64,000 bases of DNA from Pyrinomonadaceae bacterium (GTDB lineage Bacteria; Acidobacteriota; Blastocatellia; Pyrinomonadales; Pyrinomonadaceae). The position numbers and the translations under genes are program-made. Location: assembly GCA_025054715.1 (NCBI GenBank), contig JANWYH010000002.1, positions 124,001 to 188,000 of the forward strand, written 5' to 3'. Of this stretch, positions 1 to 64,000 are shown one piece after another. Positions within the stretch are counted from its first letter, which is position 1. Each line of letters begins with the position of its first letter. The notes beneath the pieces were generated by a model. The model did not search any database. It was not told where the DNA came from and saw nothing but the letters and a program-made list of their open reading frames with translations.

Positions 1-291
1 AGGGTTTTGGAGCAAGAACTTGTTCGTCGTGGCCACTACATAATCTTGAAACTACTTGTTCCAGACAGACCCGGCATGCTTGCTGCTCTCACAAAAGCCG
101 TAGCTGAAACTAGAGCAAACATAATAGAAGTTTTTCATCGCCGCTCGATGTGGCTCGCCCCTCTTGGCTTCGTAGGTATTGAAATGCTACTCGAGGTAAG
201 AGACGAAGAGCATGGCAAGGAAGTTTTTGAGCATCTTCAAACCGTAGGCTATCACGTAGAAAGAGAAGGTGTGGGTGATTGGGAAGAATAG
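1..291 (+). CDS. Threonine dehydratase, C-terminal ACT-like domain (5' end outside window)
   Basis: The reading frame is open from base 1 and ends at the TAG at 289-291, so this is the 3' end of a longer gene. The visible part is a small regulatory domain with the motif LLVPDRPGML, followed by a GIEMLLEVRD strand and a closing helix. This matches the C-terminal ACT-like domain of the roughly 400-residue PLP-dependent threonine ammonia-lyases, which deaminate threonine to 2-oxobutanoate and are allosterically controlled through this domain. The PLP-binding catalytic domain lies upstream and cannot be seen. The TTG at base 7 is an internal codon and not a start. The assignment rests on the ACT fragment only; a different ACT-tailed enzyme is possible but less likely. 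Confidence 0.7.
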   Translation, partial: RVLEQELVRRGHYIILKLLVPDRPGMLAALTKAVAETRANIIEVFHRRSMWLAPLGFVGIEMLLEVRDEEHGKEVFEHLQTVGYHVEREGVGDWEE

Positions 292-366
292 TTGCCATTT
301 TCGATTTTTGGTGGCCAAATCTTATAATTTTGTTTTTGAATTTTTGACAAGTAAGGAGATTACGAA

Positions 367-1776
367 ATGGCAGAAAAGTTTGATGTAGTTATAATTGGCG
401 CCGGGCCCGGCGGATATGTTGCCGCAGTTCGTGGTGCGCAAATAGGATTAAAAGTAGCCATAATTGAGAAGGAAAAAGGCGGTCGCCTTGGAGGCACCTG
501 TGGTCTCAGAGGGTGTATTCCAACAAAGGCATTGCTAAATGCTGCTCATCTTTACGAAAAGGCACAACATTTTGAGAATTTCGGTCTTAAAGTCGAAAAA
601 CTAAGCTTTGATTGGAAGCGAGTCCAAAAATACAAAGACGATGTGGTAGCAAAAAACTCGGCAGGGGTTTCCTATTTGATGAAAAAAAATAAGGTTACAG
701 TCTTCAATGGTTTCGGCAAGATACTTTCTCCTGGTAAAGTCGAAGTCAAATACGAAGACGGCAAAAGCGAGGTTTTGGAAACGAAAAATATAATAATTGC
801 AACAGGTTCCGTATGTCGTCCCATCGCGGGCTTTGAAACCGATGGTAAAAAGGTTGTGAATTCTGACCAAATTCTTGAGATTGAAAAAGTCCCAAAGAGC
901 CTAATAGTAATGGGCTCAGGCGCCGTCGGAGTTGAATTTGCCAGCGTTTACTCCCGTTTTGGTGCGGAAACAACAATCGTCGAGCTTCTTGATAGAATTG
1001 TCCCTCTAGAAGATGAAGAGGTTTCAAAAGAGCTTGAACGCAGCTTCAAAAAAAGAGGGATAAAGGTTTACACGGGCGTAAAGCTAGAAAAAATGGAGAA
1101 AAAAAGCTCATCAGTGAAAGTATCTGGAAAAGATTCAAAGGGTAATGAAGTAAGCTTTGAAGCTGAGATGTTGCTTGTAGCTGTCGGAAGAATGCCTTAC
1201 ACAGAAGGGCTTGGGCTTGAAAACACAAAAGTCAAGGTCAATCCTCGCGGAACAATAAAAGTCAATGAATTCTGCGAAACGGACGAACCAGGAATTTACG
1301 CAATAGGAGATGTAATTGATACGGCGTGGCTTGCTCATCTCGCCTCGAAAGAAGGTATTCTCGCCGTCGAAAAAATAGCGGGTAAAAGGGTCGAACCTAT
1401 AAATCACAGATTAGTTCCAAATTGCACTTACTGCGATCCAGAAGTTGCTTCGGTTGGTCTAACTGAAGCTAAGGCAAAAGAGTTGGGTTATGACGTAAAG
1501 GTGGCAAAATTTCCTTTTTCGGCAAGCGGGAAAGCTAGAATTTTAGGAGAAACCGAAGGATTCGTTAAGATAGTCGCAGAAAAGAAGTATGATGAAGTCT
1601 TAGGTGTTCATATTATTGGTCCGCATGCTACTGAACTTTTAGCTGAAGCTTGCGTTGCAATGCAGCTTGAAACGACGGCTGAAGAACTTGGACGAACTAT
1701 TCATGCTCATCCGACAGTTTCTGAAAGTATCATGGAGGCAGCAGAAGGAATACACGATTTAACGATACATTTGTGA
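367..1776 (+). CDS. lpdA: Dihydrolipoyl dehydrogenase (E3)
   Basis: This is a flavoprotein disulfide reductase of 469 residues, the usual E3 length. It reoxidises dihydrolipoamide of the 2-oxoacid dehydrogenase or glycine cleavage complexes and passes electrons to NAD+. An FAD-binding GAGPGGY motif lies near residue 11, the redox-active disulfide is C45/C50 in GGTCGLRGCIPTK, the NAD-binding GSGAVGVEFA lies near residue 183, and the C-terminal active-site HAHPTVSE is intact. The residues between the cysteines (GLRG) differ from the common LNxG or LNVG. The ATG has a good ribosome site (AAGGAG, about 7 nt upstream). No E1 or E2 gene is adjacent. The next gene begins 3 nt after the stop, so the two are probably cotranscribed. 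Confidence 0.93.
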   Translation: MAEKFDVVIIGAGPGGYVAAVRGAQIGLKVAIIEKEKGGRLGGTCGLRGCIPTKALLNAAHLYEKAQHFENFGLKVEKLSFDWKRVQKYKDDVVAKNSAGVSYLMKKNKVTVFNGFGKILSPGKVEVKYEDGKSEVLETKNIIIATGSVCRPIAGFETDGKKVVNSDQILEIEKVPKSLIVMGSGAVGVEFASVYSRFGAETTIVELLDRIVPLEDEEVSKELERSFKKRGIKVYTGVKLEKMEKKSSSVKVSGKDSKGNEVSFEAEMLLVAVGRMPYTEGLGLENTKVKVNPRGTIKVNEFCETDEPGIYAIGDVIDTAWLAHLASKEGILAVEKIAGKRVEPINHRLVPNCTYCDPEVASVGLTEAKAKELGYDVKVAKFPFSASGKARILGETEGFVKIVAEKKYDEVLGVHIIGPHATELLAEACVAMQLETTAEELGRTIHAHPTVSESIMEAAEGIHDLTIHL

Positions 1777-1779
1777 ACA

Positions 1780-3024
1780 ATGATTTATCTTTCACAGGTT
1801 TTAGGAAAGCCTATTTACGATGCTGAAGGCGAAAAAGTCGCCGTGATTCGTGATGTAGTCGTCCGATACGGAGATGAAGATTATCCGCCCGTTATAGGTC
1901 TAGTCGCCCGATACAGACGAAGAGATTTTTTCGTCCCATGGGCAAGAATTGCAAATTTTGGTGAAAGTGGAGCAAGACTTAACACAGACATTCTTGATTT
2001 GAGACCATTTACTCGCAGAGAAGGAGAAGTTCTGCTAGCAAAGGACGTGCTCGATAAGCAACTGATAGATGTAAACGGCAAAAGAGTTGTCCGTGTCAAC
2101 GATGTTCAGCTTATAGAAGTGGCTAACCAATGGCTCGTGACTGGTGCAGATGTTGGCATCCATGGCTTTTTACGAAGACTTCTTCCGACAGGCGTTTATC
2201 CTAATCGTCCCGTAGAGGTAATCGATTGGGCGGACGTTGGCTACCTAGCAACAGACACGCCAACAGCAGTTGTGCAATTAAAAAAATCTAAAGATAAGCT
2301 TTCTCGTCTTCACCCGTTTGAGATTGCTCAGCTAGCCGAGTCCCTCTCACCAATTCATAGAACGGAAATTGTAGAGTCGCTTGACGATGAAATCGCCGCT
2401 GAGACGCTTGAAGAGATGTCCACCGAAAATCAAGTAAGAATACTTGAAGAGATAGATGAAGAGCGAGCTGCAGATATTCTTCAAGAAATGTCACCTGACG
2501 ACGCTGCCGATGTTCTTGAAGAAATGGACGAAGAAAAAGCAAAAGAACTTTTTGAACTCATGGAAGAAGAAGAAAAAGAAGATGTTGCCGAGCTTATGTC
2601 CTTTGAGAAAGACACGGCTGGCGGGCTTATGACTACTGAATTCGTCGTGTTACCCAAAAATCTGACCGTAGCTCAAGCAATCGCCAAACTGCGGGAAATG
2701 GCAAAAACGCCAAACATGATTTATTACCTTTATGTTGTCGAAGAGGAAAACTCTTGGAAACTTTCAGGTGTGATCTCTTTGAGAAGCTTGATATTGGCTG
2801 ATCCGACTTTGCCGCTCGAGCAAGTTATGCGTAAAAGCTTCCAATACGTCCATCCGGACACACCAGCAGAAGAAGCGGCAAGAAAAATAGCTGAATACAA
2901 TCTGCTTGCTTTACCCGTAGTTGACGAATTGGGCGAAATTAACGGCATAATAACAGTTGATGATGCTATGGAGATTCTGCTACCGAAAAGTTTGAAAAAT
3001 CGCTTGCCAAAATTATTTGGCTAG
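1780..3024 (+). CDS. Soluble PRC-barrel / MgtE-N / CBS domain protein
   Basis: The 414-residue product has two PRC-barrel-like beta domains (about residues 1-75 and 85-155). A helical MgtE intracellular N domain follows (about 175-280), rich in repeated EEM and DDAADVLEEM turns. A CBS pair covers about 280-405. It has the cytoplasmic half of the Mg2+ channel MgtE, but no hydrophobic segment follows the CBS pair and the protein ends at KLFG, so the transport pore is absent. In MgtE the N and CBS domains bind Mg2+ and gate the pore. Here they probably sense a divalent cation or nucleotide and act on a separate partner, which is inference. It starts 3 nt after lpdA. Domain assignment is good; function is unknown. 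Confidence 0.8.
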   Translation: MIYLSQVLGKPIYDAEGEKVAVIRDVVVRYGDEDYPPVIGLVARYRRRDFFVPWARIANFGESGARLNTDILDLRPFTRREGEVLLAKDVLDKQLIDVNGKRVVRVNDVQLIEVANQWLVTGADVGIHGFLRRLLPTGVYPNRPVEVIDWADVGYLATDTPTAVVQLKKSKDKLSRLHPFEIAQLAESLSPIHRTEIVESLDDEIAAETLEEMSTENQVRILEEIDEERAADILQEMSPDDAADVLEEMDEEKAKELFELMEEEEKEDVAELMSFEKDTAGGLMTTEFVVLPKNLTVAQAIAKLREMAKTPNMIYYLYVVEEENSWKLSGVISLRSLILADPTLPLEQVMRKSFQYVHPDTPAEEAARKIAEYNLLALPVVDELGEINGIITVDDAMEILLPKSLKNRLPKLFG

Positions 3025-3095
3025 CTTTGAAACGAAAAGCACAAAAAGATTGTCTTTTTTAAAATATGACGAAAATCCTTCTTAAGGAGTAAGTT

Positions 3096-3734
3096 ATGAA
3101 AAAACGAGTAAGCGTTTTGTTGGTAACTGTAGCTTTTATTGCTGTTAGCACATTGAACGCCGCAAAAACCGAAGGCTTAGCAATAGGCTCAATTTTGCAA
3201 GACTTCAAATTGAAAGATATAAACGGCGTAGAGCAAAGTTTCAAATCATTAAAGGGTCAAAATGGAACAGTAATCATCTTCTTATCTGCCCAATGCCCTG
3301 TAGTAAAACAGTATAATGACCGCATCAATCAAATCTACGACGAATACAAAACAAAAGGCATTAACTTCATAGGCATAAACTCAAACTCAACCGAATCGCT
3401 AGAATGGGTCAAATCTCACGCAGAAGAGAATTACAAGTTCCCAATGCTGATTGACACTGGTAATATTCTAGCCGACGAGTTCAGCGCCACGGTTACACCG
3501 GAGATTTTCCTCTTTGATTCACAAGGAAAATTAGTCTATAGAGGAGCTATTGATAACGATCGCTCAGGAAAGAATGTGACCGAAAATTTCCTTCGAGATG
3601 CTCTGAATGCGCTTCTGGAAGGCAAGCAAATAACAAAAACTGTAACAAAGGCTTTCGGATGCACCATTAAGCGTATAGAAAACGGGCAAAAACCCGTAAA
3701 TACAAGCATAATAATTCAAAAAGCAAAAATCTAA
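3096..3734 (+). CDS. Exported redoxin-domain protein (AhpC/TSA-like fold)
   Basis: This is a thioredoxin-fold protein of 212 residues with an N-terminal signal peptide (MKKRVSVLLVTVAFIAV, cleavage near the ALNAAK region), so it should act in the periplasm. The fold is shown by the LxDINGxxxS lead-in and the strand FLSAQCPVVKQY. That strand carries a single cysteine where thioredoxins have CxxC. A second conserved cysteine lies near the C-terminus in FGCTIKR. The family is usually annotated only as redoxin domain-containing, and thiol peroxidase or resolving-cysteine chemistry is possible but unproven. The ribosome site is strong (AAGGAG, 8 nt spacing). The TlpA-like gene follows after 11 nt, giving a likely pair of extracytoplasmic thiol proteins. 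Confidence 0.8.
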   Translation: MKKRVSVLLVTVAFIAVSTLNAAKTEGLAIGSILQDFKLKDINGVEQSFKSLKGQNGTVIIFLSAQCPVVKQYNDRINQIYDEYKTKGINFIGINSNSTESLEWVKSHAEENYKFPMLIDTGNILADEFSATVTPEIFLFDSQGKLVYRGAIDNDRSGKNVTENFLRDALNALLEGKQITKTVTKAFGCTIKRIENGQKPVNTSIIIQKAKI

Positions 3735-3745
3735 CTCGAAGAGCA

Positions 3746-4318
3746 ATGAAAAAAGTTCTGATGTTGGGGCTGATGATTTCTGTCGTCAGCTCCTTTGCTG
3801 AAGTTTATGCACAAAAAAAGAGTGGCAAAGTACTTGCTAGAAAACCTCAGCCTGTAACAAAGCAAAAGCCCAAGTTAAGTCTTCCTAAGGTAATTCTAAT
3901 AGACGAAACCGGCTTAAAGCAGGTTTTAAGACCTAAAGGAAAACCTCTTTTAGTAAATTTCTGGGCTACTTGGTGCGCGCCATGTCGGGAGGAATTTCCT
4001 GATCTTGTAAAGATAAGTAACGAATATCTAGGCAAAATAGATGTGATAACCATTTCCTTAGATGACCCGATCGAAATAAATCGAGACGTACCGAAATTTC
4101 TTGCAAGAATGAACGCAAAAATGCCTGCATTCCTTCTTAAAGCTGCAAATGAAGACATCGCTATCGGCATAGTTTCAGAAAAATGGCAAGGTGGACTTCC
4201 CTTTACTATCCTATTTTCAACTGATGGAAAGGAAGCCTACAGTCGCTTTGGAAAATTCGATCCTATATTGCTTAGACGAGAAATAGAAAAAATTATGTTC
4301 AAAGAAGCCTCCAGATGA
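3746..4318 (+). CDS. TlpA-family thioredoxin-like protein
   Basis: The 190-residue product has an N-terminal signal sequence (MKKVLMLGLMISVVSSFAEVYAQ) and a thioredoxin fold with the active site FWATWCAPCREEFP. The cis-proline region is GGLPFTILFS. TlpA-like proteins reduce disulfides outside the cytoplasm, for example on apocytochromes, metal-centre assembly factors or damaged exported proteins. A basic, proline- and lysine-rich linker (about residues 24-45) separates the signal from the domain. It lies 11 nt after the redoxin gene, so the CxxC protein may recycle the single-cysteine redoxin; that is an inference from gene order. The target protein is unknown. Confidence 0.85.
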   Translation: MKKVLMLGLMISVVSSFAEVYAQKKSGKVLARKPQPVTKQKPKLSLPKVILIDETGLKQVLRPKGKPLLVNFWATWCAPCREEFPDLVKISNEYLGKIDVITISLDDPIEINRDVPKFLARMNAKMPAFLLKAANEDIAIGIVSEKWQGGLPFTILFSTDGKEAYSRFGKFDPILLRREIEKIMFKEASR

Positions 4319-4383
4319 AATTCGACTTTCAAACCCACAAAGGCTAAAATGACAGTTTAATTTCTAGCTTCTGGAATAAACCG

Positions 4384-6642
4384 ATGAAAACTGAATTTGT
4401 GATTACTGATGAAGTTGTAGCCCAACATAACCTAACCAAAGAAGAATACAAGCAGATAACCGAAATTCTAGGTCGTGAGCCTAACCTAACCGAGCTTGGC
4501 ATCTTCAGCGTAATGTGGTCGGAGCATTGCAGTTATAAATCTTCTAAAATCCATCTAAAAAGATTGCCTACAAATGGTGAACGCGTAATAGTTCCACCAG
4601 GCGAAAATGCAGGCGTAGTTGATATAGGAGAAGGATGGTGCATAGCTTTTAAGATAGAATCTCATAATCATCCATCATTTATCGAGCCATTCCAAGGCGC
4701 TGCTACCGGTGTAGGTGGTATTTTAAGAGATGTTTTCACAATGGGAGCACGCCCAATCGCTGCCATGAATTCCTTGCGCTTTGGTCGTCTAGACAACCCG
4801 AAGCATGGAAAGAGAAATAAGTCCATAATGCGCGGAGTTGTCGCAGGAATCGCCCATTATGGAAATTGTTTCGGTGTTCCAACCGTTGGTGGGGAAGTTT
4901 TCTTTGATGATTCTTACAGCCTCAATCCGCTTGTTAATGCCTTTGCTCTCGGAATCGTCAGAAAAGAACATATCTTTTTTGGTAAGGCTGCTGGGATCGG
5001 AAATCCGGTTGTTTATGTCGGTGCAAGAACCGGCCGTGACGGAATTCATGGCGCTATAATGGCTTCCGCAGAATTTGATGAATCCGCTCTTAAGAAAAGA
5101 CCAACGGTGCAAGTCGGAGACCCTTTCCTTGAAAAATTGCTCCTAGAAGCTTGTCTGGAGGCAATGCGCTCTGGTGCCATTGAAGGAATTCAAGATATGG
5201 GGGCTGCAGGACTTACTTCTTCTTCAGTTGAAATGGCATCACGTGCAGGCACCGGAATCGAGCTTTATCTCGATCTCGTTCCACAACGTGAAACCAACAT
5301 GACTGCTTATGAAATGATGCTTTCAGAATCTCAAGAAAGAATGCTAATAGTAGCTAAAAGCGGGCGCGAAAAAGAAATTATTGAAATCTTCAATAAATGG
5401 GAGTTAGACGCTGTCGTCATAGGAAAAGTGATAGAAGAAAAAAGACTTAAGGTATTTCATAAAGGCATTCTGCAGGCAGACTTACCAATAGAAGCCCTTA
5501 CTGAAAATGCTCCAAAATATAACCGACCACTTATCGCACCAAAAAGAAGAAGTACGAATATAAGACCTAAAGCACAAGCTCCTGACGACTTTAACGAAGC
5601 TTTTATAACTTTGCTTTCATCTCCAAACATATGCTCAAGACGCTGGGTTTATGAACAGTACGATCACATGGTGCGCACAAATACTGTAGTTTTGCCGGGA
5701 GCAGATGCTGCAGTCATAAGAATTAAGGAGACTAGGTTTGCTGTTTCTATGTCTTTAGACGGAAATGGCAAATTCTGTGCAATAAATCCTCGCCTCGGCG
5801 CACAGCTAACAGTCGCAGAAGCAGCAAGAAACAACGTCTGCGTCGGAGCAAAACCCATAGCAGTAACGAATTGTCTTAATTTTGCCTCACCTGAAAGACC
5901 AGAAGTTATGTGGAGTTTTTCCGAAGTCATTGATGGAATGGCTGAAGCATGCAAGTTTTTTGAAACGCCCATAGTTTCGGGTAATGTTTCCTTTTACAAT
6001 GAAACTGAAGGAAAAGGAGTCCTGCCAACGCCAATTATTGGAATGATTGGACTAATAGAGGATACCAAAAAGATTGTAACTCAAGGTTTCAAATCTGAAG
6101 GCGATTTAATAGCTTTGCTGGGAGATGTCGAAAGCGAGATAGAAGCAAGCGAATATGAACAAGTTATTTTGAAAATCTCCACTGAAGAACTAATTGACCG
6201 AGGAAAGCTTCCAAGCCTTGATTTAGGCAAAGAAAAGGCTATTCAAGACGCCTGCCTTAAGCTAGCCGACGAAATGCTTATAAAATCCGCACACGATATT
6301 TCAGAAGGCGGATTAGCCGTTGCATTAGCTGAAAGTTGCTTTTCATCTCTTAATCGTAAAGCAGTTGGCGCAGAGATAAATCTTCCAGAAACAACAACCT
6401 CAATAGAATCTCTTTTGTTCGGAGAAAGTCCATCAAGAATAATCATTTCGTTTGCAGAAGAAAATCTTCAAAAAGTCGAAGAAACTGCAAGAAACTTCAA
6501 TTGTCCTTTTCAAATCATAGGCAAAGTAAAAGGCAACAAACTGAAAATCAATGTAGGAATGAAGCAAGTTATTTCAGTTGAGATTGATGAGATCGAAAAT
6601 TTGTGGAAAAATGCTCTTGAAGGTTATTTAAGCGCACGGTGA
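4384..6642 (+). CDS. purL: Phosphoribosylformylglycinamidine synthase subunit PurL (small type)
   Basis: PurL uses ATP to convert formylglycinamide ribotide to the amidine, step 4 of de novo purine synthesis, together with PurQ and PurS. The 752-residue length is that of the short PurL, which needs separate PurS and PurQ; neither is in this window. Diagnostic motifs include the N-terminal [11 protein letters not shown], the SHNHPSF segment, [16 protein letters not shown] and the second-half GGNVSFYNE-like SGNVSFYNE. The Shine-Dalgarno before ATG 4384 is weak (only a GGA about 9 nt upstream). The stop codon overlaps the GTG start of hemW by 4 nt, indicating translational coupling. Purine and heme functions are unrelated, so the link is probably only shared transcription. 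Confidence 0.95.
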
Positions 6643-7775
6643 GCGATAAGCTACAAAGAGCAGGTATCTACATTCATTTTCCTTTTTGTCTCTCGCGTTG
6701 TTCCTACTGTGATTTCGTTACAGAAATTTATCGAGACGAAGATTTTGTCGAAAAATATATTGCAGCTATTTGCAAAGAGATAAGCTTATCTGCCGCAAGC
6801 CCTTACCAAGTTGATACAATCTACTTTGGCGGCGGAACTCCCTCGCTTCTTAAGTCTTCACAGCTTGAGAGAATACTAAAGATAATTGACTTAAAGTTTT
6901 CGCTCATGTTCGACGAACTTGAAATCACACTTGAAATGAACCCTGCAAGCATATCGCTTGAAAAACTAAAGCAGTTTAAGTCTTTAGGAATCAACCGTGC
7001 AAGTTTTGGAGTTCAAACCTTTGATGATTACCTACTTAGAATTTTGTCAAGAAGACATACAGCCAAACAGTCAATAGAGACTTTCCATCTCCTTCGTAAA
7101 GCAGGATTTGATAACGTTTCTTTCGACTTAATCGTCGGACTTCCACATCAAACGATGCAAATCTGGAAAGATGACCTTAAGAAAGCGATCGACTTAAACC
7201 CAGAGCATCTTTCGCTCTATCTTCTGGAAATTCACGAAGGAACTCCTCTTGCCAAACAAATTCGTAGCCAACGGCAACCGCAACCCGACGAAGACCTTTC
7301 AGCCGAGATGTATAAAACAATGATAGAATGCCTTGAAAATTCAGGATATGTGCAATACGAAATATCTAACTTCGCTCGCTCAGGCTTTCAATCTCGTCAC
7401 AACTTAAAATATTGGCGTTGCTCGCCTGTTTTCGGGTTCGGAGTTTCTGCATTTTCCTTTTGTGACGGACGCCGCTGGTCAAACGAAAAGAACATTAAAA
7501 AGTATATAGAGACAGTAGAAAGTGGTCGCTTGCCAATAAATTTTACAGAAAATGTCAATTTAGCTTCTGAATTTGCGTTTCTTGGTCTGCGACTCGCTGA
7601 CGGGATAAATCTTGACGAATATAAGCAGCGTTTCGGTTTTGATCTGCTGGAACAGTTCCATGATGAAATTGAGAAATTCCAAAAGCTAGGTTTAGTTGAG
7701 ATAAAAGAAGGCTCTTTGCGGCTAACCAAACAAGGAATGATTTACTCAAACGAAGTTTTTATGATTTTCGTTTGA
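6639..7775 (+). CDS. hemW: HemW-like radical SAM protein (coproporphyrinogen oxidase-like)
   Basis: This 378-residue radical SAM protein has the cluster motif [10 protein letters not shown] (CxxxCxxC) near residue 17, then [17 protein letters not shown] and [12 protein letters not shown]. These, with [12 protein letters not shown], are hallmarks of the HemN/HemW group. The short length and N-terminus [10 protein letters not shown] fit HemW, a heme chaperone/insertion protein, rather than the longer oxygen-independent coproporphyrinogen oxidase HemN. The two are often confused in annotation. The GTG start overlaps the purL stop. The gene ends at a perfect hairpin beginning inside the stop codon region. 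Confidence 0.88.
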
Positions 7776-7801
7776 GAAGAAGCTTGAAAAAGCTTCTTCT
7801 C
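7774..7801. terminator. Perfect 12-bp hairpin with GAAA loop between convergent genes
   Basis: GAGAAGAAGCTT (7774-7785) and its exact complement (7790-7801) enclose a GAAA tetraloop. The hairpin begins within the hemW stop codon, and the convergent LysM gene ends 10 nt beyond it. It is well placed to end transcription from both sides, but neither strand has a U-tract after the stem. It may instead protect mRNA 3' ends or need a factor. Confidence 0.5.
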
Positions 7802-7810
7802 GTTACGAAT

Positions 7811-8182
7811 TCACTCTTGTGGTATAACAAGCTCTTGACCCGGATAGATTTTGTCAGGATCAGATATCTTGTCTTTGTTGGCTTCAAAAATCTTTTGCCA
7901 GCTTACGCCGTATTTTGCGCCGATTTTACTTAGAGAGTCACCAGGCTGAACGGTGTAAGTCGTAGCTGTAGATTCCGGAGCTGAAATGTTCAATACTAGA
8001 TCACCAGAACGAAAATCTGGATCGATTCTTCCGTATTCCTCCCATAGCCTCTGCTTATCAGCAGAGCTTGAGGCCTGCCCCGAAATATGAAGCACTCCCT
8101 CTCCTTCCTGAACTGTTAAATTCTGAACACCTAAAGCATTTGCTAAATCAATAAGAGATTTATACTTTTCTGTTAATGACAT
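7811..8182 (-). CDS. BON-LysM domain protein
   Basis: The 123-residue protein has an N-terminal BON-like domain (about residues 1-70: helix SLIDLANALG, then VLHISGQA) followed by a LysM domain (YTVQPGDSLSKIGAKYGV to YPGQELVIP) at the C-terminus. LysM binds peptidoglycan or other GlcNAc polymers, and BON domains associate with membranes or ligands. The architecture resembles E. coli YgaU/Kbp, a small potassium-binding protein, but equivalence is not shown. I place the start at the ATG ending at 8182 because GAAGAAGG lies 9 nt upstream; an in-frame start 30 nt earlier lacks a ribosome site. No signal peptide is seen, as in Kbp. Confidence 0.82.
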   Translation of the reverse strand: MSLTEKYKSLIDLANALGVQNLTVQEGEGVLHISGQASSSADKQRLWEEYGRIDPDFRSGDLVLNISAPESTATTYTVQPGDSLSKIGAKYGVSWQKIFEANKDKISDPDKIYPGQELVIPQE

Positions 8183-8404
8183 ATTGACTAACCTTCTTCC
8201 AAAATCATACAAGGTGATTTTGGTCAGAGTATTTATACCCCGCCTTTTTAGACAAGCCAGCTCTGACAGGCGGCATTTGGCTTGTCAAACACTTTAGCCA
8301 ACCTTTCTAAGAGCTTCCTATAAGGCTGACTTGCAAAACAGCAAAAATTAAGCTGCATACAAGGTAAGATAATCAGCTACTACACCGCAGTTTTCAGACT
8401 GCTT

Positions 8405-8731
8405 CTATTTAGCTTCGGTAAGTTCATTTAAGAATTTACCGGGACCAGCTTCTTGAGCAGCACGCACGCAGTCCATCATTTTGCCCTTCGGGATTGTGCC
8501 CCTTGCAGTAGCTACTCCATCTTTTACCTCAACAGTAGCACCACTACAACCGACTTTTTTCCAATTTTCCTCAATCTTTTGCTTGACTTGAGCATCATTG
8601 CCTGAAGCTAGTTCGGCCGGTTTCGGAGTCGGAGTTGAATTAGCAATAGCGTTTGTGTTCTTTGTTTCCTCACGACACGCAACAACAAAGATAAAAGAAA
8701 ATAAACACAATAAAATCAACACTTTTTTCAT
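8405..8731 (-). CDS. Small BON-like lipoprotein
   Basis: The 108-residue precursor has a clear lipoprotein signal (MKKVLILLCLFSFIFVVAC, lipobox VVAC). A low-complexity N/T/P/K linker follows, then a small domain with VKQKIEENWKKVGC and VEVKDGVATARGTIP, the pattern of a BON domain. It should be anchored to a membrane on the periplasmic side. Two cysteines in the mature domain (KKVGC and MMDC) could form a disulfide. A GGGAGGAGA ribosome site precedes the ATG. The next gene downstream also has a BON-like domain, although 220 nt separate them. Specific function unknown. Confidence 0.75.
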   Translation of the reverse strand: MKKVLILLCLFSFIFVVACREETKNTNAIANSTPTPKPAELASGNDAQVKQKIEENWKKVGCSGATVEVKDGVATARGTIPKGKMMDCVRAAQEAGPGKFLNELTEAK

Positions 8732-8822
8732 TTCTGATTTCTCCTCCCAAAGTTTTTAATTAACCAAGATAGCAAAAACTCTCTCACTTCTTCAAGTCAA
8801 GTCGAAAAGCTCTCTTCAAGAC

Positions 8823-11498
8823 TCATCCGACAGAGGAAAGAACTGAATGAGCAGCAGAAAGCCTTGCAATCGGGACTCTAAAAGGCGAACAGCTTACATA
8901 ATCAAACCCGAGAGAATCGAAGAACTCTATCGAGCGTGGGTCTCCGCCGTGCTCACCGCAAATGCCGATTTTTAGTGACGGATTCGCATTCCTTCCTCTT
9001 TCTACAGCTATCTTTATTAGCTCTCCTACACCTATTCGATCGAGTGTTTGGAATGGATCGTCCGGATAAATTTTCCTTTCGACGTAAAGAGGAAGGAATC
9101 GCCCCGAATCATCACGGCTTAAACCAAAAGTTGTCTGAGTAAGATCATTAGTTCCGAACGAGAAAAATTCCGCAACTTTTGCGATTTTATCAGCGACCAA
9201 AGCTGCGCGTGGCAATTCTATCATTGTGCCCACCGTGAAGTTTACTTCCATGTCGTTTTCCTTCATTACTTGCCGTGCAATTTCCCTAACTAAATTTGCT
9301 TGATGAATAAACTCTTCAGGTGTAGAAACAAGTGGAATCATAACCTCGGGAAAGACGTTAAGCCCCGAGCCTTGAACCTCACAGGCAGCTTCAAAAATGG
9401 CTCTGACTTGCATTCGAGTCACTTCAGGAACCAAAATGCCAAGACGGCAACCACGAAGCCCAAGCATCGGATTAGCCTCAGAAAGATGCTCTACTCGCTT
9501 CAGTATGCGGCGCTTTTCGGCTATCTCGTCAAGCAATAAATCCATTTGTTTAGGACTTGCATGTCTAGCTTTGAATTTAAGCTCGGTAAGTTCTTCAAAA
9601 AGCTCTATTTGACTTGGAAGAAACTCATGTAAAGGCGGATCTAGAAGGCGAATCGTTACCGGCAAATCATGCATCGCACGGAAAATTTCTATAAAATCCT
9701 GCTTTTGAAAAGGAAGCAGTTTTTCAAGAGCCTTTTCTCTTTCACCTTGCCCGCGTGCCATTATCATCTCGCGCATAACCTTTAGGCGTTCCTCACCGAA
9801 AAACATGTGCTCGGTTCTACATAAACCTATTCCTTCGGCACCGTATTTGCGTGCTAGTGCAGCATCATTTCCTGTGTCAGCATTTGCGCGGATTTTTAGT
9901 CTTCGTGTCTCATCCGCCCAAGACATCAACATTTCGAAATCTTCGTCTAGCTTTGGCTGAACCGTAGGAACTTTCCCTTTGAAAACCCTTCCTGTTGAAC
10001 CATCAATGGTTATCCACTCGCCCTTTGTAATCGTAAGGTCTCCAACGGTAAATTCGTTATGGCTATAGTTTATGTTCAGAGCAGAAGCTCCCGCCACACA
10101 AGGCTTACCCATTCCACGAGCCACAACAGCAGCGTGAGAAGTCATTCCACCTCGCTGCGTCAAAATGGCTTCGGCTGCAACCATTCCATGAAAATCGTCT
10201 GGACTTGTCTCACGCCTTACAAGTATCACTTTCTCACCTTGCTTTGCCAACTCTTCAGCCTCGTCTGGAGAAAATACGACTATCCCTTGCGCTGCTCCAG
10301 GACTAGCTGGAAGGCCTACGGCTATAGGTGTTACTTTAACTTCTGGATCAATCATCGGATGAAGCAATTGATCGATCTGCTCAGGCGATACTCTTTTAAG
10401 CGCTGTCTCTTTATCAATCAGACCTTCTCGAAACATCGCCACAGCAACTCGCACGGCCGCCGCTCCAGTTCTTTTACCGCTACGAGTCTGCAGCATGTAA
10501 AGCTTTCCATTTTCTATCGTAAATTCGATATCCTGCATGTCTCGATAGTGCTTTTCCAAAAGGTTTGTCACTTCCAAAAGCTGTTTATAAACTTCCGGCA
10601 TTTCCTCAGCTAGCTTTGTTATAGGTTTCGGAGTGCGAATCCCGGCAACTACGTCTTCACCTTGTGCATTTGTGAGATACTCACCGTAGAGAACTTTCTC
10701 GCCAGTTGAAGGATTGCGAGTAAAACAAACGCCTGTTCCACTAGTCTCACCCATGTTACCAAAAACCATTGCTTGAATGGTAACGGCAGTGCCCAAATCC
10801 TCCGAAATACGATGCACTCTCCGATAATCAACTGCCCGCTTACCCATCCATGAATCAAAAACTGCAGCTATTGCCATTTTCAACTGTGATTCAGCATTTT
10901 CTGGAAAGGCAAGACCTGACTCTTCCGTAAAAACTATTTTTTTGTAAGAAGCCACGACCTGTTTTAACTCCTCAACGGTTAAATCTGAATCTTGCTTCCA
11001 ACCGTTTTTGTAACGATCCAAGACTCGTTCAAACTTTTCATGCTCTATCCCAAGCACAATCTCACCAAACATAGAAATAAAGCGCCTGTAAGCATCCCAA
11101 GCAAATCTTTCATCACCGGTCTGCTTTGCCAATCCTTCCACAGTCCGGTCATTTAATCCCAAATTTAAGACTGTGTCCATCATTCCCGGCATTGAAACAG
11201 GAGCGCCTGAACGAACGGAAACAAGAAGCGGATTCTCCGAAGAACCAAATTTTTTACCAAGCCTTTCCTCGAGGTGGTCTAGTTTTTCACGAACCTGCAT
11301 CCACATTCCCTCTGGAAAGATTTTCTCGTTAGCATGATATTCCTTGCAGCACTCTGTTGTTATAATAAACCCGGGCGGAACAGGAAGCCCAAGTCTTGTC
11401 ATCTCAGCAAGTGCTGCTCCTTTGCCACCGTAAAGAAGTTTTCCTTCTTTTGAATTCGGTAATTCACACTCTTCAAAAAGATAAACCCATTTTTTCAT
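8823..11498 (-). CDS. ppdK: Pyruvate, phosphate dikinase
   Basis: The 891-residue enzyme interconverts pyruvate + ATP + Pi and phosphoenolpyruvate + AMP + PPi, serving gluconeogenesis or PPi-dependent glycolysis. It opens with the typical MKKWVYLFEE and has the ATP-grasp region with SVRSGAPVSMPGMMDTVLNLG. The swivelling domain carries the phosphohistidine site GGMTSHAAVVARGMGKPCV, and the C-terminal PEP/pyruvate barrel has GICGEHGGDPRSIEFF. The start at 11498 is chosen from this conserved N-terminus and the GGGGGA upstream; a TTG five codons earlier is unlikely. No regulatory protein gene (PDRP) is adjacent. Confidence 0.95.
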   Translation of the reverse strand: MKKWVYLFEECELPNSKEGKLLYGGKGAALAEMTRLGLPVPPGFIITTECCKEYHANEKIFPEGMWMQVREKLDHLEERLGKKFGSSENPLLVSVRSGAPVSMPGMMDTVLNLGLNDRTVEGLAKQTGDERFAWDAYRRFISMFGEIVLGIEHEKFERVLDRYKNGWKQDSDLTVEELKQVVASYKKIVFTEESGLAFPENAESQLKMAIAAVFDSWMGKRAVDYRRVHRISEDLGTAVTIQAMVFGNMGETSGTGVCFTRNPSTGEKVLYGEYLTNAQGEDVVAGIRTPKPITKLAEEMPEVYKQLLEVTNLLEKHYRDMQDIEFTIENGKLYMLQTRSGKRTGAAAVRVAVAMFREGLIDKETALKRVSPEQIDQLLHPMIDPEVKVTPIAVGLPASPGAAQGIVVFSPDEAEELAKQGEKVILVRRETSPDDFHGMVAAEAILTQRGGMTSHAAVVARGMGKPCVAGASALNINYSHNEFTVGDLTITKGEWITIDGSTGRVFKGKVPTVQPKLDEDFEMLMSWADETRRLKIRANADTGNDAALARKYGAEGIGLCRTEHMFFGEERLKVMREMIMARGQGEREKALEKLLPFQKQDFIEIFRAMHDLPVTIRLLDPPLHEFLPSQIELFEELTELKFKARHASPKQMDLLLDEIAEKRRILKRVEHLSEANPMLGLRGCRLGILVPEVTRMQVRAIFEAACEVQGSGLNVFPEVMIPLVSTPEEFIHQANLVREIARQVMKENDMEVNFTVGTMIELPRAALVADKIAKVAEFFSFGTNDLTQTTFGLSRDDSGRFLPLYVERKIYPDDPFQTLDRIGVGELIKIAVERGRNANPSLKIGICGEHGGDPRSIEFFDSLGFDYVSCSPFRVPIARLSAAHSVLSSVG

Positions 11499-11562
11499 AC
11501 GCCTATCCCCCAACTAAAGCTTTGGAAATTTTCGTAAAACTTCATCATAAAGTCAAAAAATA

Positions 11563-11943
11563 TCAGCTAGCTTTCTCTAGCCTAAACCTCCAAATCATAC
11601 GGTTTTGACTTTCATCAAAAACATATTCACTACTAGCGACACGCCAAAAACCCAAAAACTTCCACTGGCCAACCCTTAGCTTGCAAAATAGAGGAACTCG
11701 ATGAGCAGATTCAATCGCATCAAGAAGCGCTCGATTAAAACAATCTAGCTTTTGATTGCCTCGTCTTCCCGCACCTGTGTAAATAATAACTCCATCTGTT
11801 TCAAATCTATCAGGATAACAAGAATTTATACGACCGAAATCAGTTAACAACGAAACTAAACGCCCATTCTTCTGATAAATGCCATTTCTGGTCTTGTGTA
11901 TCTGAGAAACCTCAGTCCAAGTTAAAATTTCACCCTCTTTCAT
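11563..11943 (-). CDS. Standalone SRA/YDG-like domain protein
   Basis: The 126-residue product consists almost entirely of one domain. It contains a lead-in TWTEVSQIHKTRNGIYQ, the strand GVIIYTGAGRRGNQKLD, the helix NRALLDAIESA with PLFCKLR, and the paired strands WKFLGFWRV and MIWRFRLEK. This order (GI, YTG-G-G, NxAL, W-x-GxxRV, F+L) is that of SRA/YDG-type DNA-binding domains, which recognise modified cytosine and are usually fused to an HNH or McrA-type nuclease. No nuclease domain is present here. The ATG at 11943 is preferred, although an in-frame TTG at 11997 would add 18 lysine-rich residues; neither has a clear ribosome site. The assignment comes from motif order only. Confidence 0.6.
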   Translation of the reverse strand: MKEGEILTWTEVSQIHKTRNGIYQKNGRLVSLLTDFGRINSCYPDRFETDGVIIYTGAGRRGNQKLDCFNRALLDAIESAHRVPLFCKLRVGQWKFLGFWRVASSEYVFDESQNRMIWRFRLEKAS

Positions 11944-12048
11944 TTTTGTTAAAAATTTTTTGAATTTTTTTAATTTTTTATAACGAACACTTGACAAACG
12001 ACATAAGCAAGTCTTATAGTAACTTCTCGTTTTGCTGAAAGCAATTTT

Positions 12049-12079
12049 TTGAGCTTATCGGAAACACTTAAGCTATAAT
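12049..12079 (+). promoter_or_regulatory. Candidate promoter of the M4 protease gene
   Basis: TTGAGC (12049-12054) and a consensus TATAAT (12074-12079) are separated by 19 nt. Transcription would start near 12086. That allows translation either from ATG 12096 with almost no leader, or from ATG 12147, which begins the signal peptide. Confidence 0.45.
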
Positions 12080-12146
12080 ACTGGCGCCTTTATAAATGGT
12101 AAGTTCTACCAAAATAAATGACTCAAAGAGGAGAGCAAAGAGTAAA

Positions 12147-14273
12147 ATGAGAAAGTGTCTTTTAATTGCCTTGACGGCAATAGCAGTAGGTATTTTAGTG
12201 CTTGGGATAATCTCAAGCAACGTCGGAGCGAAGCGGCAAGTCTTCGTCAAAGGAAGTGAAGATGAGCTTGAGCTTGCAAAGCGTGTAAGCCTTGAAATAC
12301 TACGAAGCCATGCTTTACTCGAGCATGGTCTTACAAACGTTGATGAGTTTGAAATTTCAAAGGCTGAGATTGATGACTTAAAGATGGCGCATGTCCGCTT
12401 TCAGCAAAAGGTCAACGGCTTGCCAGTCTGGGAAGGCGAGGCGATAGTCCATTTAAGGTCTGATGCAGAGCTTTCTGTAATTACTGATGATTTGAAGGCT
12501 AATATAACTGTTGAAACAAAGCCGAATCTTTCGGCTGAAGACGCCGTTGAGATAGCCAAAAGGCACTATCGAGGCTCAAAATTCCTGACTGAAGAGCCAA
12601 AAGTAGACCTTTGGATTTACAGAGGCACGGAAAGAGACCATCTAGCCTATCGAGTCCGAATGCGTCGTATTGATGGCTCGTCTCATCCGACAATGCCTGT
12701 AATCTTTATAGATGCTCACACGGGCGAAAAGATTTTCTCATACGATAATCTACAAACAGGTTCCGGTTCATCACTTTACAGCGGAACGGTCACCATAGAC
12801 ACAAGCGTTTCTGGCTCAACCTATTACATGGAAGACCTTAATAGACGCATCGGAACATTTGACTTCCGCAACGGAACAAGTCAAGTCTATCGTTTTACTG
12901 ACACTGACGATATTTGGAACACTTCTTCACAAAGAGCAGGAGTTGATGCACACTATGGCGCAATGAAAACCTATGATTACTATTTTAATGTTCATGGGCG
13001 TCGCGGTGTTGATAACAACCAAGGACCAGGTAGCTACACTGCCGCAGCTAACAGCAGTATAAGGCTCTTAAGTTCGCGTGTTCATTATGGCACAAATTAT
13101 AACAATGCTTTCTGGGATGGAACTTACATGACTTATGGCGACGGAGATGGAACAACTTTCACACCTCTTACAACCCTTGACATTTGTGGTCATGAAATGA
13201 CTCACGGAGTAATTGAAAGAACTGCAAACCTTACCTATTCAGGAGAATCCGGTGCTCTAAATGAATCTTTTGCCGATGTTTTTGGTGCAATGGTTGAGCT
13301 TTACGCCCGCGGCGGTTCTCCAACAGCGGATACATGGAAAATCGGCGAGCAAGCTTACACGCCTAATACAGCTGGCGATGCTCTTCGCTACATGGACGAT
13401 CCTCATCGAGCAGCAAATAGCGGCTTTACTGCCGATGACGATCCTGATCACTACGCTGAGCGCTACACTGGAACGGCAGACAACGGTGGCGTTCATATCA
13501 ATTCGGGCATCGGAAATAAAGCTTTCTATTTAGTCGCTGCAGGTGGAACACATCATCGTAGTGGTGTAACCGTTACAGGAATTGGAGCAACGAAAGCAGC
13601 CAGAATCTGGTATCGTGCGCTTGCCTATTATATGACTTCAGGAACTAACTTCTCTGGGGCTAGAACCGCTACCTTAAACGCGGCTACTGATCTTTATGGC
13701 AGCTCCAGCGCAGAATACAATACTGTCGCAACAGCTTGGTGCGCTGTAGGTGTCGGTTCCTGCCCAAGCGGTGGAACCCCAACTCCTACACCAACCCCTT
13801 CACCAGGTGGTAGCGAGCTAATAGTCAATGGTGGTTTTGAAGGGAGTCTATCACCTTGGGTAAGTTCAGGCTCCGGTGCCTTCTATACCTCAAATGGAAG
13901 CTACCCCCAAAGCGGAACGGGTTACATCTACTTTGGCGTAAACAATAGTGTTACTGGTCAAATTTATCAGCAAGTTTCCATACCCTCCTCAGCCAGTGGA
14001 ACTCTGACTTTCTGGCTAAATGTAACTTCGCAGGAAACAACAACTACCACTGCCTACGATAGGCTCTTTGTAGAAGTTAGAAATACCTCAGGAGCGCTTC
14101 TAGCTACGCTTGCAACTTACAGCAATCTCGACAAAGTAAATACAAGTGCTTACTCACAAAAAACGTTGAACGTTTCTGCCTACAGAGGACAAACTGTGCG
14201 AATTCAATTCAGAGTAAGTAATGACAGCTCCTTACCGACGACTTTCCGCGTTGATACGGTATCTTTACGGTAA
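12147..14273 (+). CDS. Secreted thermolysin-family (M4) metalloprotease with C-terminal beta domain
   Basis: The 708-residue preproenzyme has a signal segment (MRKCLLIALTAIAVG), an FTP/PepSY propeptide (about residues 30-190) and an M4 catalytic domain. The zinc site is HEMTH (H349, H353) with the third ligand E373 in GALNESFADVFG, 20 residues after H353 as in thermolysin. A TPTPTPTPSP linker joins a C-terminal domain of about 150 residues (LIVNGGFEGSLSPW to FRVDTVSLR) that looks like a jelly-roll carbohydrate- or surface-binding module. It should digest extracellular protein after self-removal of the propeptide. I chose ATG 12147 because it opens the signal peptide and has AGGAG 13 nt upstream; an in-frame ATG at 12096 is possible. 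A strong hairpin follows. Confidence 0.92.
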   Translation: MRKCLLIALTAIAVGILVLGIISSNVGAKRQVFVKGSEDELELAKRVSLEILRSHALLEHGLTNVDEFEISKAEIDDLKMAHVRFQQKVNGLPVWEGEAIVHLRSDAELSVITDDLKANITVETKPNLSAEDAVEIAKRHYRGSKFLTEEPKVDLWIYRGTERDHLAYRVRMRRIDGSSHPTMPVIFIDAHTGEKIFSYDNLQTGSGSSLYSGTVTIDTSVSGSTYYMEDLNRRIGTFDFRNGTSQVYRFTDTDDIWNTSSQRAGVDAHYGAMKTYDYYFNVHGRRGVDNNQGPGSYTAAANSSIRLLSSRVHYGTNYNNAFWDGTYMTYGDGDGTTFTPLTTLDICGHEMTHGVIERTANLTYSGESGALNESFADVFGAMVELYARGGSPTADTWKIGEQAYTPNTAGDALRYMDDPHRAANSGFTADDDPDHYAERYTGTADNGGVHINSGIGNKAFYLVAAGGTHHRSGVTVTGIGATKAARIWYRALAYYMTSGTNFSGARTATLNAATDLYGSSSAEYNTVATAWCAVGVGSCPSGGTPTPTPTPSPGGSELIVNGGFEGSLSPWVSSGSGAFYTSNGSYPQSGTGYIYFGVNNSVTGQIYQQVSIPSSASGTLTFWLNVTSQETTTTTAYDRLFVEVRNTSGALLATLATYSNLDKVNTSAYSQKTLNVSAYRGQTVRIQFRVSNDSSLPTTFRVDTVSLR

Positions 14274-14278
14274 GACTT

Positions 14279-14304
14279 CTTTGGGTGCCTTCGGGCACCC
14301 AAAG
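14279..14304 (+). terminator. Perfect 11-bp hairpin with TTCG loop after the M4 protease
   Basis: CTTTGGGTGCC (14279-14289) pairs exactly with 14294-14304 around a TTCG tetraloop, a very stable RNA loop. It begins 5 nt after the protease stop. Only ATTTAT follows, so the U-tract is weak. The 240 nt from here to cysS are AT-rich and I see no gene or other structure in them. Confidence 0.65.
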
Positions 14305-14544
14305 ATTTATACTCCACCCTCTCCATTTCCGCAATACCTGCTTCAGTTTTCAACCTCATACTGTCTCTTAATTTGTTGAATACACTTTGCTTTTCAGTTT
14401 CTCTGAGTGGGTGTGTAATTTTACGAAAATTATCCTTGTAAACTCACCAACCATTACCTATTAAGTTATTACTTTCTTCGAGTCTTTCTAGCGTTTTCGT
14501 TTCTTAATTAGTCCAGGATTTCTGTTGAAGTGTTCAGGCAAAAT

Positions 14545-15945
14545 TTACCTTCTTCTCCACCTAACGCCTTCCTTCGTATCTTCTAGAATAATTCCCTTTT
14601 CCATTAGATAAGTGCGTATTTGATCAGCTTTTGCATAGTCACGATGCTTTCTAGCTTCCTGCCTTTCTATTATTAAACGTTTTATTTCTTCATCTAAAAT
14701 TTGCTTGTCTTCCTTGCCGAAAATTCCGAGAACTGAATCGAACTTTTCTACTGCCTCAATTGTAAGTTTTTTTTCATCTTCCCGTAAAACTTCATTCGAA
14801 ATTGCAATGTTTACTTCTCTTACCATATTATGAATTGCAGCGAGGGCAACCGAAGTATTAAGATCATCATCCATAGCCTGCTCAAATTCTTTAAGAGCGG
14901 TTTCTATTTTCTTTTTAAGCTCTGGATTAGAGCCACTTTCGGCTTTCGTTTCCCTGATTACGGAATGAAAGATTTTTAGTCTTTCAACCGTGGATACCGC
15001 TCCTTTCAACCCTTCAAAGGTGAAATTTAATTGTTTTCTGTAGGGCACGGACAAAAGTAGATAGCGAATAGCAATAGGCGGAAAACCTCTAGCCATTATG
15101 TCTCTCAAAGTAAATTCATTACCAAGAGACTTTGCCATTTTCTCTCCATCAACTTTTAAGAATTCACTATGCAACCAGTATTTAACGAATGGTTTTTCAG
15201 TCGCTCCCTCGGATTGAGCAATTTCGTTCTCGTGATGAGGAAACTGCAAATCAATACCGCCTGCGTGAATGTCAAAACTCTCACCTAGATATTTCATTGA
15301 CATTGCTGAGCATTCTATATGCCAACCCGGTCGCCCTCGACCAAAAGGTGCGTTCCAAGCGGGTTCTTCACCCTCAGGAACATGTTTCCATAAGGCAAAA
15401 TCACGAACGTTTTCTTTATCGTATTTATCAGCATCTACTCTGCCACTTGCTCCTGTTATATTACCTTCTAAGTTTATTTTTGAAAGCTTCCCATATTCGG
15501 GAAAGGCAGCAATTCTGTAATAGACCGACCCTTTCGATTGATAAGCTCTCCCCTTTTCCAAAAGCTTTTGGATTAAATTTACCATCTCGTTTATGTGCTC
15601 TGTTGCTCTAGGTGCAACATCTGGTCTTTCACAACCAAGTGCATCCATATCTTCCCAAAAAGCTTCAATGTATGGAGCAGTCATCTCATAAATTGTGATT
15701 CCACGCTTTTTAGATTCTGTAATTATTCGATCATCAACATCAGTTAAATTCATCACATGTGTGAGACGATAACCTTTGAATTTCAAATAGCGTCTTAAAA
15801 TATCCCCAAAGACGAATGTTCTAAAGTTACCAATGTGAGCAAAGTTCCACACCGTAGGACCGCAGATATACATCCCGACCGAGTTTTCGTTTAACGGTAT
15901 AAACTGCTCTATTCTGTCCGTAAGCGAGTTATAAAATCTTAACAT
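14545..15945 (-). CDS. cysS: Cysteine--tRNA ligase
   Basis: This class I aminoacyl-tRNA synthetase of 466 residues charges tRNA-Cys. The zinc-binding C28 of MYICGPTVW, the HIGH-equivalent HIGN (37-40), the second zinc cysteine in WHIECSAM, HHENEIAQ and the KMSKS-equivalent EKMAKSLGN are all present, as is the C-terminal DALR/anticodon region. The start at 15945 is preferred because GGAGAA lies 7-8 nt upstream and homologs begin near MLRFYNSLT; an in-frame ATG 48 nt further up has no ribosome site. Confidence 0.95.
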   Translation of the reverse strand: MLRFYNSLTDRIEQFIPLNENSVGMYICGPTVWNFAHIGNFRTFVFGDILRRYLKFKGYRLTHVMNLTDVDDRIITESKKRGITIYEMTAPYIEAFWEDMDALGCERPDVAPRATEHINEMVNLIQKLLEKGRAYQSKGSVYYRIAAFPEYGKLSKINLEGNITGASGRVDADKYDKENVRDFALWKHVPEGEEPAWNAPFGRGRPGWHIECSAMSMKYLGESFDIHAGGIDLQFPHHENEIAQSEGATEKPFVKYWLHSEFLKVDGEKMAKSLGNEFTLRDIMARGFPPIAIRYLLLSVPYRKQLNFTFEGLKGAVSTVERLKIFHSVIRETKAESGSNPELKKKIETALKEFEQAMDDDLNTSVALAAIHNMVREVNIAISNEVLREDEKKLTIEAVEKFDSVLGIFGKEDKQILDEEIKRLIIERQEARKHRDYAKADQIRTYLMEKGIILEDTKEGVRWRRR

Positions 15946-16022
15946 ACGAACTTCTCCGAAAAGTAAATATAACACGGCTGACTGCGAAGTCATCCCTTCA
16001 TTTATCTTCTAAAACTTGGTTA

Positions 16023-16583
16023 TTAGGCAGTTTTCCCGACCAGGTTTTCTGAACTCACGTCTTCTAAGAATAGATATTTACGCCATTCAGGGCGAGACTC
16101 TGCGTAATTACAGAGCAAAACTCTTTCAAGACCGAGACTTAAAACTTTCTGAGATGTAAGAAGCGGCATTCTTGCCTGTTCAGGAGTTCTATTGCCTTTT
16201 CTCTGATTGCACTTAATACAGGCAGTAACAAGATTCTGCGGAATACTTTCTCCACCTTGCGCACGCGGCACTATGTGATCAAGAGTCAAGTCTTTGGCCG
16301 TTTTTTGCTCTCCACAATACTGGCAACGATAACCATCACGCAAGTATATTCTAGCTCGCTTCATGGTAGTTTCTTGGCGACGACGCTGAACATGAACGTA
16401 TCGGCGAAGACGAATTACAGAAGGCACTCTAATTTCAGTCGAAGGTGATCGCAAAACATTATTACCATCATATTCTTCTATCGTTACCTTGCCGTTGAAC
16501 CACATGCAAATAGCTTTAGCTATCCCCACAGTTCCCAACGGTTCGTAACTAAAATTTAAAAGCAATACTCTTCCCGATAGCAC
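16023..16583 (-). CDS. HNH endonuclease family protein
   Basis: The 186-residue protein has a C-terminal HNH domain. CQYCG and CIKCN supply two zinc-binding CxxC pairs, and LTLDHIVPRAQGG provides the catalytic histidine of the beta-beta-alpha-metal fold, followed by NLVTAC. The N-terminal half (VLLLNFSYEPLGTVGIAKAI and IRVPSVIRLRRYVHV) is the conserved lead-in of a widespread chromosomal HNH family of unknown target. It is thought to be a housekeeping DNA nuclease rather than part of a restriction system. The GTG start is set by an excellent AGGAGGTG 8 nt upstream. No methyltransferase or phage gene is nearby. Confidence 0.85.
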   Translation of the reverse strand: MLSGRVLLLNFSYEPLGTVGIAKAICMWFNGKVTIEEYDGNNVLRSPSTEIRVPSVIRLRRYVHVQRRRQETTMKRARIYLRDGYRCQYCGEQKTAKDLTLDHIVPRAQGGESIPQNLVTACIKCNQRKGNRTPEQARMPLLTSQKVLSLGLERVLLCNYAESRPEWRKYLFLEDVSSENLVGKTA

Positions 16584-16650
16584 CCAAAAGCACCTCCTAA
16601 TTGAAAAATACTATATCAACGCGAAGTTACGCAAACGTTAAGCATTGCAA

Positions 16651-16680
16651 AAAAGGCTGTCCTTATGTGGACAGCCTTTT
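16651..16680 (-). terminator. Rho-independent terminator of the TonB-receptor-like gene
   Basis: A 12-bp perfect stem (16651-16662 with 16669-16680) has a 6-nt loop. On the minus strand the stem ends in TTTT and continues as TT, giving a T6 tract. It lies just past the stop of the receptor gene and before the HNH gene. Confidence 0.8.
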
Positions 16681-16701
16681 CAGATTGAATATCCAGCTCT
16701 T

Positions 16702-19173
16702 TTAGAAGAAGAATCGGAAACCGAATCTTACATCACGCGGAGCTTGGAAGCTATTGGGAAGTTTGTAGTCGTTTCTATAGCCTGTAGAGGAAATACCTCT
16801 GGAGTTCAGGAAATTTATAACGAATTGCTGAATACCGCCACGATTGAAGATTGTCTGAAAGACGCTAGCTTCATCGGGGCAAGTAGTGCAACCGCCAGCT
16901 GTCAAAGTCGATGCTGTGAAATTGGTTGCACTTATGGTAGTCTGCACTCCCAAGACGTTCTTTTCATCAAACAGGTTACGAATATCAATGTAGCCTTCTA
17001 ACGTGTAACGATTATCGTTACCAAATCTGTAGCGGTGTTTAATTGAAAAGTCGGTTTCTGTAAAGGTTTCAGTTCTGCCAAGATCGCCACGCCTAAATAG
17101 AATCGTGGTTCCAAGGCTGTAAAGATTGTAAATCGTTGTCAAAGGCGTTCCAGACTGAATGGTGGTAAATGCCGAGAAGGTCGTTGAGTGAACCTTGTTC
17201 TTGAACCAACCGAAAGTGTATGCACCGTAAGCTTTGAAAACATGTGGTCTATCAGTTGCCAAACGACCATTGTCTGGTTGACCATTCGCATTAAAGCCAA
17301 GCGGCGGTAAGTCGAAAAAACGGTTAACATTCGGGCTAGAACGTCCAAATTCATCTGAACTTGCTAAGCCCGAGTAGTTACCATACAGGCGACTCAAAGT
17401 GTAGCTAGCACCGAAGAAATGATTGCTAGCACGTCTTTCAACTCTAAGTTCTAATGCATCGTAATCACGTTGAGCTTTAGCACAAGGATAGTTTCCTTGC
17501 CTAGCTATTTCACAGTGCAAACCAAAGCCTGGGTTACCAATTATGTAGGCTTCACTACCTTGAGAGTTGAAGACTCCAATGTCTTCGATTGCGCGATCAA
17601 TTTGCTTGTGAGTATATCTTCCACTTATTAGGAAGTTTCTTGCTAGCTGATGCTCAACACCAATAGTCCATTCGCTTTGTCTAGCTGCCTTGATGTTCGG
17701 ATCAATGGCACCAGTTTCAAATATATCCGCATTTGGCAAGTTAGTTGGTATGCGGAAGTCGAACTGACAAGCCGACCAAGGAGGCGTTGCTCCCGTAGGT
17801 TGAGGTGTTATTGGGCATCTTCCACCGATCGGATCAGGATTGTTTCCGATTATATTCTGAAGAGTATAGTTTCCGTAGAACGGCCCCCTTACTGGTAAAA
17901 TCTCGAAATAGTCTCTTCTGAAGAAGTCACCACCAAAGGAACCACGAGGCAATTCATACTTGAATCTATCGTAGAATTGCCCAAAGTTTGCAAATATCTT
18001 TGTCTTGCCATCTCCAAATAAATCAAAGGCAGCACCGAGTCTAGGAGATATTTTATCGCCCCAATTGAATTTTATCGAAAGCCCCTGTGAGGTAAAGGTA
18101 GGAACAACCTCTCGTTCAATTCTGATACCAAGATTCAAAGTCAGCCTGTTGAGTATTTGCCAAGAATCTTGAATGAAGAGTCCTTGGTTGTCGCTTGAAG
18201 CCTTACCAGTAGTGGCAAATCTCTGCAAGAAACCCGACCCGAGATTACCTGGCGTCGGTGTAACTGGAGCGCCCAGAGCATTGATGGGTATGTTGTAGTA
18301 GAGGACTACAACTCCTGTATCTTTGTAGCCTTCATTCACGTTATTGAAAATGCGATTGTATTGGTAGCCAAATTTAATGTTATGACGCCCCAAGAATTGA
18401 ATACCAGAAACAGCAGCATCAGCATCGAAAGTAGTCCTCGTGGAAACATCATAATCAAGTTGGAAGTTGTTAGAAACATTCTGAAATCCAGGCGTACATC
18501 CCGAACCAGGAACATTTTGAGGCGTTCCTGAAGCATTACAAATAAAGCGGGTTATTCTCGGGATCCCGTATGAATCAAGTTTTTCATTCAGGAATGAGCG
18601 CCCTGAACGAACACTTATAACCCATTTGCTAGTTGGAGTCCAGGTCACCTGACCGTTTACAGCATTAGCGTTCTGACGACCTCCCCTTTGAGCAAGAAAT
18701 GCTGCTCCTCTTAAAACTTGTCCGCCGATAGGAGCCGATTGAGGAAAGCTTAAGCCCTCTGTTAAGCCAGGCAAAACTCCATCCTGTATAATTGGATTCC
18801 AAAGAAAAGTGCCAAAAAGTCTCAGCTTAGAAGTCGGTTGAGCATCGAGACGCAGGCTAGCATACTCGTATTTAAGTGTTTGTTTGTAGCTGATAGTCTC
18901 TTGAACATTTCTTGAAGCAGGATTGCTCGTATAGTAGTAGTCAATCTTCCTTGTTGTCTGATAAACAAGTGGTGCATATGTAGCAGAATACCACAACTTA
19001 CCCTTTATAATCGGACCGGTAAGCTGTGCGACAGGAAAATATCCAATGCCACCATCCTTCGGAGGTTTGAAGTATTCAATCTGGCCTGGATTCACTCCGT
19101 AGCGATTTAGAACGTTTCTTGGCGAGCCTTGCAATTTTTCTGGACGGAAGGATAAACCAAACGTTCCACTCAA
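16702..19173 (-). pseudogene. TonB-receptor-like outer membrane protein, C-terminal part (frameshifted from 19206-19898)
   Basis: This 823-codon frame encodes the beta-barrel of an OmpA/OAR-like TonB-dependent transporter. It has aromatic-rich alternating strands, a DSWQILNRLTLNLGIR-type strand, a YTLEGYIDIRNLFDE strand and a C-terminal VRFGFRFFF ending in phenylalanine, the outer membrane insertion signal. The coding frame continues upstream without a stop into the plug sequence, GGVNVVTRGGNDLLSG. That sequence should join YEAEYGG of the upstream piece, but one G is missing in the tract at 19221-19226. Read as one gene, the product would be about 1065 residues, typical of the family. The barrel shows no other lesion, so the break is recent, regulated or an assembly error. 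Confidence 0.8.
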
Positions 19174-19205
19174 AAGATCATTTCCACCACGAGTTACTAC
19201 ATTTA

Positions 19206-19898
19206 TTACTCCACCAGTGGCCCCCCGTATTCGGCTTCATAACCTGTTGATTTAATTTGAACTTCTTGGAGAAGCTCAAAAGGTAGATTAAAGTTAGCAT
19301 TGAGTTGTCCGGTGCGGAAATTTGTAACCTCCTGACCATCAACATTAAAAACATTTTCAGCGCCGCTCGCTCCATCAATCTGGAAACCAGCGTTTAAGCT
19401 TTCAGGTCTTACATTGGGAGCTATCTTTAGCAATGAAGCAAAGGTATTTCCTTTTGGCAAATCTTGAATAACCCTGTCGGTTATGCTGATATCTATCTTA
19501 GTGTTACCTGGGTCAATTGTTGCCGAGCTATCAGTCGTGATGGTCACTTCTTCCCCAACAGCTCCAACTTCAAGCTGGAAGTTACTCACAGCAATTCTGT
19601 CAAGCACTACTGTCACAGTGCCAACGCTGGTTTTGAAACCTTCTTTTTGAACCGTAACCGTATAGGTTCCGACTGGTATTTGCGAGAAAGAATAAAAGCC
19701 TTCCGTATTAGTCGTTGTTGTCGCTTTATATCCTGCTGTTGTCCCAGATGCTTGAACCGTAACTGTAGCTCCAGGGACAACTGCTCCGTTTGGGTCAGTA
19801 ACGGTTCCTTCTATGTTCCCCGTTGTTCTCTGACCTATGGCTAGCGATGCTAGGCAAAAAACCAAAACCATTAGCGAATAAACCTTAAAACTTCTCAT
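19206..19898 (-). CDS. TonB-receptor-like protein, N-terminal part: signal peptide, carboxypeptidase-regulatory domain, plug start
   Basis: The 230-residue frame starts with a signal peptide (MRSFKVYSLMVLVFCLASLAIGQ). A carboxypeptidase regulatory-like (Cna-B-type) domain follows, about residues 25-110, with TGNIEGTVTDPNGAVVPGATV and GFYSFSQIPVGTYTVTV. The start of a TonB plug domain (VQDLP-like VIQDLPKGNTFASLLKIAP, then FNVDGQEV) comes next. It ends abruptly at YEAEYGGPLVE, where the family continues with GGATGGVINV-like sequence found in the next frame downstream. AGGAG lies about 14 nt before the ATG, a long spacing. Such proteins are abundant in Acidobacteriota and are thought to import oligosaccharides or peptides. 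The 213 nt upstream hold no gene. Confidence 0.82.
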   Translation of the reverse strand: MRSFKVYSLMVLVFCLASLAIGQRTTGNIEGTVTDPNGAVVPGATVTVQASGTTAGYKATTTTNTEGFYSFSQIPVGTYTVTVQKEGFKTSVGTVTVVLDRIAVSNFQLEVGAVGEEVTITTDSSATIDPGNTKIDISITDRVIQDLPKGNTFASLLKIAPNVRPESLNAGFQIDGASGAENVFNVDGQEVTNFRTGQLNANFNLPFELLQEVQIKSTGYEAEYGGPLVE

Positions 19899-20111
19899 AC
19901 TTTTTCACGTAACTCCTCTCAATGAAATATTAGTAACCCTAATCACCTACAAAAACTTTTCGGGTTACACTAGATCTAGCTCGCAATTTTCATACCACAA
20001 TTAACCATAACACACTAAACCTTTTGCTTGCTTAATTTAGTTAACTAGCAGAGCTAGAGAACATTACAAAAAACCGGAAAGACAGTTTTCTTTGTTACAA
20101 TAACTTGGATT

Positions 20112-20990
20112 TCAGAGAGACTCTAAAAGGATTTTTGACAATTTCCAGATCAGCTTAAGTCCTGGGTTTTCCTGATTGTAAAGAACCCATGGCATATCAT
20201 CTATTGTAATAGCTATAACGATAGGACCTCGGCGGGTGTAAACTATGCCTACATCACTTCTTAATCGGTCGAGTGCGCCTGACTTAGATGCTACAGGGGT
20301 TGTGTCTAAAAGTCCACGTCCGATGCCATCTGTGTATTGTTGACGCCGTAAGATAGAAAGCATTTCGTTTGAGGCTTGTCGTGAGATAATTTCGCCCTTT
20401 TCAAGCTTTTCGAGCAACAAGCCCATTTCGCGCATTGTAGAAACACCAATTCCGAAAAAGCGGTTGTTATCTTCTCTTATTATTCTAGCTTCTCCACCAC
20501 CACCGATTTTTCTCAAAGCTCGAGTATAGCGAAACCCAAGCTTTTCCATCCTTTCGTTAACGGCGTCAGTTCCAATCTTGTCTAAAATCATGTTCGTTGC
20601 GGTGTTATCAGAAACCACTATCATTAGATTGACCAAAGTTTTCAAGTCCAGTTCCGTTCCTTCTGTGAACTCGCCCAGGATACCGGAACCACCGGTTTTG
20701 TTTTTTAGAATGAATTTATCATTCCAATTGAGTTTGTTTTCTGCAACCTGTGCAAAAACCTCAACCATAATGGCTAATTTGATAGTGCTTGCCGTTCTGA
20801 CACGCTCGTCTGCTCGAAATTCATAGGTTTTGCTGTCACTGAGGTTTTTAGCATATATCCAAACACTCCCTTGAAACCCGTTAATTGTTTGCTTTATTTT
20901 ACGGTCTAGAGCGTTTTTTTGGGCGTAGAAAGGCTGATAGCCCAATAGTATCAACAAAAACAAAAATACAGTTACTTTCACGGAGGTCAT
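20112..20990 (-). CDS. Class A beta-lactamase-like serine hydrolase
   Basis: The 292-residue exported protein (signal MTSVKVTVFLFLLILLGYQPFYAQ) has the three core motifs of class A enzymes: S68-T-I-K71, S127-D-N129 and K236-S-G238, in the right order and spacing. The fourth motif, the omega-loop ExxLN glutamate used for deacylation, is not evident; the region reads IREDNNRF. It may therefore bind beta-lactams slowly, or be a penicillin-binding or peptidase relative. It begins 30 nt after the stop of the tyrosine kinase gene and is probably cotranscribed with it. ATG 20990 has GAGGA too close (2 nt); a GTG at 20981 would have the same site at about 10 nt and may be the true start. Confidence 0.8.
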   Translation of the reverse strand: MTSVKVTVFLFLLILLGYQPFYAQKNALDRKIKQTINGFQGSVWIYAKNLSDSKTYEFRADERVRTASTIKLAIMVEVFAQVAENKLNWNDKFILKNKTGGSGILGEFTEGTELDLKTLVNLMIVVSDNTATNMILDKIGTDAVNERMEKLGFRYTRALRKIGGGGEARIIREDNNRFFGIGVSTMREMGLLLEKLEKGEIISRQASNEMLSILRRQQYTDGIGRGLLDTTPVASKSGALDRLRSDVGIVYTRRGPIVIAITIDDMPWVLYNQENPGLKLIWKLSKILLESL

Positions 20991-21020
20991 TTCCTCATCT
21001 ACTAGGAAGCAAAAAACTTT

Positions 21021-23531
21021 TCAGGGTTTTGATGTCTCACCTTTGTCTTCTGCTTTCGGAGTTTCTCCATCATCAGCATAGTAATTATTATAGTAATCGT
21101 AACCGTAATAATAACCGTAATACCCATACTCAAGCGAACTAGGCCTAACTCCATTGAGAACGATTCCATAGATTCTGGCACCGATGCTCATTAATCTCTG
21201 CTTAAAGCGCTTCATTAGATGAAGTGAGCTTTTTCCTGCCATTGCAACTACTATTACACCGTCAACTAGAGTCGATAAAATCGCAGCATCCGCAAAAGAT
21301 ATAGCAGGTGGTGAATCAAGTATCACGTGCTTATAGTTAGTTTTTAGGAAGTTAAGTAATGCTTTCATTTCGCTAGAGCCTAGAAGCTCAGCTGGATTTG
21401 GTGGTATCGGTCCACTAGTTACTACTTTCAGAGAAGGAAGCCCGGGAACGGACTTAAGTATTTCATCAAGGTTTTTATCCCCTGAAAGATAATTTGTAAG
21501 TCCTGCTGAATTCGAAAGTGAAAAATGGTGGTGCAATCTTGGACGTCTCAAGTCACAATCTACTAAGACAACCTCTGCGCCAGACTGAGCTAAGGCAATC
21601 GCAGTGTTAATTGCCGTAGTAGTTTTACCCTCTGAAGGCTGAGACGAGGTTATCAAAATGGTTTGTGGCGGCTTTCCTGCAGATGAAAAAAGAATCGAGG
21701 TTCGCAAGTGCCTAAAGGCCTCCGCAATAGCAGAACGTTGCTCTTTCATAGTTATAAGAGCAATCGACGTTTGTTCATTTTCAGTAATAGATGCTTGAGA
21801 AGAAACCTTCTTCTTTTCAGCATTTGCATCAGGAATCATTGCTAGTGTAGGTAGTCCTAGATGCCTTGTAACATCATCAACATTACGGATAGAATCATCC
21901 AGATAATCTAACAGAAACGCTAGCCCGACACCCATGACGATTGATATAAGAAATGCTATCACTATGTTGCGATTTCTAGGCGGCCCACTTGGGACTTCTG
22001 GCACAGAGGCTCTGGTTGAAATTGATATGTTGTCGGGACGGCTAGAACTGATCGCTAGCTCTAATTCTTTTTGTCTTTGGATGTAAGTATTTAGAAGGCT
22101 TCTACTGGTTTCAATTTTTTGCGTCAAGTCAGTAAGGCTCATAGCAGCTTGGCCTTGCTGATTAGCTCTTTCGACCTCTTTAAGGTAAGAATCTCGAGCT
22201 TGAGCCTCTCTCTTTCTAGCAGAGTTTAGCTGAGCTAGCAGCCCAGCAAGAACCTCTTTTTGAGCTTTCTGTTCAAGTTGTTTTCCCTCTTGCTCTATCT
22301 TTTTTGAAACTTCAGCACGAATTTTTTCTTTATTTTCTTCTAGTTGCTTTATTCTAGCTTCAAGCTGCTTCACTCTCGGATATTCAGGTGTATATCTTGC
22401 TAGCAGTGCAGCGCGTTCGCTTTCGGCATCTTTTATTTGCCTATCAACCTCATCGATTCTCTTTTCAAGATCTGCCTTTAGCTGAAGCTGTTGTTCGCGT
22501 GCAGCATTTAGAAACTTATTATCTGGTATGACGGAAAGAATTTCGCCGCGGTTAGCGGCTTGAACAGCGGCTTCATATTGTTGTTCAAGGCGTCTTCGCT
22601 CCGCTTCTGCATTGAGCCATTCAGTGCTTTTTTGCTGTAAAATGCTCGCTGTAAGCTCCTGCCCTTTTTCAGCCATAGGCAGTCCGCTATTTCTCATCTC
22701 GTTTATTCTTTGCTGTTCTAGTTCTACAATACTTTGTTGGAGTTGTTCTATCGAAGTGGTTAAATCTTCGAGTGACTTCTGTAGGCCTTCAGTTTCTCGT
22801 CGAATTGTTCTATCTATATAAACTTCTGCGATTGTATTAGCAAGAAGCGCAGCTATATCGGGATTTGTGTGAACCACATTTATTGTAAATAGATTTGTTC
22901 TTTCTTCTTGGACAGCATCAACACTAGGCAAAAGACTTGCTGTTAATCTTTCAACGGTTTCTTTTTCTTCTGGAGAAAGCCTAGCTTCTAATTTGTCAGG
23001 GCTTTGTTCTTGCAATTGTTCGCTTATTATAGGCAAAATTTTACCCTTGTTTTCCTCTGTATTGGAATTGAATAGAGATTTGAAAAAAGCCGTAAAACCT
23101 GAGCTTTTACTGCTTAATACTTCAGGATTACGATAAAGTTGTAACCTTATAACTACTTCTTTGATTAGCTCAGGGCTTTCGAGAAGTTTTTCTTGTGTGT
23201 TGAAATAGTTTACATCATATCCGAAATTTATGCTTATTGTATCCTTACTTTGCACCTTTGGCTTGCGAGGCTCAATCAGCAATGTTGCAGTGGCTTTGTA
23301 AATCGAAGGTTGTCGATACATGTAAAATGCAACTAAAGAAGTTATAATAACCACAAGAGCGATTATTACGGGGAGCCGTTTATAAATAACTAGAAGATAC
23401 TGACGTGGATCAAACCTTCTGTCAAAATCTTCTCCGTAGCCGTAATAAGAAGAATAGTATCTCGGCGGCGCCTCGTAGCTGATTTTCTCTAGCTCCTTTG
23501 GCAAAGGTAATAGTCTCTCGTCCTTTTCCAT
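21021..23531 (-). CDS. Wzc-type polysaccharide co-polymerase with tyrosine autokinase domain
   Basis: The 836-residue inner membrane protein controls chain length and export of capsule or exopolysaccharide. The first transmembrane segment (LPVIIALVVIITSLVAFYMY) is followed by the Wzz domain, a long periplasmic coiled coil rich in EQLQQ and AEAERRRLEQQ repeats, and a second segment (NIVIAFLISIVMGVGLAFLLDYL). The cytoplasmic BY-kinase has Walker A SSQPSEGKTTTA, Walker A' VVLVDCDLRRP and Walker B HVILDSPPA. The C-terminus has the usual tyrosine cluster (EYGYYGYYYGYDYYNNYY), and there is a second tyrosine-rich stretch before the first membrane segment. SD GGAAAGGGG precedes the ATG. No Wza or Wzx/Wzy gene is in the window, but sugar-nucleotide genes lie at 48-55 kb. 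Confidence 0.92.
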   Translation of the reverse strand: MEKDERLLPLPKELEKISYEAPPRYYSSYYGYGEDFDRRFDPRQYLLVIYKRLPVIIALVVIITSLVAFYMYRQPSIYKATATLLIEPRKPKVQSKDTISINFGYDVNYFNTQEKLLESPELIKEVVIRLQLYRNPEVLSSKSSGFTAFFKSLFNSNTEENKGKILPIISEQLQEQSPDKLEARLSPEEKETVERLTASLLPSVDAVQEERTNLFTINVVHTNPDIAALLANTIAEVYIDRTIRRETEGLQKSLEDLTTSIEQLQQSIVELEQQRINEMRNSGLPMAEKGQELTASILQQKSTEWLNAEAERRRLEQQYEAAVQAANRGEILSVIPDNKFLNAAREQQLQLKADLEKRIDEVDRQIKDAESERAALLARYTPEYPRVKQLEARIKQLEENKEKIRAEVSKKIEQEGKQLEQKAQKEVLAGLLAQLNSARKREAQARDSYLKEVERANQQGQAAMSLTDLTQKIETSRSLLNTYIQRQKELELAISSSRPDNISISTRASVPEVPSGPPRNRNIVIAFLISIVMGVGLAFLLDYLDDSIRNVDDVTRHLGLPTLAMIPDANAEKKKVSSQASITENEQTSIALITMKEQRSAIAEAFRHLRTSILFSSAGKPPQTILITSSQPSEGKTTTAINTAIALAQSGAEVVLVDCDLRRPRLHHHFSLSNSAGLTNYLSGDKNLDEILKSVPGLPSLKVVTSGPIPPNPAELLGSSEMKALLNFLKTNYKHVILDSPPAISFADAAILSTLVDGVIVVAMAGKSSLHLMKRFKQRLMSIGARIYGIVLNGVRPSSLEYGYYGYYYGYDYYNNYYADDGETPKAEDKGETSKP

Positions 23532-23670
23532 TCTGAAAACCCCTTTCCTTAATCTTCTAGCTTTCTTTTATAACACATCTTATCGAAAAATTCTTCATAT
23601 TTCCTTGAGCAAGGCAAAATTTTTGTTAACTGCAAGCTAGAGCTTACAGCTTTTAGGCAATCTTTCGACA

Positions 23671-23679
23671 TGTTATAAT
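23671..23679 (+). promoter_or_regulatory. Candidate extended -10 promoter of the large flavoprotein gene
   Basis: TGTTATAAT is a full TGn-TATAAT extended -10 element, 14 nt before ATG 23694. The -35 region is weak (TTTTAG at 23651-23656). The predicted mRNA leader is only about 7 nt. Confidence 0.45.
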
Positions 23680-23693
23680 TTTCACAAAAGGTT

Positions 23694-26600
23694 ATGAAAA
23701 TAGCAGAAAAAGCACGCAGTCATGATTTTGAGCTTGGAATTTCAGGTTTTTGGTATTCAGACTTGTATAAGCCAGAAAAGTTGGAGGAGTTAGCAGAAAA
23801 GTTTTATCAAGAATTAGCTGCTCGAAATCCTGAAGTGGCTGAAAAGTTAGACAAGTATATAAAATCTCGCGGCGATGGTTTTGATAGAAAACAAGAGTCA
23901 GCGATTTTAACAGAATCAGCACCTTATCTTTCAGAATTTGTTGCCAAGCTTTTTAAGATAGAGCAAGAAAGAGAACGTTTATTCAGGAAAGTAAAAGAAC
24001 AAGATGCTGTGTGGCAATATAAGTTCTTTGTCCAGCGACGAGCAATTAAAAAGTTTACGGCTGAAAAGGCAGCGGAATCGAATCTGCCCGAACTTGAAGA
24101 AGTGATGCGTGAGCTGCGCTTTAGATGCTTTGATGACACATTGATTTTTGATGAAGAGCTTGCTGTCGCAACCATAACTTCTCGTCTTCTTCAGCTGGAG
24201 GAAAAGCTAGCGAAATCACAAGACTACGAAGATAAAACAGTTGACAAAATCTTCGAAGCTTTCGAGAAAAATCGCCGATTTGCAGATGCCATTTCAAAAC
24301 GGGCTGAAAAAATTGACGTAAGAGGAAAGCTTTTACTTATCAAAGCTACGCTTGAAATCGTCGAGGAGTGGTCGGCTTTTCATTTTTTCAAAGGTGATAA
24401 AAAAGGCTGGCAGGCTTTCAGAGTCCCTCACACGCTCGATTATCAAAATTTAGTAAGGCTCGAACGTTACAACTCAAAACTTCCAGAAGCAATGCGTGCC
24501 TTAGAGAAAGACCTAAGGCGACGAGACGGGTTTAAGCTCACCGATGACCGAGGAACTGAAAGAGAAGCCTTATACGAAGTTAATTATTGTCTAATTTGTC
24601 ACGAACGTTTGAAAGACTCATGCTCGAAGGGTTTACGAGAAACTGACGGCATTCCGAAAAGAAACCCTTTAGGAATTAAGCTGGAAGGATGTCCGCTTGG
24701 TGAAAAAATATCAGAAATGCACCTTCTTAAGCGTCAGGGTGACCCGATCGCAGCACTTACGATCATTATGATTGATAACCCAATGTGCCCAGGCACGGGG
24801 CACAGAATTTGCAACGACTGCATGAAAGCCTGTATCTTTCAAAAGCAAGAACCTGTAAATATACCGAAAGCAGAGACTTCGGTTTTAACAGACGTTCTTT
24901 CGCTTCCATACGGATTTGAAATCTATAGTCTCCTGACCCGCTGGAATCCTTTGAATGCGAAGAGACCTTTTTCGCTTCCTTACAACGGCAGAAACGTTTT
25001 GGTTGTCGGCTTGGGACCGGCAGGTTATACCCTTGCAAACTACCTATTGAATGAGGGATTTGGAGTCGTCGGAATTGACGGATTGAAAATAGAGCCTCTT
25101 TCGGACGAACTGACAGGGAAAAATGGAAAATTCGTTCCTAAGCCCATAAAGGACATAAAAGAAATTACACAGGAGCTCGATGAAAGAGTTCTTTCAGGTT
25201 TTGGCGGAGTTTCAGAGTACGGGATAACTGTTAGATGGGACAAGAATTTCTTAACAATCTTACAGCTTACACTTGCTCGTCGCAAGTTTTTCCGTAGTTA
25301 CGGCGGAGTCCGCTTCGGTGGAACTCTGAAGATCGAAGATGCTTGGCAATTCGGCTTTGACCACATAGCAATAGCGACCGGAGCCGGTAGACCGACATTC
25401 GTAAAAATGAAAAACAACCTGATTCGTGGTATCAGAAAAGCCTCTGACTTCTTGATGGCTTTGCAGCTTACTGGAGCATTCAAGAAAGATACCTTTTCGA
25501 ATTTGCAGATTCGTCTGCCTGCTGTCGTTATCGGTGGAGGGCTTACTGGGATTGACACCTCAACGGAACTTTTTGCTTACTATCCGATTCAGGTTGAAAA
25601 GATACTAGATGCTTACGAACAAGTAGTCGAAGAGTTTGGTGAAGACTACGTCTGGCAGAACTTTGATGAAGAAGAAAAGCAAATTTTAACGGAATTTCTC
25701 GAACATGGAAGAGCCGTAAGAGCCGAGCGCTGTCGTGCAAAGCAAAAAGGAGAAAAACCGAATTTCATTCCGCTTGTAAGAAGTTGGGGCGGCGTATCAC
25801 TAGTTTATCGAAAGAGATTACAAGATTCACCAGCATATAGGCTTAATCACGAGGAAGTTCAAAAAGCGCTTGAAGAAGGGATTGATTTCGTGGAACTGAT
25901 GGACCCACGTGAAGCTGTGCCTGATGAATTCGGAGCCGTCGAAGCTGTAATTTTCGAGCGTCAACGCTACGACGAAGAAAAAGGAAAGTTTGTCGGAACA
26001 GGTGAAATGGTTAAGCTACAAGCCAGAACGGTTTGCGTCGCAGCAGGCACATCTCCAAATGTAATTTATGAAAGAGAAAATCCGGGCACTTTCAAGCTAG
26101 ACGAAACTGGTCAATACTTCTTACCTCACAAGCTAATTAGAGAAGATGGAAAGTTAAAACTCATACCAGCAAAGCAAGACGGCACGGCATTTTTTACATC
26201 TTACTGCAATAACGGCAAATTTATCACTTACTACGGAGACAATCATCCTACCTATGCGGGTAATGTTGTGAAGGCAATGGCTTCAGCAAAACTTGGCTAC
26301 AGGGAAATTTCTAATCTTTTTTCTGAAGACATTGGCAAGAAGGCTAATGAAGAAGACTTTGAAACTTTAATAAAAACCCTAGATGAGGAGATTCGAGCAT
26401 TTGTAGTGAAAGTTGAAAGGCTTGCACCTTCAATTGTCGAGGTTATAGTTAAAGCTCCATTGCAAGCCAGAAAATTCAAACCTGGTCAATTTTACCGCTT
26501 GCAGAATTTTGAGTCCAAAGCACCGATGATTGGCGACAAGAAACTTTTAATGGAGGGACTCGCTCTAACTGGAGCATGGACGGATGCTGAAAAAGGCCTG

Positions 26601-27365
26601 CTTTCAATGATTGTTCTTGAAATGGGAGTTTCCTCAAGATTATGCTCTCTTCTTAAACCGGGCGAAGAAGTAATCGTAATGGGACCTACAGGAACACCAA
26701 CAGAAATTCCCGAAGGCGAAACCGTTATGCTCGTAGGTGGCGGTCTCGGAAATGCCGTTCTTTTCTCGATAGCAAAGGCGATGAAGGAAAAAGGTAATCG
26801 CATCATCTATTTTGCTGGTTACAAAAATGGAGCAGATCTTTTCAAACGAGAAGAAATAGAAAGCTCTACCGATCAGGTTATCTGGGCAACCGATTACGGG
26901 GTTGAGATAGTTCCGAAAAGGCCTCAAGACGCTCATTTTAGAGGTAACATAATTCAAGCGATGTTGGCCTACGCCGAAGGACGTTTGGGAGATCAGCTTA
27001 TAAAACTTTCCGATGTTGATCGAATCATTGCCATTGGTTCTGACAGAATGATGAATGCAGTCAAGGAAGCCCGTTATACAGTTCTTAAGCCTTATCTAAA
27101 AGAAAATCATATAGCCATCGGCTCTATAAATTCGCCTATGCAATGCATGATGAAAGAAATCTGCGCACAGTGCTTACAAAAGCACGTCAACCCTCACACA
27201 GGAGAAGAATTCTTCGTTTTCTCCTGCTTTAATCAAGATCAAAACCTTGATACGGTTGATTTCCGCAATTTAAGTGAGCGTCTCAGATCAAATAGCGTGC
27301 AAGAAAAATTATCGAACATGCTTTTAGACAAAATCCTTAAAAAGGCAAAACTACAAGCGGTCTAA
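23694..27365 (+). CDS. Large iron-sulfur flavoprotein: GltD/NfnL-like plus FNR/PyrK/NfnS-like fusion
   Basis: The 1223-residue protein has an N-terminal helical region of about 290 residues that I do not recognise. An eight-cysteine segment follows (C299, C302, C310, C333; C365, C373, C376, C380), enough for two [4Fe-4S] clusters. A GltD-type FAD/NAD(P) reductase comes next, with GLGPAG at 439 and GGGLTG near 614. A ferredoxin-reductase-like domain starts near 903 (KFKPGQFYRL), with a nucleotide site VGGGLGNAV near 1015. It ends with four cysteines C1151-x5-C1157-x2-C1160-x17-C1178, as in the [2Fe-2S] site of PyrK/NfnS. The layout equals NfnL+NfnS, the transhydrogenase that couples NADH, NADPH and ferredoxin, in one chain. 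Electron bifurcation is inference. ribE begins 2 nt after the stop. Confidence 0.8.
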   Translation: MKIAEKARSHDFELGISGFWYSDLYKPEKLEELAEKFYQELAARNPEVAEKLDKYIKSRGDGFDRKQESAILTESAPYLSEFVAKLFKIEQERERLFRKVKEQDAVWQYKFFVQRRAIKKFTAEKAAESNLPELEEVMRELRFRCFDDTLIFDEELAVATITSRLLQLEEKLAKSQDYEDKTVDKIFEAFEKNRRFADAISKRAEKIDVRGKLLLIKATLEIVEEWSAFHFFKGDKKGWQAFRVPHTLDYQNLVRLERYNSKLPEAMRALEKDLRRRDGFKLTDDRGTEREALYEVNYCLICHERLKDSCSKGLRETDGIPKRNPLGIKLEGCPLGEKISEMHLLKRQGDPIAALTIIMIDNPMCPGTGHRICNDCMKACIFQKQEPVNIPKAETSVLTDVLSLPYGFEIYSLLTRWNPLNAKRPFSLPYNGRNVLVVGLGPAGYTLANYLLNEGFGVVGIDGLKIEPLSDELTGKNGKFVPKPIKDIKEITQELDERVLSGFGGVSEYGITVRWDKNFLTILQLTLARRKFFRSYGGVRFGGTLKIEDAWQFGFDHIAIATGAGRPTFVKMKNNLIRGIRKASDFLMALQLTGAFKKDTFSNLQIRLPAVVIGGGLTGIDTSTELFAYYPIQVEKILDAYEQVVEEFGEDYVWQNFDEEEKQILTEFLEHGRAVRAERCRAKQKGEKPNFIPLVRSWGGVSLVYRKRLQDSPAYRLNHEEVQKALEEGIDFVELMDPREAVPDEFGAVEAVIFERQRYDEEKGKFVGTGEMVKLQARTVCVAAGTSPNVIYERENPGTFKLDETGQYFLPHKLIREDGKLKLIPAKQDGTAFFTSYCNNGKFITYYGDNHPTYAGNVVKAMASAKLGYREISNLFSEDIGKKANEEDFETLIKTLDEEIRAFVVKVERLAPSIVEVIVKAPLQARKFKPGQFYRLQNFESKAPMIGDKKLLMEGLALTGAWTDAEKGLLSMIVLEMGVSSRLCSLLKPGEEVIVMGPTGTPTEIPEGETVMLVGGGLGNAVLFSIAKAMKEKGNRIIYFAGYKNGADLFKREEIESSTDQVIWATDYGVEIVPKRPQDAHFRGNIIQAMLAYAEGRLGDQLIKLSDVDRIIAIGSDRMMNAVKEARYTVLKPYLKENHIAIGSINSPMQCMMKEICAQCLQKHVNPHTGEEFFVFSCFNQDQNLDTVDFRNLSERLRSNSVQEKLSNMLLDKILKKAKLQAV

Positions 27366-27367
27366 AA

Positions 27368-27985
27368 ATGTTTACAGGGATAATAGAAGAAATCGGAACG
27401 ATTGAGGACATCAACAAACAAGCTAGCACGGCAAAACTCAGGATTTCTTGCCAACTAGTTAGCGAAGGAACAAAAGAGGGAGACTCTATATCAGTCAGCG
27501 GAGTTTGTTTAACGGCAATTGATGTTTCACCGACAGGTTTTTCAGCCGATATTTCCGAAGAAACTCTTCGTAAAACTACACTTGGCAGGCTAAGACAAGG
27601 TTCGAAGGTAAACCTTGAACGTTCATTGACGCTTCAAACAAGACTAGGCGGACACATCATTTTAGGACATGTTGACGGATGCGGGGAAATTATTCTAATC
27701 GAACGAAATGGAGATTATTCAAAAATTCGCATAGCTTACCCAAAGGAACTTTCTCACTACATGGTCTATAAAGGCTCAATAGCCGTCGAAGGAATCTCGC
27801 TTACAATTGCAAATCTTACTGGTGAGTGGTTTGAAGTTGCAATCATCCCCAAAACATGGAATCAAACAAATCTTTCCTCGCTGAAAGTCGGTGACAACGT
27901 TAACCTAGAAGTAGATATACTCGCAAAATACGTTGAGAAATTACTAAATCGGAAAAATTCAGCGTTTACTTTCGACCTTGATTAG
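27368..27985 (+). CDS. ribE: Riboflavin synthase, alpha chain
   Basis: The 205-residue trimeric enzyme dismutates two 6,7-dimethyl-8-ribityllumazines to riboflavin and the pyrimidinedione. It has the diagnostic N-terminus MFTGIIEEIG and two homologous lumazine-binding repeats (VSGVCLTAID and VEGISLTIANL). GGHIILGHVDG lies at the junction. It starts 2 nt after the large flavoprotein gene, so flavin synthesis may be coupled to a protein that needs several flavins. Its last 27 nt overlap the 3' end of the convergent dnaX gene. No FMN riboswitch is visible. Confidence 0.93.
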   Translation: MFTGIIEEIGTIEDINKQASTAKLRISCQLVSEGTKEGDSISVSGVCLTAIDVSPTGFSADISEETLRKTTLGRLRQGSKVNLERSLTLQTRLGGHIILGHVDGCGEIILIERNGDYSKIRIAYPKELSHYMVYKGSIAVEGISLTIANLTGEWFEVAIIPKTWNQTNLSSLKVGDNVNLEVDILAKYVEKLLNRKNSAFTFDLD

Positions 27986-29494
27986 CCTAGCTCCTAGATA
28001 ACTCTTTATGAGTGCAGTCTTCGGGTGATTTTCAACCCATTTTCTTATTTCCTCTTCAGAAGCATCCTTAGGCGGTTTAGGAATTTTGACAGATCTATCA
28101 ATCGAATTGTCCTTAGAAACTGTTATTTTTGGCGCATTTTTAAGAGGCTTTAAGTCATCACCTTGAAACTTTAGGATTTCTTCTAGTTCAGAGTCTAGAC
28201 TGGAAATTTCTACATGCTCCAAATCTGATGAAGTTATTGTCGAAAGGCTATCGCTTCCGAGTAGGTCTTCGATGGTTTGAGTTAGCTCAGATTTTTTTTT
28301 TACTTCCTCGGTTGAGGAACTGAGAATAAGCTTTTCAAGTTTTTCCAGCCTATCAATTATCTCTTCTATTGGTGTGAGTCGCCTTATTTCAATAAGTTTT
28401 ACAAGACCTACTTCCAGCTGATAACGAGGCTCCTTTGCTTGTCGCAAGCGCGTCTGAAGCTCGCTAAGCGAATGAAAAAGCCTGATTAGATCTTTCTCAG
28501 TAAAAGCAGAGCCAATTTTTTTTAACTCTTCTGACGAGAAAGCGTTATTTTCAATGAGGCTATCTGAAATTTTAACTACAAGCAAGTTTCTTATAAGGAG
28601 AAGTAAATCATGGCAAAAGACAATTAAGTTCTGTCCCTTTCGGCTAATCTCATCAACTATTGAGATAATCTCAGATGGATTACCTTCAGCAACTGCGTTT
28701 ATCGTGCGCCTTAAAACTTCTGAACTTGCCCTTCCAAGAGTTGTGACAACGTCTTCGATTTGAATTTTACTAGTCTTTTCAAGCGTAGAAGCAAAGCTTA
28801 TTACTTGATCAAAAGAAGTCAAGGCGTCGCGCATCGAACCTTCACCAGCGCGGGCTATTTCCCATAGGGCTTCATCTTCTATTTCGACATTTTCCTTCTC
28901 AGCGATGCTTTTTAACTTTTGAAAAATCTTCTCAGTAGATATGGTCTGAAAATAGAATTTCTGACATCTCGAAAGAATAGTTGCAGGAACTCGATGAATT
29001 TCAGTAGTTGCCATCAGGAAGACAACCTGCGGAGGGGGCTCTTCTAAAGTTTTCAGCAGCGCGTTGAAGCTCGAAGTGGAAAGCATGTGAACTTCGTCTA
29101 TGATAAAAACTTTGTAGCGATCACGCACTGGAACTGTGTCGACCCTTTCGATAATGAGATCGCGGACCTTCTCAACCTGCGTATTTGACGCGGCATCAAA
29201 TTCCAAAACGTCAATCGAGCGGCTTTCAGCTATTTCCTTGCAGGAAAAACAAGCATCATCCTCAGAAGAACATGGGAACGGATTCGGCTTGTCTGTTTTC
29301 AAGCAATTCAAGGCTTTTGCAAAAATTCTTGCAAGAGTCGTTTTACCAACTCCGCGAGGTCCCGAAAAAATATAAGCCGAGTGTATTCTCCCTGAACGAA
29401 TCGTATTTTGAAGGGTTTTGGTTATGGCTTCTTGCCCAACAACTTCTTCAAATCTTTGAGGTCTCCATTTACGGGCTATAGCTTGATAGGACAT
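27959..29494 (-). CDS. dnaX: DNA polymerase III subunit gamma/tau
   Basis: The clamp-loader ATPase subunit has 511 residues in the full-length tau-like form. Walker A GPRGVGKT lies at 45-52, zinc cysteines at C64, C75, C82 and C85, the DExx-type box in FIIDEVHML, and the arginine-finger/sensor segment in ATILSRCQKF. The C-terminal 110 residues form the variable tau tail. At codons 398-401 (VKKK) the gene has a run of ten A on the coding strand (28292-28301). A one-base slip in either direction gives a stop within 2-3 codons, so a gamma form of about 402 residues is expected. No ribosome site is seen before the ATG. The gene follows the SRP RNA by 40 nt. Confidence 0.95.
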   Translation of the reverse strand: MSYQAIARKWRPQRFEEVVGQEAITKTLQNTIRSGRIHSAYIFSGPRGVGKTTLARIFAKALNCLKTDKPNPFPCSSEDDACFSCKEIAESRSIDVLEFDAASNTQVEKVRDLIIERVDTVPVRDRYKVFIIDEVHMLSTSSFNALLKTLEEPPPQVVFLMATTEIHRVPATILSRCQKFYFQTISTEKIFQKLKSIAEKENVEIEDEALWEIARAGEGSMRDALTSFDQVISFASTLEKTSKIQIEDVVTTLGRASSEVLRRTINAVAEGNPSEIISIVDEISRKGQNLIVFCHDLLLLIRNLLVVKISDSLIENNAFSSEELKKIGSAFTEKDLIRLFHSLSELQTRLRQAKEPRYQLEVGLVKLIEIRRLTPIEEIIDRLEKLEKLILSSSTEEVKKKSELTQTIEDLLGSDSLSTITSSDLEHVEISSLDSELEEILKFQGDDLKPLKNAPKITVSKDNSIDRSVKIPKPPKDASEEEIRKWVENHPKTALIKSYLGARLIKVESKR

Positions 29495-29534
29495 CTAGTT
29501 TTCGATCCGGTAAGTAGGAATCATGAAGTTGGGC

Positions 29535-29634
29535 GGCCTCAGACTGAACCGCAACACAGGCTGGTATTGCTACCGTTGCTCGATTCCTCGCCTAGCGGGG
29601 TTCACAACCCATGCCTTGTGCGGAGTCTGAAGCC
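29535..29634 (-). ncRNA. ffs: Small bacterial signal recognition particle RNA (4.5S type)
   Basis: On the minus strand a 100-nt hairpin RNA can be drawn. The first 11 nt (GGCTTCAGACT) pair with the last 11 (AGTCTGAGGCC, one G-U). The inner arms hold GTGAACCCCGC, and the apex reads AGGCGAGGAATCGAGCA. The apex is the SRP domain IV signature: AGG opposite AGCA as the asymmetric loop, then a three-pair stem capped by a GGAA tetraloop. It binds Ffh and the SRP receptor in membrane protein targeting. Its position just upstream of dnaX matches the ffs/scr-dnaX neighbourhood known in other bacteria. The ends are estimated from pairing. Confidence 0.88.
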
Positions 29635-29807
29635 ATAAAAAACCAAACTAAAGAATACACCAAAAATTATTTCAAAACAATTTTTGCTAAAAACAATTTT
29701 CACGAATGCTTTCTGTTGTTGAGTCTTCAAGCTTCGGCAATAAAAACTTAAACTTAAATTACCTGAAAGACCGCAAGCATCTCGATCCAAACCCACGAAT
29801 ATATTTT

Positions 29808-29836
29808 TTGAAATAACATTTCTCCTGTGTCATACT
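29808..29836 (+). promoter_or_regulatory. Candidate promoter of the MalT/BTAD regulator, very short leader
   Basis: TTGAAA (29808-29813), a 17-nt spacer and CATACT (29831-29836) precede ATG 29847 by 10 nt. No Shine-Dalgarno is seen. The predicted leader is 0-4 nt. The stretch 29635-29807, between the SRP RNA and this promoter, is AT-rich and shows no gene. Confidence 0.45.
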
Positions 29837-29846
29837 CTTACTGAAA

Positions 29847-32800
29847 ATGGACATCTTAGCAAAAAGAAAATCTCCTGAAACAAGCTTTTGTTTATTGGCG
29901 AAGCTACTGCCACCTCGTTCCTCGCAACAAGCTATTTCTCGGGAAAGATTAATCAAAAGAATGTTGGAAAATAAATCAAACTTAGCCATAGTGATTGCAG
30001 AAGCAGGTTATGGAAAAACTACTCTCATTGCGGATTTTGTTCAAAAAAGCGGTAAAAATTTTGTTTGGTATCAACTTGACCAAACAGATTCAGATGTCTC
30101 GGTTTTTCTCACTTACCTAGTTCAAGGAATCCGTAGGATAATTCCTAGGTTTGGCAAAAGAATACTCCAGTATGTCAAAAAAGCTCCGGAAGAAATATCT
30201 TTGTTTCCTGAAAGAGCTGCCGATTTGTTTCTCAACGAGGTTTTCGAGTCAGCAACTTTTCCATTTTATTTAGTTTTGGACGACTATCATACGATTGAAG
30301 CTACAAGCCCAGTTCACAAGATCGTTTCCAGAATTCTCAAATATACTCCTGAAACACTTAACGTTTTAATTACAACTAGAGATTTGCCACCGCTTCAACC
30401 TTCAAGTATCTACCTACCAGCTTTACTAATAACCGCGGAAGAATTAGCCTTCAATAATGAAGAAATTAAAACTCTGTTCAAAAAATACATCGGCATAGAG
30501 CTAAAAGACGAAGATGTTGCTAAGCTTAGAGAAATAACTGAAGGCTGGGCAACTGCTCTTCAGCTTATCTTACAGTCTGCTCAGCAAGAAAGAGAGTCCA
30601 AACTTGATTTTAGAAAAGCCCTCCAGAAGACAAGAAAAGATATATTTCAATACTTCGCCGAAGAAGTTTTCCTGAAAGAATCACCCAATTTTCAAAGAGC
30701 TTTGCTTTTTCTCTCTCTTTTCAAGGATAACTTGACAATTTTTTGTAGAAGAGTATTCCCCGAAATTTACTCAAAGGAGTGTTTGGAGAATTTCCAGAAG
30801 AAAAGTATCTTTGTAAATGCTGTCGAAGAAAAGGAAGTTTACTATCGGATTCATCCTCTTTTCCGAGATTTTCTCCAACATAAATTTCGCAAAGATTTCG
30901 GAGACGAATTTCTAAAAGAGAGTTTCTGTAAAATAGCTGACTTCCTTTATCGAGAAAAAATGTGGGAAGATTCGATCGAGTATTTTCTTAAAGGAGAAGA
31001 GTTTGGCAAAGCTTTGGAAATTCTAAAGAAAATAGCTGATGATTTACTCGGAAAGGGAAGGCTAATTCTTCTTGGAAGTTTACTATCAGATATTCCTGAG
31101 GAAATCTTGCTAAAAACTCCTGAACTACTATTAAAACAAGCCGAGGCACTCCGTCTTCAAGGTAAAACAGAAGAATCACTGAAAGTGTTAAGAAAAGCAA
31201 CAAAAGTTTTCTCGAAAAAGGGCGATAAAGTAGGAAGAGCTGAAGCTCTCTGTATTATGGCAGGAGTATTGAGGAAGCAATCAAGAGTAGAAACTGCGAT
31301 GAAACTTATCAAAGAAATTGAGGAGCTACATACAGATGACGAAGGTTCGATGAGGGTTCGGATGAAGGCTGAAAATACAAAAGGGCTATGCTACATAAGT
31401 CTCGGTATGCTACAGGAAGCTGAAGCTTGTTTTAATAGAACGTTGAGGCTAGCAGAGGAGCTTAGTGATGAAAAGTTCATAAAGATAGCGCTTCACAATT
31501 TAGCTCTGCCCTCCGCCTTTAGAGGTGATTTTGAGAACGCATTGAGATTGTTCCGAAAAATTCTGGATGAGTCCGAACCATTCCCGCAGCAAGCCATAGG
31601 TCATCTTAATATCGCTAGGCTTCACATCTTCAGAGGCGAATTAACAGAAGCAGAGTCGGAGCTTAACAAAGCGCTAAAAATCTGCAACGACTTTAACATA
31701 AAAGACTTGTTAGCGGAAATCTTGGAAGCTTTCGGTAATATCCATCGAGAGAAAGGCGACTATCAAAAATCTCTTGAGTTTTACGAGAGAGCAAAGAAAA
31801 TATATGTAGATTTAGGGCTGAATTTATCGAGTAAGAGCCTAATGGAAGAGGAAGCAAAGCTTTACCTTTCGATAGGTTGGCATTCAAAAGCACAGGCTCT
31901 CCTCGAAAAACTTACCGAGGAACGCAAAAAGCGAGGAAACGAGCTTTCAATTAAAATAGCTCAATTTCTTTTAGCTTATGCACGTGCAGCTCAAAATGAT
32001 CTCGAAGCTTTAGACAACGAGGTTGAAAAGCTAAGGCTTTTCTTCAATCAAAAAGAATTAAGTTATGACGAAGCACAATCCTCACTACTTATTTCAAGAA
32101 TTTATTTTGCCAAGGGGAAAAAAGATAAAGCTTTCGAGTTTCTGCGTCGGACTTTAAATTTGGTAGAAAAATTTGGCTACGAATACTGGTTTTTGTCAGA
32201 GATGAAAACAAATAGGGAATTTTTTACAAACGATGAAATAAAAGCTATTTTACCACCTCACTTGTCTCAACACTGCAAAATCGAAAGTAAAACTGTTAGG
32301 GTTGAACTACAAACCTCCGAGATATTTGACCTCTACCTAAAGACTTTTGGATCGATAGAAGCTCGCCGTCTCGACTCCAAACCGATACCTTACAAGGCTT
32401 GGATTACAAAGCGAGCAAGAGATATTTTCTTCTTTATAGCAACAAGTAAAAACAGGCGTGCCACAAAAGACATCTTAATAGAAACTTTCTGGGAAGGCGA
32501 AAGTTTAGAAACCGCAGAAAAGAATTTCCACCCTACAATCTCCTATATCAGAAAAGCCCTTAACTGGGGACAAGACTTGAAAATAAATTTTCTAAGCTTC
32601 AACGATGGCACCTACTACCTAAACCCGGAAATTTCATTTTGGATTGACTCGGAAGAATTTGAAAAACGAATAGCAGAAGCAAGTAAAGCTCGTTCCGAAG
32701 GAGATACTGAAAAAGTTTTTGCTCTTTTAATCGAAGCAGCTGAAATCTACAAAGGCGAGTTTATGCCAGGAGTTTATGAAAATTGGGCAGAAGAGAGAAG

Positions 32801-33083
32801 AAGTTATTTTGAAGAGCAACACATCAAGCTTTTAAGCTCGCTTGCAAAGTTAAGTGCTTCAAGAAAAGATTTTGCATCAGCAATTAAATATGCAGAGCAA
32901 GCTTTACAGAAGGACTCTCTTCGTGAAGATATGTATCGCCTTTTAATGAGAATCTATGCTTTACAAGGGAAAAAGGCTTTAGCGGTAAAATGCTTCAACA
33001 AGCTAAAAGAAACATTAAAAAAAGAGTTGGGAGTTAACCCTTCACCTGAAACAATCAAGCTTTTTAAGGAGTTATTTGATTAA
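29847..33083 (+). CDS. MalT-like ATPase / TPR / BTAD transcriptional regulator
   Basis: The 1078-residue signal-transduction ATPase is of the STAND class. The NTPase domain has Walker A AEAGYGKTTL (GYGKTT 54-59) and Walker B FYLVLDDYHT near residue 146, as in MalT. A helical arm and about ten TPR-like helical hairpins follow (about 390-770). Near 830-930 is an OmpR/SARP-type winged helix (WITKRARDIFFFIATSKN, then FWEGESLETAEKNFHPTISYIRKAL). The C-terminal 140 residues form a bacterial transcriptional activation (BTAD) domain (YKGEFMPGVYENWAEERR, ELGVNPSPET). It should bind an inducer through the TPRs, oligomerise with ATP and activate transcription. The target is unknown. Its stop overlaps the stop of the convergent ABC gene by 4 nt. 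Confidence 0.85.
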   Translation: MDILAKRKSPETSFCLLAKLLPPRSSQQAISRERLIKRMLENKSNLAIVIAEAGYGKTTLIADFVQKSGKNFVWYQLDQTDSDVSVFLTYLVQGIRRIIPRFGKRILQYVKKAPEEISLFPERAADLFLNEVFESATFPFYLVLDDYHTIEATSPVHKIVSRILKYTPETLNVLITTRDLPPLQPSSIYLPALLITAEELAFNNEEIKTLFKKYIGIELKDEDVAKLREITEGWATALQLILQSAQQERESKLDFRKALQKTRKDIFQYFAEEVFLKESPNFQRALLFLSLFKDNLTIFCRRVFPEIYSKECLENFQKKSIFVNAVEEKEVYYRIHPLFRDFLQHKFRKDFGDEFLKESFCKIADFLYREKMWEDSIEYFLKGEEFGKALEILKKIADDLLGKGRLILLGSLLSDIPEEILLKTPELLLKQAEALRLQGKTEESLKVLRKATKVFSKKGDKVGRAEALCIMAGVLRKQSRVETAMKLIKEIEELHTDDEGSMRVRMKAENTKGLCYISLGMLQEAEACFNRTLRLAEELSDEKFIKIALHNLALPSAFRGDFENALRLFRKILDESEPFPQQAIGHLNIARLHIFRGELTEAESELNKALKICNDFNIKDLLAEILEAFGNIHREKGDYQKSLEFYERAKKIYVDLGLNLSSKSLMEEEAKLYLSIGWHSKAQALLEKLTEERKKRGNELSIKIAQFLLAYARAAQNDLEALDNEVEKLRLFFNQKELSYDEAQSSLLISRIYFAKGKKDKAFEFLRRTLNLVEKFGYEYWFLSEMKTNREFFTNDEIKAILPPHLSQHCKIESKTVRVELQTSEIFDLYLKTFGSIEARRLDSKPIPYKAWITKRARDIFFFIATSKNRRATKDILIETFWEGESLETAEKNFHPTISYIRKALNWGQDLKINFLSFNDGTYYLNPEISFWIDSEEFEKRIAEASKARSEGDTEKVFALLIEAAEIYKGEFMPGVYENWAEERRSYFEEQHIKLLSSLAKLSASRKDFASAIKYAEQALQKDSLREDMYRLLMRIYALQGKKALAVKCFNKLKETLKKELGVNPSPETIKLFKELFD

Positions 33084-34831
33084 GTGACAGCTTCTATTTC
33101 TTGTTCAAGGAGTTGACGACGGTATAAACTTGCGTATTCGCCTTGAAGCTTGAGAAGTTCTTGGTGTGTTCCTCGTTCTACTATTTCGCCATCTCTCAAA
33201 ACACATATCAAGTCCGCGTCACAAACAGTCGAAATTCTATGGGAAACTATCAAGGTAGTTCTACCGTTACGGAAATCTTTAAGATTCTTCAATATAGCTT
33301 CTTCGGTTGCAGTATCTACGGATGAAAGAGCATCGTCAAGTATTAATATCTGCGGATTACGTATGATAGCTCTAGCAATACAAACTCTTTGTTTTTGACC
33401 ACCCGAAAGCGTTATGCCTCTTTCGCCAACAAGCTGATCGAAACCATACGGAAAAAGCTTTATTTCTTCGGTCAAACTTGCTACGTCAGCTGCTTTTTCA
33501 ATCATTTCTTTAAGCTTTTCCGTATTCTCTTCCTCTATACCAAATGCTATATTCGCCGCTAGAGTATCGCTGAAGAGAAAACTTTCTTGAGGTACAAATC
33601 CTATTGCTCTTCTTAAGTCCTTCAAGCGATATTTTTTTACCGGAACACCATCAATAAAAAGCGTATCCTCATCAGTTTCTAAAAGTCTTGGAATTAGGCT
33701 TATTAGCGTTGTCTTGCCGCTACCTGTTTTCCCTACAAATGCTACGGTTTGACCGCTTTTTATCTTCAAGTTTATATTTTTCAAGACCTTGACACCGTTA
33801 TAAGAAAAACTAAGGTTACGAAACTCTATCTCGCCTTTGATTCTAGGCTTAGTTATCGCATTTGGTAAATCCTTTATCTTAGGTTCTATTTCCTGAACCT
33901 GCCGCACTCTTTTCAACGAAGCCATACCACGTTGATAAAGATTCACAACGTAACCCATAGCTATCAGATACCAGATCATTCTTTGCAGATACAGGATAAA
34001 AGCCGTGAAATCTCCTGCCGAAATCTCACCTCGAACTGCCATAGGAACACCAACTGCAACAATCACCACAAAACCCAGCCCTATAAGAAAAAAAAGCAGT
34101 GGACGCATTGCAGCCGAGTATTTCACCAAAGACAAATTTTGAGCCGCGTATTCGCGATTTAGCTTTTCAAATTTCTTAATTTCAGACTCTTCCCTAACAA
34201 AGGCACGTATGACTCTAACACCTGCTAGATTCTCTTGAGCCATCGCTGTAATCTCAGAGAATTTCTCTTGCACTTTCTCGAAGCGGTTGTGAATTATCTG
34301 ACCGAGTATCTTAACTGCGATTGAAACAAGAGGCATTATTAAAAGAAGTAAAAAAGTAAGCTTTGCAGAAAGGCTTATCAAAATAGGAAGCACGACTGAA
34401 ATCGCAAATATAGCTTGAAAGGAATAGAGAATCATCGGGCCTACAATTTGTCGAACCGCAGCGAGATCGTTTGTAGCTCTTGCCATCAAATCACCAACAC
34501 GGTTTCGCTGAAAAAACTCCATCGGCTGATAAATCAAAGAATTAAAGAAGTCTTGCCGCATGTCATATTCAATGTGTCTTGAGGCGTTGATCAAAAGTCT
34601 TCTTTGCAAAAATAAAAAAATGCCACTTATAAAACTCGCCAACAGAACAGCCGACGAATACTCTAAGACCTTCTTCCAAGTGATTTCTTCTGCTAGATCG
34701 TCAACTGCTTTTCCAACAATGTACGGGATCAGAAGACTTGTTAGCATCGAAACCAAGATGCAAACGATGCCCAAAAGCACCGTAAATCTGTATGGCTTGA
34801 TATATTGCCAGAGAATTTTATGCTCTTTCAT
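33080..34831 (-). CDS. ABC exporter, MsbA/MdlB-like half transporter
   Basis: The 583-residue half-transporter has six N-terminal membrane helices (ABC type I exporter fold, about residues 15-310) and a nucleotide-binding domain. Walker A is GKTGSGKTTL, the Q-loop FVPQESFLF, the signature LSGGQKQR, Walker B ILILDDALSS and the H-loop IVSHRIST. Such proteins form homo- or heterodimers and export lipids, peptides or drugs; the substrate cannot be told here. No second half-transporter is adjacent, so a homodimer is likely. It follows the thioesterase gene by 3 nt and has no clear ribosome site of its own, suggesting translational coupling in a three-gene operon. Confidence 0.88.
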   Translation of the reverse strand: MKEHKILWQYIKPYRFTVLLGIVCILVSMLTSLLIPYIVGKAVDDLAEEITWKKVLEYSSAVLLASFISGIFLFLQRRLLINASRHIEYDMRQDFFNSLIYQPMEFFQRNRVGDLMARATNDLAAVRQIVGPMILYSFQAIFAISVVLPILISLSAKLTFLLLLIMPLVSIAVKILGQIIHNRFEKVQEKFSEITAMAQENLAGVRVIRAFVREESEIKKFEKLNREYAAQNLSLVKYSAAMRPLLFFLIGLGFVVIVAVGVPMAVRGEISAGDFTAFILYLQRMIWYLIAMGYVVNLYQRGMASLKRVRQVQEIEPKIKDLPNAITKPRIKGEIEFRNLSFSYNGVKVLKNINLKIKSGQTVAFVGKTGSGKTTLISLIPRLLETDEDTLFIDGVPVKKYRLKDLRRAIGFVPQESFLFSDTLAANIAFGIEEENTEKLKEMIEKAADVASLTEEIKLFPYGFDQLVGERGITLSGGQKQRVCIARAIIRNPQILILDDALSSVDTATEEAILKNLKDFRNGRTTLIVSHRISTVCDADLICVLRDGEIVERGTHQELLKLQGEYASLYRRQLLEQEIEAVT

Positions 34832-34834
34832 TTT

Positions 34835-35236
34835 CTAGTTTCTTGAATAAGTCGTTATAGCCGTTGCAACTATTTCATCAGAGTCATCGAAAACATCAGC
34901 CAAGACCGTTATAAGTCTCTTTCCTTGCTTTATTACTCTTGCTTTGCAGATGACCTTACCGTTGCGAACCGAACGGAGAAAATGAACTGTAAGATTTGCT
35001 GTAAAAGCCTTCTCGCCATCTACTAAAACGGTCGCTGCGGCAAAAGCTGTCGCGGTATCGATCAGCGAAGAAATTGCTCCACCGTGAAGCAAACCTTGTG
35101 GTTGCCTCAGCTCGTCCCGCACGCTTAACTCTAGGGTAGCTTCTCCTACTTCAATATCCGCTAACTCCATCTTAAGTAAATTTACGAATGGAATGCCTCG
35201 CAAAACCTCTTTTGCTTTTCGTTTCAGATCATCCAT
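34835..35236 (-). CDS. PaaI-type hotdog thioesterase
   Basis: The single hotdog-fold domain of 133 residues carries the PaaI-family signature QGLLHGGAISSLIDTATAFAA and the later strand TANLTVHFLRSV. These enzymes hydrolyse acyl- or aryl-CoA thioesters and usually form tetramers. The start is ambiguous: ATG 35236 gives a 4-nt gap to the upstream lipoprotein gene and has AGGAG 12 nt before it. An in-frame ATG at 35263 would overlap that gene by 23 nt and has AAAGG 9 nt upstream. Specific substrate unknown. Confidence 0.83.
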   Translation of the reverse strand: MDDLKRKAKEVLRGIPFVNLLKMELADIEVGEATLELSVRDELRQPQGLLHGGAISSLIDTATAFAAATVLVDGEKAFTANLTVHFLRSVRNGKVICKARVIKQGKRLITVLADVFDDSDEIVATAITTYSRN

Positions 35237-35240
35237 AACT

Positions 35241-35915
35241 TCAACTTCTCCTAGCAAACTCATCTAATGAAACCTTTTTGAATTCAGAAGGCAGCGAAAA
35301 AATCGCATCATCAACTTCAAATCTCAAATTCTGTAATTCTACAGAATAAAGTAAAAGCTTCTCTGCTCCCACGGAGTAAAACTCAGACTTAAGGATTATC
35401 TTCTTTTCCTCATCATAAAAAAGTATAACTTCGGACTTTGCAGAATCATCGATAGTCACAACGTATCTGGTGATGGTGTCTTCGGTATTTAGCTTTTCAA
35501 TCTTAGAATTAAACCTTCGCCTTAAAACCTCAGAAGTAAAAAATTTGAAAACAGAATCCTCAAAGGAAGGCTCGTCCCTTTTTCTGGACTCTGTAAACAT
35601 TCTTTTTGCGTAGTCTATAAGAAAAAACGCACTTTCTCTTTGAAGATAAGCAAGGTTGTTTTCAAACCTTATAAAACGATTTGCCCCTTTCCTCGCAACG
35701 AAAATCCGTTTTTCGATCTTTTCTTCCGAAGAGGAATCAAAAGAGCGAAAGATAATCTCGGCTTGGAAAGTCTCAGGTTCTTTAGTCTCAAAAAGTCTCT
35801 CAGAGAAGGATAAATTTTGATTTGCTTGATTCGTTTGATTTGTTATAACCGACTTTCGGCAAGCGAAAACTAGAAGGGAAAAGCAAAGCACAAAGGTAGC
35901 AAGCTTCAAAGGCAT
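35241..35915 (-). CDS. Lipoprotein of unknown function (LolA/DUF4412-like)
   Basis: The 224-residue precursor has a lipoprotein signal (MPLKLATFVLCFSLLVFAC, lipobox LVFAC) and an asparagine/glutamine-rich linker. An all-beta domain of about 170 residues follows, with alternating strands such as FQAEIIFRSF and KRIFVARKGANRFIRF. The strand layout and the closing DDAIFSLPSEF recall outer-membrane lipoprotein sorting or DUF4412 proteins, where such a barrel binds lipid. This is resemblance only. ATG 35915 is preferred because it opens the signal peptide directly; an in-frame TTG at 35933 would add six residues. First gene of the lipoprotein-thioesterase-ABC exporter operon. Confidence 0.68.
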   Translation of the reverse strand: MPLKLATFVLCFSLLVFACRKSVITNQTNQANQNLSFSERLFETKEPETFQAEIIFRSFDSSSEEKIEKRIFVARKGANRFIRFENNLAYLQRESAFFLIDYAKRMFTESRKRDEPSFEDSVFKFFTSEVLRRRFNSKIEKLNTEDTITRYVVTIDDSAKSEVILFYDEEKKIILKSEFYSVGAEKLLLYSVELQNLRFEVDDAIFSLPSEFKKVSLDEFARRS

Positions 35916-35957
35916 AGAAAGACTCAAATTCAAATGTTAACATAAACAAGCAAAAAG

Positions 35958-35986
35958 TTCAGACTATGTCCATTTTGTCCTAAAAT
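35958..35986 (+). promoter_or_regulatory. Candidate leaderless promoter of the PD-(D/E)XK-like gene
   Basis: TTCAGA (35958-35963), a 17-nt spacer and TAAAAT (35981-35986) are followed after only 6 nt by the GTG start at 35993. There is no Shine-Dalgarno. Transcription should begin at or next to the start codon. Confidence 0.5.
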
Positions 35987-35992
35987 TTCTCT

Positions 35993-37282
35993 GTGGAAAA
36001 AACTTTGCAGCAGGTTAAAAAAATTCTCGAAGAAGCTCAATCAGTCTTGATCGAATTCTCAGACGGAAGAAGAATCCAAGTGCAAGAATTTAACGTCGAG
36101 GAGTCGAGAAATAGAATCTTGCTTTCATTTTTTAACGACGAAACTCCGCAAATTTGGAGCGTTCAAAAGGTTAACCCTAGGAAATCCTTTATTAAAATAC
36201 AAAGAGGACTTGGGAAAGAAACGGCATTGGTTAAGGTTTTGAAGACTGAAGAAGAGATTTTAGTCGAAAAATTCGCCTGCAAGCTTAACCTAAAGATAAA
36301 AAGAAAACTTGCAAGAAACAAATTCTTGGTCGAAGATTCAAACCACAACCGTATGGTCATAGTTTTAGCGGAAACAACAGCTGTAAGTGCACTGACAAAA
36401 GCCATTTTAGCGCTTAAGAACTCTGGCGTTTCTAAGGCTTTTCTGCTTCTTGAAGAAAGGCAAGCTCAGATTGCCGCTACGTTGAAACTGCTTCTTAAAG
36501 ATTTCACAAAAAGCGCGATAGAAATTTACGAAAAGACAAGCTTCAGCGTGTGCACCAGGCATCTGCAAGAAGTGTTCAGTCCTAAGTTGAAGCCTGAATC
36601 GAACTCTATACCTTCAAAGCTTAAAAATATAATCAAACAAGCCCCGGAACAAATAGAAGTCAAATCGTCTTCTGAAGAAACAACCTTCTATTTTCTCGGA
36701 CTTCCTTTTCTCTTCGCTAACGAAAACTCTATAACCTTTGGCATCGAAAACAAGAAACTCCTTACTGAAGAAACCTATCAGGAGCTAATCGAATTAGTCG
36801 AAAAGCTTAAAAAATATCGAAACCCCAATAGCCACAATAAAAAACATTTGTTTTATCAAATGATGCCAGAAAGATGGCTTGAGGCGGTTTTGAAAAAAAG
36901 TATCAAAGAACTCGATTCAAATCTACTAACAAAACCCGTTTATAGCCAACTCGGCATAGGAAACGACAGAATAGACCTAACAGCCTTTAGAAGAGATGGC
37001 AAAATCGTAGTAATAGAGATCAAAACTAGACCTGAAGCCGAAATGCTTTTTCAAGCGCTCGAATACTGGTTTAAGATAGAATCAGCAAGGCAACAAGGCG
37101 CTTTCGATTCCGTAGATTTCAAGCCTTCTTCGACTCTAATTTATCTTGTTGCTCCAGCTCTTTCTTTTCACAAAGAAATAGATTTTCTTGCGAAAACTGT
37201 CGAATCCGTTGAAATCCATAGGTTTGATCTAGATCAAAACTGGCGACGTAAGATAAAAGTGTTGCAAAAAAGACGGCTTTAA
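35993..37282 (+). CDS. Unknown protein with C-terminal PD-(D/E)XK nuclease-like domain
   Basis: The 429-residue protein lacks a signal or membrane segment. The last 130 residues have the restriction-endonuclease fold pattern: a helix with MMPERWLEAVLKKSIKELD, then GNDRIDLTAFRRDGKIVVIEIKTRPEAEMLFQ split as the catalytic D (in RIDLTAF), E and K (in VIEIK). A helix then carries QALEYWFKIESAR. Similar domains occur in restriction enzymes, repair nucleases and many uncharacterised proteins. The first 290 residues, rich in lysine and glutamate, match nothing I recognise. No helicase or methylase is nearby. It starts at GTG with no ribosome site, behind a likely leaderless promoter. Its TAA overlaps the stop of the convergent regulator within TTAA. 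Confidence 0.65.
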   Translation: MEKTLQQVKKILEEAQSVLIEFSDGRRIQVQEFNVEESRNRILLSFFNDETPQIWSVQKVNPRKSFIKIQRGLGKETALVKVLKTEEEILVEKFACKLNLKIKRKLARNKFLVEDSNHNRMVIVLAETTAVSALTKAILALKNSGVSKAFLLLEERQAQIAATLKLLLKDFTKSAIEIYEKTSFSVCTRHLQEVFSPKLKPESNSIPSKLKNIIKQAPEQIEVKSSSEETTFYFLGLPFLFANENSITFGIENKKLLTEETYQELIELVEKLKKYRNPNSHNKKHLFYQMMPERWLEAVLKKSIKELDSNLLTKPVYSQLGIGNDRIDLTAFRRDGKIVVIEIKTRPEAEMLFQALEYWFKIESARQQGAFDSVDFKPSSTLIYLVAPALSFHKEIDFLAKTVESVEIHRFDLDQNWRRKIKVLQKRRL

Positions 37283-37974
37283 CCCTCATTAACAAAGCGA
37301 TAGCCGACGCCACGAACAGTTTGAAGAAACTTTGGTTTGTTAGGTTCATCTTCTAGGTATTTTCTTAATCGAACTATAAAGTTATCAATTGCCCTTGTGT
37401 CGGTATCCTCGCAAAGTCCCCATACTTCCTCCAAAATCATTTTTCTTGAGACAACTTTTCCTTCGTTTTCTATCAAATAACGTAAGAATTTTGCCTCCAT
37501 AAGTGTCAACCGAACCACTTTGTTTTCATGCCTAATTTCTAGGCTATCGAAATCTATCGTTCTACCGTTCACGGTAACAATCTCAGAAGTTCTAGACATT
37601 TCGCGCTTTAGCCATTCGCGACGCCTCAAAAGTCCTTTGAGTCTAGCGAGAAAAATGGAAAGATCAAAAGGCTTTGGTAAATAATCATCGGCTCCTGAAG
37701 CGAAACCTTTAAGCACATCTTCAGACTTGCCCAAAGCCGTAAGCATCAGTATAGGCACGAAATTTTCACTTTGACGAAGTCGAGCAGCGAGGGTAAATCC
37801 GTCTATTTTGGGGAGCATTACATCTAAAACGACAGCGTCAAAGTTTTCTTCTGATAGTCTCCTAAAGGCTATCTCTCCGTCTTCAGCAATTTCAGCCTCA
37901 TAGCCTTCAGTTTCGAGATTAAATTTTAAGCCCTCGGCAAGATGTTTCTCATCTTCCACTATCAAGATTCTCAT
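37279..37974 (-). CDS. OmpR-family response regulator (orphan)
   Basis: The 231-residue two-component regulator has a receiver domain with acidic residues VEDE, phospho-acceptor D51 in VVLDVMLP, T/K switch residues in LMLTALGKS and YLPKPFD. A C-terminal winged helix (about 130-230) contains LTLMEAKFLRYLIENEGKVVSRKMILEEVWG and the wing GVGYRFV. It should bind direct repeats as a dimer when phosphorylated. No histidine kinase is adjacent, so its partner is elsewhere. The hybrid kinase at 42.7 kb carries its own receiver. Signal unknown. Confidence 0.9.
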   Translation of the reverse strand: MRILIVEDEKHLAEGLKFNLETEGYEAEIAEDGEIAFRRLSEENFDAVVLDVMLPKIDGFTLAARLRQSENFVPILMLTALGKSEDVLKGFASGADDYLPKPFDLSIFLARLKGLLRRREWLKREMSRTSEIVTVNGRTIDFDSLEIRHENKVVRLTLMEAKFLRYLIENEGKVVSRKMILEEVWGLCEDTDTRAIDNFIVRLRKYLEDEPNKPKFLQTVRGVGYRFVNEG

Positions 37975-38077
37975 AAAGAAAAGTTTAACACGAAAAATAG
38001 CCTAAAGTGAGAAACCTTACTTTGCAAGAAAACGTAAAATAAGGTAAGTTTTGCATAAGAGAAAGGAGTTAACTGTT

Positions 38078-39847
38078 ATGTCAAAGGGTCTAAGGACTTT
38101 TTTATTAGTGATTGGCGGTTCTTTTTTAATTTTGCTGATTCTTGTTGCAGCGGTCTTTTTGATCGCTGAAATCTGGATGCGTCCTTCTATTGCGCCAAAC
38201 AGTGTTCTGGTAATCAACCTTTCCGGGCAAATGCCTGACTATGTTCCAGAAGACCCTATGGCTGACTTTTTATTAGGTTCACAAGGACAGTCCTTTGTTT
38301 CGCTACTTACGCAACTACGAAAAGCAAAAGTAGACCCACAAATAGGCGCTGTGCTTGTCGAAATAAACTTCCCACAAATAGGCTGGGCTAAAGCAGAAGA
38401 ATTCAGAAGAGCAATAATAGATGTTCGCTCGTCAGGTAAGCCTGTTTACGCTTATATGGAAATAGGCTCAAGCAAAGAATATTACATAGCTACGGCTGCA
38501 GATAAAATCTTTCTTCCTCCAAGCGGAGACCTTTTTGTAACCGGCTTGATGGCACAGGTCACGTTCTTTAGAGGCTCTTTAGATAAACTAGGCATAGAGC
38601 CTCAGGTCATACAGATAGGAAAATACAAAAATGCTCCTGATCAATTTACCAGAAAACAAATGTCTGCTGAGCACAAGGAAGTGATAAATGCGATCTTGGA
38701 TGATTACTTCAATCGAATGGTAAATGAAATAGCTCAATCAAGAAACAAGTCACCAGAGGAGGTTAAAACTCTGATTGATCAAGCTCCATTTTCAGCCAAG
38801 AAAGCAAAGGAGCTTGGCTTGATTGACAACGCTATTTACAAACATCAGGTTCATGAAGAATTGAAAAAAGCTCTCGGATATGCAGAAAACGAAGATTTAC
38901 GGCTCGTTAGTGCACAGAGATATCAGAAAATTAGTGCCAGTTGGCTTGGGCTAAACAAAGGTGAAAAGATAGCTATCATCTTCGGCTCAGGACCAATAAA
39001 TCAAGGAGAATCTGAATTTTATCTCGATCAAACGATAGGTTCAAACACTATGGTAAAAGCTATTTCAGAAGCTTCCTCTGACGAATCCATCAAAGCCATA
39101 GTGCTTAGGATTGACTCACCGGGTGGCTCGGCTCTAGCTTCTGATCTTATCTGGAAAGCCGTAGAAGACGCGAAAGCTAAGAAACCCGTAGTAGTTTCAA
39201 TGTCAGATGTTGCAGCTTCAGGCGGTTATTACATTTCTTGTAATGCAAATAAAATAGTTGCGGAAAACTCGACATTAACTGGTTCTATAGGCGTGTTTTT
39301 AGGAAAGCCCGTCTTGAAAGGCTTTTACGATTGGCTTGGAATAAGCACCGAATACGTAATGCGTGGCAAAAACTCAGGACTCTTTAGAGAAGCTGAAAAA
39401 TGGTCTCCCGAAGAAGAAGCAAAAATGCGAGAACTTGCCAATAGAATTTATTACGAAGAATTTGTGCCAAAAGTGGCTCAAGGGCGTAGCAAGTCATTCG
39501 AGGAAATAGATTCTATCGGACAAGGAAGAGTCTGGACCGGACTACAAGCAAAAGAAAGAGGTTTAGTTGATGAAATCGGAGGATTAGAAAAAGCTGTTGA
39601 GATAGCAAAACAGCTTGCCGGTATCGCGCCAGAAAAAGAGGTTCAAAGAATTGCCTTCCCAAGACCAACCCCTCTTTTCCAAAGACTTTTAGGCGCTGAA
39701 GCGGATGACGTTTTCTCCGAAGAACAAAAGCTCATAAAATCTTTACCTGAAAGTTTAAGAAAAGCTTTTCGATATACCCAAATAATGCAAAATGTCGGCA
39801 GAGGAGACGCAGCCATGATAATGCCGTTTGAGCTAACTTTCAAGTAA
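38078..39847 (+). CDS. sppA: Signal peptide peptidase SppA, long (67K) type
   Basis: The 589-residue inner membrane serine protease cleaves leftover signal peptides. One N-terminal membrane segment (TFLLVIGGSFLILLILVAAVFLIAE) anchors two tandem ClpP/crotonase-fold domains. The catalytic dyad is present: K182 in IQIGKYKNAPDQF of the first domain and S381 in DVAASGGYYIS of the second, as in E. coli SppA. The start at ATG 38078 is fixed by AAAGGAG 9 nt upstream; an in-frame TTG at 38051 has none. The stop is directly adjacent to the stop of the convergent serA, with no space for a terminator. Confidence 0.93.
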   Translation: MSKGLRTFLLVIGGSFLILLILVAAVFLIAEIWMRPSIAPNSVLVINLSGQMPDYVPEDPMADFLLGSQGQSFVSLLTQLRKAKVDPQIGAVLVEINFPQIGWAKAEEFRRAIIDVRSSGKPVYAYMEIGSSKEYYIATAADKIFLPPSGDLFVTGLMAQVTFFRGSLDKLGIEPQVIQIGKYKNAPDQFTRKQMSAEHKEVINAILDDYFNRMVNEIAQSRNKSPEEVKTLIDQAPFSAKKAKELGLIDNAIYKHQVHEELKKALGYAENEDLRLVSAQRYQKISASWLGLNKGEKIAIIFGSGPINQGESEFYLDQTIGSNTMVKAISEASSDESIKAIVLRIDSPGGSALASDLIWKAVEDAKAKKPVVVSMSDVAASGGYYISCNANKIVAENSTLTGSIGVFLGKPVLKGFYDWLGISTEYVMRGKNSGLFREAEKWSPEEEAKMRELANRIYYEEFVPKVAQGRSKSFEEIDSIGQGRVWTGLQAKERGLVDEIGGLEKAVEIAKQLAGIAPEKEVQRIAFPRPTPLFQRLLGAEADDVFSEEQKLIKSLPESLRKAFRYTQIMQNVGRGDAAMIMPFELTFK

Positions 39848-41080
39848 TCAGTAAACCATTCTAGCTTTTATTGTGCCTTTAACTTGCTTTATAAGTTGAA
39901 ATGCCTCATGAGACATTTTTTGATCAACATCAAGAATGACATAACCAATTTCTTCGTTTGTTTTCAAATACTGACCCAAAACGTTAATACCTCTTGATGA
40001 AAGCTCAGAATTTATCTGGGACAAAACTCCAGGGACGTTTTCGTGTATGTGAAGGATTCGATGCGTTCCTGCCTGTGGCGGCAAGCTAACCTGCGGGACT
40101 GTGTGAGAACCCTCTGACGAGCCTAACTCTAGATATTTTATAAGTTTTGTCGAGACATCAATTCCTATGTTTGCTTGAGCTTCTTCGGTTGAGCCACCAA
40201 TATGCGGCGTTAAGATTACATTTGGCATATTTTGCAAAACACAAGTAAACGGATCTCCAGATTTTGCAGGCTCTTCCGGAAAAACATCAATCGCAGCACC
40301 TGAAATCGTTCCGTTTTCTATGTATCTTTTAAGAGCATCCAAATCCACAACGTCACCTCGTGAATAATTAAGCAATATCGCTCCCTTTCGGAAATACCGT
40401 AACGTCTCATCATTTATCATGTTTTTAGTCGTCTCATTCGATGGAACATGAAGCGTAACTATATGAGATTGCTCCAACAGCTCTCTCAATGTCCTAACTT
40501 GTTTAGCATTTCCATGAGGCAACTTAGTCGCTATATCATAGTAAATTACGTTCATTCCCATAGCTTCAGCTAGAACGGAAACTTGAGAACCGATGTTTCC
40601 ATAGCCTATGATGCCTAAGGTTTTGCCTCTAAGTTCATAGCTTCCCTTTGAATCCTTAAGCCAAATACCTTGATGCGCAGCGTTCTGCTTATCAATTATC
40701 TTACGAATCAGCATCACGCAAAGACCTATTATCAACTCAGCCACAGAGCGAGTATTCGAATAAGGAGCATTAAAAACAGCGATGCCTTTACGCATAGCTG
40801 CTTTCAAATCAACTTGATTGGTTCCTATGCAGAAACAACCTATAGCGATAAGTTTCTGAGCATTTTCTAGGACTGCTCTTGTAATCTGAGTCTTTGAACG
40901 AATGCCAAGAATATGAACGTCTTTAATTTGTCTTTTGAGTTCGTCCTCTTCGACTGCCTTCTTAAGCCTCAATATATTCACATATCCGTTCTGCTCAAAC
41001 TCATTTACAGCTGAATCGGCTATGTTCTCAAGGAGAAGTATTTTTATTTTCTCTTTCGGATATGATGTTTGCTGTATCAT
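39848..41080 (-). CDS. serA: D-3-phosphoglycerate dehydrogenase
   Basis: The 410-residue enzyme carries out the first step of serine synthesis, oxidising 3-phosphoglycerate with NAD+. The length and C-terminal ACT domain (RILHIHENVPGVLSQINSELSSRGINV) match the E. coli-type, serine-inhibited enzyme. NAD binding is by GIIGYGNIGSQV, and the active site is formed by NYSRGDVVD and LTPHIGGSTEEAQ. The next steps (serC, serB) are not in the window. It lies 4 nt downstream of asnS on the same strand and is likely cotranscribed, linking serine and asparaginyl-tRNA supply only by transcription. Confidence 0.95.
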   Translation of the reverse strand: MIQQTSYPKEKIKILLLENIADSAVNEFEQNGYVNILRLKKAVEEDELKRQIKDVHILGIRSKTQITRAVLENAQKLIAIGCFCIGTNQVDLKAAMRKGIAVFNAPYSNTRSVAELIIGLCVMLIRKIIDKQNAAHQGIWLKDSKGSYELRGKTLGIIGYGNIGSQVSVLAEAMGMNVIYYDIATKLPHGNAKQVRTLRELLEQSHIVTLHVPSNETTKNMINDETLRYFRKGAILLNYSRGDVVDLDALKRYIENGTISGAAIDVFPEEPAKSGDPFTCVLQNMPNVILTPHIGGSTEEAQANIGIDVSTKLIKYLELGSSEGSHTVPQVSLPPQAGTHRILHIHENVPGVLSQINSELSSRGINVLGQYLKTNEEIGYVILDVDQKMSHEAFQLIKQVKGTIKARMVY

Positions 41081-41084
41081 AGGG

Positions 41085-42395
41085 TTACGGTCTCAAACGA
41101 TAAAGCATTCTTGGAAAAGGTATAGTTTCTCGAACATGTTCTATACCGCAAATCCAAGCTACACATCTTTCGATTCCCATTCCAAAACCTGCGTGCGGAA
41201 CGCTTCCATAGCGTCTTAAATCCAAATACCACTCGAAAGCTTCTCTTGGTAGATTATGCTCTTGTATTTGCCTTTCAAGAAACGCAAGATCAAAAGCTCT
41301 CTGTCCACCGCCTATGATCTCTCCATAACCCTCAGGAGCTAAAAGATCGGCACCTAAAGCTAGCTCAGGCCTCTGCTTATCGCGCTCAAAGTAAAAGGCT
41401 TTAACCGCAGCTGGAAAATGATGAACAAAAACAGGTCGCTCAAAGCTTTCGGAAATAAAAGTTTCATCGGGGGCCCCAAAATCACCACCCCATTCAAAAT
41501 ACTTTTCTAATTTACCTTCACGATAAGCTTCTTGCAGAATCTTTACCGCTTCGTCATAATGAATTCTCGGAAATGGTTTCTTTACAGTCTCTAGTTTCGA
41601 GACGTCTCTTTCCAGAGTTTTCAAATCTTCAATTCTTTCGTTTAACACTCTTTCGACGACATAACAGACAAGGTCCTCGGCCAGATTCATCACATCTTCC
41701 AGGTCTGCATAAGCCATTTCAGGCTCAACCATCCAAAATTCAGTAAGGTGACGTCGAGTCTTGGATTTTTCAGCACGAAAAACAGGACCAAAACAATAAC
41801 TCCTTCCAAAGGCAGCCGCTGTCGCTTCATTGTAAAGCTGACCGCTTTGTGTAAGATACGCTTTTTCGTCATCAAAATAATTTACTTCAAAAAGCGTCGT
41901 CGTTCCCTCACACGCATTCGGCGTAAAGATTGGCGCGTCAGCTAAAATAAATCCCTGATTGTCGAAAAAATCTCTTACTGCGCGAACGACGCTGTGACGA
42001 ATGCGAAGAATGGCATGTTGGCGACGCGAACGAATCCAAAGATGACGATGATCCAGTAAAAACTCTGTCCCATGCTCTTTTGGCGTTATAGGATAGCCTT
42101 CGACATTTTGTATGATCTCAAGCCCAGTAACATCAAGCTCTACTCCTATCGGTGAACGTTTATCTTCCCTGACCTTGCCGCGAACAATTATTGAAGACTC
42201 TTGACCTAATTGCTTTGCTCTTTGAAAAAGCTCTTCATCATTTAGCTTAAAAACTACACATTGAACTATGCCCGTTCCATCACGAACCTGCAAGAAAAGT
42301 ATCTTGCCGCTTGAACGCATGTTGTAAAGCCAACCCTTCAGCGTCACCTCTTCGCCAATATGCTCTTTCAATTCATTTACGTATGTTTGCCTCAT
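41085..42395 (-). CDS. asnS: Asparagine--tRNA ligase
   Basis: The 436-residue class IIb synthetase has an N-terminal OB-fold anticodon domain ([24 protein letters not shown]). In the catalytic domain, motif 2 is [23 protein letters not shown] and motif 3 is [16 protein letters not shown]. The WMVEPEMAY pattern and the ending [14 protein letters not shown] distinguish AsnRS from AspRS. There is no ribosome site before the ATG. A -10-like TAGTAT lies 6 nt upstream, so the mRNA may be leaderless. It is divergent from the small gene at 42461. Confidence 0.94.
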
Positions 42396-42401
42396 ATCTG
42401 C

Positions 42402-42430
42402 ATACTAATGAGATTTTCTAATGTTGATAA
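42402..42430 (-). promoter_or_regulatory. Candidate leaderless promoter of asnS, back-to-back with the next gene
   Basis: On the minus strand TTATCA (42430-42425), a 17-nt spacer and TAGTAT (42407-42402) are followed after 6 nt by the asnS ATG. Its -35 element overlaps, on the other strand, the -35 of the divergent small gene. Confidence 0.4.
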
Positions 42431-42452
42431 TTTAAGAATAAAGGTTTACTAT
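42424..42452 (+). promoter_or_regulatory. Candidate leaderless promoter of the small gene and hybrid kinase
   Basis: TTGATA (42424-42429), a 17-nt spacer and TACTAT (42447-42452) precede three consecutive ATG codons (42455, 42458, 42461). The expected transcription start, near 42459, falls within this ATG series. Confidence 0.45.
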
Positions 42453-42460
42453 CAATGATG

Positions 42461-42682
42461 ATGTATCGTCAAACGAAATTTTCAGAAATCTTATACAAAA
42501 TCCGTGAAGAGCTCTCACGAGAAGCTGATTATGACGCTTTGAAATTTGCAAAAATCTTCCTCAAAGACGAAAAAGTTATGTTAGCACAGGATGAAGCGAA
42601 TCAAAAAGGAGCAAAGAGAAAGAATGAAAATTTTGACCTTATATGTAAAGACGACTTAGAGCCGGGGAGAAAAAGCATTTGA
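42461..42682 (+). CDS. Small protein of unknown function
   Basis: A charged, mostly helical protein of about 73 residues (MYRQTKFSEILYKIREELS, then ADYDALKFAKIFLKDEKVM) with no signal, membrane segment or known motif. Three in-frame ATGs stand in a row; the third fits best with the predicted leaderless transcript. It is divergent from asnS and lies 30 nt before the hybrid sensor kinase, with which it probably forms an operon. A role in that signalling system is possible but unsupported. The AT-rich but codon-consistent frame and the promoter make it more likely real than not. Confidence 0.5.
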   Translation: MYRQTKFSEILYKIREELSREADYDALKFAKIFLKDEKVMLAQDEANQKGAKRKNENFDLICKDDLEPGRKSI

Positions 42683-42712
42683 ATCTAAAGGGAGGGGGAA
42701 TAGTTTTGAAAA

Positions 42713-45685
42713 ATGCAGGAGAGGGGGAATACCTCCTTGATAATAATTGCCGAGTCCAGCGAAAGAGCTAACCTTCTTTTAAGTAAGCTCGGAGAGCTTC
42801 AGGAGCGAGTCATTAAAACAACCTGTCACCTAGAAGAGGCTTATGAATCAAACCCTAAACTGATAATTTACGATTGTCTCGATAAACAGCAAATAAAAAT
42901 CTCCGATATTTTCAAGCTTTCCAGCTTAAACGCAACCGTAGTTCTCGTCGGAGAATTCGACAAAAGTACCAAACTAAATAACCTCAAATTTACTTCATTA
43001 GATAAACTGTCCCAAACTGTTAAAGAAGAAATCGAAGCTAAAGAAGACTTATTAAAGATAATTCTTTCCTCTGCCGAAATAGGCGTCTGGGATTGGGACC
43101 TTTTAAGCGACAAAGTATTCCTTTCGCCTGAATGCAAGAAAATACTAGGAGTAGAAACTTCAACTGACTATGAAGGAAACTACCTGAAATTCGTGGCTTT
43201 AGATGAAAAGGAAGAAATTCGCAATAGAAAACTCGAGGCAATATTTTCAGGAAAGCCTTTTCAACTTGAGTTACCTTTCAACAGCCCATTTAAAGGCTTG
43301 ATATGGATTTCCGTTTTTGGTAAGGCGCAATGCGATCATACAGGTAAACCCATAAGAGTGATAGGGACCGTTCAAGACATAACAAAAAGAAAAGAAATCG
43401 AGCAGAATCTTCTCCTCAATGAAGCAAGATTTAGATTGATAACAGACGTAACACCAGTCATGATCGCTCAGCTTGACGCCAATATGAACTGTCAGTTCGT
43501 AAATCAAAGCTTCTGCAAATTCTATAACCTCGAAGCCGACAAAGCCATAGGTAGAAACATCCGTGAGTTAATAAAAGATGAAAGATTTGAAAGCCTCTTC
43601 AAAGGAATAGAAAAAGCTCTTAAAGGTGAAATTTCCAAACGGGAAATTATCCTAGACTTCGAATACAAAAAAACTTTTCTTTCCGTAGATTACATACCTG
43701 ATCGTGATGAGAAAGGACAAGTAAGGGGATGTTTCCTCTTCATAAAGGACAACACAGACAGCCGTCTAGCATTTGAAAACCTAAAAGAAAGCGAAGAAAG
43801 GTTTCGTTCTTTGGTGAAAGCAACTAATCAGATAGTCTGGGTAAGTCCAATTAAAGGAGCCGAAGAACCTAAGATAAGATTTCTCTTTGATTCAATCAGC
43901 AAAATAGGCTACATCGAAAGAAGATTTCATCCCGAAGACTATGAAAATCTGATAAGTGACTTGAAAGAAAACGCTCAAAAAGGTAATACCTACAGCGCTA
44001 CCTACAGAGTATTTCATCCCGAAGATAACTCTTACCACATCTACGCTTTAAGCGCATTCCCAATTCTTAAAGATGGAAAAGTGCGTGAATTCATAGGCAC
44101 AATGACTGATATAACCGAAAAACAAAAGACAGAGCAAGAGATTCGCTTTCAAGCTGAGCTTTTGAACATGGTTGATCAAGCGATTTTAACGACAGATCAT
44201 CAAGGCAAATTGCTTTATTGGAACAAATTTGCCGAAGGGCTCTTCGGTTGGAAGGATGAAAATGTCCAGGGAGAAGACATTTTCGAGCTTGTTGTCCCCG
44301 AAGAAAGCAGAAAAGCAGCGAAAGAGATCACTATTGAAGTGCTAAAAGGCACACCTTGGTCTGGCGAGTTTGAAATGAAAAAAAGAGACGGAAGTCGCTT
44401 CATTGCGTCTTGTAGTTTATCACCTGTTTCAGAAAATGGAAGAACAAAACTAGTAATAGGCCTGATTCAAGACATCACAGAGAAGAAAGAAGCCGAAAGA
44501 AAATTACAAGAAAGCATGGAACAATTAAGGCAGGCTCAAAAATTAGAATCTATCGGGAGACTAGCTGGTGGCATCGCTCATGATTTTAACAATATGCTAA
44601 CAGCAATAAAGGGCTACAGCGAACTTGCATTAAGGCAAATTAGCCAAGAAAGCGGCTTATTAAGACGTAGCATCGAAGAAATAAAGAAAGCCGCAGAGCG
44701 CTCATCTTTACTTACGCAACAGCTTCTAGCCTTTAGCCGCAGACAAATAATGAAAACAGAAACCCTAGACTTAAATCAAAACATAAAGGAAAATATCTTC
44801 TTGATACAAAGGCTTGTCGGCGAAGATATTGTAATCTCGCTTTCACTGAATGCAAAACGCAGTTATATCGAGGCAGATGCAGGTCAACTAGCTCAAGTAT
44901 TAACAAACCTAGCTGTCAATTCAAGAGATGCTATGCCAAACGGCGGCATTATTACAATCAAAACTGAAGACGTTTATCTAGATGAGTCATTTGTAAGTAG
45001 TAATCTAGAAGCCAAAAAAGGTATGTACGTTAAGCTATCATTCGAAGATAACGGCTGTGGAATGGATGAGGAAACGATAAAACACATATTCGAACCTTTC
45101 TTCACAACGAAACCTATTGGCAAAGGCACAGGTCTAGGACTTTCTACTGTTTATGGAATTGTAAAGCAGCTCAATGGATTTATAACCTGTAAAAGTAAAT
45201 TAGGAAAAGGCACTTGCTTTGAGATTTTCTTGCCTATTACGCAGAAAATTGTTAAAGAAACAGAACAAGAAAAAGAAATTCAACAAGTAAAAGCTGGTAA
45301 GATTCTTCTCGTCGAAGACGAAGAAATGGTCAGAGCACTTACAAAGGAACTCCTCGAATCCTGCGGCTATGAAGTCTTTGAAGCAAGAAATGCAAAAGAG
45401 GCTATATCTTTTTTCTTCATGACAAAGGAAAAGCCTGATCTGCTCATAAGTGACGTAGTAATGCCTGGAGTAAGCGGATATGAACTAGCGACTAAAATAA
45501 GAGAAAAAGCTCCAACTTTACCTGTTCTCTTCATTTCAGGATATGTTGACCAAGTGGAAAAATTTAGAAAATTTGAAAACGAAAGAACCTTCTTTATTCA
45601 AAAACCCTTTTCTAACGATTCTCTTATAAGAGCTGTATCAGAAATCATCGAGAAAAACCGCCCTAAAAACGAAATCGTTCGCTGA
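42713..45685 (+). CDS. Hybrid sensor histidine kinase with multiple PAS domains
   Basis: The 990-residue soluble hybrid kinase starts with a receiver-like domain (about 8-105) that lacks the usual acidic pair. About four PAS domains follow (105-590), several with a PAC tail (VIGTVQDITKRKE, FIGTMTDITEKQK, VIGLIQDITEKKE). The HisKA segment has the phospho-acceptor H in GGIAHDFNNMLTAIKGYSELAL. The ATPase domain has NLAVNSRDAMPNGG, DNGCGMD and KGTGLGLSTVYGIV. A C-terminal receiver (KILLVEDEEMVR, LLISDVVMPG, FIQKPFSND) completes it. There is no transmembrane segment, so an intracellular cue (redox, light, small molecule) is likely. The ATG is preceded by GGGAGGGGG at 14 nt; a TTG at 42737, with GGAGAGGGGG 9 nt upstream, may be the real start. 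Confidence 0.9.
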   Translation: MQERGNTSLIIIAESSERANLLLSKLGELQERVIKTTCHLEEAYESNPKLIIYDCLDKQQIKISDIFKLSSLNATVVLVGEFDKSTKLNNLKFTSLDKLSQTVKEEIEAKEDLLKIILSSAEIGVWDWDLLSDKVFLSPECKKILGVETSTDYEGNYLKFVALDEKEEIRNRKLEAIFSGKPFQLELPFNSPFKGLIWISVFGKAQCDHTGKPIRVIGTVQDITKRKEIEQNLLLNEARFRLITDVTPVMIAQLDANMNCQFVNQSFCKFYNLEADKAIGRNIRELIKDERFESLFKGIEKALKGEISKREIILDFEYKKTFLSVDYIPDRDEKGQVRGCFLFIKDNTDSRLAFENLKESEERFRSLVKATNQIVWVSPIKGAEEPKIRFLFDSISKIGYIERRFHPEDYENLISDLKENAQKGNTYSATYRVFHPEDNSYHIYALSAFPILKDGKVREFIGTMTDITEKQKTEQEIRFQAELLNMVDQAILTTDHQGKLLYWNKFAEGLFGWKDENVQGEDIFELVVPEESRKAAKEITIEVLKGTPWSGEFEMKKRDGSRFIASCSLSPVSENGRTKLVIGLIQDITEKKEAERKLQESMEQLRQAQKLESIGRLAGGIAHDFNNMLTAIKGYSELALRQISQESGLLRRSIEEIKKAAERSSLLTQQLLAFSRRQIMKTETLDLNQNIKENIFLIQRLVGEDIVISLSLNAKRSYIEADAGQLAQVLTNLAVNSRDAMPNGGIITIKTEDVYLDESFVSSNLEAKKGMYVKLSFEDNGCGMDEETIKHIFEPFFTTKPIGKGTGLGLSTVYGIVKQLNGFITCKSKLGKGTCFEIFLPITQKIVKETEQEKEIQQVKAGKILLVEDEEMVRALTKELLESCGYEVFEARNAKEAISFFFMTKEKPDLLISDVVMPGVSGYELATKIREKAPTLPVLFISGYVDQVEKFRKFENERTFFIQKPFSNDSLIRAVSEIIEKNRPKNEIVR

Positions 45686-45710
45686 AACTAGAATAAAGAT
45701 TTTCTATCAT
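45682..45710 (+). promoter_or_regulatory. Candidate leaderless promoter of the pectate-lyase-fold gene
   Basis: CTGAAA (45682-45687), a 17-nt spacer and TATCAT (45705-45710) are followed after 7 nt by ATG 45718. No Shine-Dalgarno is present. Confidence 0.45.
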
Positions 45711-45717
45711 AGAAAAT

Positions 45718-47370
45718 ATGCTTGTTAAAGGAATAGGTGCTATTGCTTTTCTGTGCTTTTTAACACAAATTTTATCGGCTCAAAACAAGTTTGAAGGCTA
45801 TAGAATTCTACTCGACGTTCCAGAAAACCAAAAACAAACCGCCTGTGCGATCCGTTATGCTCCACCCTCCACTGAAATAAGAATCTTCGATCTTAATCAA
45901 GCAACCCCTATGAAAATATCACCTTGCGCTGGTTCGCAACTACTCCCAAGCGCCCGTCCTTCAGAGGCGATTCTTACAACAACATCCAATGATGGAAAAT
46001 GGTGCTTTCAAGGCGAAGACAAACGCTACCGCATAATTTTCAAAGCAGACGAGCTTGGCGGCTACAAGGAAATCGTTTATGACTGGGTTGCGAACACTGA
46101 AAATACGGGCATTTATAATATTAAAGATTTTGGAGCAAAAGGAGACGGCTTAACTGATGACACAATAGCAATAAGAAGCGCTCTGGCGTTTATAGCAACT
46201 CGTAACGGCGGAACATTAAATTTCCCAGAAGGTGACTATCTGGTCACATCGCCAATTGTTTTGCCTTCGGGCGTAACAATTCAAGGTGTTGGAAGCCTAG
46301 CAACCGGCTCACCAACAAACAACATAGTTCAACGAGCAGTTACTAGAATTCGCCTCAAGGGCAAAAATCTTTCTATTTTTCGCATAGGTGAATGCACAGA
46401 AAGGGTGACAATACGAGATATAGAGCTTTACGCAGAAAGCAACGATAAAACCATAGGAATTGAAGCCGTTGGTGCTTACAACTCAAGTCAAGACTTCTTC
46501 TTCGAGCGGGTGTCTTTTAACAACTTTTATCGTGGCATCTACGTCAGAGGCTTACCGCAAACCGGTTTCGCATGGCAATTCGACTACGTAAAGGTCAAAA
46601 ATTGTAGATTTGTTTATAACTCTGACGCAGGCATCTATAGTTACACAAAAAACATAGGTTGGAAAATTGAAGGATGCTTCTTCCTCAACCCGAAAAGAAC
46701 CGAATCCCAACCGGCTAACTCGATGACGTTTTGGTATGCTGGATTTGTCTTGATTCAGGATACCTTTGGCGGAGGATTTCCAAATGCAAAAGGTGGCGCT
46801 TTTATCAACGTTGTAGATAGTTCAAACATCACTGTTATAGGCTCTCAGACCGAATCAATGACAAATTCTTTCATCTACAACGAACCAAAACTAGCTTACC
46901 ACGGCGATTACTCCTATCCGATAACTTTCATCGGCAATATATTTGGCGACCCAATAGAGTTTAGAGGTAGAAGAACCTTCGTTTCGATTGGCAACATGTA
47001 TGGACCTAACACTTTCGTAGCCGGTCCTGAAGTAAGAATTTACTCAACGGGAGATAGATTTTGCTACGATGGAAACATACTAGGCTGCATTAGTGGTGCG
47101 AAAAATAATTTCGATAAAGCCACTGTTATCATGATGACTGGTCAGCCCGATGATGGAAGCGTCAAAGGACATCCTACCTTCTTCGGCACAGACGTTGAGT
47201 TTGGAGGAAGTGTTCGACTACCATCCTTTCGTCAAGAACTTTTACCCAAAGATAAGCCTAACGGCTCTATGGTCTATTGCACTGATTGCCAAAGAAACTC
47301 TACTCCCTGCCGTGCTGAGGGCACGGGCGCACCAGCCATTATGATAAACGGCAAATGGAGCTGTTTATAA
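45718..47370 (+). CDS. Secreted right-handed beta-helix protein (pectate lyase 3-like)
   Basis: The 550-residue exported protein has a signal peptide (MLVKGIGAIAFLCFLTQILSAQ). A beta-sandwich-like lead-in of about 110 residues is followed by a parallel beta-helix. The helix begins with the family hallmark YNIKDFGAKGDGLTDDTIAIRSAL, then GGTLNFPEGDYLV. Later coils contain repeated strand-turn units (VTIRDIELYAES, FFFERVSFNNFYRGIYV, VKVKNCRFVYNSDAG). Such proteins are polysaccharide lyases, glycosidases or tail-spike-like adhesins; no catalytic residues can be named safely. The C-terminus has several cysteines (CTDCQRNSTPCRAEG) that could be disulfide-bonded. Substrate unknown. Confidence 0.78.
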   Translation: MLVKGIGAIAFLCFLTQILSAQNKFEGYRILLDVPENQKQTACAIRYAPPSTEIRIFDLNQATPMKISPCAGSQLLPSARPSEAILTTTSNDGKWCFQGEDKRYRIIFKADELGGYKEIVYDWVANTENTGIYNIKDFGAKGDGLTDDTIAIRSALAFIATRNGGTLNFPEGDYLVTSPIVLPSGVTIQGVGSLATGSPTNNIVQRAVTRIRLKGKNLSIFRIGECTERVTIRDIELYAESNDKTIGIEAVGAYNSSQDFFFERVSFNNFYRGIYVRGLPQTGFAWQFDYVKVKNCRFVYNSDAGIYSYTKNIGWKIEGCFFLNPKRTESQPANSMTFWYAGFVLIQDTFGGGFPNAKGGAFINVVDSSNITVIGSQTESMTNSFIYNEPKLAYHGDYSYPITFIGNIFGDPIEFRGRRTFVSIGNMYGPNTFVAGPEVRIYSTGDRFCYDGNILGCISGAKNNFDKATVIMMTGQPDDGSVKGHPTFFGTDVEFGGSVRLPSFRQELLPKDKPNGSMVYCTDCQRNSTPCRAEGTGAPAIMINGKWSCL

Positions 47371-47419
47371 GCGTCTTATATGTAAATGGTAAATTTATCA
47401 CGTGAAAGGAGAAGATGAT

Positions 47420-48100
47420 ATGTCAGTACCAGACGCATGGGGAGTTCCATACTACGATGTAGTAAGCCTCTGCTGGCTGGCTTATAAAGAAAATAAAGCA
47501 AAAGTGGGAGACCGTTGGCGGTTTCAGACTGGTTCGACGTGGACGATCAGAAATGTCTATGAATCAGGACCTTTTAGAGCAGTTCTTGCTGAACAACTTT
47601 CTACTGAACTAATGTGTATAGCTCCTTCTCTAGTTCTTTCTTTTTCAGGAACTGACGAATTGCTGGATTGGCCTGATAATATCAGTCAGGGTCTTACTGG
47701 TGTTTCAGGACAATACTTTCGCGCGCTTAGTATCGCTAAAAGTAGTCCCTGCCAGATGGTTGTTGGTCATTCCTTAGGTGGCGGAATGGCTTCTTTTGTA
47801 GCTATTCATACCGGAAAATGTGCAGCTACCGTTAACCCAGCAGCTTTGAATATATTTGTCGGCTTAATGCCAAACTCAATACCAAACTTACCGAATTTAG
47901 TAGGAATTTTAAAACACGGAAGTCGTGTAATAAATTACGTCGTTCCTGGCGAGGCATTAGATATTTTGGACAAAGTATCACCTTCTATGACGCGAGTTGG
48001 CAAGATAATTCATGTTCCATCCAGTGGTAAAGATTTACTAGGTATAAACAAACACCTTTTGAACTATTTGATCGGTTTCACTCCACCTACAAAAATCTAA
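47420..48100 (+). CDS. Class 3 lipase-like alpha/beta hydrolase
   Basis: The 226-residue alpha/beta hydrolase has the nucleophile elbow VVGHSLGGGMASFVA and an upstream SFSGTDELLDW segment typical of lipase class 3 (oxyanion region). A late histidine in GINKHLLNYLIG is a candidate for the triad. There is no signal peptide or membrane segment, so it is cytoplasmic or leaves by a non-Sec route. The start at ATG 47420 is set by AAAGGAG 8 nt upstream; the in-frame GTG 18 nt earlier is rejected. It lies 49 nt after the beta-helix gene. Lipid substrate and physiological role are unknown. Confidence 0.75.
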   Translation: MSVPDAWGVPYYDVVSLCWLAYKENKAKVGDRWRFQTGSTWTIRNVYESGPFRAVLAEQLSTELMCIAPSLVLSFSGTDELLDWPDNISQGLTGVSGQYFRALSIAKSSPCQMVVGHSLGGGMASFVAIHTGKCAATVNPAALNIFVGLMPNSIPNLPNLVGILKHGSRVINYVVPGEALDILDKVSPSMTRVGKIIHVPSSGKDLLGINKHLLNYLIGFTPPTKI

Positions 48101-48534
48101 TTATTCTCTTCCACTAGCTTTTTTAATCTTTTCAAATCCAGGTTTAGCTTGTCGAGAACAGCTTTTGAAAGGACTGCTGCTGGAGTTTTAAAAGGAATAT
48201 CACCGACGCTGCGAAGGCGAATTTTAACGCTTGTTCCTTCTGCAGCGTCTGAAAGAGTGTATTTTACTAGCATTTCGAAAGGTTCATCTATTGACAATTC
48301 CAACATCCTTCCTGGTTCTTCTGCAACCACTACAACCATGCTGTCGAACCTCTTATTCATAAAATCGCCGATACGTTGAACTTTCGAGCCTTTGCAAAGT
48401 TTGCCAGGTGTAAGCGGAAAAACACTAACAAGCCCGCTAATCCATAGTTTGTCATACTTAGCATCAAACATGAATTCAGCTACCTTCTCTCTTGGTGCTG
48501 CTATTAAAATTTCAGCCTGCACATCTACAGACAT
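48097..48534 (-). CDS. SRPBCC / CoxG-like ligand-binding protein
   Basis: The 145-residue single-domain protein shows the SRPBCC (START/Bet v1-like) pattern. An opening strand DVQAEILIAAPREKVAEFMFD is followed by the KLWISGLVSVFPLTPG region, curved strands, and a long C-terminal helix LSKAVLDKLNLDLKRLKKLVEE. The fold holds a hydrophobic cavity and appears in polyketide cyclases, lipid carriers and CoxG-like proteins; the ligand is unknown. The start at 48534 is preferred because GAGG lies 8 nt upstream. Its stop overlaps the stop of the convergent lipase by 4 nt. Confidence 0.75.
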   Translation of the reverse strand: MSVDVQAEILIAAPREKVAEFMFDAKYDKLWISGLVSVFPLTPGKLCKGSKVQRIGDFMNKRFDSMVVVVAEEPGRMLELSIDEPFEMLVKYTLSDAAEGTSVKIRLRSVGDIPFKTPAAVLSKAVLDKLNLDLKRLKKLVEENN

Positions 48535-48602
48535 TTTGTTAACCTCGCTGAAAACCGCTTCTAGCAAATAATATCAGTTAATTTTCTAGCTTACAAATCT
48601 AA

Positions 48603-49448
48603 CTAATCTAGCTGAAGAAACTGCTTAAGCGCACTCTCCCAATTTTGTAAAGGCTTAAGTCCCAATCGCTCGCTTAAAAGACAAGCCAGTCTGGAATTTT
48701 TCGGTCTAGGCGCTGGACGATTGAGACTATCTGACGATATTTCTTCTACTAGATTAGATTCTAAACCTATCATCTCACATATTTTTGCACAAAATCCCGA
48801 ATAGTTCGTTCCTTCACCCGAATTTGTAACATGAAAAATCAATGGCAAGTCCAAATCCACAAGTTCACGAAGCCTTTTTGCAAGATCATCTGCAAAAGTT
48901 GGCGTTCCAAACGAGTCAGAAATAGCCTTAACCGGTTTGCCAGCTTTCAAAATATTAGCTACTTTACTTAAGAAATTATTTCCGCCCTCACCATAAATCC
49001 ATCCTGAGCGGACGATTATGGTTCTAGCATACACGTTTCTTGCTCTTATTTCTCCTTCAAGCTTTGCCTTTCCATAAACACTCTGCGGATTTGGCGTGTC
49101 GCGCTGAGTATAAAAACCTTCTTTCGTTCCGTCAAATACATAATCGGTTGAAACGGTTACAAACACACTGTCATGTTCTTTCGAGGCAATAGCCAAATTT
49201 TCTACGCCAAGCGCATTAGCTGCATAGCATTTTTCAACATTTAGCTCACTGCCATCTACGTCCGTATATGCTGCACAGTTTATTACGGCTTCAGGCTTAT
49301 ACTTACTGAAAATATCAAAAACTCGAGTTCGATTTGAAATGTCTAGCTCTTGCCGAGTTAAAGCTATTACTCGGTCGCCATTTTCGCGACAATACTTGAT
49401 AGTAGCGCGCGCAAGCATTCCATTAGCACCTGTGATTAAAACTCGCAT
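48603..49448 (-). CDS. rfbD: dTDP-4-dehydrorhamnose reductase
   Basis: The 281-residue extended SDR enzyme performs the last step of dTDP-L-rhamnose synthesis, using NADPH. It has the N-terminal nucleotide motif TGANGMLARAT, the VINCAAYTDVDGSE segment that marks this family, the catalytic SVYGKAKLEGE (YxxxK) and TDYVFDG. The other rhamnose genes (rfbA, rfbB, rfbC) are not in the window. It overlaps trmB by 13 nt at its start and is the last gene of the fabG-rhomboid-trmB-rfbD run. Rhamnose could feed the polysaccharide controlled by the Wzc-type kinase, which is inference. Confidence 0.92.
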   Translation of the reverse strand: MRVLITGANGMLARATIKYCRENGDRVIALTRQELDISNRTRVFDIFSKYKPEAVINCAAYTDVDGSELNVEKCYAANALGVENLAIASKEHDSVFVTVSTDYVFDGTKEGFYTQRDTPNPQSVYGKAKLEGEIRARNVYARTIIVRSGWIYGEGGNNFLSKVANILKAGKPVKAISDSFGTPTFADDLAKRLRELVDLDLPLIFHVTNSGEGTNYSGFCAKICEMIGLESNLVEEISSDSLNRPAPRPKNSRLACLLSERLGLKPLQNWESALKQFLQLD

Positions 49449-50068
49449 ATCTTTTCAAACAAGGCTCTATAAATCTGCTTTCCCTTAGCCTCGACTGCTT
49501 TTTCGCGCTCTGTTTTTACAGGAAAAGGATTTTTTTCAACCTTAATCTCTCTCAAACCCTTGATAGCACGAAACTTTTCAAACATTTCTTCTGCTAAAAA
49601 CTCTACATCTGTTTGAATAAAAATTTTACCGCCTTTAGAAAGAAATTTTGTCAAGGTGAACGCAGTTTCATCTGTTATCATTCTTCGCTTTGCATGCCGT
49701 TTCTTAAACCATGGATCCGGAAAATGAATCGTTACGATTTGCAAAGCGTTTTTCGGAAAATCCCGCAAGAGACTAGGCAGAGACACTAAAACATTCGTAA
49801 ATTCGTAGTGCAAATTCTTTAGTCCTCTTTCTTTGGCAATTCGATTAGCTTCCACGACCAAAGCTTTGCGAATCTCTAAACCTATGTAATTTTTATCAGG
49901 ATTAAGTTCAGCCATTTCGAGCAAGAACCTTCCACGAGCCGAACCAATGTCAAGATGCACGGGTAGATCAGGATTCTGAAAAAGTTGTTTTAGATTCAAA
50001 GGCGGTGAGATGAAAAGATAATGACGAGCTAAAGGATTAACATGTTGATGCACACGGATTCTCGACAT
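49436..50068 (-). CDS. trmB: tRNA (guanine-N7-)-methyltransferase
   Basis: The 210-residue SAM-dependent enzyme forms m7G46 in the variable loop of tRNAs. It has the SAM motif LDIGSARGRFLLEMA, the helix GLEIRKALV, and the family-specific VTIHFPDPWFKKRHAKRRM followed by the late FIQTDVEF. There is no clear ribosome site. A TAAAAT box lies 9 nt before the ATG, but the gene also sits 15 nt after the rhomboid gene, so readthrough is the simpler explanation. Confidence 0.93.
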   Translation of the reverse strand: MSRIRVHQHVNPLARHYLFISPPLNLKQLFQNPDLPVHLDIGSARGRFLLEMAELNPDKNYIGLEIRKALVVEANRIAKERGLKNLHYEFTNVLVSLPSLLRDFPKNALQIVTIHFPDPWFKKRHAKRRMITDETAFTLTKFLSKGGKIFIQTDVEFLAEEMFEKFRAIKGLREIKVEKNPFPVKTEREKAVEAKGKQIYRALFEKICEF

Positions 50069-50083
50069 AAACGTCAGATTTTA

Positions 50084-51109
50084 TCAAAACCTAACGTAGT
50101 CCGTAATCAAAAGAATAGTAAGAATCGCAAAGAAAACTAAAATGCCCATTGCAATCATTCCAGCAGCTTCTGTAAGTGCGCTCACCTTGCGTGGATTTTC
50201 GCAAACGTTTCTAGAAACAGTCATTAAACCATATAGAAAGCCTGATAAAAAACCCCCTATATGAGCAAAATTGTCTATTATTCGATAGGCTACTATTCCA
50301 AACGCAAGAACGAAAACTATATTTACAACTATGCTTCTTAAAAAATTCGGCGGTAGATGTTGTCTCCTTCTAAAACCATAAACCGCGAGATAACCCATCA
50401 AACCCATTATCCCTCCGGAAGCACCTACTGATATTCCTTCGGGTAAAAACACAATGCTTGCCAAAGCACCACCAATGATTGATAGAAGAAAAACTATCGC
50501 CATTCTAGCTTTATCTGAAAAAGCCTCAATCAAGCTAGCAAAACCGTAAAAGGCTTGACTGTTGAAGTAAACGTGCAAAAGTCCAGCATGAAGAAAAGCA
50601 GATGTCAATATCCGCCAATATTCATGTTTTTGAATAACATCCGTTTTAACTAGTCCAGCAACAAAAAACGACCTCAAGTTTCCTTCCGCATCAATTATGT
50701 CAGTAATCTGGAAGAAAAAAACAGAGATTATACAAACTAAAATTATGTAAGTATAGGTAGGTCTTACTCTTACAACCTGTGTTAGGAACTTTTCTGCCTC
50801 AGGTGTAAGAATCAAGTCTTCAATTTTCGTTCTGCTGGCTTCATAAAAGCCCCATAAACCAGCTAAAACAAAAAATACACCTATCAGAAAGAAAATATTG
50901 CGAAATAGAAGAGAAAAGAAATCTCTATGAGAAAAACCTGTGGTTTCTGGAAAGCTTGTTAGCAAGGTGACCAAAAAAAGATTGATTCCTAAAATGGTAG
51001 CGCCAATGCAAAGGCTTCTCAAAGCAAATTTTCTAATCTCGGCCTTCTTTTCGGCTAGATATTTTTCTGGATCAAATCTCGGTTCTTTTTCCTCAAGCTC
51101 AAATTCCAT
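50084..51109 (-). CDS. Rhomboid-family intramembrane serine protease
   Basis: The 341-residue integral membrane protein has a cytoplasmic charged N-terminus, a membrane hairpin, then the six-helix rhomboid core and a final helix. The catalytic dyad is S231 in SVGASGGIMGLMG and H283 in FAHIGGFLSGF. HAGLLHVYFNSQAFY supplies the conserved HxxxN of helix 2. Rhomboids cut single-pass membrane proteins within the lipid bilayer; the substrate is unknown. It begins 3 nt after the fabG stop and has no ribosome site, so it is likely translationally coupled to fabG. Confidence 0.9.
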   Translation of the reverse strand: MEFELEEKEPRFDPEKYLAEKKAEIRKFALRSLCIGATILGINLFLVTLLTSFPETTGFSHRDFFSLLFRNIFFLIGVFFVLAGLWGFYEASRTKIEDLILTPEAEKFLTQVVRVRPTYTYIILVCIISVFFFQITDIIDAEGNLRSFFVAGLVKTDVIQKHEYWRILTSAFLHAGLLHVYFNSQAFYGFASLIEAFSDKARMAIVFLLSIIGGALASIVFLPEGISVGASGGIMGLMGYLAVYGFRRRQHLPPNFLRSIVVNIVFVLAFGIVAYRIIDNFAHIGGFLSGFLYGLMTVSRNVCENPRKVSALTEAAGMIAMGILVFFAILTILLITDYVRF

Positions 51110-51112
51110 AAT

Positions 51113-51868
51113 TTACATAGCAAGCCCGCCATCGGCCTGAATAACTTGTCCCGTTATGTATCTGGCTGAGTCAGAAAGCAAAAAGCAAGCTATCTCTGCC
51201 ACTTCTTGAACTGTCCCGAGCCTGCCTAATGGTATCTGAGACATTATTTTTTCTCTATATTCCTGATTCATTTCTCTTGCCATATCAGTTTCAATCAGCC
51301 CGAGTGCAAGCGCATTAACGGTTATTTTTCTGCTTGCAACTTCCTTCGCTAGCGCTTTTGTAAGACCTATCATTCCTGCTTTTGAAGCAGAGTAATTTGT
51401 CTGTCCTATCATGCCGACGATACCCGAAATTGAAGATATATTCAAGATTGAACCGCCATTCTGATTACGCATCATTGGACGAAGCACTGCTTTTGAAAAG
51501 TTCCATGCTCCTTTTAAATTCGTGTCAATAACCGCATCCCAATCTTCTTCTTTCATTCTTAAAATTAGCTGATCGCGAGTTATACCAGCATTGTTAATTA
51601 AGTAATCCACAGTTCCAAACTCCGCAGTAACTTGACGGACAAAATTCGCAGTAGCATCCGTTTTTGCTACATCACATTGAGAAGCGAAGCATTTAACCCC
51701 AAGCGCTTCTATCTCAGCCTTAAGCTTTTCAGCTTCTGCCGTGCTTTTTGCATAGCTAAAAGCTACATTCGCACCCCGCTTCGCTAACTCAATAACTATT
51801 GCCTTGCCAATACCACGAGTTCCTCCGGTTACTATCGCAGATCGCCCAGAAAATTGTTTCTCACTCAT
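51113..51868 (-). CDS. fabG: 3-oxoacyl-[acyl-carrier-protein] reductase
   Basis: The 251-residue classical SDR reduces 3-oxoacyl-ACP with NADPH in fatty acid elongation. Cofactor binding is by VTGGTRGIGKAI, followed by YLINNAGITRDQLI, the catalytic serine in NISSISGIVG, and YSASK. The C-terminus RYITGQVIQADGGLAM is typical of FabG. No other fab gene is adjacent, so a related ketoreductase is not excluded. There is no Shine-Dalgarno; a TATAAA box lies 8 nt before the ATG. Confidence 0.9.
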   Translation of the reverse strand: MSEKQFSGRSAIVTGGTRGIGKAIVIELAKRGANVAFSYAKSTAEAEKLKAEIEALGVKCFASQCDVAKTDATANFVRQVTAEFGTVDYLINNAGITRDQLILRMKEEDWDAVIDTNLKGAWNFSKAVLRPMMRNQNGGSILNISSISGIVGMIGQTNYSASKAGMIGLTKALAKEVASRKITVNALALGLIETDMAREMNQEYREKIMSQIPLGRLGTVQEVAEIACFLLSDSARYITGQVIQADGGLAM

Positions 51869-51876
51869 AACACGCT

Positions 51877-51882
51877 TTTATA
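51877..51882 (-). promoter_or_regulatory. Candidate -10 box of fabG, leaderless
   Basis: TATAAA on the minus strand lies 8 nt before the fabG ATG. The -35 region is AT-rich without a clear match. No ribosome site separates the box from the start. Confidence 0.4.
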
Positions 51883-51915
51883 CAAAATTTTTCTTCAACA
51901 AGCTAATCTAAAAGT

Positions 51916-52218
51916 TCACTTTTCAAATACTTTCCGCCACTCAGAAGCTATGTATTCCAAAACCTTGCAGTCGCAAAATGCTCCATTAGCATTCAGCCAT
52001 TTAGTCACCCTTGCAAAATCAAGCCGATTTTGCAACATAAACTGCATCGAGTTAAAAAGCACATGAGAACAAGGCTTTTTCTTTAACTGCTCCTCCAAAT
52101 ACTCAAAAAGCTGTTCTAGTTTCTTTGGGTCAATTGGAAGATTTTCGAGGAAAGATTTAAGCTCTTCCTCACTGAAGTTTTGCAGATTTTCGACCTCTCG
52201 TTTTCTTATTACAGGCAT
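51916..52218 (-). CDS. DUF2695 family protein
   Basis: The 100-residue protein has the features of DUF2695: a cysteine/histidine start to the core (PCSHVLFNSMQFML), a helix DFARVTKWLNANGAFCDCKVLEYI with the characteristic GxxCDCxVL, and a C-terminal helix. The cysteines (PCSH and FCDCK) could bind a metal. The N-terminal 45 residues are a charged helix-rich extension (SEEELKSFLENLPIDPKKLEQ). Function is unknown for the family. It directly follows tRNA-Met on the same strand and precedes fabG by 47 nt. Confidence 0.72.
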   Translation of the reverse strand: MPVIRKREVENLQNFSEEELKSFLENLPIDPKKLEQLFEYLEEQLKKKPCSHVLFNSMQFMLQNRLDFARVTKWLNANGAFCDCKVLEYIASEWRKVFEK

Positions 52219-52241
52219 TTTGCTGGAAGGACAAAAAATTT

Positions 52242-52318
52242 TGGTGGCGGGGGGGAGACTCGAACTCCCAACCTTGGGGTTATGAATCCCACGCTCTAAC
52301 CAGTTGAGCTACCCAGCC
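52242..52318 (-). tRNA. tRNA-Met (CAT), elongator-like, CCA encoded
   Basis: A full 77-nt cloverleaf is readable on the minus strand: acceptor GGCTGGG/CCCCGCC, TA, D-arm GCTC...GAGC, anticodon arm TGGGA-TTCATAA-CCCCA, T-arm GGGAG-TTCGAGT-CTCCC, then A73 and CCA. The anticodon is CAT, and the G1-C72 end with A73 fits elongator tRNA-Met; tRNA-Ile(CAT) before lysidine formation is an alternative. Two pairs are broken: T4/C69 in the acceptor and A31/C39 at the base of the anticodon stem. Confidence 0.9.
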
Positions 52319-52361
52319 ACCCGGCCAACTAAAATCTATTATATTCTGAAAGTTGAAAAGG

Positions 52362-52640
52362 TCAAGATTGACTCGATGCAGCGACTTCAGCAGGATAAAC
52401 GCTTATGAATTTACCTTTTCTGCCTTTGTCTTCAAACTTTACGATACCGTCTATTAAGGCAAAAAGAGTGTCATCTCCGCCTCGACCTACATTTTTGCCT
52501 GGTTTCCACTTGGTCCCACGCTGACGAGCTAGAATATTTCCGGCCCTAACCATCTCACCACCAAATTTTTTTAGCCCTAATCTCTTCGATGCTGAATCCC
52601 GACCGTTTCTAGACGAACCAACCCCTTTTTTGTGAGCCAT
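52362..52640 (-). CDS. rpmA: 50S ribosomal protein L27
   Basis: The 92-residue protein starts [20 protein letters not shown], the classic L27 N-terminus without the cleavable extension of Firmicutes. [11 protein letters not shown] and [10 protein letters not shown](W)KPG follow. L27 sits at the peptidyl-transferase centre, with its tail near the P-site tRNA. It has AAAGGAG 7 nt upstream and lies 17 nt after rplU, the usual L21-L27 pair. The C-terminal AASSQS extension is unremarkable. Confidence 0.97.
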
Positions 52641-52657
52641 AGATTTCTCCTTTCAAA

Positions 52658-52951
52658 TTAAAAATCTTCTATCTTTATCTCTGTGTAACCTTGACGGTGC
52701 CCTTTCTTGCGTTTATATTGTTTGCGTCGCTTCTTTTTGAAAACAATTATCTTCTCACCCTTACCATGACCAATAATAGTGGCTTTAACAACTTTCGAGC
52801 CTAGTTGAAGTTTACCATCATCGAAACTCAAAATCGCCTCAAGTTCTACCTGCTCACCTTCCTTTTTCCCCGAAATAGAAGGCACTTTGAGGACCTGTCC
52901 CGGCTCAACAGCAAATTGCTTTCCACCTACTTTAACCACTGTATAAACCAT
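52658..52951 (-). CDS. rplU: 50S ribosomal protein L21
   Basis: The 97-residue protein begins MVYTVVKVGGKQFAVEPGQ and contains IVFKKKRRKQYKRKKGHRQ near the C-terminus, the L21 signature. It binds 23S rRNA on the solvent side. A GAGGGA ribosome site precedes the ATG. Upstream are a hairpin with a T5 tract and tRNA-Lys. Confidence 0.97.
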   Translation of the reverse strand: MVYTVVKVGGKQFAVEPGQVLKVPSISGKKEGEQVELEAILSFDDGKLQLGSKVVKATIIGHGKGEKIIVFKKKRRKQYKRKKGHRQGYTEIKIEDF

Positions 52952-52978
52952 TTCGTCCCTCGCTTAAGTAGCAAAAAT

Positions 52979-53005
52979 TAAGGCGAGCCTTACGAACTCG
53001 CCTTA
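52979..53005 (-). terminator. Terminator hairpin between tRNA-Lys and rplU
   Basis: A 9-bp stem TAAGGCGAG / CTCGCCTTA (52979-52987 with 52997-53005, 9-nt loop) is followed on the minus strand by ATTTTTG. It fits a rho-independent terminator after tRNA-Lys. Lying about 27 nt before rplU, it could also act as an attenuator in the L21 leader. Confidence 0.6.
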
Positions 53006-53012
53006 CGCAAAC

Positions 53013-53088
<76 letters not shown>

Positions 53089-53165
53089 AATTTTGAAATA
53101 ACCTCGCCCAAAACTTACATTTTACAATTCTAAAATCTAATTTGCAACTAGACTCTGAAATGTTT

Positions 53166-54134
53166 TTAACAAGAAGCTCTTTTTGCAAACCGACTTTTTT
53201 GCCACCATTCAATAGTAATCTTTAAACCTTCCTCAAGACCTACTATTTTTTCATAACCCAGAAGTTCCCTTGCTAGATGGTTGTCGGCTTGAGAGTGTTT
53301 CACATCACCTTTCCTTTCCGGCAGATAATCTGCTTCAATTTCCTCTTTTCCCGTAATTTTTTTGAGAATCGCTAGCAACTCGTTGAGACTTGTTCTTTCC
53401 CCATTCGCAACGTTTATAACATGACCTATGCAACGTTCACTCTGTGCTGCCTTTATGTTCGCATCAACAACATTTGCAACGAAGGTAAAATCTCTAGTTT
53501 GTTCACCATCCCCGTAAATTACAGGTCTTCGGTCACTCATCAAAGCATCTATAAATCTCGATATTACTCCCGAATACATAGAGGAAGGATTTTGTCTAGG
53601 CCCAAAAACATTAAAGTAACGAAGACATACGGTTTGCAATCCATAAACCCGCCAGAAGACTTGACAATAATATTCACCCACAAGTTTCGCAACAGCATAA
53701 GGCGAAAGTGGTTCAGGACGCATGGTCTCTACCTTTGGTAGCGTAGGTTGATCCCCATAAGCCGAACTAGAAGCAGCATAAACGACTCGCCTTACGCCAT
53801 ATTCCTTAGCCTTAACTAACAGATTAAAAGTCCCGTTAACACAGGCATTATGTGTTTCAACTGGATTTTCCACCGAACGTGGAACACTTGGCAATGCAGC
53901 CTGATGAAAAACTATTTCTACCCCTTCTAAAGCCTTCCTTAAAGCATTTTCTTCATTTATATCACCCTCAATAAAATCGAAATCACCTCTGATTTCTTCA
54001 AGATTTTCTCTAAAACCAGTAACAAAATTGTCAATAATTCTAACCTTAGCACCACGCTTGATAAGCTCTTCAGCGAGATTAGAACCAATAAAGCCAGCTC
54101 CACCTGTAACCAAAACCCTCTCCGTTAAAGCCAT
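53166..54134 (-). CDS. NAD-dependent sugar-nucleotide epimerase (WbpP/GalE-like)
   Basis: The 322-residue extended SDR enzyme has the NAD motif VTGGAGFIGSNLAEEL. VFHQAALPSVPRSVENP, the active-site AASSSAYGDQPTLPKVE, the catalytic SPYAVAKLVGEYYC (YxxxK) and RYFNVFGPRQNP follow. The SSAYGD/LPKxE and ALPSVPRSV patterns resemble UDP-N-acetylglucosamine 4-epimerases such as WbpP, and also UDP-glucuronate epimerases. Its place 3 nt after a UDP-sugar dehydrogenase favours an acidic sugar substrate. GGAAG lies 7 nt before the ATG. It likely supplies a precursor for surface polysaccharide. Confidence 0.85.
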   Translation of the reverse strand: MALTERVLVTGGAGFIGSNLAEELIKRGAKVRIIDNFVTGFRENLEEIRGDFDFIEGDINEENALRKALEGVEIVFHQAALPSVPRSVENPVETHNACVNGTFNLLVKAKEYGVRRVVYAASSSAYGDQPTLPKVETMRPEPLSPYAVAKLVGEYYCQVFWRVYGLQTVCLRYFNVFGPRQNPSSMYSGVISRFIDALMSDRRPVIYGDGEQTRDFTFVANVVDANIKAAQSERCIGHVINVANGERTSLNELLAILKKITGKEEIEADYLPERKGDVKHSQADNHLARELLGYEKIVGLEEGLKITIEWWQKSRFAKRASC

Positions 54135-54137
54135 AGA

Positions 54138-55436
54138 CTATCTTCCTACACCGACATATTCAAACCCCATTTCTTTCATGTCCTTAGGCTCATAAATGTT
54201 TCTAAGGTCTGCTATTTTAGGTGACTTCAAAAGACTTTTTACTCTTTCCATGTCAAGAGCGCGGAATTGATTCCATTCCGTAACTATGACTAGAGCATCA
54301 GCTTCCCTAATTGCATCATACTCGTCCTTCGCATAATAAACACAAGAAAGATGTTTCTTGGCTTCCTCCATTGCTGCAGGATCGAAAGCTTTAATCTTCG
54401 CACCTCGTTTTTGTAGTTCGTTTATTATGTAAATGGCAGGAGATTCTCGCATATCGTCTGTTTCGGGCTTAAAGGAAAGCCCTAAAATTGCTATCGTTTT
54501 TCCTTTTAGATCTCCGACGAGTTTCTCTATTTTCGGAATCATCAACTCTTTTTGACGCTCATTTGCTTTAATAACGGCATCTACGATCAAGGTTTCCACT
54601 CCATAAATATCACCAACCTTCGTAAAAGCTCTGGTATCTTTCGGAAAACAAGAACCGCCATAACCAGGTCCCGGATGAAGAAATTTGCGACCAATTCTAT
54701 TATCCATGCCTATACCTTTTGCGACATCATGAACATCACAACCAATAGCATCACACAAGTTTGCAATCTCATTTATGAAAGTGATCTTAGTGGCTAGGAA
54801 AGCGTTAGCGGCATATTTAATTAATTCAGCCGCCTCTAAAGAGGTGATAACAAAAGGGGTTTCTATCAAATACAAAGGCCGATAGAGGTCTTTCATTATG
54901 GCTATAGCTTCCGGATCGTTACTTCCTATAACAACCCTATCGGGCCTCATGAAATCATTTATGGCAGCTCCTTCTCTTAAAAACTCTGGATTTGAAACTA
55001 CCCCAAAGCTGGTCTTTACCTTTTGATGTTCTGAAACAAACTGCCTGAGCCAGCGACCTGTTCCAACTGGAACCGTTGACTTAGTCACCAAAACTTTGTA
55101 TCCATTCATTGCCTCAGCCACATCTTTCGCCGCCTTTTCGTAATAACTCATATCAGGGAAACCGTCTTCCTTTGGCGGTGTTCCTACGGCAAAGAATATA
55201 ACTAGTGCCTGCTCAACTGCAGATTTTATGTCTGTAGTAAAATGAAGTCTGCCATCTCGTAGATTCTTTTCTACGATTGTTTCAAGACCAGGTTCGTAGA
55301 TCGGAATTATTCCTTTTTTTAACTTATCAATCTTCTCTTCATCAACATCAACACAAGTTACTTCCACTCCAAACTCAGCAAAACATGCACCTGTAACTAA
55401 TCCTACGTACCCTGTTCCAATTACCGCTATATGCAT
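54138..55436 (-). CDS. UDP-glucose/GDP-mannose dehydrogenase family protein
   Basis: The 432-residue enzyme oxidises a nucleotide sugar twice, with 2 NAD+, to the uronic acid (UDP-glucuronate if the substrate is UDP-glucose). It has the N-terminal MHIAVIGTGYVGLVTGAC, the FFAVGTPP loop, the catalytic cysteine in GPGYGGSCFPKDTRAF, and the C-terminal domain AILGLSFKPETDDMRESPA. Sequence and length fit UDP-glucose 6-dehydrogenase (Ugd). AAGGAAG lies before the ATG. The epimerase gene follows after 3 nt, giving a two-gene sugar-nucleotide operon. Confidence 0.92.
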   Translation of the reverse strand: MHIAVIGTGYVGLVTGACFAEFGVEVTCVDVDEEKIDKLKKGIIPIYEPGLETIVEKNLRDGRLHFTTDIKSAVEQALVIFFAVGTPPKEDGFPDMSYYEKAAKDVAEAMNGYKVLVTKSTVPVGTGRWLRQFVSEHQKVKTSFGVVSNPEFLREGAAINDFMRPDRVVIGSNDPEAIAIMKDLYRPLYLIETPFVITSLEAAELIKYAANAFLATKITFINEIANLCDAIGCDVHDVAKGIGMDNRIGRKFLHPGPGYGGSCFPKDTRAFTKVGDIYGVETLIVDAVIKANERQKELMIPKIEKLVGDLKGKTIAILGLSFKPETDDMRESPAIYIINELQKRGAKIKAFDPAAMEEAKKHLSCVYYAKDEYDAIREADALVIVTEWNQFRALDMERVKSLLKSPKIADLRNIYEPKDMKEMGFEYVGVGR

Positions 55437-55491
55437 AACTCTTCCTTAAAAAAAACGTTTGTTCAATAATTCACAAGGATTATACAAAATT

Positions 55492-55521
55492 TTTGCGGGC
55501 TATGAAAACACAGCCCGCAAA
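55492..55521 (-). terminator. Hairpin after the first FecR-like gene
   Basis: A 10-bp perfect stem (TTTGCGGGCT at 55492-55501 with 55512-55521) lies 41 nt past the stop of the FecR-like gene. On the minus strand it is followed by AATTTTG. A TATAAT (55484-55479, minus strand) just beyond is a candidate -10 for the dehydrogenase operon. Confidence 0.5.
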
Positions 55522-55561
55522 GGTAAGATTAAGATAAATTTTCGGAGGTTTTCTACAAAGC

Positions 55562-56263
55562 TTATCTAGTTGGACTAACAACAGTAGTAGAACCGGTACT
55601 TGTTGGCTCTTCTCCCCTGGTGCCTACTAAGATTGTCGTTATAACGGCACCGCCTATTCCAAGAAGTATAGCAGCTATTGCCCCTACACCAATTCCTGCT
55701 ACAGGAACCGGAACAGGCGTTCCTGGACGCAGACAAGGCTTACAATTCGGTTGCTGCATATCGCCTGCTATTTCGCCAGCACCAGCTGCCACTTGTTTAT
55801 CTGTTGTTCCAACCCTCATCGTTACAAGCCCAAAGACAGTATCCACATGAGTATGAGAACACTCCACTTCGATTATGAAGTTGTTTTGTTGACCTGCATC
55901 CGCTATGATAGTCGCGTCCTTTGTTGCAAAGGTTGCAGCAATACCAGCATTACTTAAAACAGTGACTTTTCCCGAGTCAACTATACCTACCATGCTCGAA
56001 TCGGTAAACCGAATAGTTAAAGAAGTCTCAGGAGCTAACTCAACTTTACCTGACTTACCTAGGCTTAATATTGCTGTTGAACCTGCTGCCGTTTCTATAC
56101 GACTTCCAGAAACTAAAGTTGCTCCAGAAATAGCACTCTGTCCATTTACGGTTACATTACCTGTAACGGTGATTAAGCCCGTAGCCTGTTGAGCTAAGCT
56201 TAGAGAAGAAAAAAGGACCACGAATAAAAGCATTCCTATGGATTTACTTATTCTGCTTAACAT
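55562..56263 (-). CDS. FecR-like membrane protein with TTVVSPTR tail (paralog 1)
   Basis: The 233-residue exported protein has a signal peptide (SIGMLLFVVLFSSLSLAQ) and a FecR-like all-beta domain (about 25-150: SGATLVSGSRIETAAGSTAILSL, GKVELAPETSLTI, SGKVTVLSNAGI). A region with three cysteines follows (CSHTH, CKPC), then a hydrophobic segment of about 27 residues (VAGIGVGAIAAILLGIGGAV) and a short tail ending GSTTVVSPTR. FecR domains occur in sigma-factor regulators and in polysaccharide-associated surface proteins. No sigma factor is nearby. The start at 56263 is set by AGGAGG 7 nt upstream; the ATG two codons earlier lies too close to it. It is 57 nt downstream of a paralog with the same tail. 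Confidence 0.72.
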   Translation of the reverse strand: MLSRISKSIGMLLFVVLFSSLSLAQQATGLITVTGNVTVNGQSAISGATLVSGSRIETAAGSTAILSLGKSGKVELAPETSLTIRFTDSSMVGIVDSGKVTVLSNAGIAATFATKDATIIADAGQQNNFIIEVECSHTHVDTVFGLVTMRVGTTDKQVAAGAGEIAGDMQQPNCKPCLRPGTPVPVPVAGIGVGAIAAILLGIGGAVITTILVGTRGEEPTSTGSTTVVSPTR

Positions 56264-56319
56264 TTTCATTCCTCCTGAAAAATACTTTAATAGTTTTTAG
56301 CTACACTATCAAGCAAGGT

Positions 56320-56880
56320 TTACCTAGTAGGGCTAACAACGGTCGTTCCACCGCCTATTTGGATATCATTCGAGCCAGAGGTGGCAATTGCGATTGCTAC
56401 TGCTGCCGCACCGCCTAAAATCAAACCCCAAAGCAACCATGCAGCTCCTGCATCATCATCGTCATCATCTTGCTGTTGTGCTGACACAGACTCACCTACA
56501 TTCAATTTCGTCAGACCGCTCGAGGTCTTTACACTAACATTGTTTCCTTCAATAGCTGTAACCTTACCAGCAGAAAGTTCGACAAAAATACCCTTTTCAT
56601 CAAAGGAAACTAAGGCTACCGTCTTAGGGGCTAACTCAATCTTTCCTACTCCACTGATGCTAACTATAGCATTTGAAAATTCATCGGTTGAAATAGTGCT
56701 TTCAGAAAAAATACTCCTGCCTGTACTGACTACTTCCCCGTTAATTTTAACCTTAGAGTCTTCATTACCATTAAGAATGGTTACTTCTCCGGTAAGCTTG
56801 CCAGCAGCAAAAGTCATTGCTGCCAAATTCACCAAGGCCACTATCAACAAACTCAAGCTCATTGGTTTTCGGTTCTTCAT
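56320..56880 (-). CDS. FecR-like membrane protein with TTVVSPTR tail (paralog 2)
   Basis: The 186-residue protein is built as its downstream neighbour: signal peptide (SLSLLIVALVNLAAMTFA), FecR-like beta domain (GRSIFSESTISTDEFSNAIVSI, GKIELAPKTVALV, SAGKVTAIEGNNVSV), a QQQDDDDDD acidic linker, one hydrophobic segment (AAWLLWGLILGGAAAVAIAIA) and the tail GGGTTVVSPTR. Overall identity to the paralog is low, but KxELAPxT and the last eight residues match. GAGGAG lies 12 nt before the ATG. It is the first gene of the pair and is upstream of the sugar-nucleotide operon, so a polysaccharide role is possible. Function unknown. Confidence 0.7.
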   Translation of the reverse strand: MKNRKPMSLSLLIVALVNLAAMTFAAGKLTGEVTILNGNEDSKVKINGEVVSTGRSIFSESTISTDEFSNAIVSISGVGKIELAPKTVALVSFDEKGIFVELSAGKVTAIEGNNVSVKTSSGLTKLNVGESVSAQQQDDDDDDAGAAWLLWGLILGGAAAVAIAIATSGSNDIQIGGGTTVVSPTR

Positions 56881-57057
56881 AACTACAAATTACTCCTCAA
56901 AATTTTTTCTTTCAAAAGACGTCTTAAAAGTTACGCTTTTTAACTTTTACAAAAAAATGTTCAGAATGTCAACGTTAGATCGATAAAATTTCTTCTTCAA
57001 AAAAGAAATTTCTTTAGCTTTTCAGACTCCAAGCATGCATGGTTTTTGTCTAAAATC

Positions 57058-58842
57058 ATGATTATGAAGGTTAAAGTTGTCCTTTTCGTGATTTTAGCTT
57101 TTTCAATTTATTCTCAATCACAACCGCTTGATTTGAAAACATACGCCGAAAAGACCGATTACAGAAGGACTCCTAGCTATTCTCAAACAATTGAATTCGC
57201 CCAAAAACTAGACAAGACCTCAAGATTGATAAAATACGAATCTTTTGGGAAAAGCGCTCAAAAAAGAGACTTGCCTCTTTTGATAGCAGCATCTGACGAA
57301 GATTTTTCACCCGAGAAGGCTCGCAAAAATCAAAAACTAGTTGTGCTAATTCTTGCCTGCATTCATGCCGGCGAATCGGACGGTAAAGATGCAGGACTAG
57401 CTTTGTTCAGAGACATCGCCACAGGAAAAGAAGCTGAGCTACTTAAAAGCATTGTGATTCTTTTTATACCTATATACAATGTGGATGGACACGAAAACTT
57501 CTCGCCTTACAACCGTATAAACCAAATAGGTCCCGAAGAAATGGGCTTCAGAGCAACTTCAACTAACCTAAACTTAAACCGCGATTTCATGAAGGCTGAT
57601 GCACCAGAAACCAAAGCTTTTCTTGCTCTTTGGAACAAATGGAAACCAGACTTTTTTATAGACTCTCATGTCACAGACGGGGCTGATCACCGATACGACA
57701 TGACTTATGAGTTTCCACGTTCTTATGAAGTTTCTTCGCATATTCGGGATTGGATGATAGAAAATTTCGAGAAAAAGGTTATCCCAAAGATTGAAAAAGA
57801 AGGATACTTAGTAACTAGATATTTTGAGCTTGTTGGACGTGAAATAAAAGACGGTATAGCGACTTTCATAGCTACACCACGCTTTTCAACAGGATACGCT
57901 GCATTAAGAAACCGACCAGCGCTTCTTTTAGAATCTCACTCACTAAAACCCTATAAAACTCGAGTTCTTGTCACTTACACTATGATTAAAAAGGTGCTTG
58001 AAGAACTTGAAGAAAGCAAAAATAGCCTAAAAGAAGCTATTTACAAAGCAGAAATAGAAACCATAAACCGAGGTGAAGTCTTTAACCCAAACTACAGATT
58101 CCCACTTCAGTTACAAGTCACGAAGCAAGCTGAACCATTTTTATTTAAGGGATATGAATATCTCATTGAAGACTCACAAGTTTCTGGAGCAAAGAAAATA
58201 GTTTACACTAAAAAGCCATCTGACTTTGTTGTCCCCAAATACGACAAGGCTGAAATTACGGTTTCAGTTGACCTACCACTCTTTTACATAGTTCCTGTGC
58301 AGTGGGAAGAAGTTATATCCATCCTGCAAATCCATGGAATTCAATTCTATCGAACAAAAAAACCTCTTACGCTGGAAGTTGAAACCTACCGTTTAACCGA
58401 ACCTAAATGGGCGACAAGACCATTTGAAGGCAGGATAACGTTAACTTGTAACGCGACCAAAGTAAAAGAAAAATTATTTTTTCCTGCCAATTCTGCTCTC
58501 ATTCCATTAGAGCAAGAAAATGCAAATGTTGCCGTTAACTTACTAGAACCCTTATCTGCAGACTCCTTTGTCTCATGGGGATTCTTTAATGCTATATTCG
58601 AGCAAAAAGAATTCTATAGCGATCACGTGATGGAAAAAATTGCCGAAGAGATGCTTAAAGGCGACGAAAAACTAAAAAAGGAATTTGAAGAAAAGTTAAA
58701 GGATGCTAACTTCAAGCAAAATCCGAGAGCAAGACTAAACTTCTTCTACGAGCGCTCTCCTTACTATGACAAAAAGATAGGTCTATACCCGATAGGGAGA
58801 ATCACCGAGTTGAAAAGCGAAATAAAAGAAGCAATTCGATAA
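57058..58842 (+). CDS. Secreted M14-family zinc carboxypeptidase
   Basis: The 594-residue exported protein (signal MIMKVKVVLFVILAFSIYSQS) has an N-terminal M14 peptidase domain. HAGESDGKDAG gives the zinc-binding HxxE, YNVDGHENFSPYNRINQ and NLNLNRDFMKADAPE follow, and DSHVTDGADH holds the late histidine ligand. About 250 residues of C-terminal sequence lack a recognised domain. M14 enzymes remove C-terminal residues from peptides or peptidoglycan-derived substrates. Starts at 57046 (TTG), 57058 or 57064 are possible. No ribosome site is seen, but TAAAAT lies at 57051-57056. The 3' end overlaps the convergent MFS gene by 41 nt. Confidence 0.83.
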   Translation: MIMKVKVVLFVILAFSIYSQSQPLDLKTYAEKTDYRRTPSYSQTIEFAQKLDKTSRLIKYESFGKSAQKRDLPLLIAASDEDFSPEKARKNQKLVVLILACIHAGESDGKDAGLALFRDIATGKEAELLKSIVILFIPIYNVDGHENFSPYNRINQIGPEEMGFRATSTNLNLNRDFMKADAPETKAFLALWNKWKPDFFIDSHVTDGADHRYDMTYEFPRSYEVSSHIRDWMIENFEKKVIPKIEKEGYLVTRYFELVGREIKDGIATFIATPRFSTGYAALRNRPALLLESHSLKPYKTRVLVTYTMIKKVLEELEESKNSLKEAIYKAEIETINRGEVFNPNYRFPLQLQVTKQAEPFLFKGYEYLIEDSQVSGAKKIVYTKKPSDFVVPKYDKAEITVSVDLPLFYIVPVQWEEVISILQIHGIQFYRTKKPLTLEVETYRLTEPKWATRPFEGRITLTCNATKVKEKLFFPANSALIPLEQENANVAVNLLEPLSADSFVSWGFFNAIFEQKEFYSDHVMEKIAEEMLKGDEKLKKEFEEKLKDANFKQNPRARLNFFYERSPYYDKKIGLYPIGRITELKSEIKEAIR

Positions 58843-59926
58843 TAGTTAAAATGAAAGCGTTGAATACCAAAATCAAAATTCCATAAACTAGGCTTTCAAA
58901 GTAATCTGAAGCTATGCCTATAAGTGTGTTCGTGATGATACCACCAAGGCTTCCCATAATGAAAAGCGGCGCAGCATTTTTGGTTGCTGACGGAGCGAAG
59001 ATTTTAGTGAATCTAGCCATGTTTGCGGGAAAAATCGCGGATGCCCCTATTCCACAAATACTTGCTCCGAGAAAAAGACTTTTCTCAGATATTAAAATCA
59101 GCAAAAGCCCCGCATTTAAGATGAGAAGACTAATTAAAACAAAAAGCCTCTCTGGGCAAAAACGTACGCTTATAGGGGCTAGTAATCTCCCTAAAACGAA
59201 AAAAGTAAAAAATACAGGAGTTGCTGATAAGCTTTCCGCGTAAAATCTTTCCGAGTAGGTCGTAAGCCAGCCTCCTATTCCACTTTCTAATCCCACATGC
59301 GCAAAATTGAAAAACGCTATTAGCCAAGAAATAGGATTACTCCAGATTTCCCTAAATCCAAAAGATGCTATTCTTTTTCTTTCTCTTTCTCCTTTCGGTG
59401 AATTACGCAAAAAGACACAAGCTAACAAATATAAAACTGAAAGTAGCGTTGTCGGAACAAGCAGACTGCCTTCATCTGCGAAAGCGTAAATAAAGGGCTG
59501 ACAAGTAATTGCTCCAACACCCCAGAAGAAATTAAGGAAGCTTAGCGAAGAAACTGTATTTGAAGGATTTACCTTCGCCATTAGCATGTTAATAGCTGGT
59601 ATGTTCGCTCCCGTGCAAACTCCATTCAGAAAAAATCCCGCCGAACAAATGAATTGAAACTCCGAATTCAGCAGAATAACTCCAACGGCAGCGCAAACAC
59701 ATCCGATTCGTATAACTAGCAAAAAACTTCGACTCTTAACTATAAACTCATAAACCAGAATTCCTAGAATCGAACCCGCAAAGTGAGCAATAAAAAATTT
59801 GCTACTTTGAGCGTCTGTAAGCAAAAATCTCGCCGAAATAAAAGGTAGAACTTGTCCTATCAGAACAGTGCTTATACCTACAAGAAAAAATAAAAAGTAA
59901 AGTAAAAGCTTCTGAAATTTTGACAT
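58802..59926 (-). CDS. Major facilitator superfamily transporter
   Basis: The 374-residue polytopic protein has about 11-12 hydrophobic helices. An N-terminal half begins LLLYFLFFLVGISTVLIGQVLPFI and includes GSILGILVYEF. A charged central loop (NSPKGERERKR) separates it from the second half, with FFVLGRLLAPISVRF and FIMGSLGGIITN. The LPFIS and SFLNFFWGVGAITCQP patterns resemble sugar-type MFS proteins of the FucP-like group, but the substrate cannot be assigned. I prefer ATG 59926; an in-frame start at 59968 would add 14 basic residues and overlap the promoter region of the divergent ABC operon. No clear ribosome site. Confidence 0.8.
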   Translation of the reverse strand: MSKFQKLLLYFLFFLVGISTVLIGQVLPFISARFLLTDAQSSKFFIAHFAGSILGILVYEFIVKSRSFLLVIRIGCVCAAVGVILLNSEFQFICSAGFFLNGVCTGANIPAINMLMAKVNPSNTVSSLSFLNFFWGVGAITCQPFIYAFADEGSLLVPTTLLSVLYLLACVFLRNSPKGERERKRIASFGFREIWSNPISWLIAFFNFAHVGLESGIGGWLTTYSERFYAESLSATPVFFTFFVLGRLLAPISVRFCPERLFVLISLLILNAGLLLILISEKSLFLGASICGIGASAIFPANMARFTKIFAPSATKNAAPLFIMGSLGGIITNTLIGIASDYFESLVYGILILVFNAFILTIIELLLLFRFSTR

Positions 59927-60001
59927 CAACGCTTTTTTCGCATAATTTTTTAGGTTGCGCAAAAGCAAATTTTAAGCTAAATCAATGGCAAGATGGAATC
60001 T

Positions 60002-61039
60002 ATGAAGAGGCTTTTAATTTTGTTTTTTTTCGCACTTCTATTCATTGGCTGTGCGAAGGAAAGACAGCAAGAAAAACGTATAAAGATAGGCTTTTCGATG
60101 GCTACACTTAAAGAAGAACGCTGGCAACGAGATAAAAAAGCTTTTGAGGAATACTGCCAACAAGTCGGTGTTGACTGCAGAATTACCGTTGCAAACAATG
60201 ACGCAGGAAGACAGGCAAACGACGTTGAAAACCTACTAACGCAAGGCATAGATGTTTTAGTCATAGCTCCTCACGATGCAGTTCAAGCAGCCACTCTAGT
60301 TGAAAAAGCAAAAAGTCAAGGCGTTCCGGTCATTAGCTACGATAGACTGATTCATTCCGACAAAATTGATCTTTACATTTCTCATCAAGTCCCCGTAATT
60401 GGTCGTAAAATCGCCGAATACGCACTCGAGAAAGTTCCAAAAGGCAATTATGTAATGGTCTATGGGGGTTTTACAGACAATAACGCTCACATATTAAAAA
60501 GAGAGCAAATGGCGGTTCTTCAACCTGCTATCGAAAGAAAAGACATAAAAATAGTTGCCGAACAGTTTATAAACGACTGGAAAAGAGAAGAAGCATTGAA
60601 ATTTGCTGAAAACGCCCTAACTCAAACAAACGACGACATTCAAGCATTTGTTGTGTCAAATGATGGCATGGCAAGCGGTGTTATTGCCGCTTTGGAAAAA
60701 CGAGGTCTTGCAGGAAAGATACTCGTAACTGGTCAAGATGCAGAAATATCTGCCCTCCAGTCGATAGCTGAAGGAAAGCAAACTATGACAATTTACAAGC
60801 CAATCATTCCTCTCGCTCAAGGTGCCATAAATGCAGCCATCAGGCTAGCAAAGAAAGAACCGCTTACCGAAGCAAAGCCTTTCTTCAACGAAACTATACA
60901 GAAAGAGATTCCCGCCATATTGCTTGAAGTTTATGTTGTTGACAAAAGTAATCTTATGGAAACAGTTATAAAAGACGGTTATGCGGATTATGAGCGAGTT
61001 TATGAAAACGTCCCGATAGAGCAAAGACCCAAGCGATAA
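60002..61039 (+). CDS. xylF: Sugar ABC transporter substrate-binding lipoprotein (XylF-like)
   Basis: The 345-residue periplasmic-binding protein is of the ribose/xylose class. A lipoprotein signal (MKRLLILFFFALLFIGC) is followed by IKIGFSMATLKEERWQRDKKAFE, ANNDAGRQANDVENLLTQGIDVLVIAPHD and VISYDRLI. These are close to the D-xylose-binding protein XylF. The lipid anchor differs from the soluble E. coli protein. It is the first gene of xylFGH, 2 nt before the ATPase gene. An ATG three codons earlier is also possible. Substrate by similarity is xylose or another pentose. No catabolic gene is in view. Confidence 0.85.
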   Translation: MKRLLILFFFALLFIGCAKERQQEKRIKIGFSMATLKEERWQRDKKAFEEYCQQVGVDCRITVANNDAGRQANDVENLLTQGIDVLVIAPHDAVQAATLVEKAKSQGVPVISYDRLIHSDKIDLYISHQVPVIGRKIAEYALEKVPKGNYVMVYGGFTDNNAHILKREQMAVLQPAIERKDIKIVAEQFINDWKREEALKFAENALTQTNDDIQAFVVSNDGMASGVIAALEKRGLAGKILVTGQDAEISALQSIAEGKQTMTIYKPIIPLAQGAINAAIRLAKKEPLTEAKPFFNETIQKEIPAILLEVYVVDKSNLMETVIKDGYADYERVYENVPIEQRPKR

Positions 61040-61041
61040 GT

Positions 61042-62553
61042 ATGCTTCTTGAAATGCGCTCTATAACAAAGGAGTTTCCGAGCGTTAAAGCTCTTGACAA
61101 GGTAAGTTTCAACCTGTCTCAAGGCGAGTGTCATGCACTTGTTGGAGAAAATGGAGCTGGCAAGTCAACTCTAATGAAAATCCTTTCTGGCGTTTATCCA
61201 TTCGGTTCTTACGATGGAGAAATTTTAATTGATGGAAAGTTAAAGAAATTCTTCAACGTTCGCGACGCTGAAGATTCGGGCATTGCAATTATTTTTCAAG
61301 AGCTTTCTCTAGTTAAGGGTTTAAGTGTAGCCGAAAACATATTTTTAGGAAGAATTCCCTCCAATTTCGGCATTGTAAGATATAGCGATTTACGCCGTAA
61401 AGCCTCGGCTCTCTTACAAGAGCTTCATCTTGACTTAGACCCCGAAATGATTGTTAGAGACTTAAGCATTGGCAAGCAACAAATCATCGAAATAGCAAAA
61501 GCCTTATCGAAAAATGCAAGAATTCTTGTTTTAGATGAGCCGACATCTGCTTTGACTGAATCTGAAGTCGAAAGTCTCTTTGAGGTAATTCGCAAACTAA
61601 AGTCCCGCGGTGTAGGATTGATTTATATTTCTCACAAACTAGAGGAAGTTTTCTTAATAAGCGATAGAATCACCGTTCTTAGAGATGGGGAAACGGTCGC
61701 AACAAAAAGTTCCAAAGATTTTACGAAAGAAGAAGTAATCGCTTGCATGGTAGGAAGAAGAATTGAAACCGTTTTTCCAGAAGTGCAACGTAAACTAAAG
61801 GAAGAAGTTTTAAGAGTAGAAAGCTTTACGGTTTACGATTACTACAATAAAAAAGTTGTTGACAGTGTGTCCTTTTCTGTTCGCAAAGGTGAAGTTCTGG
61901 GCATTGCTGGTTTGGTCGGAGCAGGAAGAAGCGAGCTTTTAATGGGTATTTTCGGTGCATGGCAAGGCAGAACTGAAGGCAATGTATTTCTCGAAGGCGG
62001 CAAAATTCAGATCAAGTCTCCGATTGATGCTATAAAGGCAGGAATTGGCTTTGTAACCGAAGATAGAAAACGGTATGGTCTCATAATTGAAAAAACTATT
62101 CAGGAAAACATGACTTTGGCGAGTCTAAAAAATTTTTCTCGAAATCTTTTGATAGACAAACTCAAAGAATTCTCAACCGTAAGTGATTTAATGAAACTGC
62201 TACGGATAAAAGCACAACTACCTAGCGTCAAAGTTTCAACTCTTTCAGGAGGAAATCAGCAAAAGGTTGTTCTCGGAAAATGGCTTCTTACAAAACCCAA
62301 AGTTTTGTTTCTAGACGAGCCAACCCGTGGAATTGACGTTGCAGCAAAGCAAGAGTTTTATTTACGGATAAATGAGCTGGCGGAGCAAGGTCTTGCCATC
62401 GTGCTAGTTTCTTCAGAACTACCTGAGATTTTAGGTCTTTCTGACAGAATCCTGGTCATGCACGAAGGAAAAGCTATGGCGGAATTTACTCGCAAAGACG
62501 CCACTCCAGAAAAAATTATGATTGCGGCAACCGGTTATGAAAGAAAAACTTGA
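61042..62553 (+). CDS. xylG: Sugar ABC transporter ATP-binding protein (XylG-like, two NBDs)
   Basis: The 503-residue ATPase has two fused nucleotide-binding domains, the arrangement of the ribose/xylose/galactose importers. The first has Walker A GENGAGKST, signature region LSIGKQQIIEIAKAL and Walker B ILVLDEPTSAL. The second has the degenerate Walker A GLVGAGRSE, signature LSGGNQQKV and Walker B VLFLDEPTRGID. GSYDGEI and the FQELSLVKGLSVAENIFLG segment are typical of XylG. Its 3' end overlaps the permease gene. Confidence 0.93.
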   Translation: MLLEMRSITKEFPSVKALDKVSFNLSQGECHALVGENGAGKSTLMKILSGVYPFGSYDGEILIDGKLKKFFNVRDAEDSGIAIIFQELSLVKGLSVAENIFLGRIPSNFGIVRYSDLRRKASALLQELHLDLDPEMIVRDLSIGKQQIIEIAKALSKNARILVLDEPTSALTESEVESLFEVIRKLKSRGVGLIYISHKLEEVFLISDRITVLRDGETVATKSSKDFTKEEVIACMVGRRIETVFPEVQRKLKEEVLRVESFTVYDYYNKKVVDSVSFSVRKGEVLGIAGLVGAGRSELLMGIFGAWQGRTEGNVFLEGGKIQIKSPIDAIKAGIGFVTEDRKRYGLIIEKTIQENMTLASLKNFSRNLLIDKLKEFSTVSDLMKLLRIKAQLPSVKVSTLSGGNQQKVVLGKWLLTKPKVLFLDEPTRGIDVAAKQEFYLRINELAEQGLAIVLVSSELPEILGLSDRILVMHEGKAMAEFTRKDATPEKIMIAATGYERKT

Positions 62554-63634
62554 GAAAATATCTCTTAGAGCTTATACAATGCTTGCCATTCTCGTTTTGC
62601 TATGGCTATTTTTTCACTGGCAAACAGAGGGGATCTTCTTGACGCCTAGAAATCTATCAAATCTAATGCTTCAAACCTCAGTAACAGGAATTTTAGCCGT
62701 TGGAATGCTGATGGTAATAGCGGCAGGACAGATAGACCTTTCCGTTGGCTCAGTACTGGGGCTTGCTGGCGGGCTTGCTGCAATAGCTTTGACACACTGG
62801 GAATTCGGAGTTATAGGTTCTATCGTTCTAACCTTAATGATTTGCATGCTAATAGGCGCTCTTCATGGTTTTCTTACTGCATACTTTAGCATTCCTGCGT
62901 TTATTGTGACCTTAGGTGGGCTTTTGGCTTGGCGTGGCGCAATTAAAGGGCTTTCACAAGGCGAAACCATCCCTGTCTCTGATCCAACGTTCAAGGCAAT
63001 CGGACAAGCTAACTTACCTGAAAATATAGGTTGGATCATAGCAATTATTGCCATCGCAATTTTGGTTTTCATAAACTTCCAAAGAGCCGCTACATCAAGA
63101 ACTGTATTAAAAATACTTTTGCTTTCGTCGCTCGTAGTCATTTTCACTTTTGTAATGAATTTGGCAAACGGCATTCCCATACCAGTTCTTTTGTTTCTGA
63201 CGGCGTCTTTGTTTGGTCTTTTTATAACGGACATGACTGTCTTCGGGCGTTATCTTTATGCGATTGGAGGGAATCGTGAGGCAGCAAGACTTTCCGGAAT
63301 AAACACAAAACTTAACATAGTCATTGTTTACATAATCTTAGGAGCTTTAACAGGTCTAGCTGCAATAATTTTCACGGCAAGACAAGCGAGCGCTTCTCCT
63401 GATGCTGGTGTTCTGAAAGAATTGGAAGCCATAGCCGCTTGCGTAATAGGCGGAGCTTCACTAGTTGGCGGGCGCGGAACCGTTCTAGGCGCTTGCTTAG
63501 GAGCCTTAATCATGGCTACTCTTGACAATGGAATGTCGCTACTAAACATTAGGGACTATGTGCAAGAACTCATAAAGGGAACTATTCTCGTTCTAGCTGT
63601 CGGAATAGATATGGCAGGAAGAAAAGAATCTTGA
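62537..63634 (+). CDS. xylH: Sugar ABC transporter permease (XylH-like)
   Basis: The 365-residue inner membrane permease has about ten helices and the family motif AAGQIDLSVGSVLGLAGGLAA. The later segment is GGNREAARLSGINTKLNIVIVYIILGALTGLAAII, split over two helices, and GGASLVGGRGTVLGACLGALIMATLDNGMSLL follows. The SVGSV and ARLSGI motifs contact the ATPase. ATG 62537 lies inside the last codons of xylG (17-nt overlap); an in-frame TTG at 62522 is less likely. This completes the importer XylFGH. Confidence 0.92.
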   Translation: MKEKLEKISLRAYTMLAILVLLWLFFHWQTEGIFLTPRNLSNLMLQTSVTGILAVGMLMVIAAGQIDLSVGSVLGLAGGLAAIALTHWEFGVIGSIVLTLMICMLIGALHGFLTAYFSIPAFIVTLGGLLAWRGAIKGLSQGETIPVSDPTFKAIGQANLPENIGWIIAIIAIAILVFINFQRAATSRTVLKILLLSSLVVIFTFVMNLANGIPIPVLLFLTASLFGLFITDMTVFGRYLYAIGGNREAARLSGINTKLNIVIVYIILGALTGLAAIIFTARQASASPDAGVLKELEAIAACVIGGASLVGGRGTVLGACLGALIMATLDNGMSLLNIRDYVQELIKGTILVLAVGIDMAGRKES

Positions 63635-63652
63635 GAAGAAAGAGGTGAAAAG

Positions 63653-64000
63653 ATGAAATACTTCGCACTCACTTTTCTATTGTTTTTTTGCATGCAAACC
63701 TTCGCTCAGAAGGAAAAACCTAAACCTTTCATAGAGGAGATGCTAAAAGAAGTGTCTTCTAAACGTATAGAAGCTGATATTCGTAAACTAGTTTCTTTTG
63801 GGACACGAAACACAAATTCCGATCAAGATAACCCGACTCGTGGCATCGGTGCAGCTAGAGATTGGATTTATAACGAATTCCAAAAAATCTCAGCCGAATG
63901 CAGCGGCTGTCTTGAAGTTGAAAAGCAATCCTTTTTGCAACAACCCACTGCAAATAGGCGCATACCGAAACCTACTGTTATTACAAACGTTTTCGCAAGG
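63653..64000 (+). CDS. M28-family peptidase, N-terminal part (3' end outside window)
   Basis: A reading frame opens at ATG 63653, behind the ribosome site AGAGGTG, and runs off the window after 116 codons. The start is a signal peptide (MKYFALTFLLFFCMQTFAQ). Then come IEADIRKLVSFGTRNT, RGIGAARDWIYNEFQKIS and RIPKPTVITNVFA. This is the prodomain/entry region of exported M28 zinc aminopeptidases, where the VITNVFA strand leads into the catalytic fold. The zinc ligands lie beyond the window. It begins 18 nt after xylH and may share its transcript. Confidence 0.75.
   Translation, partial: MKYFALTFLLFFCMQTFAQKEKPKPFIEEMLKEVSSKRIEADIRKLVSFGTRNTNSDQDNPTRGIGAARDWIYNEFQKISAECSGCLEVEKQSFLQQPTANRRIPKPTVITNVFAR

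Follow-up and report, generated by a model that had tools for sequence, protein, structure and literature searches.

Within the window, i.e. the whole stretch of 64,000 nucleotides from a soil-type Pyrinomonadaceae bacterium (class Blastocatellia, Acidobacteriota) that was analysed, two neighbouring genes code for proteins with an N-terminal signal peptide, here termed A and B, which both end in the octapeptide TTVVSPTR. A hairpin, a nucleotide sugar dehydrogenase gene and an epimerase gene follow downstream of A, giving rise to the following arrangement.

53166–54134, minus strand: gene of an SDR-type nucleotide-sugar epimerase, next after ugd (nearest to the TviC/GalE models, under their equivalog cut-offs)
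54138–55436, minus strand: ugd, UDP-glucose 6-dehydrogenase (UGDH, a nucleotide sugar dehydrogenase), the conserved gene downstream of A (TIGR03026, 489 bits)
55483–55526, minus strand: conserved, covarying, terminator-like RNA hairpin between A and ugd, with a 13-pair stem at 55492–55521
55562–56269, minus strand: protein A, 235 aa, with signal peptide, FecR/PupR-type β domain, one membrane helix and the C-terminal TTVVSPTR
55565–55588, minus strand: C-terminal motif TTVVSPTR of A
55625–55681, minus strand: predicted membrane helix of A, residues 197–215, with the conserved G207 inside
55754–56188, minus strand: periplasmic FecR/PupR-type (CSS-like) domain of A, residues ~28–172 (AlphaFold2 and Foldseek)
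56320–56880, minus strand: protein B, 186 aa, a paralogue of A with a poly-Asp stretch ahead of the membrane helix and the C-terminal TTVVSPTR
56323–56346, minus strand: C-terminal motif TTVVSPTR of B
56383–56445, minus strand: predicted membrane helix of B, about residues 146–166 (hydropathy and alignment)

A and B share 33% identity across residues 1–110 (E = 2e-9), and in the protein alignment the tail emerges as a separate match of nine out of ten positions. Both proteins are evidently old paralogues of the FecR type. A first-pass annotation had described them as FecR-like, and this description is confirmed at the family level: PF04773 (FecR) is matched by 27 of 34 A orthologues at E ≤ 0.1, with a best value of 9.7e-7, while the window's own A and B, searched singly, stay below the Pfam threshold for this family. 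In an AlphaFold2 model calculated from 34 sequences, residues ~30–172 of A form a domain with a pLDDT of ~97, followed by a helix at 197–215 and a disordered tail. Foldseek relates this domain to PupR (6ovk, E = 7.7e-5) and to a FecR-type protein of Parabacteroides (4m0h, E = 2.4e-4); a profile search of PDB sequences gave no convincing match. By sequence family as well as by fold, A is a FecR protein.

The combination of signal peptide and single helix indicates that the tail of both proteins is probably cytosolic. The charge distribution around the helix of B (−2.58 before, +0.08 after) agrees with this orientation, and that around the helix of A (net +0.72 before, −0.41 after) gives no clear support for it. 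The signal peptides of A and B are alike in most relatives (S-x-x-x-R-K ... YSMVALA), beyond what is expected for signal peptides. In the B orthologues of loci L186, L189 and L199, an EF-hand-like insert (DADKDGKLEC) takes the place of the poly-Asp stretch, which suggests calcium binding by these variants.

The identical ends and the differing codons recorded in the first-pass annotation are both found in the open reading frames. The tail of A is encoded by ACT ACT GTT GTT AGT CCA ACT AGA and that of B by ACG ACC GTT GTT AGC CCT ACT AGG, with synonymous differences at five of eight codons and an unchanged peptide. These silent differences, in combination with the presence of both genes throughout the Pyrinomonadaceae, rule out a recent duplication or gene conversion. 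Since the codons have diverged silently while the peptide stayed the same, the match appears to be kept at protein level, as had been proposed. The tail had furthermore been called invariant. Among 20 pairs compared, exact identity over all eight positions is restricted to the present genome, the tails of the other pairs differing at at least one position; in one subclade the motif is lost from B and the final arginine from A. What is retained across 119 Pyrinomonadaceae genomes is the form [VI][VI]SPx[RK] after the membrane helix, a conserved island rather than a fixed octapeptide. A and B tails of the same genome agree at 5.05 of 8 positions compared to 4.56 in shuffled pairs (P = 0.003, uncorrected for shared ancestry).

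Among 42 non-redundant A sequences, the mean pairwise identity amounts to 0.55 in the last ten residues, 0.45–0.55 in the ectodomain and 0.22 in the linker directly ahead of the tail, with the serine of the tail invariant, the proline conserved to 0.90 and two glycines to 0.83–0.90. For B the corresponding values are 0.60, 0.46 and 0.31. Judged by these identities, the tail is a conserved island after a variable linker, yet it does not rise above the best parts of the ectodomain. It is quite unlikely that the tail has no function and that the likeness is only what two paralogues inherited from their ancestor. Homology of A and B, and an overall tail identity in A similar to that of its ectodomain, are what common descent would predict; however, the codons diverged silently around an unchanged peptide, conservation goes up again directly after the linker, and the quartile of pairs with the greatest divergence retains more identity in the tail than in the rest of the protein (0.57 versus 0.40 in A, 0.66 versus 0.31 in B). 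Occurrence in this pair only and in proportion to overall identity, which the first-pass annotation had named as the outcome speaking against a tail signal, is thus found in part: within the family the complete motif is hardly seen outside A and B, but among the most diverged pairs its conservation exceeds overall identity.

Apart from A and B, the open reading frames of the present genome include no tail carrier. Across the 119 family genomes, a profile of helix plus tail matched almost solely at the A/B locus, and 94 of the 97 matches to a tail-only DNA pattern lie at A/B by coordinates (the reversed pattern, used as control, gave 12 matches). The full motif typically has one to two carriers per genome, and all carriers found in the genomes searched are, by homology, FecR proteins. 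The profile and the tail-only pattern rule out a sorting tag on unrelated proteins in these genomes as well as in the present one. A general sorting or processing tag carried by dozens of unrelated ectodomains, as originally anticipated, is therefore absent from the 119 genomes, and a cognate uncharacterised membrane enzyme did not emerge.

In the present genome, an exosortase (PF09721, E = 2.2e-60) is encoded at G000:C11:188051–188851, and a GlpG-like rhomboid protease is located 5 kb from A/B (window 50084–51109, minus strand). These two genes, the conserved tail after a helix and the polysaccharide context could point to a C-terminal sorting or processing signal for a membrane protease or transpeptidase. 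Such a signal is very unlikely in view of the confinement to FecR homologues and the low number of full motifs per genome. Moreover, the motif is situated C-terminal of the helix and not before it, a basic cluster is lacking, and neither the PEP-CTERM models (searched against A, B and the A orthologues) nor the GlyGly-CTERM model (searched against A and B) gave a match. The motif also persists despite C-terminal extensions, such as VVSPTRGGGSTQGGQ in genome G111 and SPFRGS in G070, and the nearby rhomboid reaches only 46.5 bits with the rhombosortase model, well under the cut-off of 84.

The position of A within its gene neighbourhood is strongly conserved. In the 119 family genomes, an A tail lies directly upstream of ugd at 98 of 110 close ugd matches, separated by 107–1119 bp (median 140), and A is followed by ugd and then by the SDR epimerase in 22–23 of 23 neighbourhoods. 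In a check for ECF sigma factors, ugd and the epimerase were the only genes conserved at these loci, whose neighbours are annotated in part. Most exceptions to the A–ugd linkage are accounted for by tails that have diverged or by contigs that break off at this point; G008 has the epimerase directly after A, and G021 possesses a second ugd without A. The polysaccharide context suggested earlier is thereby borne out: A adjoins ugd and the epimerase family-wide, FecR-tail genes of the sister family adjoin Wza–Wzc, and A and B evidently belong to a setting of polysaccharide-precursor and export genes.

Situated between A and ugd is a conserved RNA hairpin with the consensus GCGGGTCA...TGACCCGC, which reads TTTGCGGGCT...AGCCCGCAAAAATTTT in the window and is followed by a T-rich stretch. 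A strict pattern detects it in 42 of 49 A–ugd intergenic regions of named genomes, the remaining seven being recognised by eye. Changes on both sides of the stem occur at 6 of 12 pairs, 97.7% of the cells are able to pair compared to 89.5% in shuffles, and the covariation score of 0.328 (0.168 shuffled) is reached by none of 500 shuffles; structures slid along the same alignment all score far lower. G–U pairs are found on the gene strand, e.g. 13 U–G at one pair, which favours an RNA read in the direction of ugd. With a model of the hairpin, it is detected in 107 of 119 genomes. Among the sense-strand matches listed, 99 of 110 are located just upstream of ugd at a median distance of 48 bp, six lie after an A gene or near one at a contig edge, and five are found elsewhere. 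At E ≤ 0.1 there was no match in the sister family, at other FecR loci or in a 400 kb sample, and an Rfam search of the A–ugd region gave no match near the gathering score. The hairpin resembles an intrinsic terminator or attenuator, but the conservation of its stem is unusual for such an element. Since a terminator-like element separates the two genes, co-transcription of A and ugd is uncertain. At G108:C200:5151–6270, the gap between A and ugd is extended to ~1.1 kb with a hairpin copy of its own on each side, as if duplicated by an insertion.

Related tails are found on further, divergent FecR proteins, two groups of which belong to the Pyrinomonadaceae. The first, a third FecR paralogue, adjoins mazG (named by eye from the sequence) at five out of five loci (L105, L106, L264, L265, and L266) and displays the tails VASPTR, ISTVR, LIVSPVR, IVVSPSR, and TVSPVR. 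The second, at loci with Wzc-like and O-antigen-ligase-like genes, terminates in NPSPxTP, NSSP, or NPSP. In the sister family, a FecR protein with a C-terminal [IV]VSGFRP is encoded upstream of Wza and Wzc; ugd and an epimerase precede this gene in several genomes, in a gene order that differs from that in Pyrinomonadaceae, and three tandem divergent FecR genes at L262:7946–10527 carry the tails ISGFRP, LSAFR, and LSGFRP. A phylum-wide search for PF04773 returned mostly long FecR proteins that show no comparable tail, a genome scan of the named genomes with B alone as query gave no matches, and the literature searched contained nothing on FecR in Pyrinomonadaceae.

The dipeptide SP is present within the last six residues of 101 of 140 FecR proteins with a C-terminal helix, compared to 7 of 108 other C-terminal-helix proteins and 21 of 1155 remaining open reading frames; background rates were drawn from the fetched loci and from 400 kb sampled in the genome of a relative. 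After clustering of the ectodomains at 45% identity, an SP tail is found in 8 of 16 FecR clusters and in 2 of 32 random background proteins from the 400 kb sample (P = 0.001), where the direction of the enrichment is firm but the exact P is not, due to the small background set and the relatedness of the sequences. The tail core, [VI][VI]SP with mostly R or K at the end, is evidently an ancient conserved short linear motif of one FecR-like family.

Some of the loci sampled contain small proteins with a common DEVLVYDL-type N-terminal part and Cys-rich C-termini (L276:7325–7816, L278:1045–1536, L281:680–1953, and L282:901–1383). They appear PqqD-like by eye, occur twice in tandem in L281, lie in some cases beside an HPr-kinase-like open reading frame, and are possibly encoded by peptide natural-product genes.

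The consensus SP[TSNA][RK], together with the serine that is invariant in A, resembles a proline-directed phosphorylation site (S-P-x-R/K) for a Hanks-type kinase. Such a role is highly improbable, since replacement of serine by threonine was not seen, the SGFRP tail of the sister family contains no SP, and the basic residue is missing in several members. The main alternative to docking is a role of the tail for its own protein, in insertion, topology or stability, e.g. by shielding from tail-recognising proteases, with no specific partner. SP tails on FecR proteins in unrelated genomic contexts, the shortness and predicted disorder of the tail, and the variability of both the final residue and the distance of SP from the C-terminus are in line with this explanation. 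However, we consider it doubtful, because comparable tails are rare on other C-terminal-helix proteins of the same genomes (7/108; 2/32), and because serine and proline are near-invariant while most tail residues drift.

The linkage of the genes makes UGDH and the epimerase attractive as partners of the tail. UGDH as the only partner is nevertheless unlikely, as FecR proteins beside mazG, distant from ugd, and those linked to Wzc share the tail; these relatives rather suggest that several FecR proteins share one partner. We favour docking to such a partner, with a probability of roughly 40%: A and B would be membrane-bound FecR subunits of polysaccharide assembly with a probably cytosolic tail. 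As exported paralogues, they belong to a subfamily of FecR/PupR-domain proteins whose genes, in Blastocatellia, accompany those for polysaccharide precursors and export. The β domain may bind a periplasmic or envelope partner within the polysaccharide machinery, the Gly/Ala-rich helix could oligomerise A with B by means of a GGA-type patch of small residues, and the tail of ~15–20 residues would dock a shared component of the machinery on the cytosolic side. Candidates for this component are UGDH and the epimerase, as enzymes of sugar-nucleotide supply, or a Wzc-like kinase, and docking would hold precursor supply at the assembly site. In E. coli, Ugd is phosphorylated by Wzc, a precedent for a membrane-bound polysaccharide co-factor acting on UGDH (PMC2516531).

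If the docking model is correct, A and B represent FecR-domain membrane proteins of a class not described before, which forms part of exopolysaccharide assembly in Acidobacteriota, the tail could be used as bait for its partner, and a handle would be gained on the coupling of sugar-nucleotide supply to polymer assembly in abundant soil bacteria. Owing to the family-wide linkage to ugd and the conserved hairpin, the model can be tested in Pyrinomonas methylaliphatogenes K22, a relative available in culture that possesses the A/B locus. A wider generalisation, which we regard as unlikely, would be that in Blastocatellia a short C-terminal motif behind the helix (xSP core, SGFRP in one family) forms a docking or sorting code common to FecR-domain membrane proteins of several polysaccharide assembly systems, with the Pyrinomonadaceae pair coupled to ugd via the conserved RNA attenuator hairpin.

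Comparison with known systems places the ectodomain of A/B among the FecR/PupR CSS proteins, by family (PF04773 in 27/34 orthologues) and by fold (6ovk, 4m0h). In classical FecR, an N-terminal cytosolic anti-sigma part precedes the membrane helix and the periplasmic domain. In contrast, A and B start with a signal peptide and carry helix and tail at the C-terminus; an N-terminal cytosolic anti-sigma region is absent from A, where the signal peptide is followed by the β domain from about residue 30 and the helix at 197–215. Moreover, the neighbouring genes encode UGDH and an epimerase or function in polysaccharide export.

PEP-CTERM signals of the exosortase system are defined by Pro-Glu-Pro before the helix and a basic cluster after it (PMC1569441). 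A and B resemble them in being exported, in ending with a helix and a short tail, in their exopolysaccharide context and in the presence of an exosortase gene in the genome, but lack both defining features, and their tail is not found on unrelated proteins in 119 genomes; despite the presence of an exosortase, A and B were thus rejected as its substrates. The GlyGly-CTERM signal of rhombosortases consists of a Gly-rich motif, a helix and a basic cluster (PMC3237569). Likeness to A/B extends to the C-terminal helix region and to the rhomboid gene in the window, whereas the succession of glycine-rich motif, helix and basic cluster is missing and the rhomboid is GlpG-like.

Modulators of the BY-kinase/polysaccharide co-polymerase group (Wzc, CapA/Wzd type) provide a working analogy, with a periplasmic domain, a helix, a cytosolic tail (inferred in A/B) and an action on polysaccharide machinery including UGDH. 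A and B differ from them by the lack of a kinase, of detected homology and of a Wzz-type domain, for which no Pfam or NCBIfam match was obtained in A/B or the A orthologues. For the colanic acid operon of E. coli, a stem-loop attenuator after wzc is cited (PMC2516531), which, as a working analogy only, likewise lies 3' of a membrane-protein gene and ahead of sugar/polysaccharide genes. The hairpin of the window, whose role in attenuation is putative, is distinguished by a stem whose sequence itself is conserved and covaries throughout the family.
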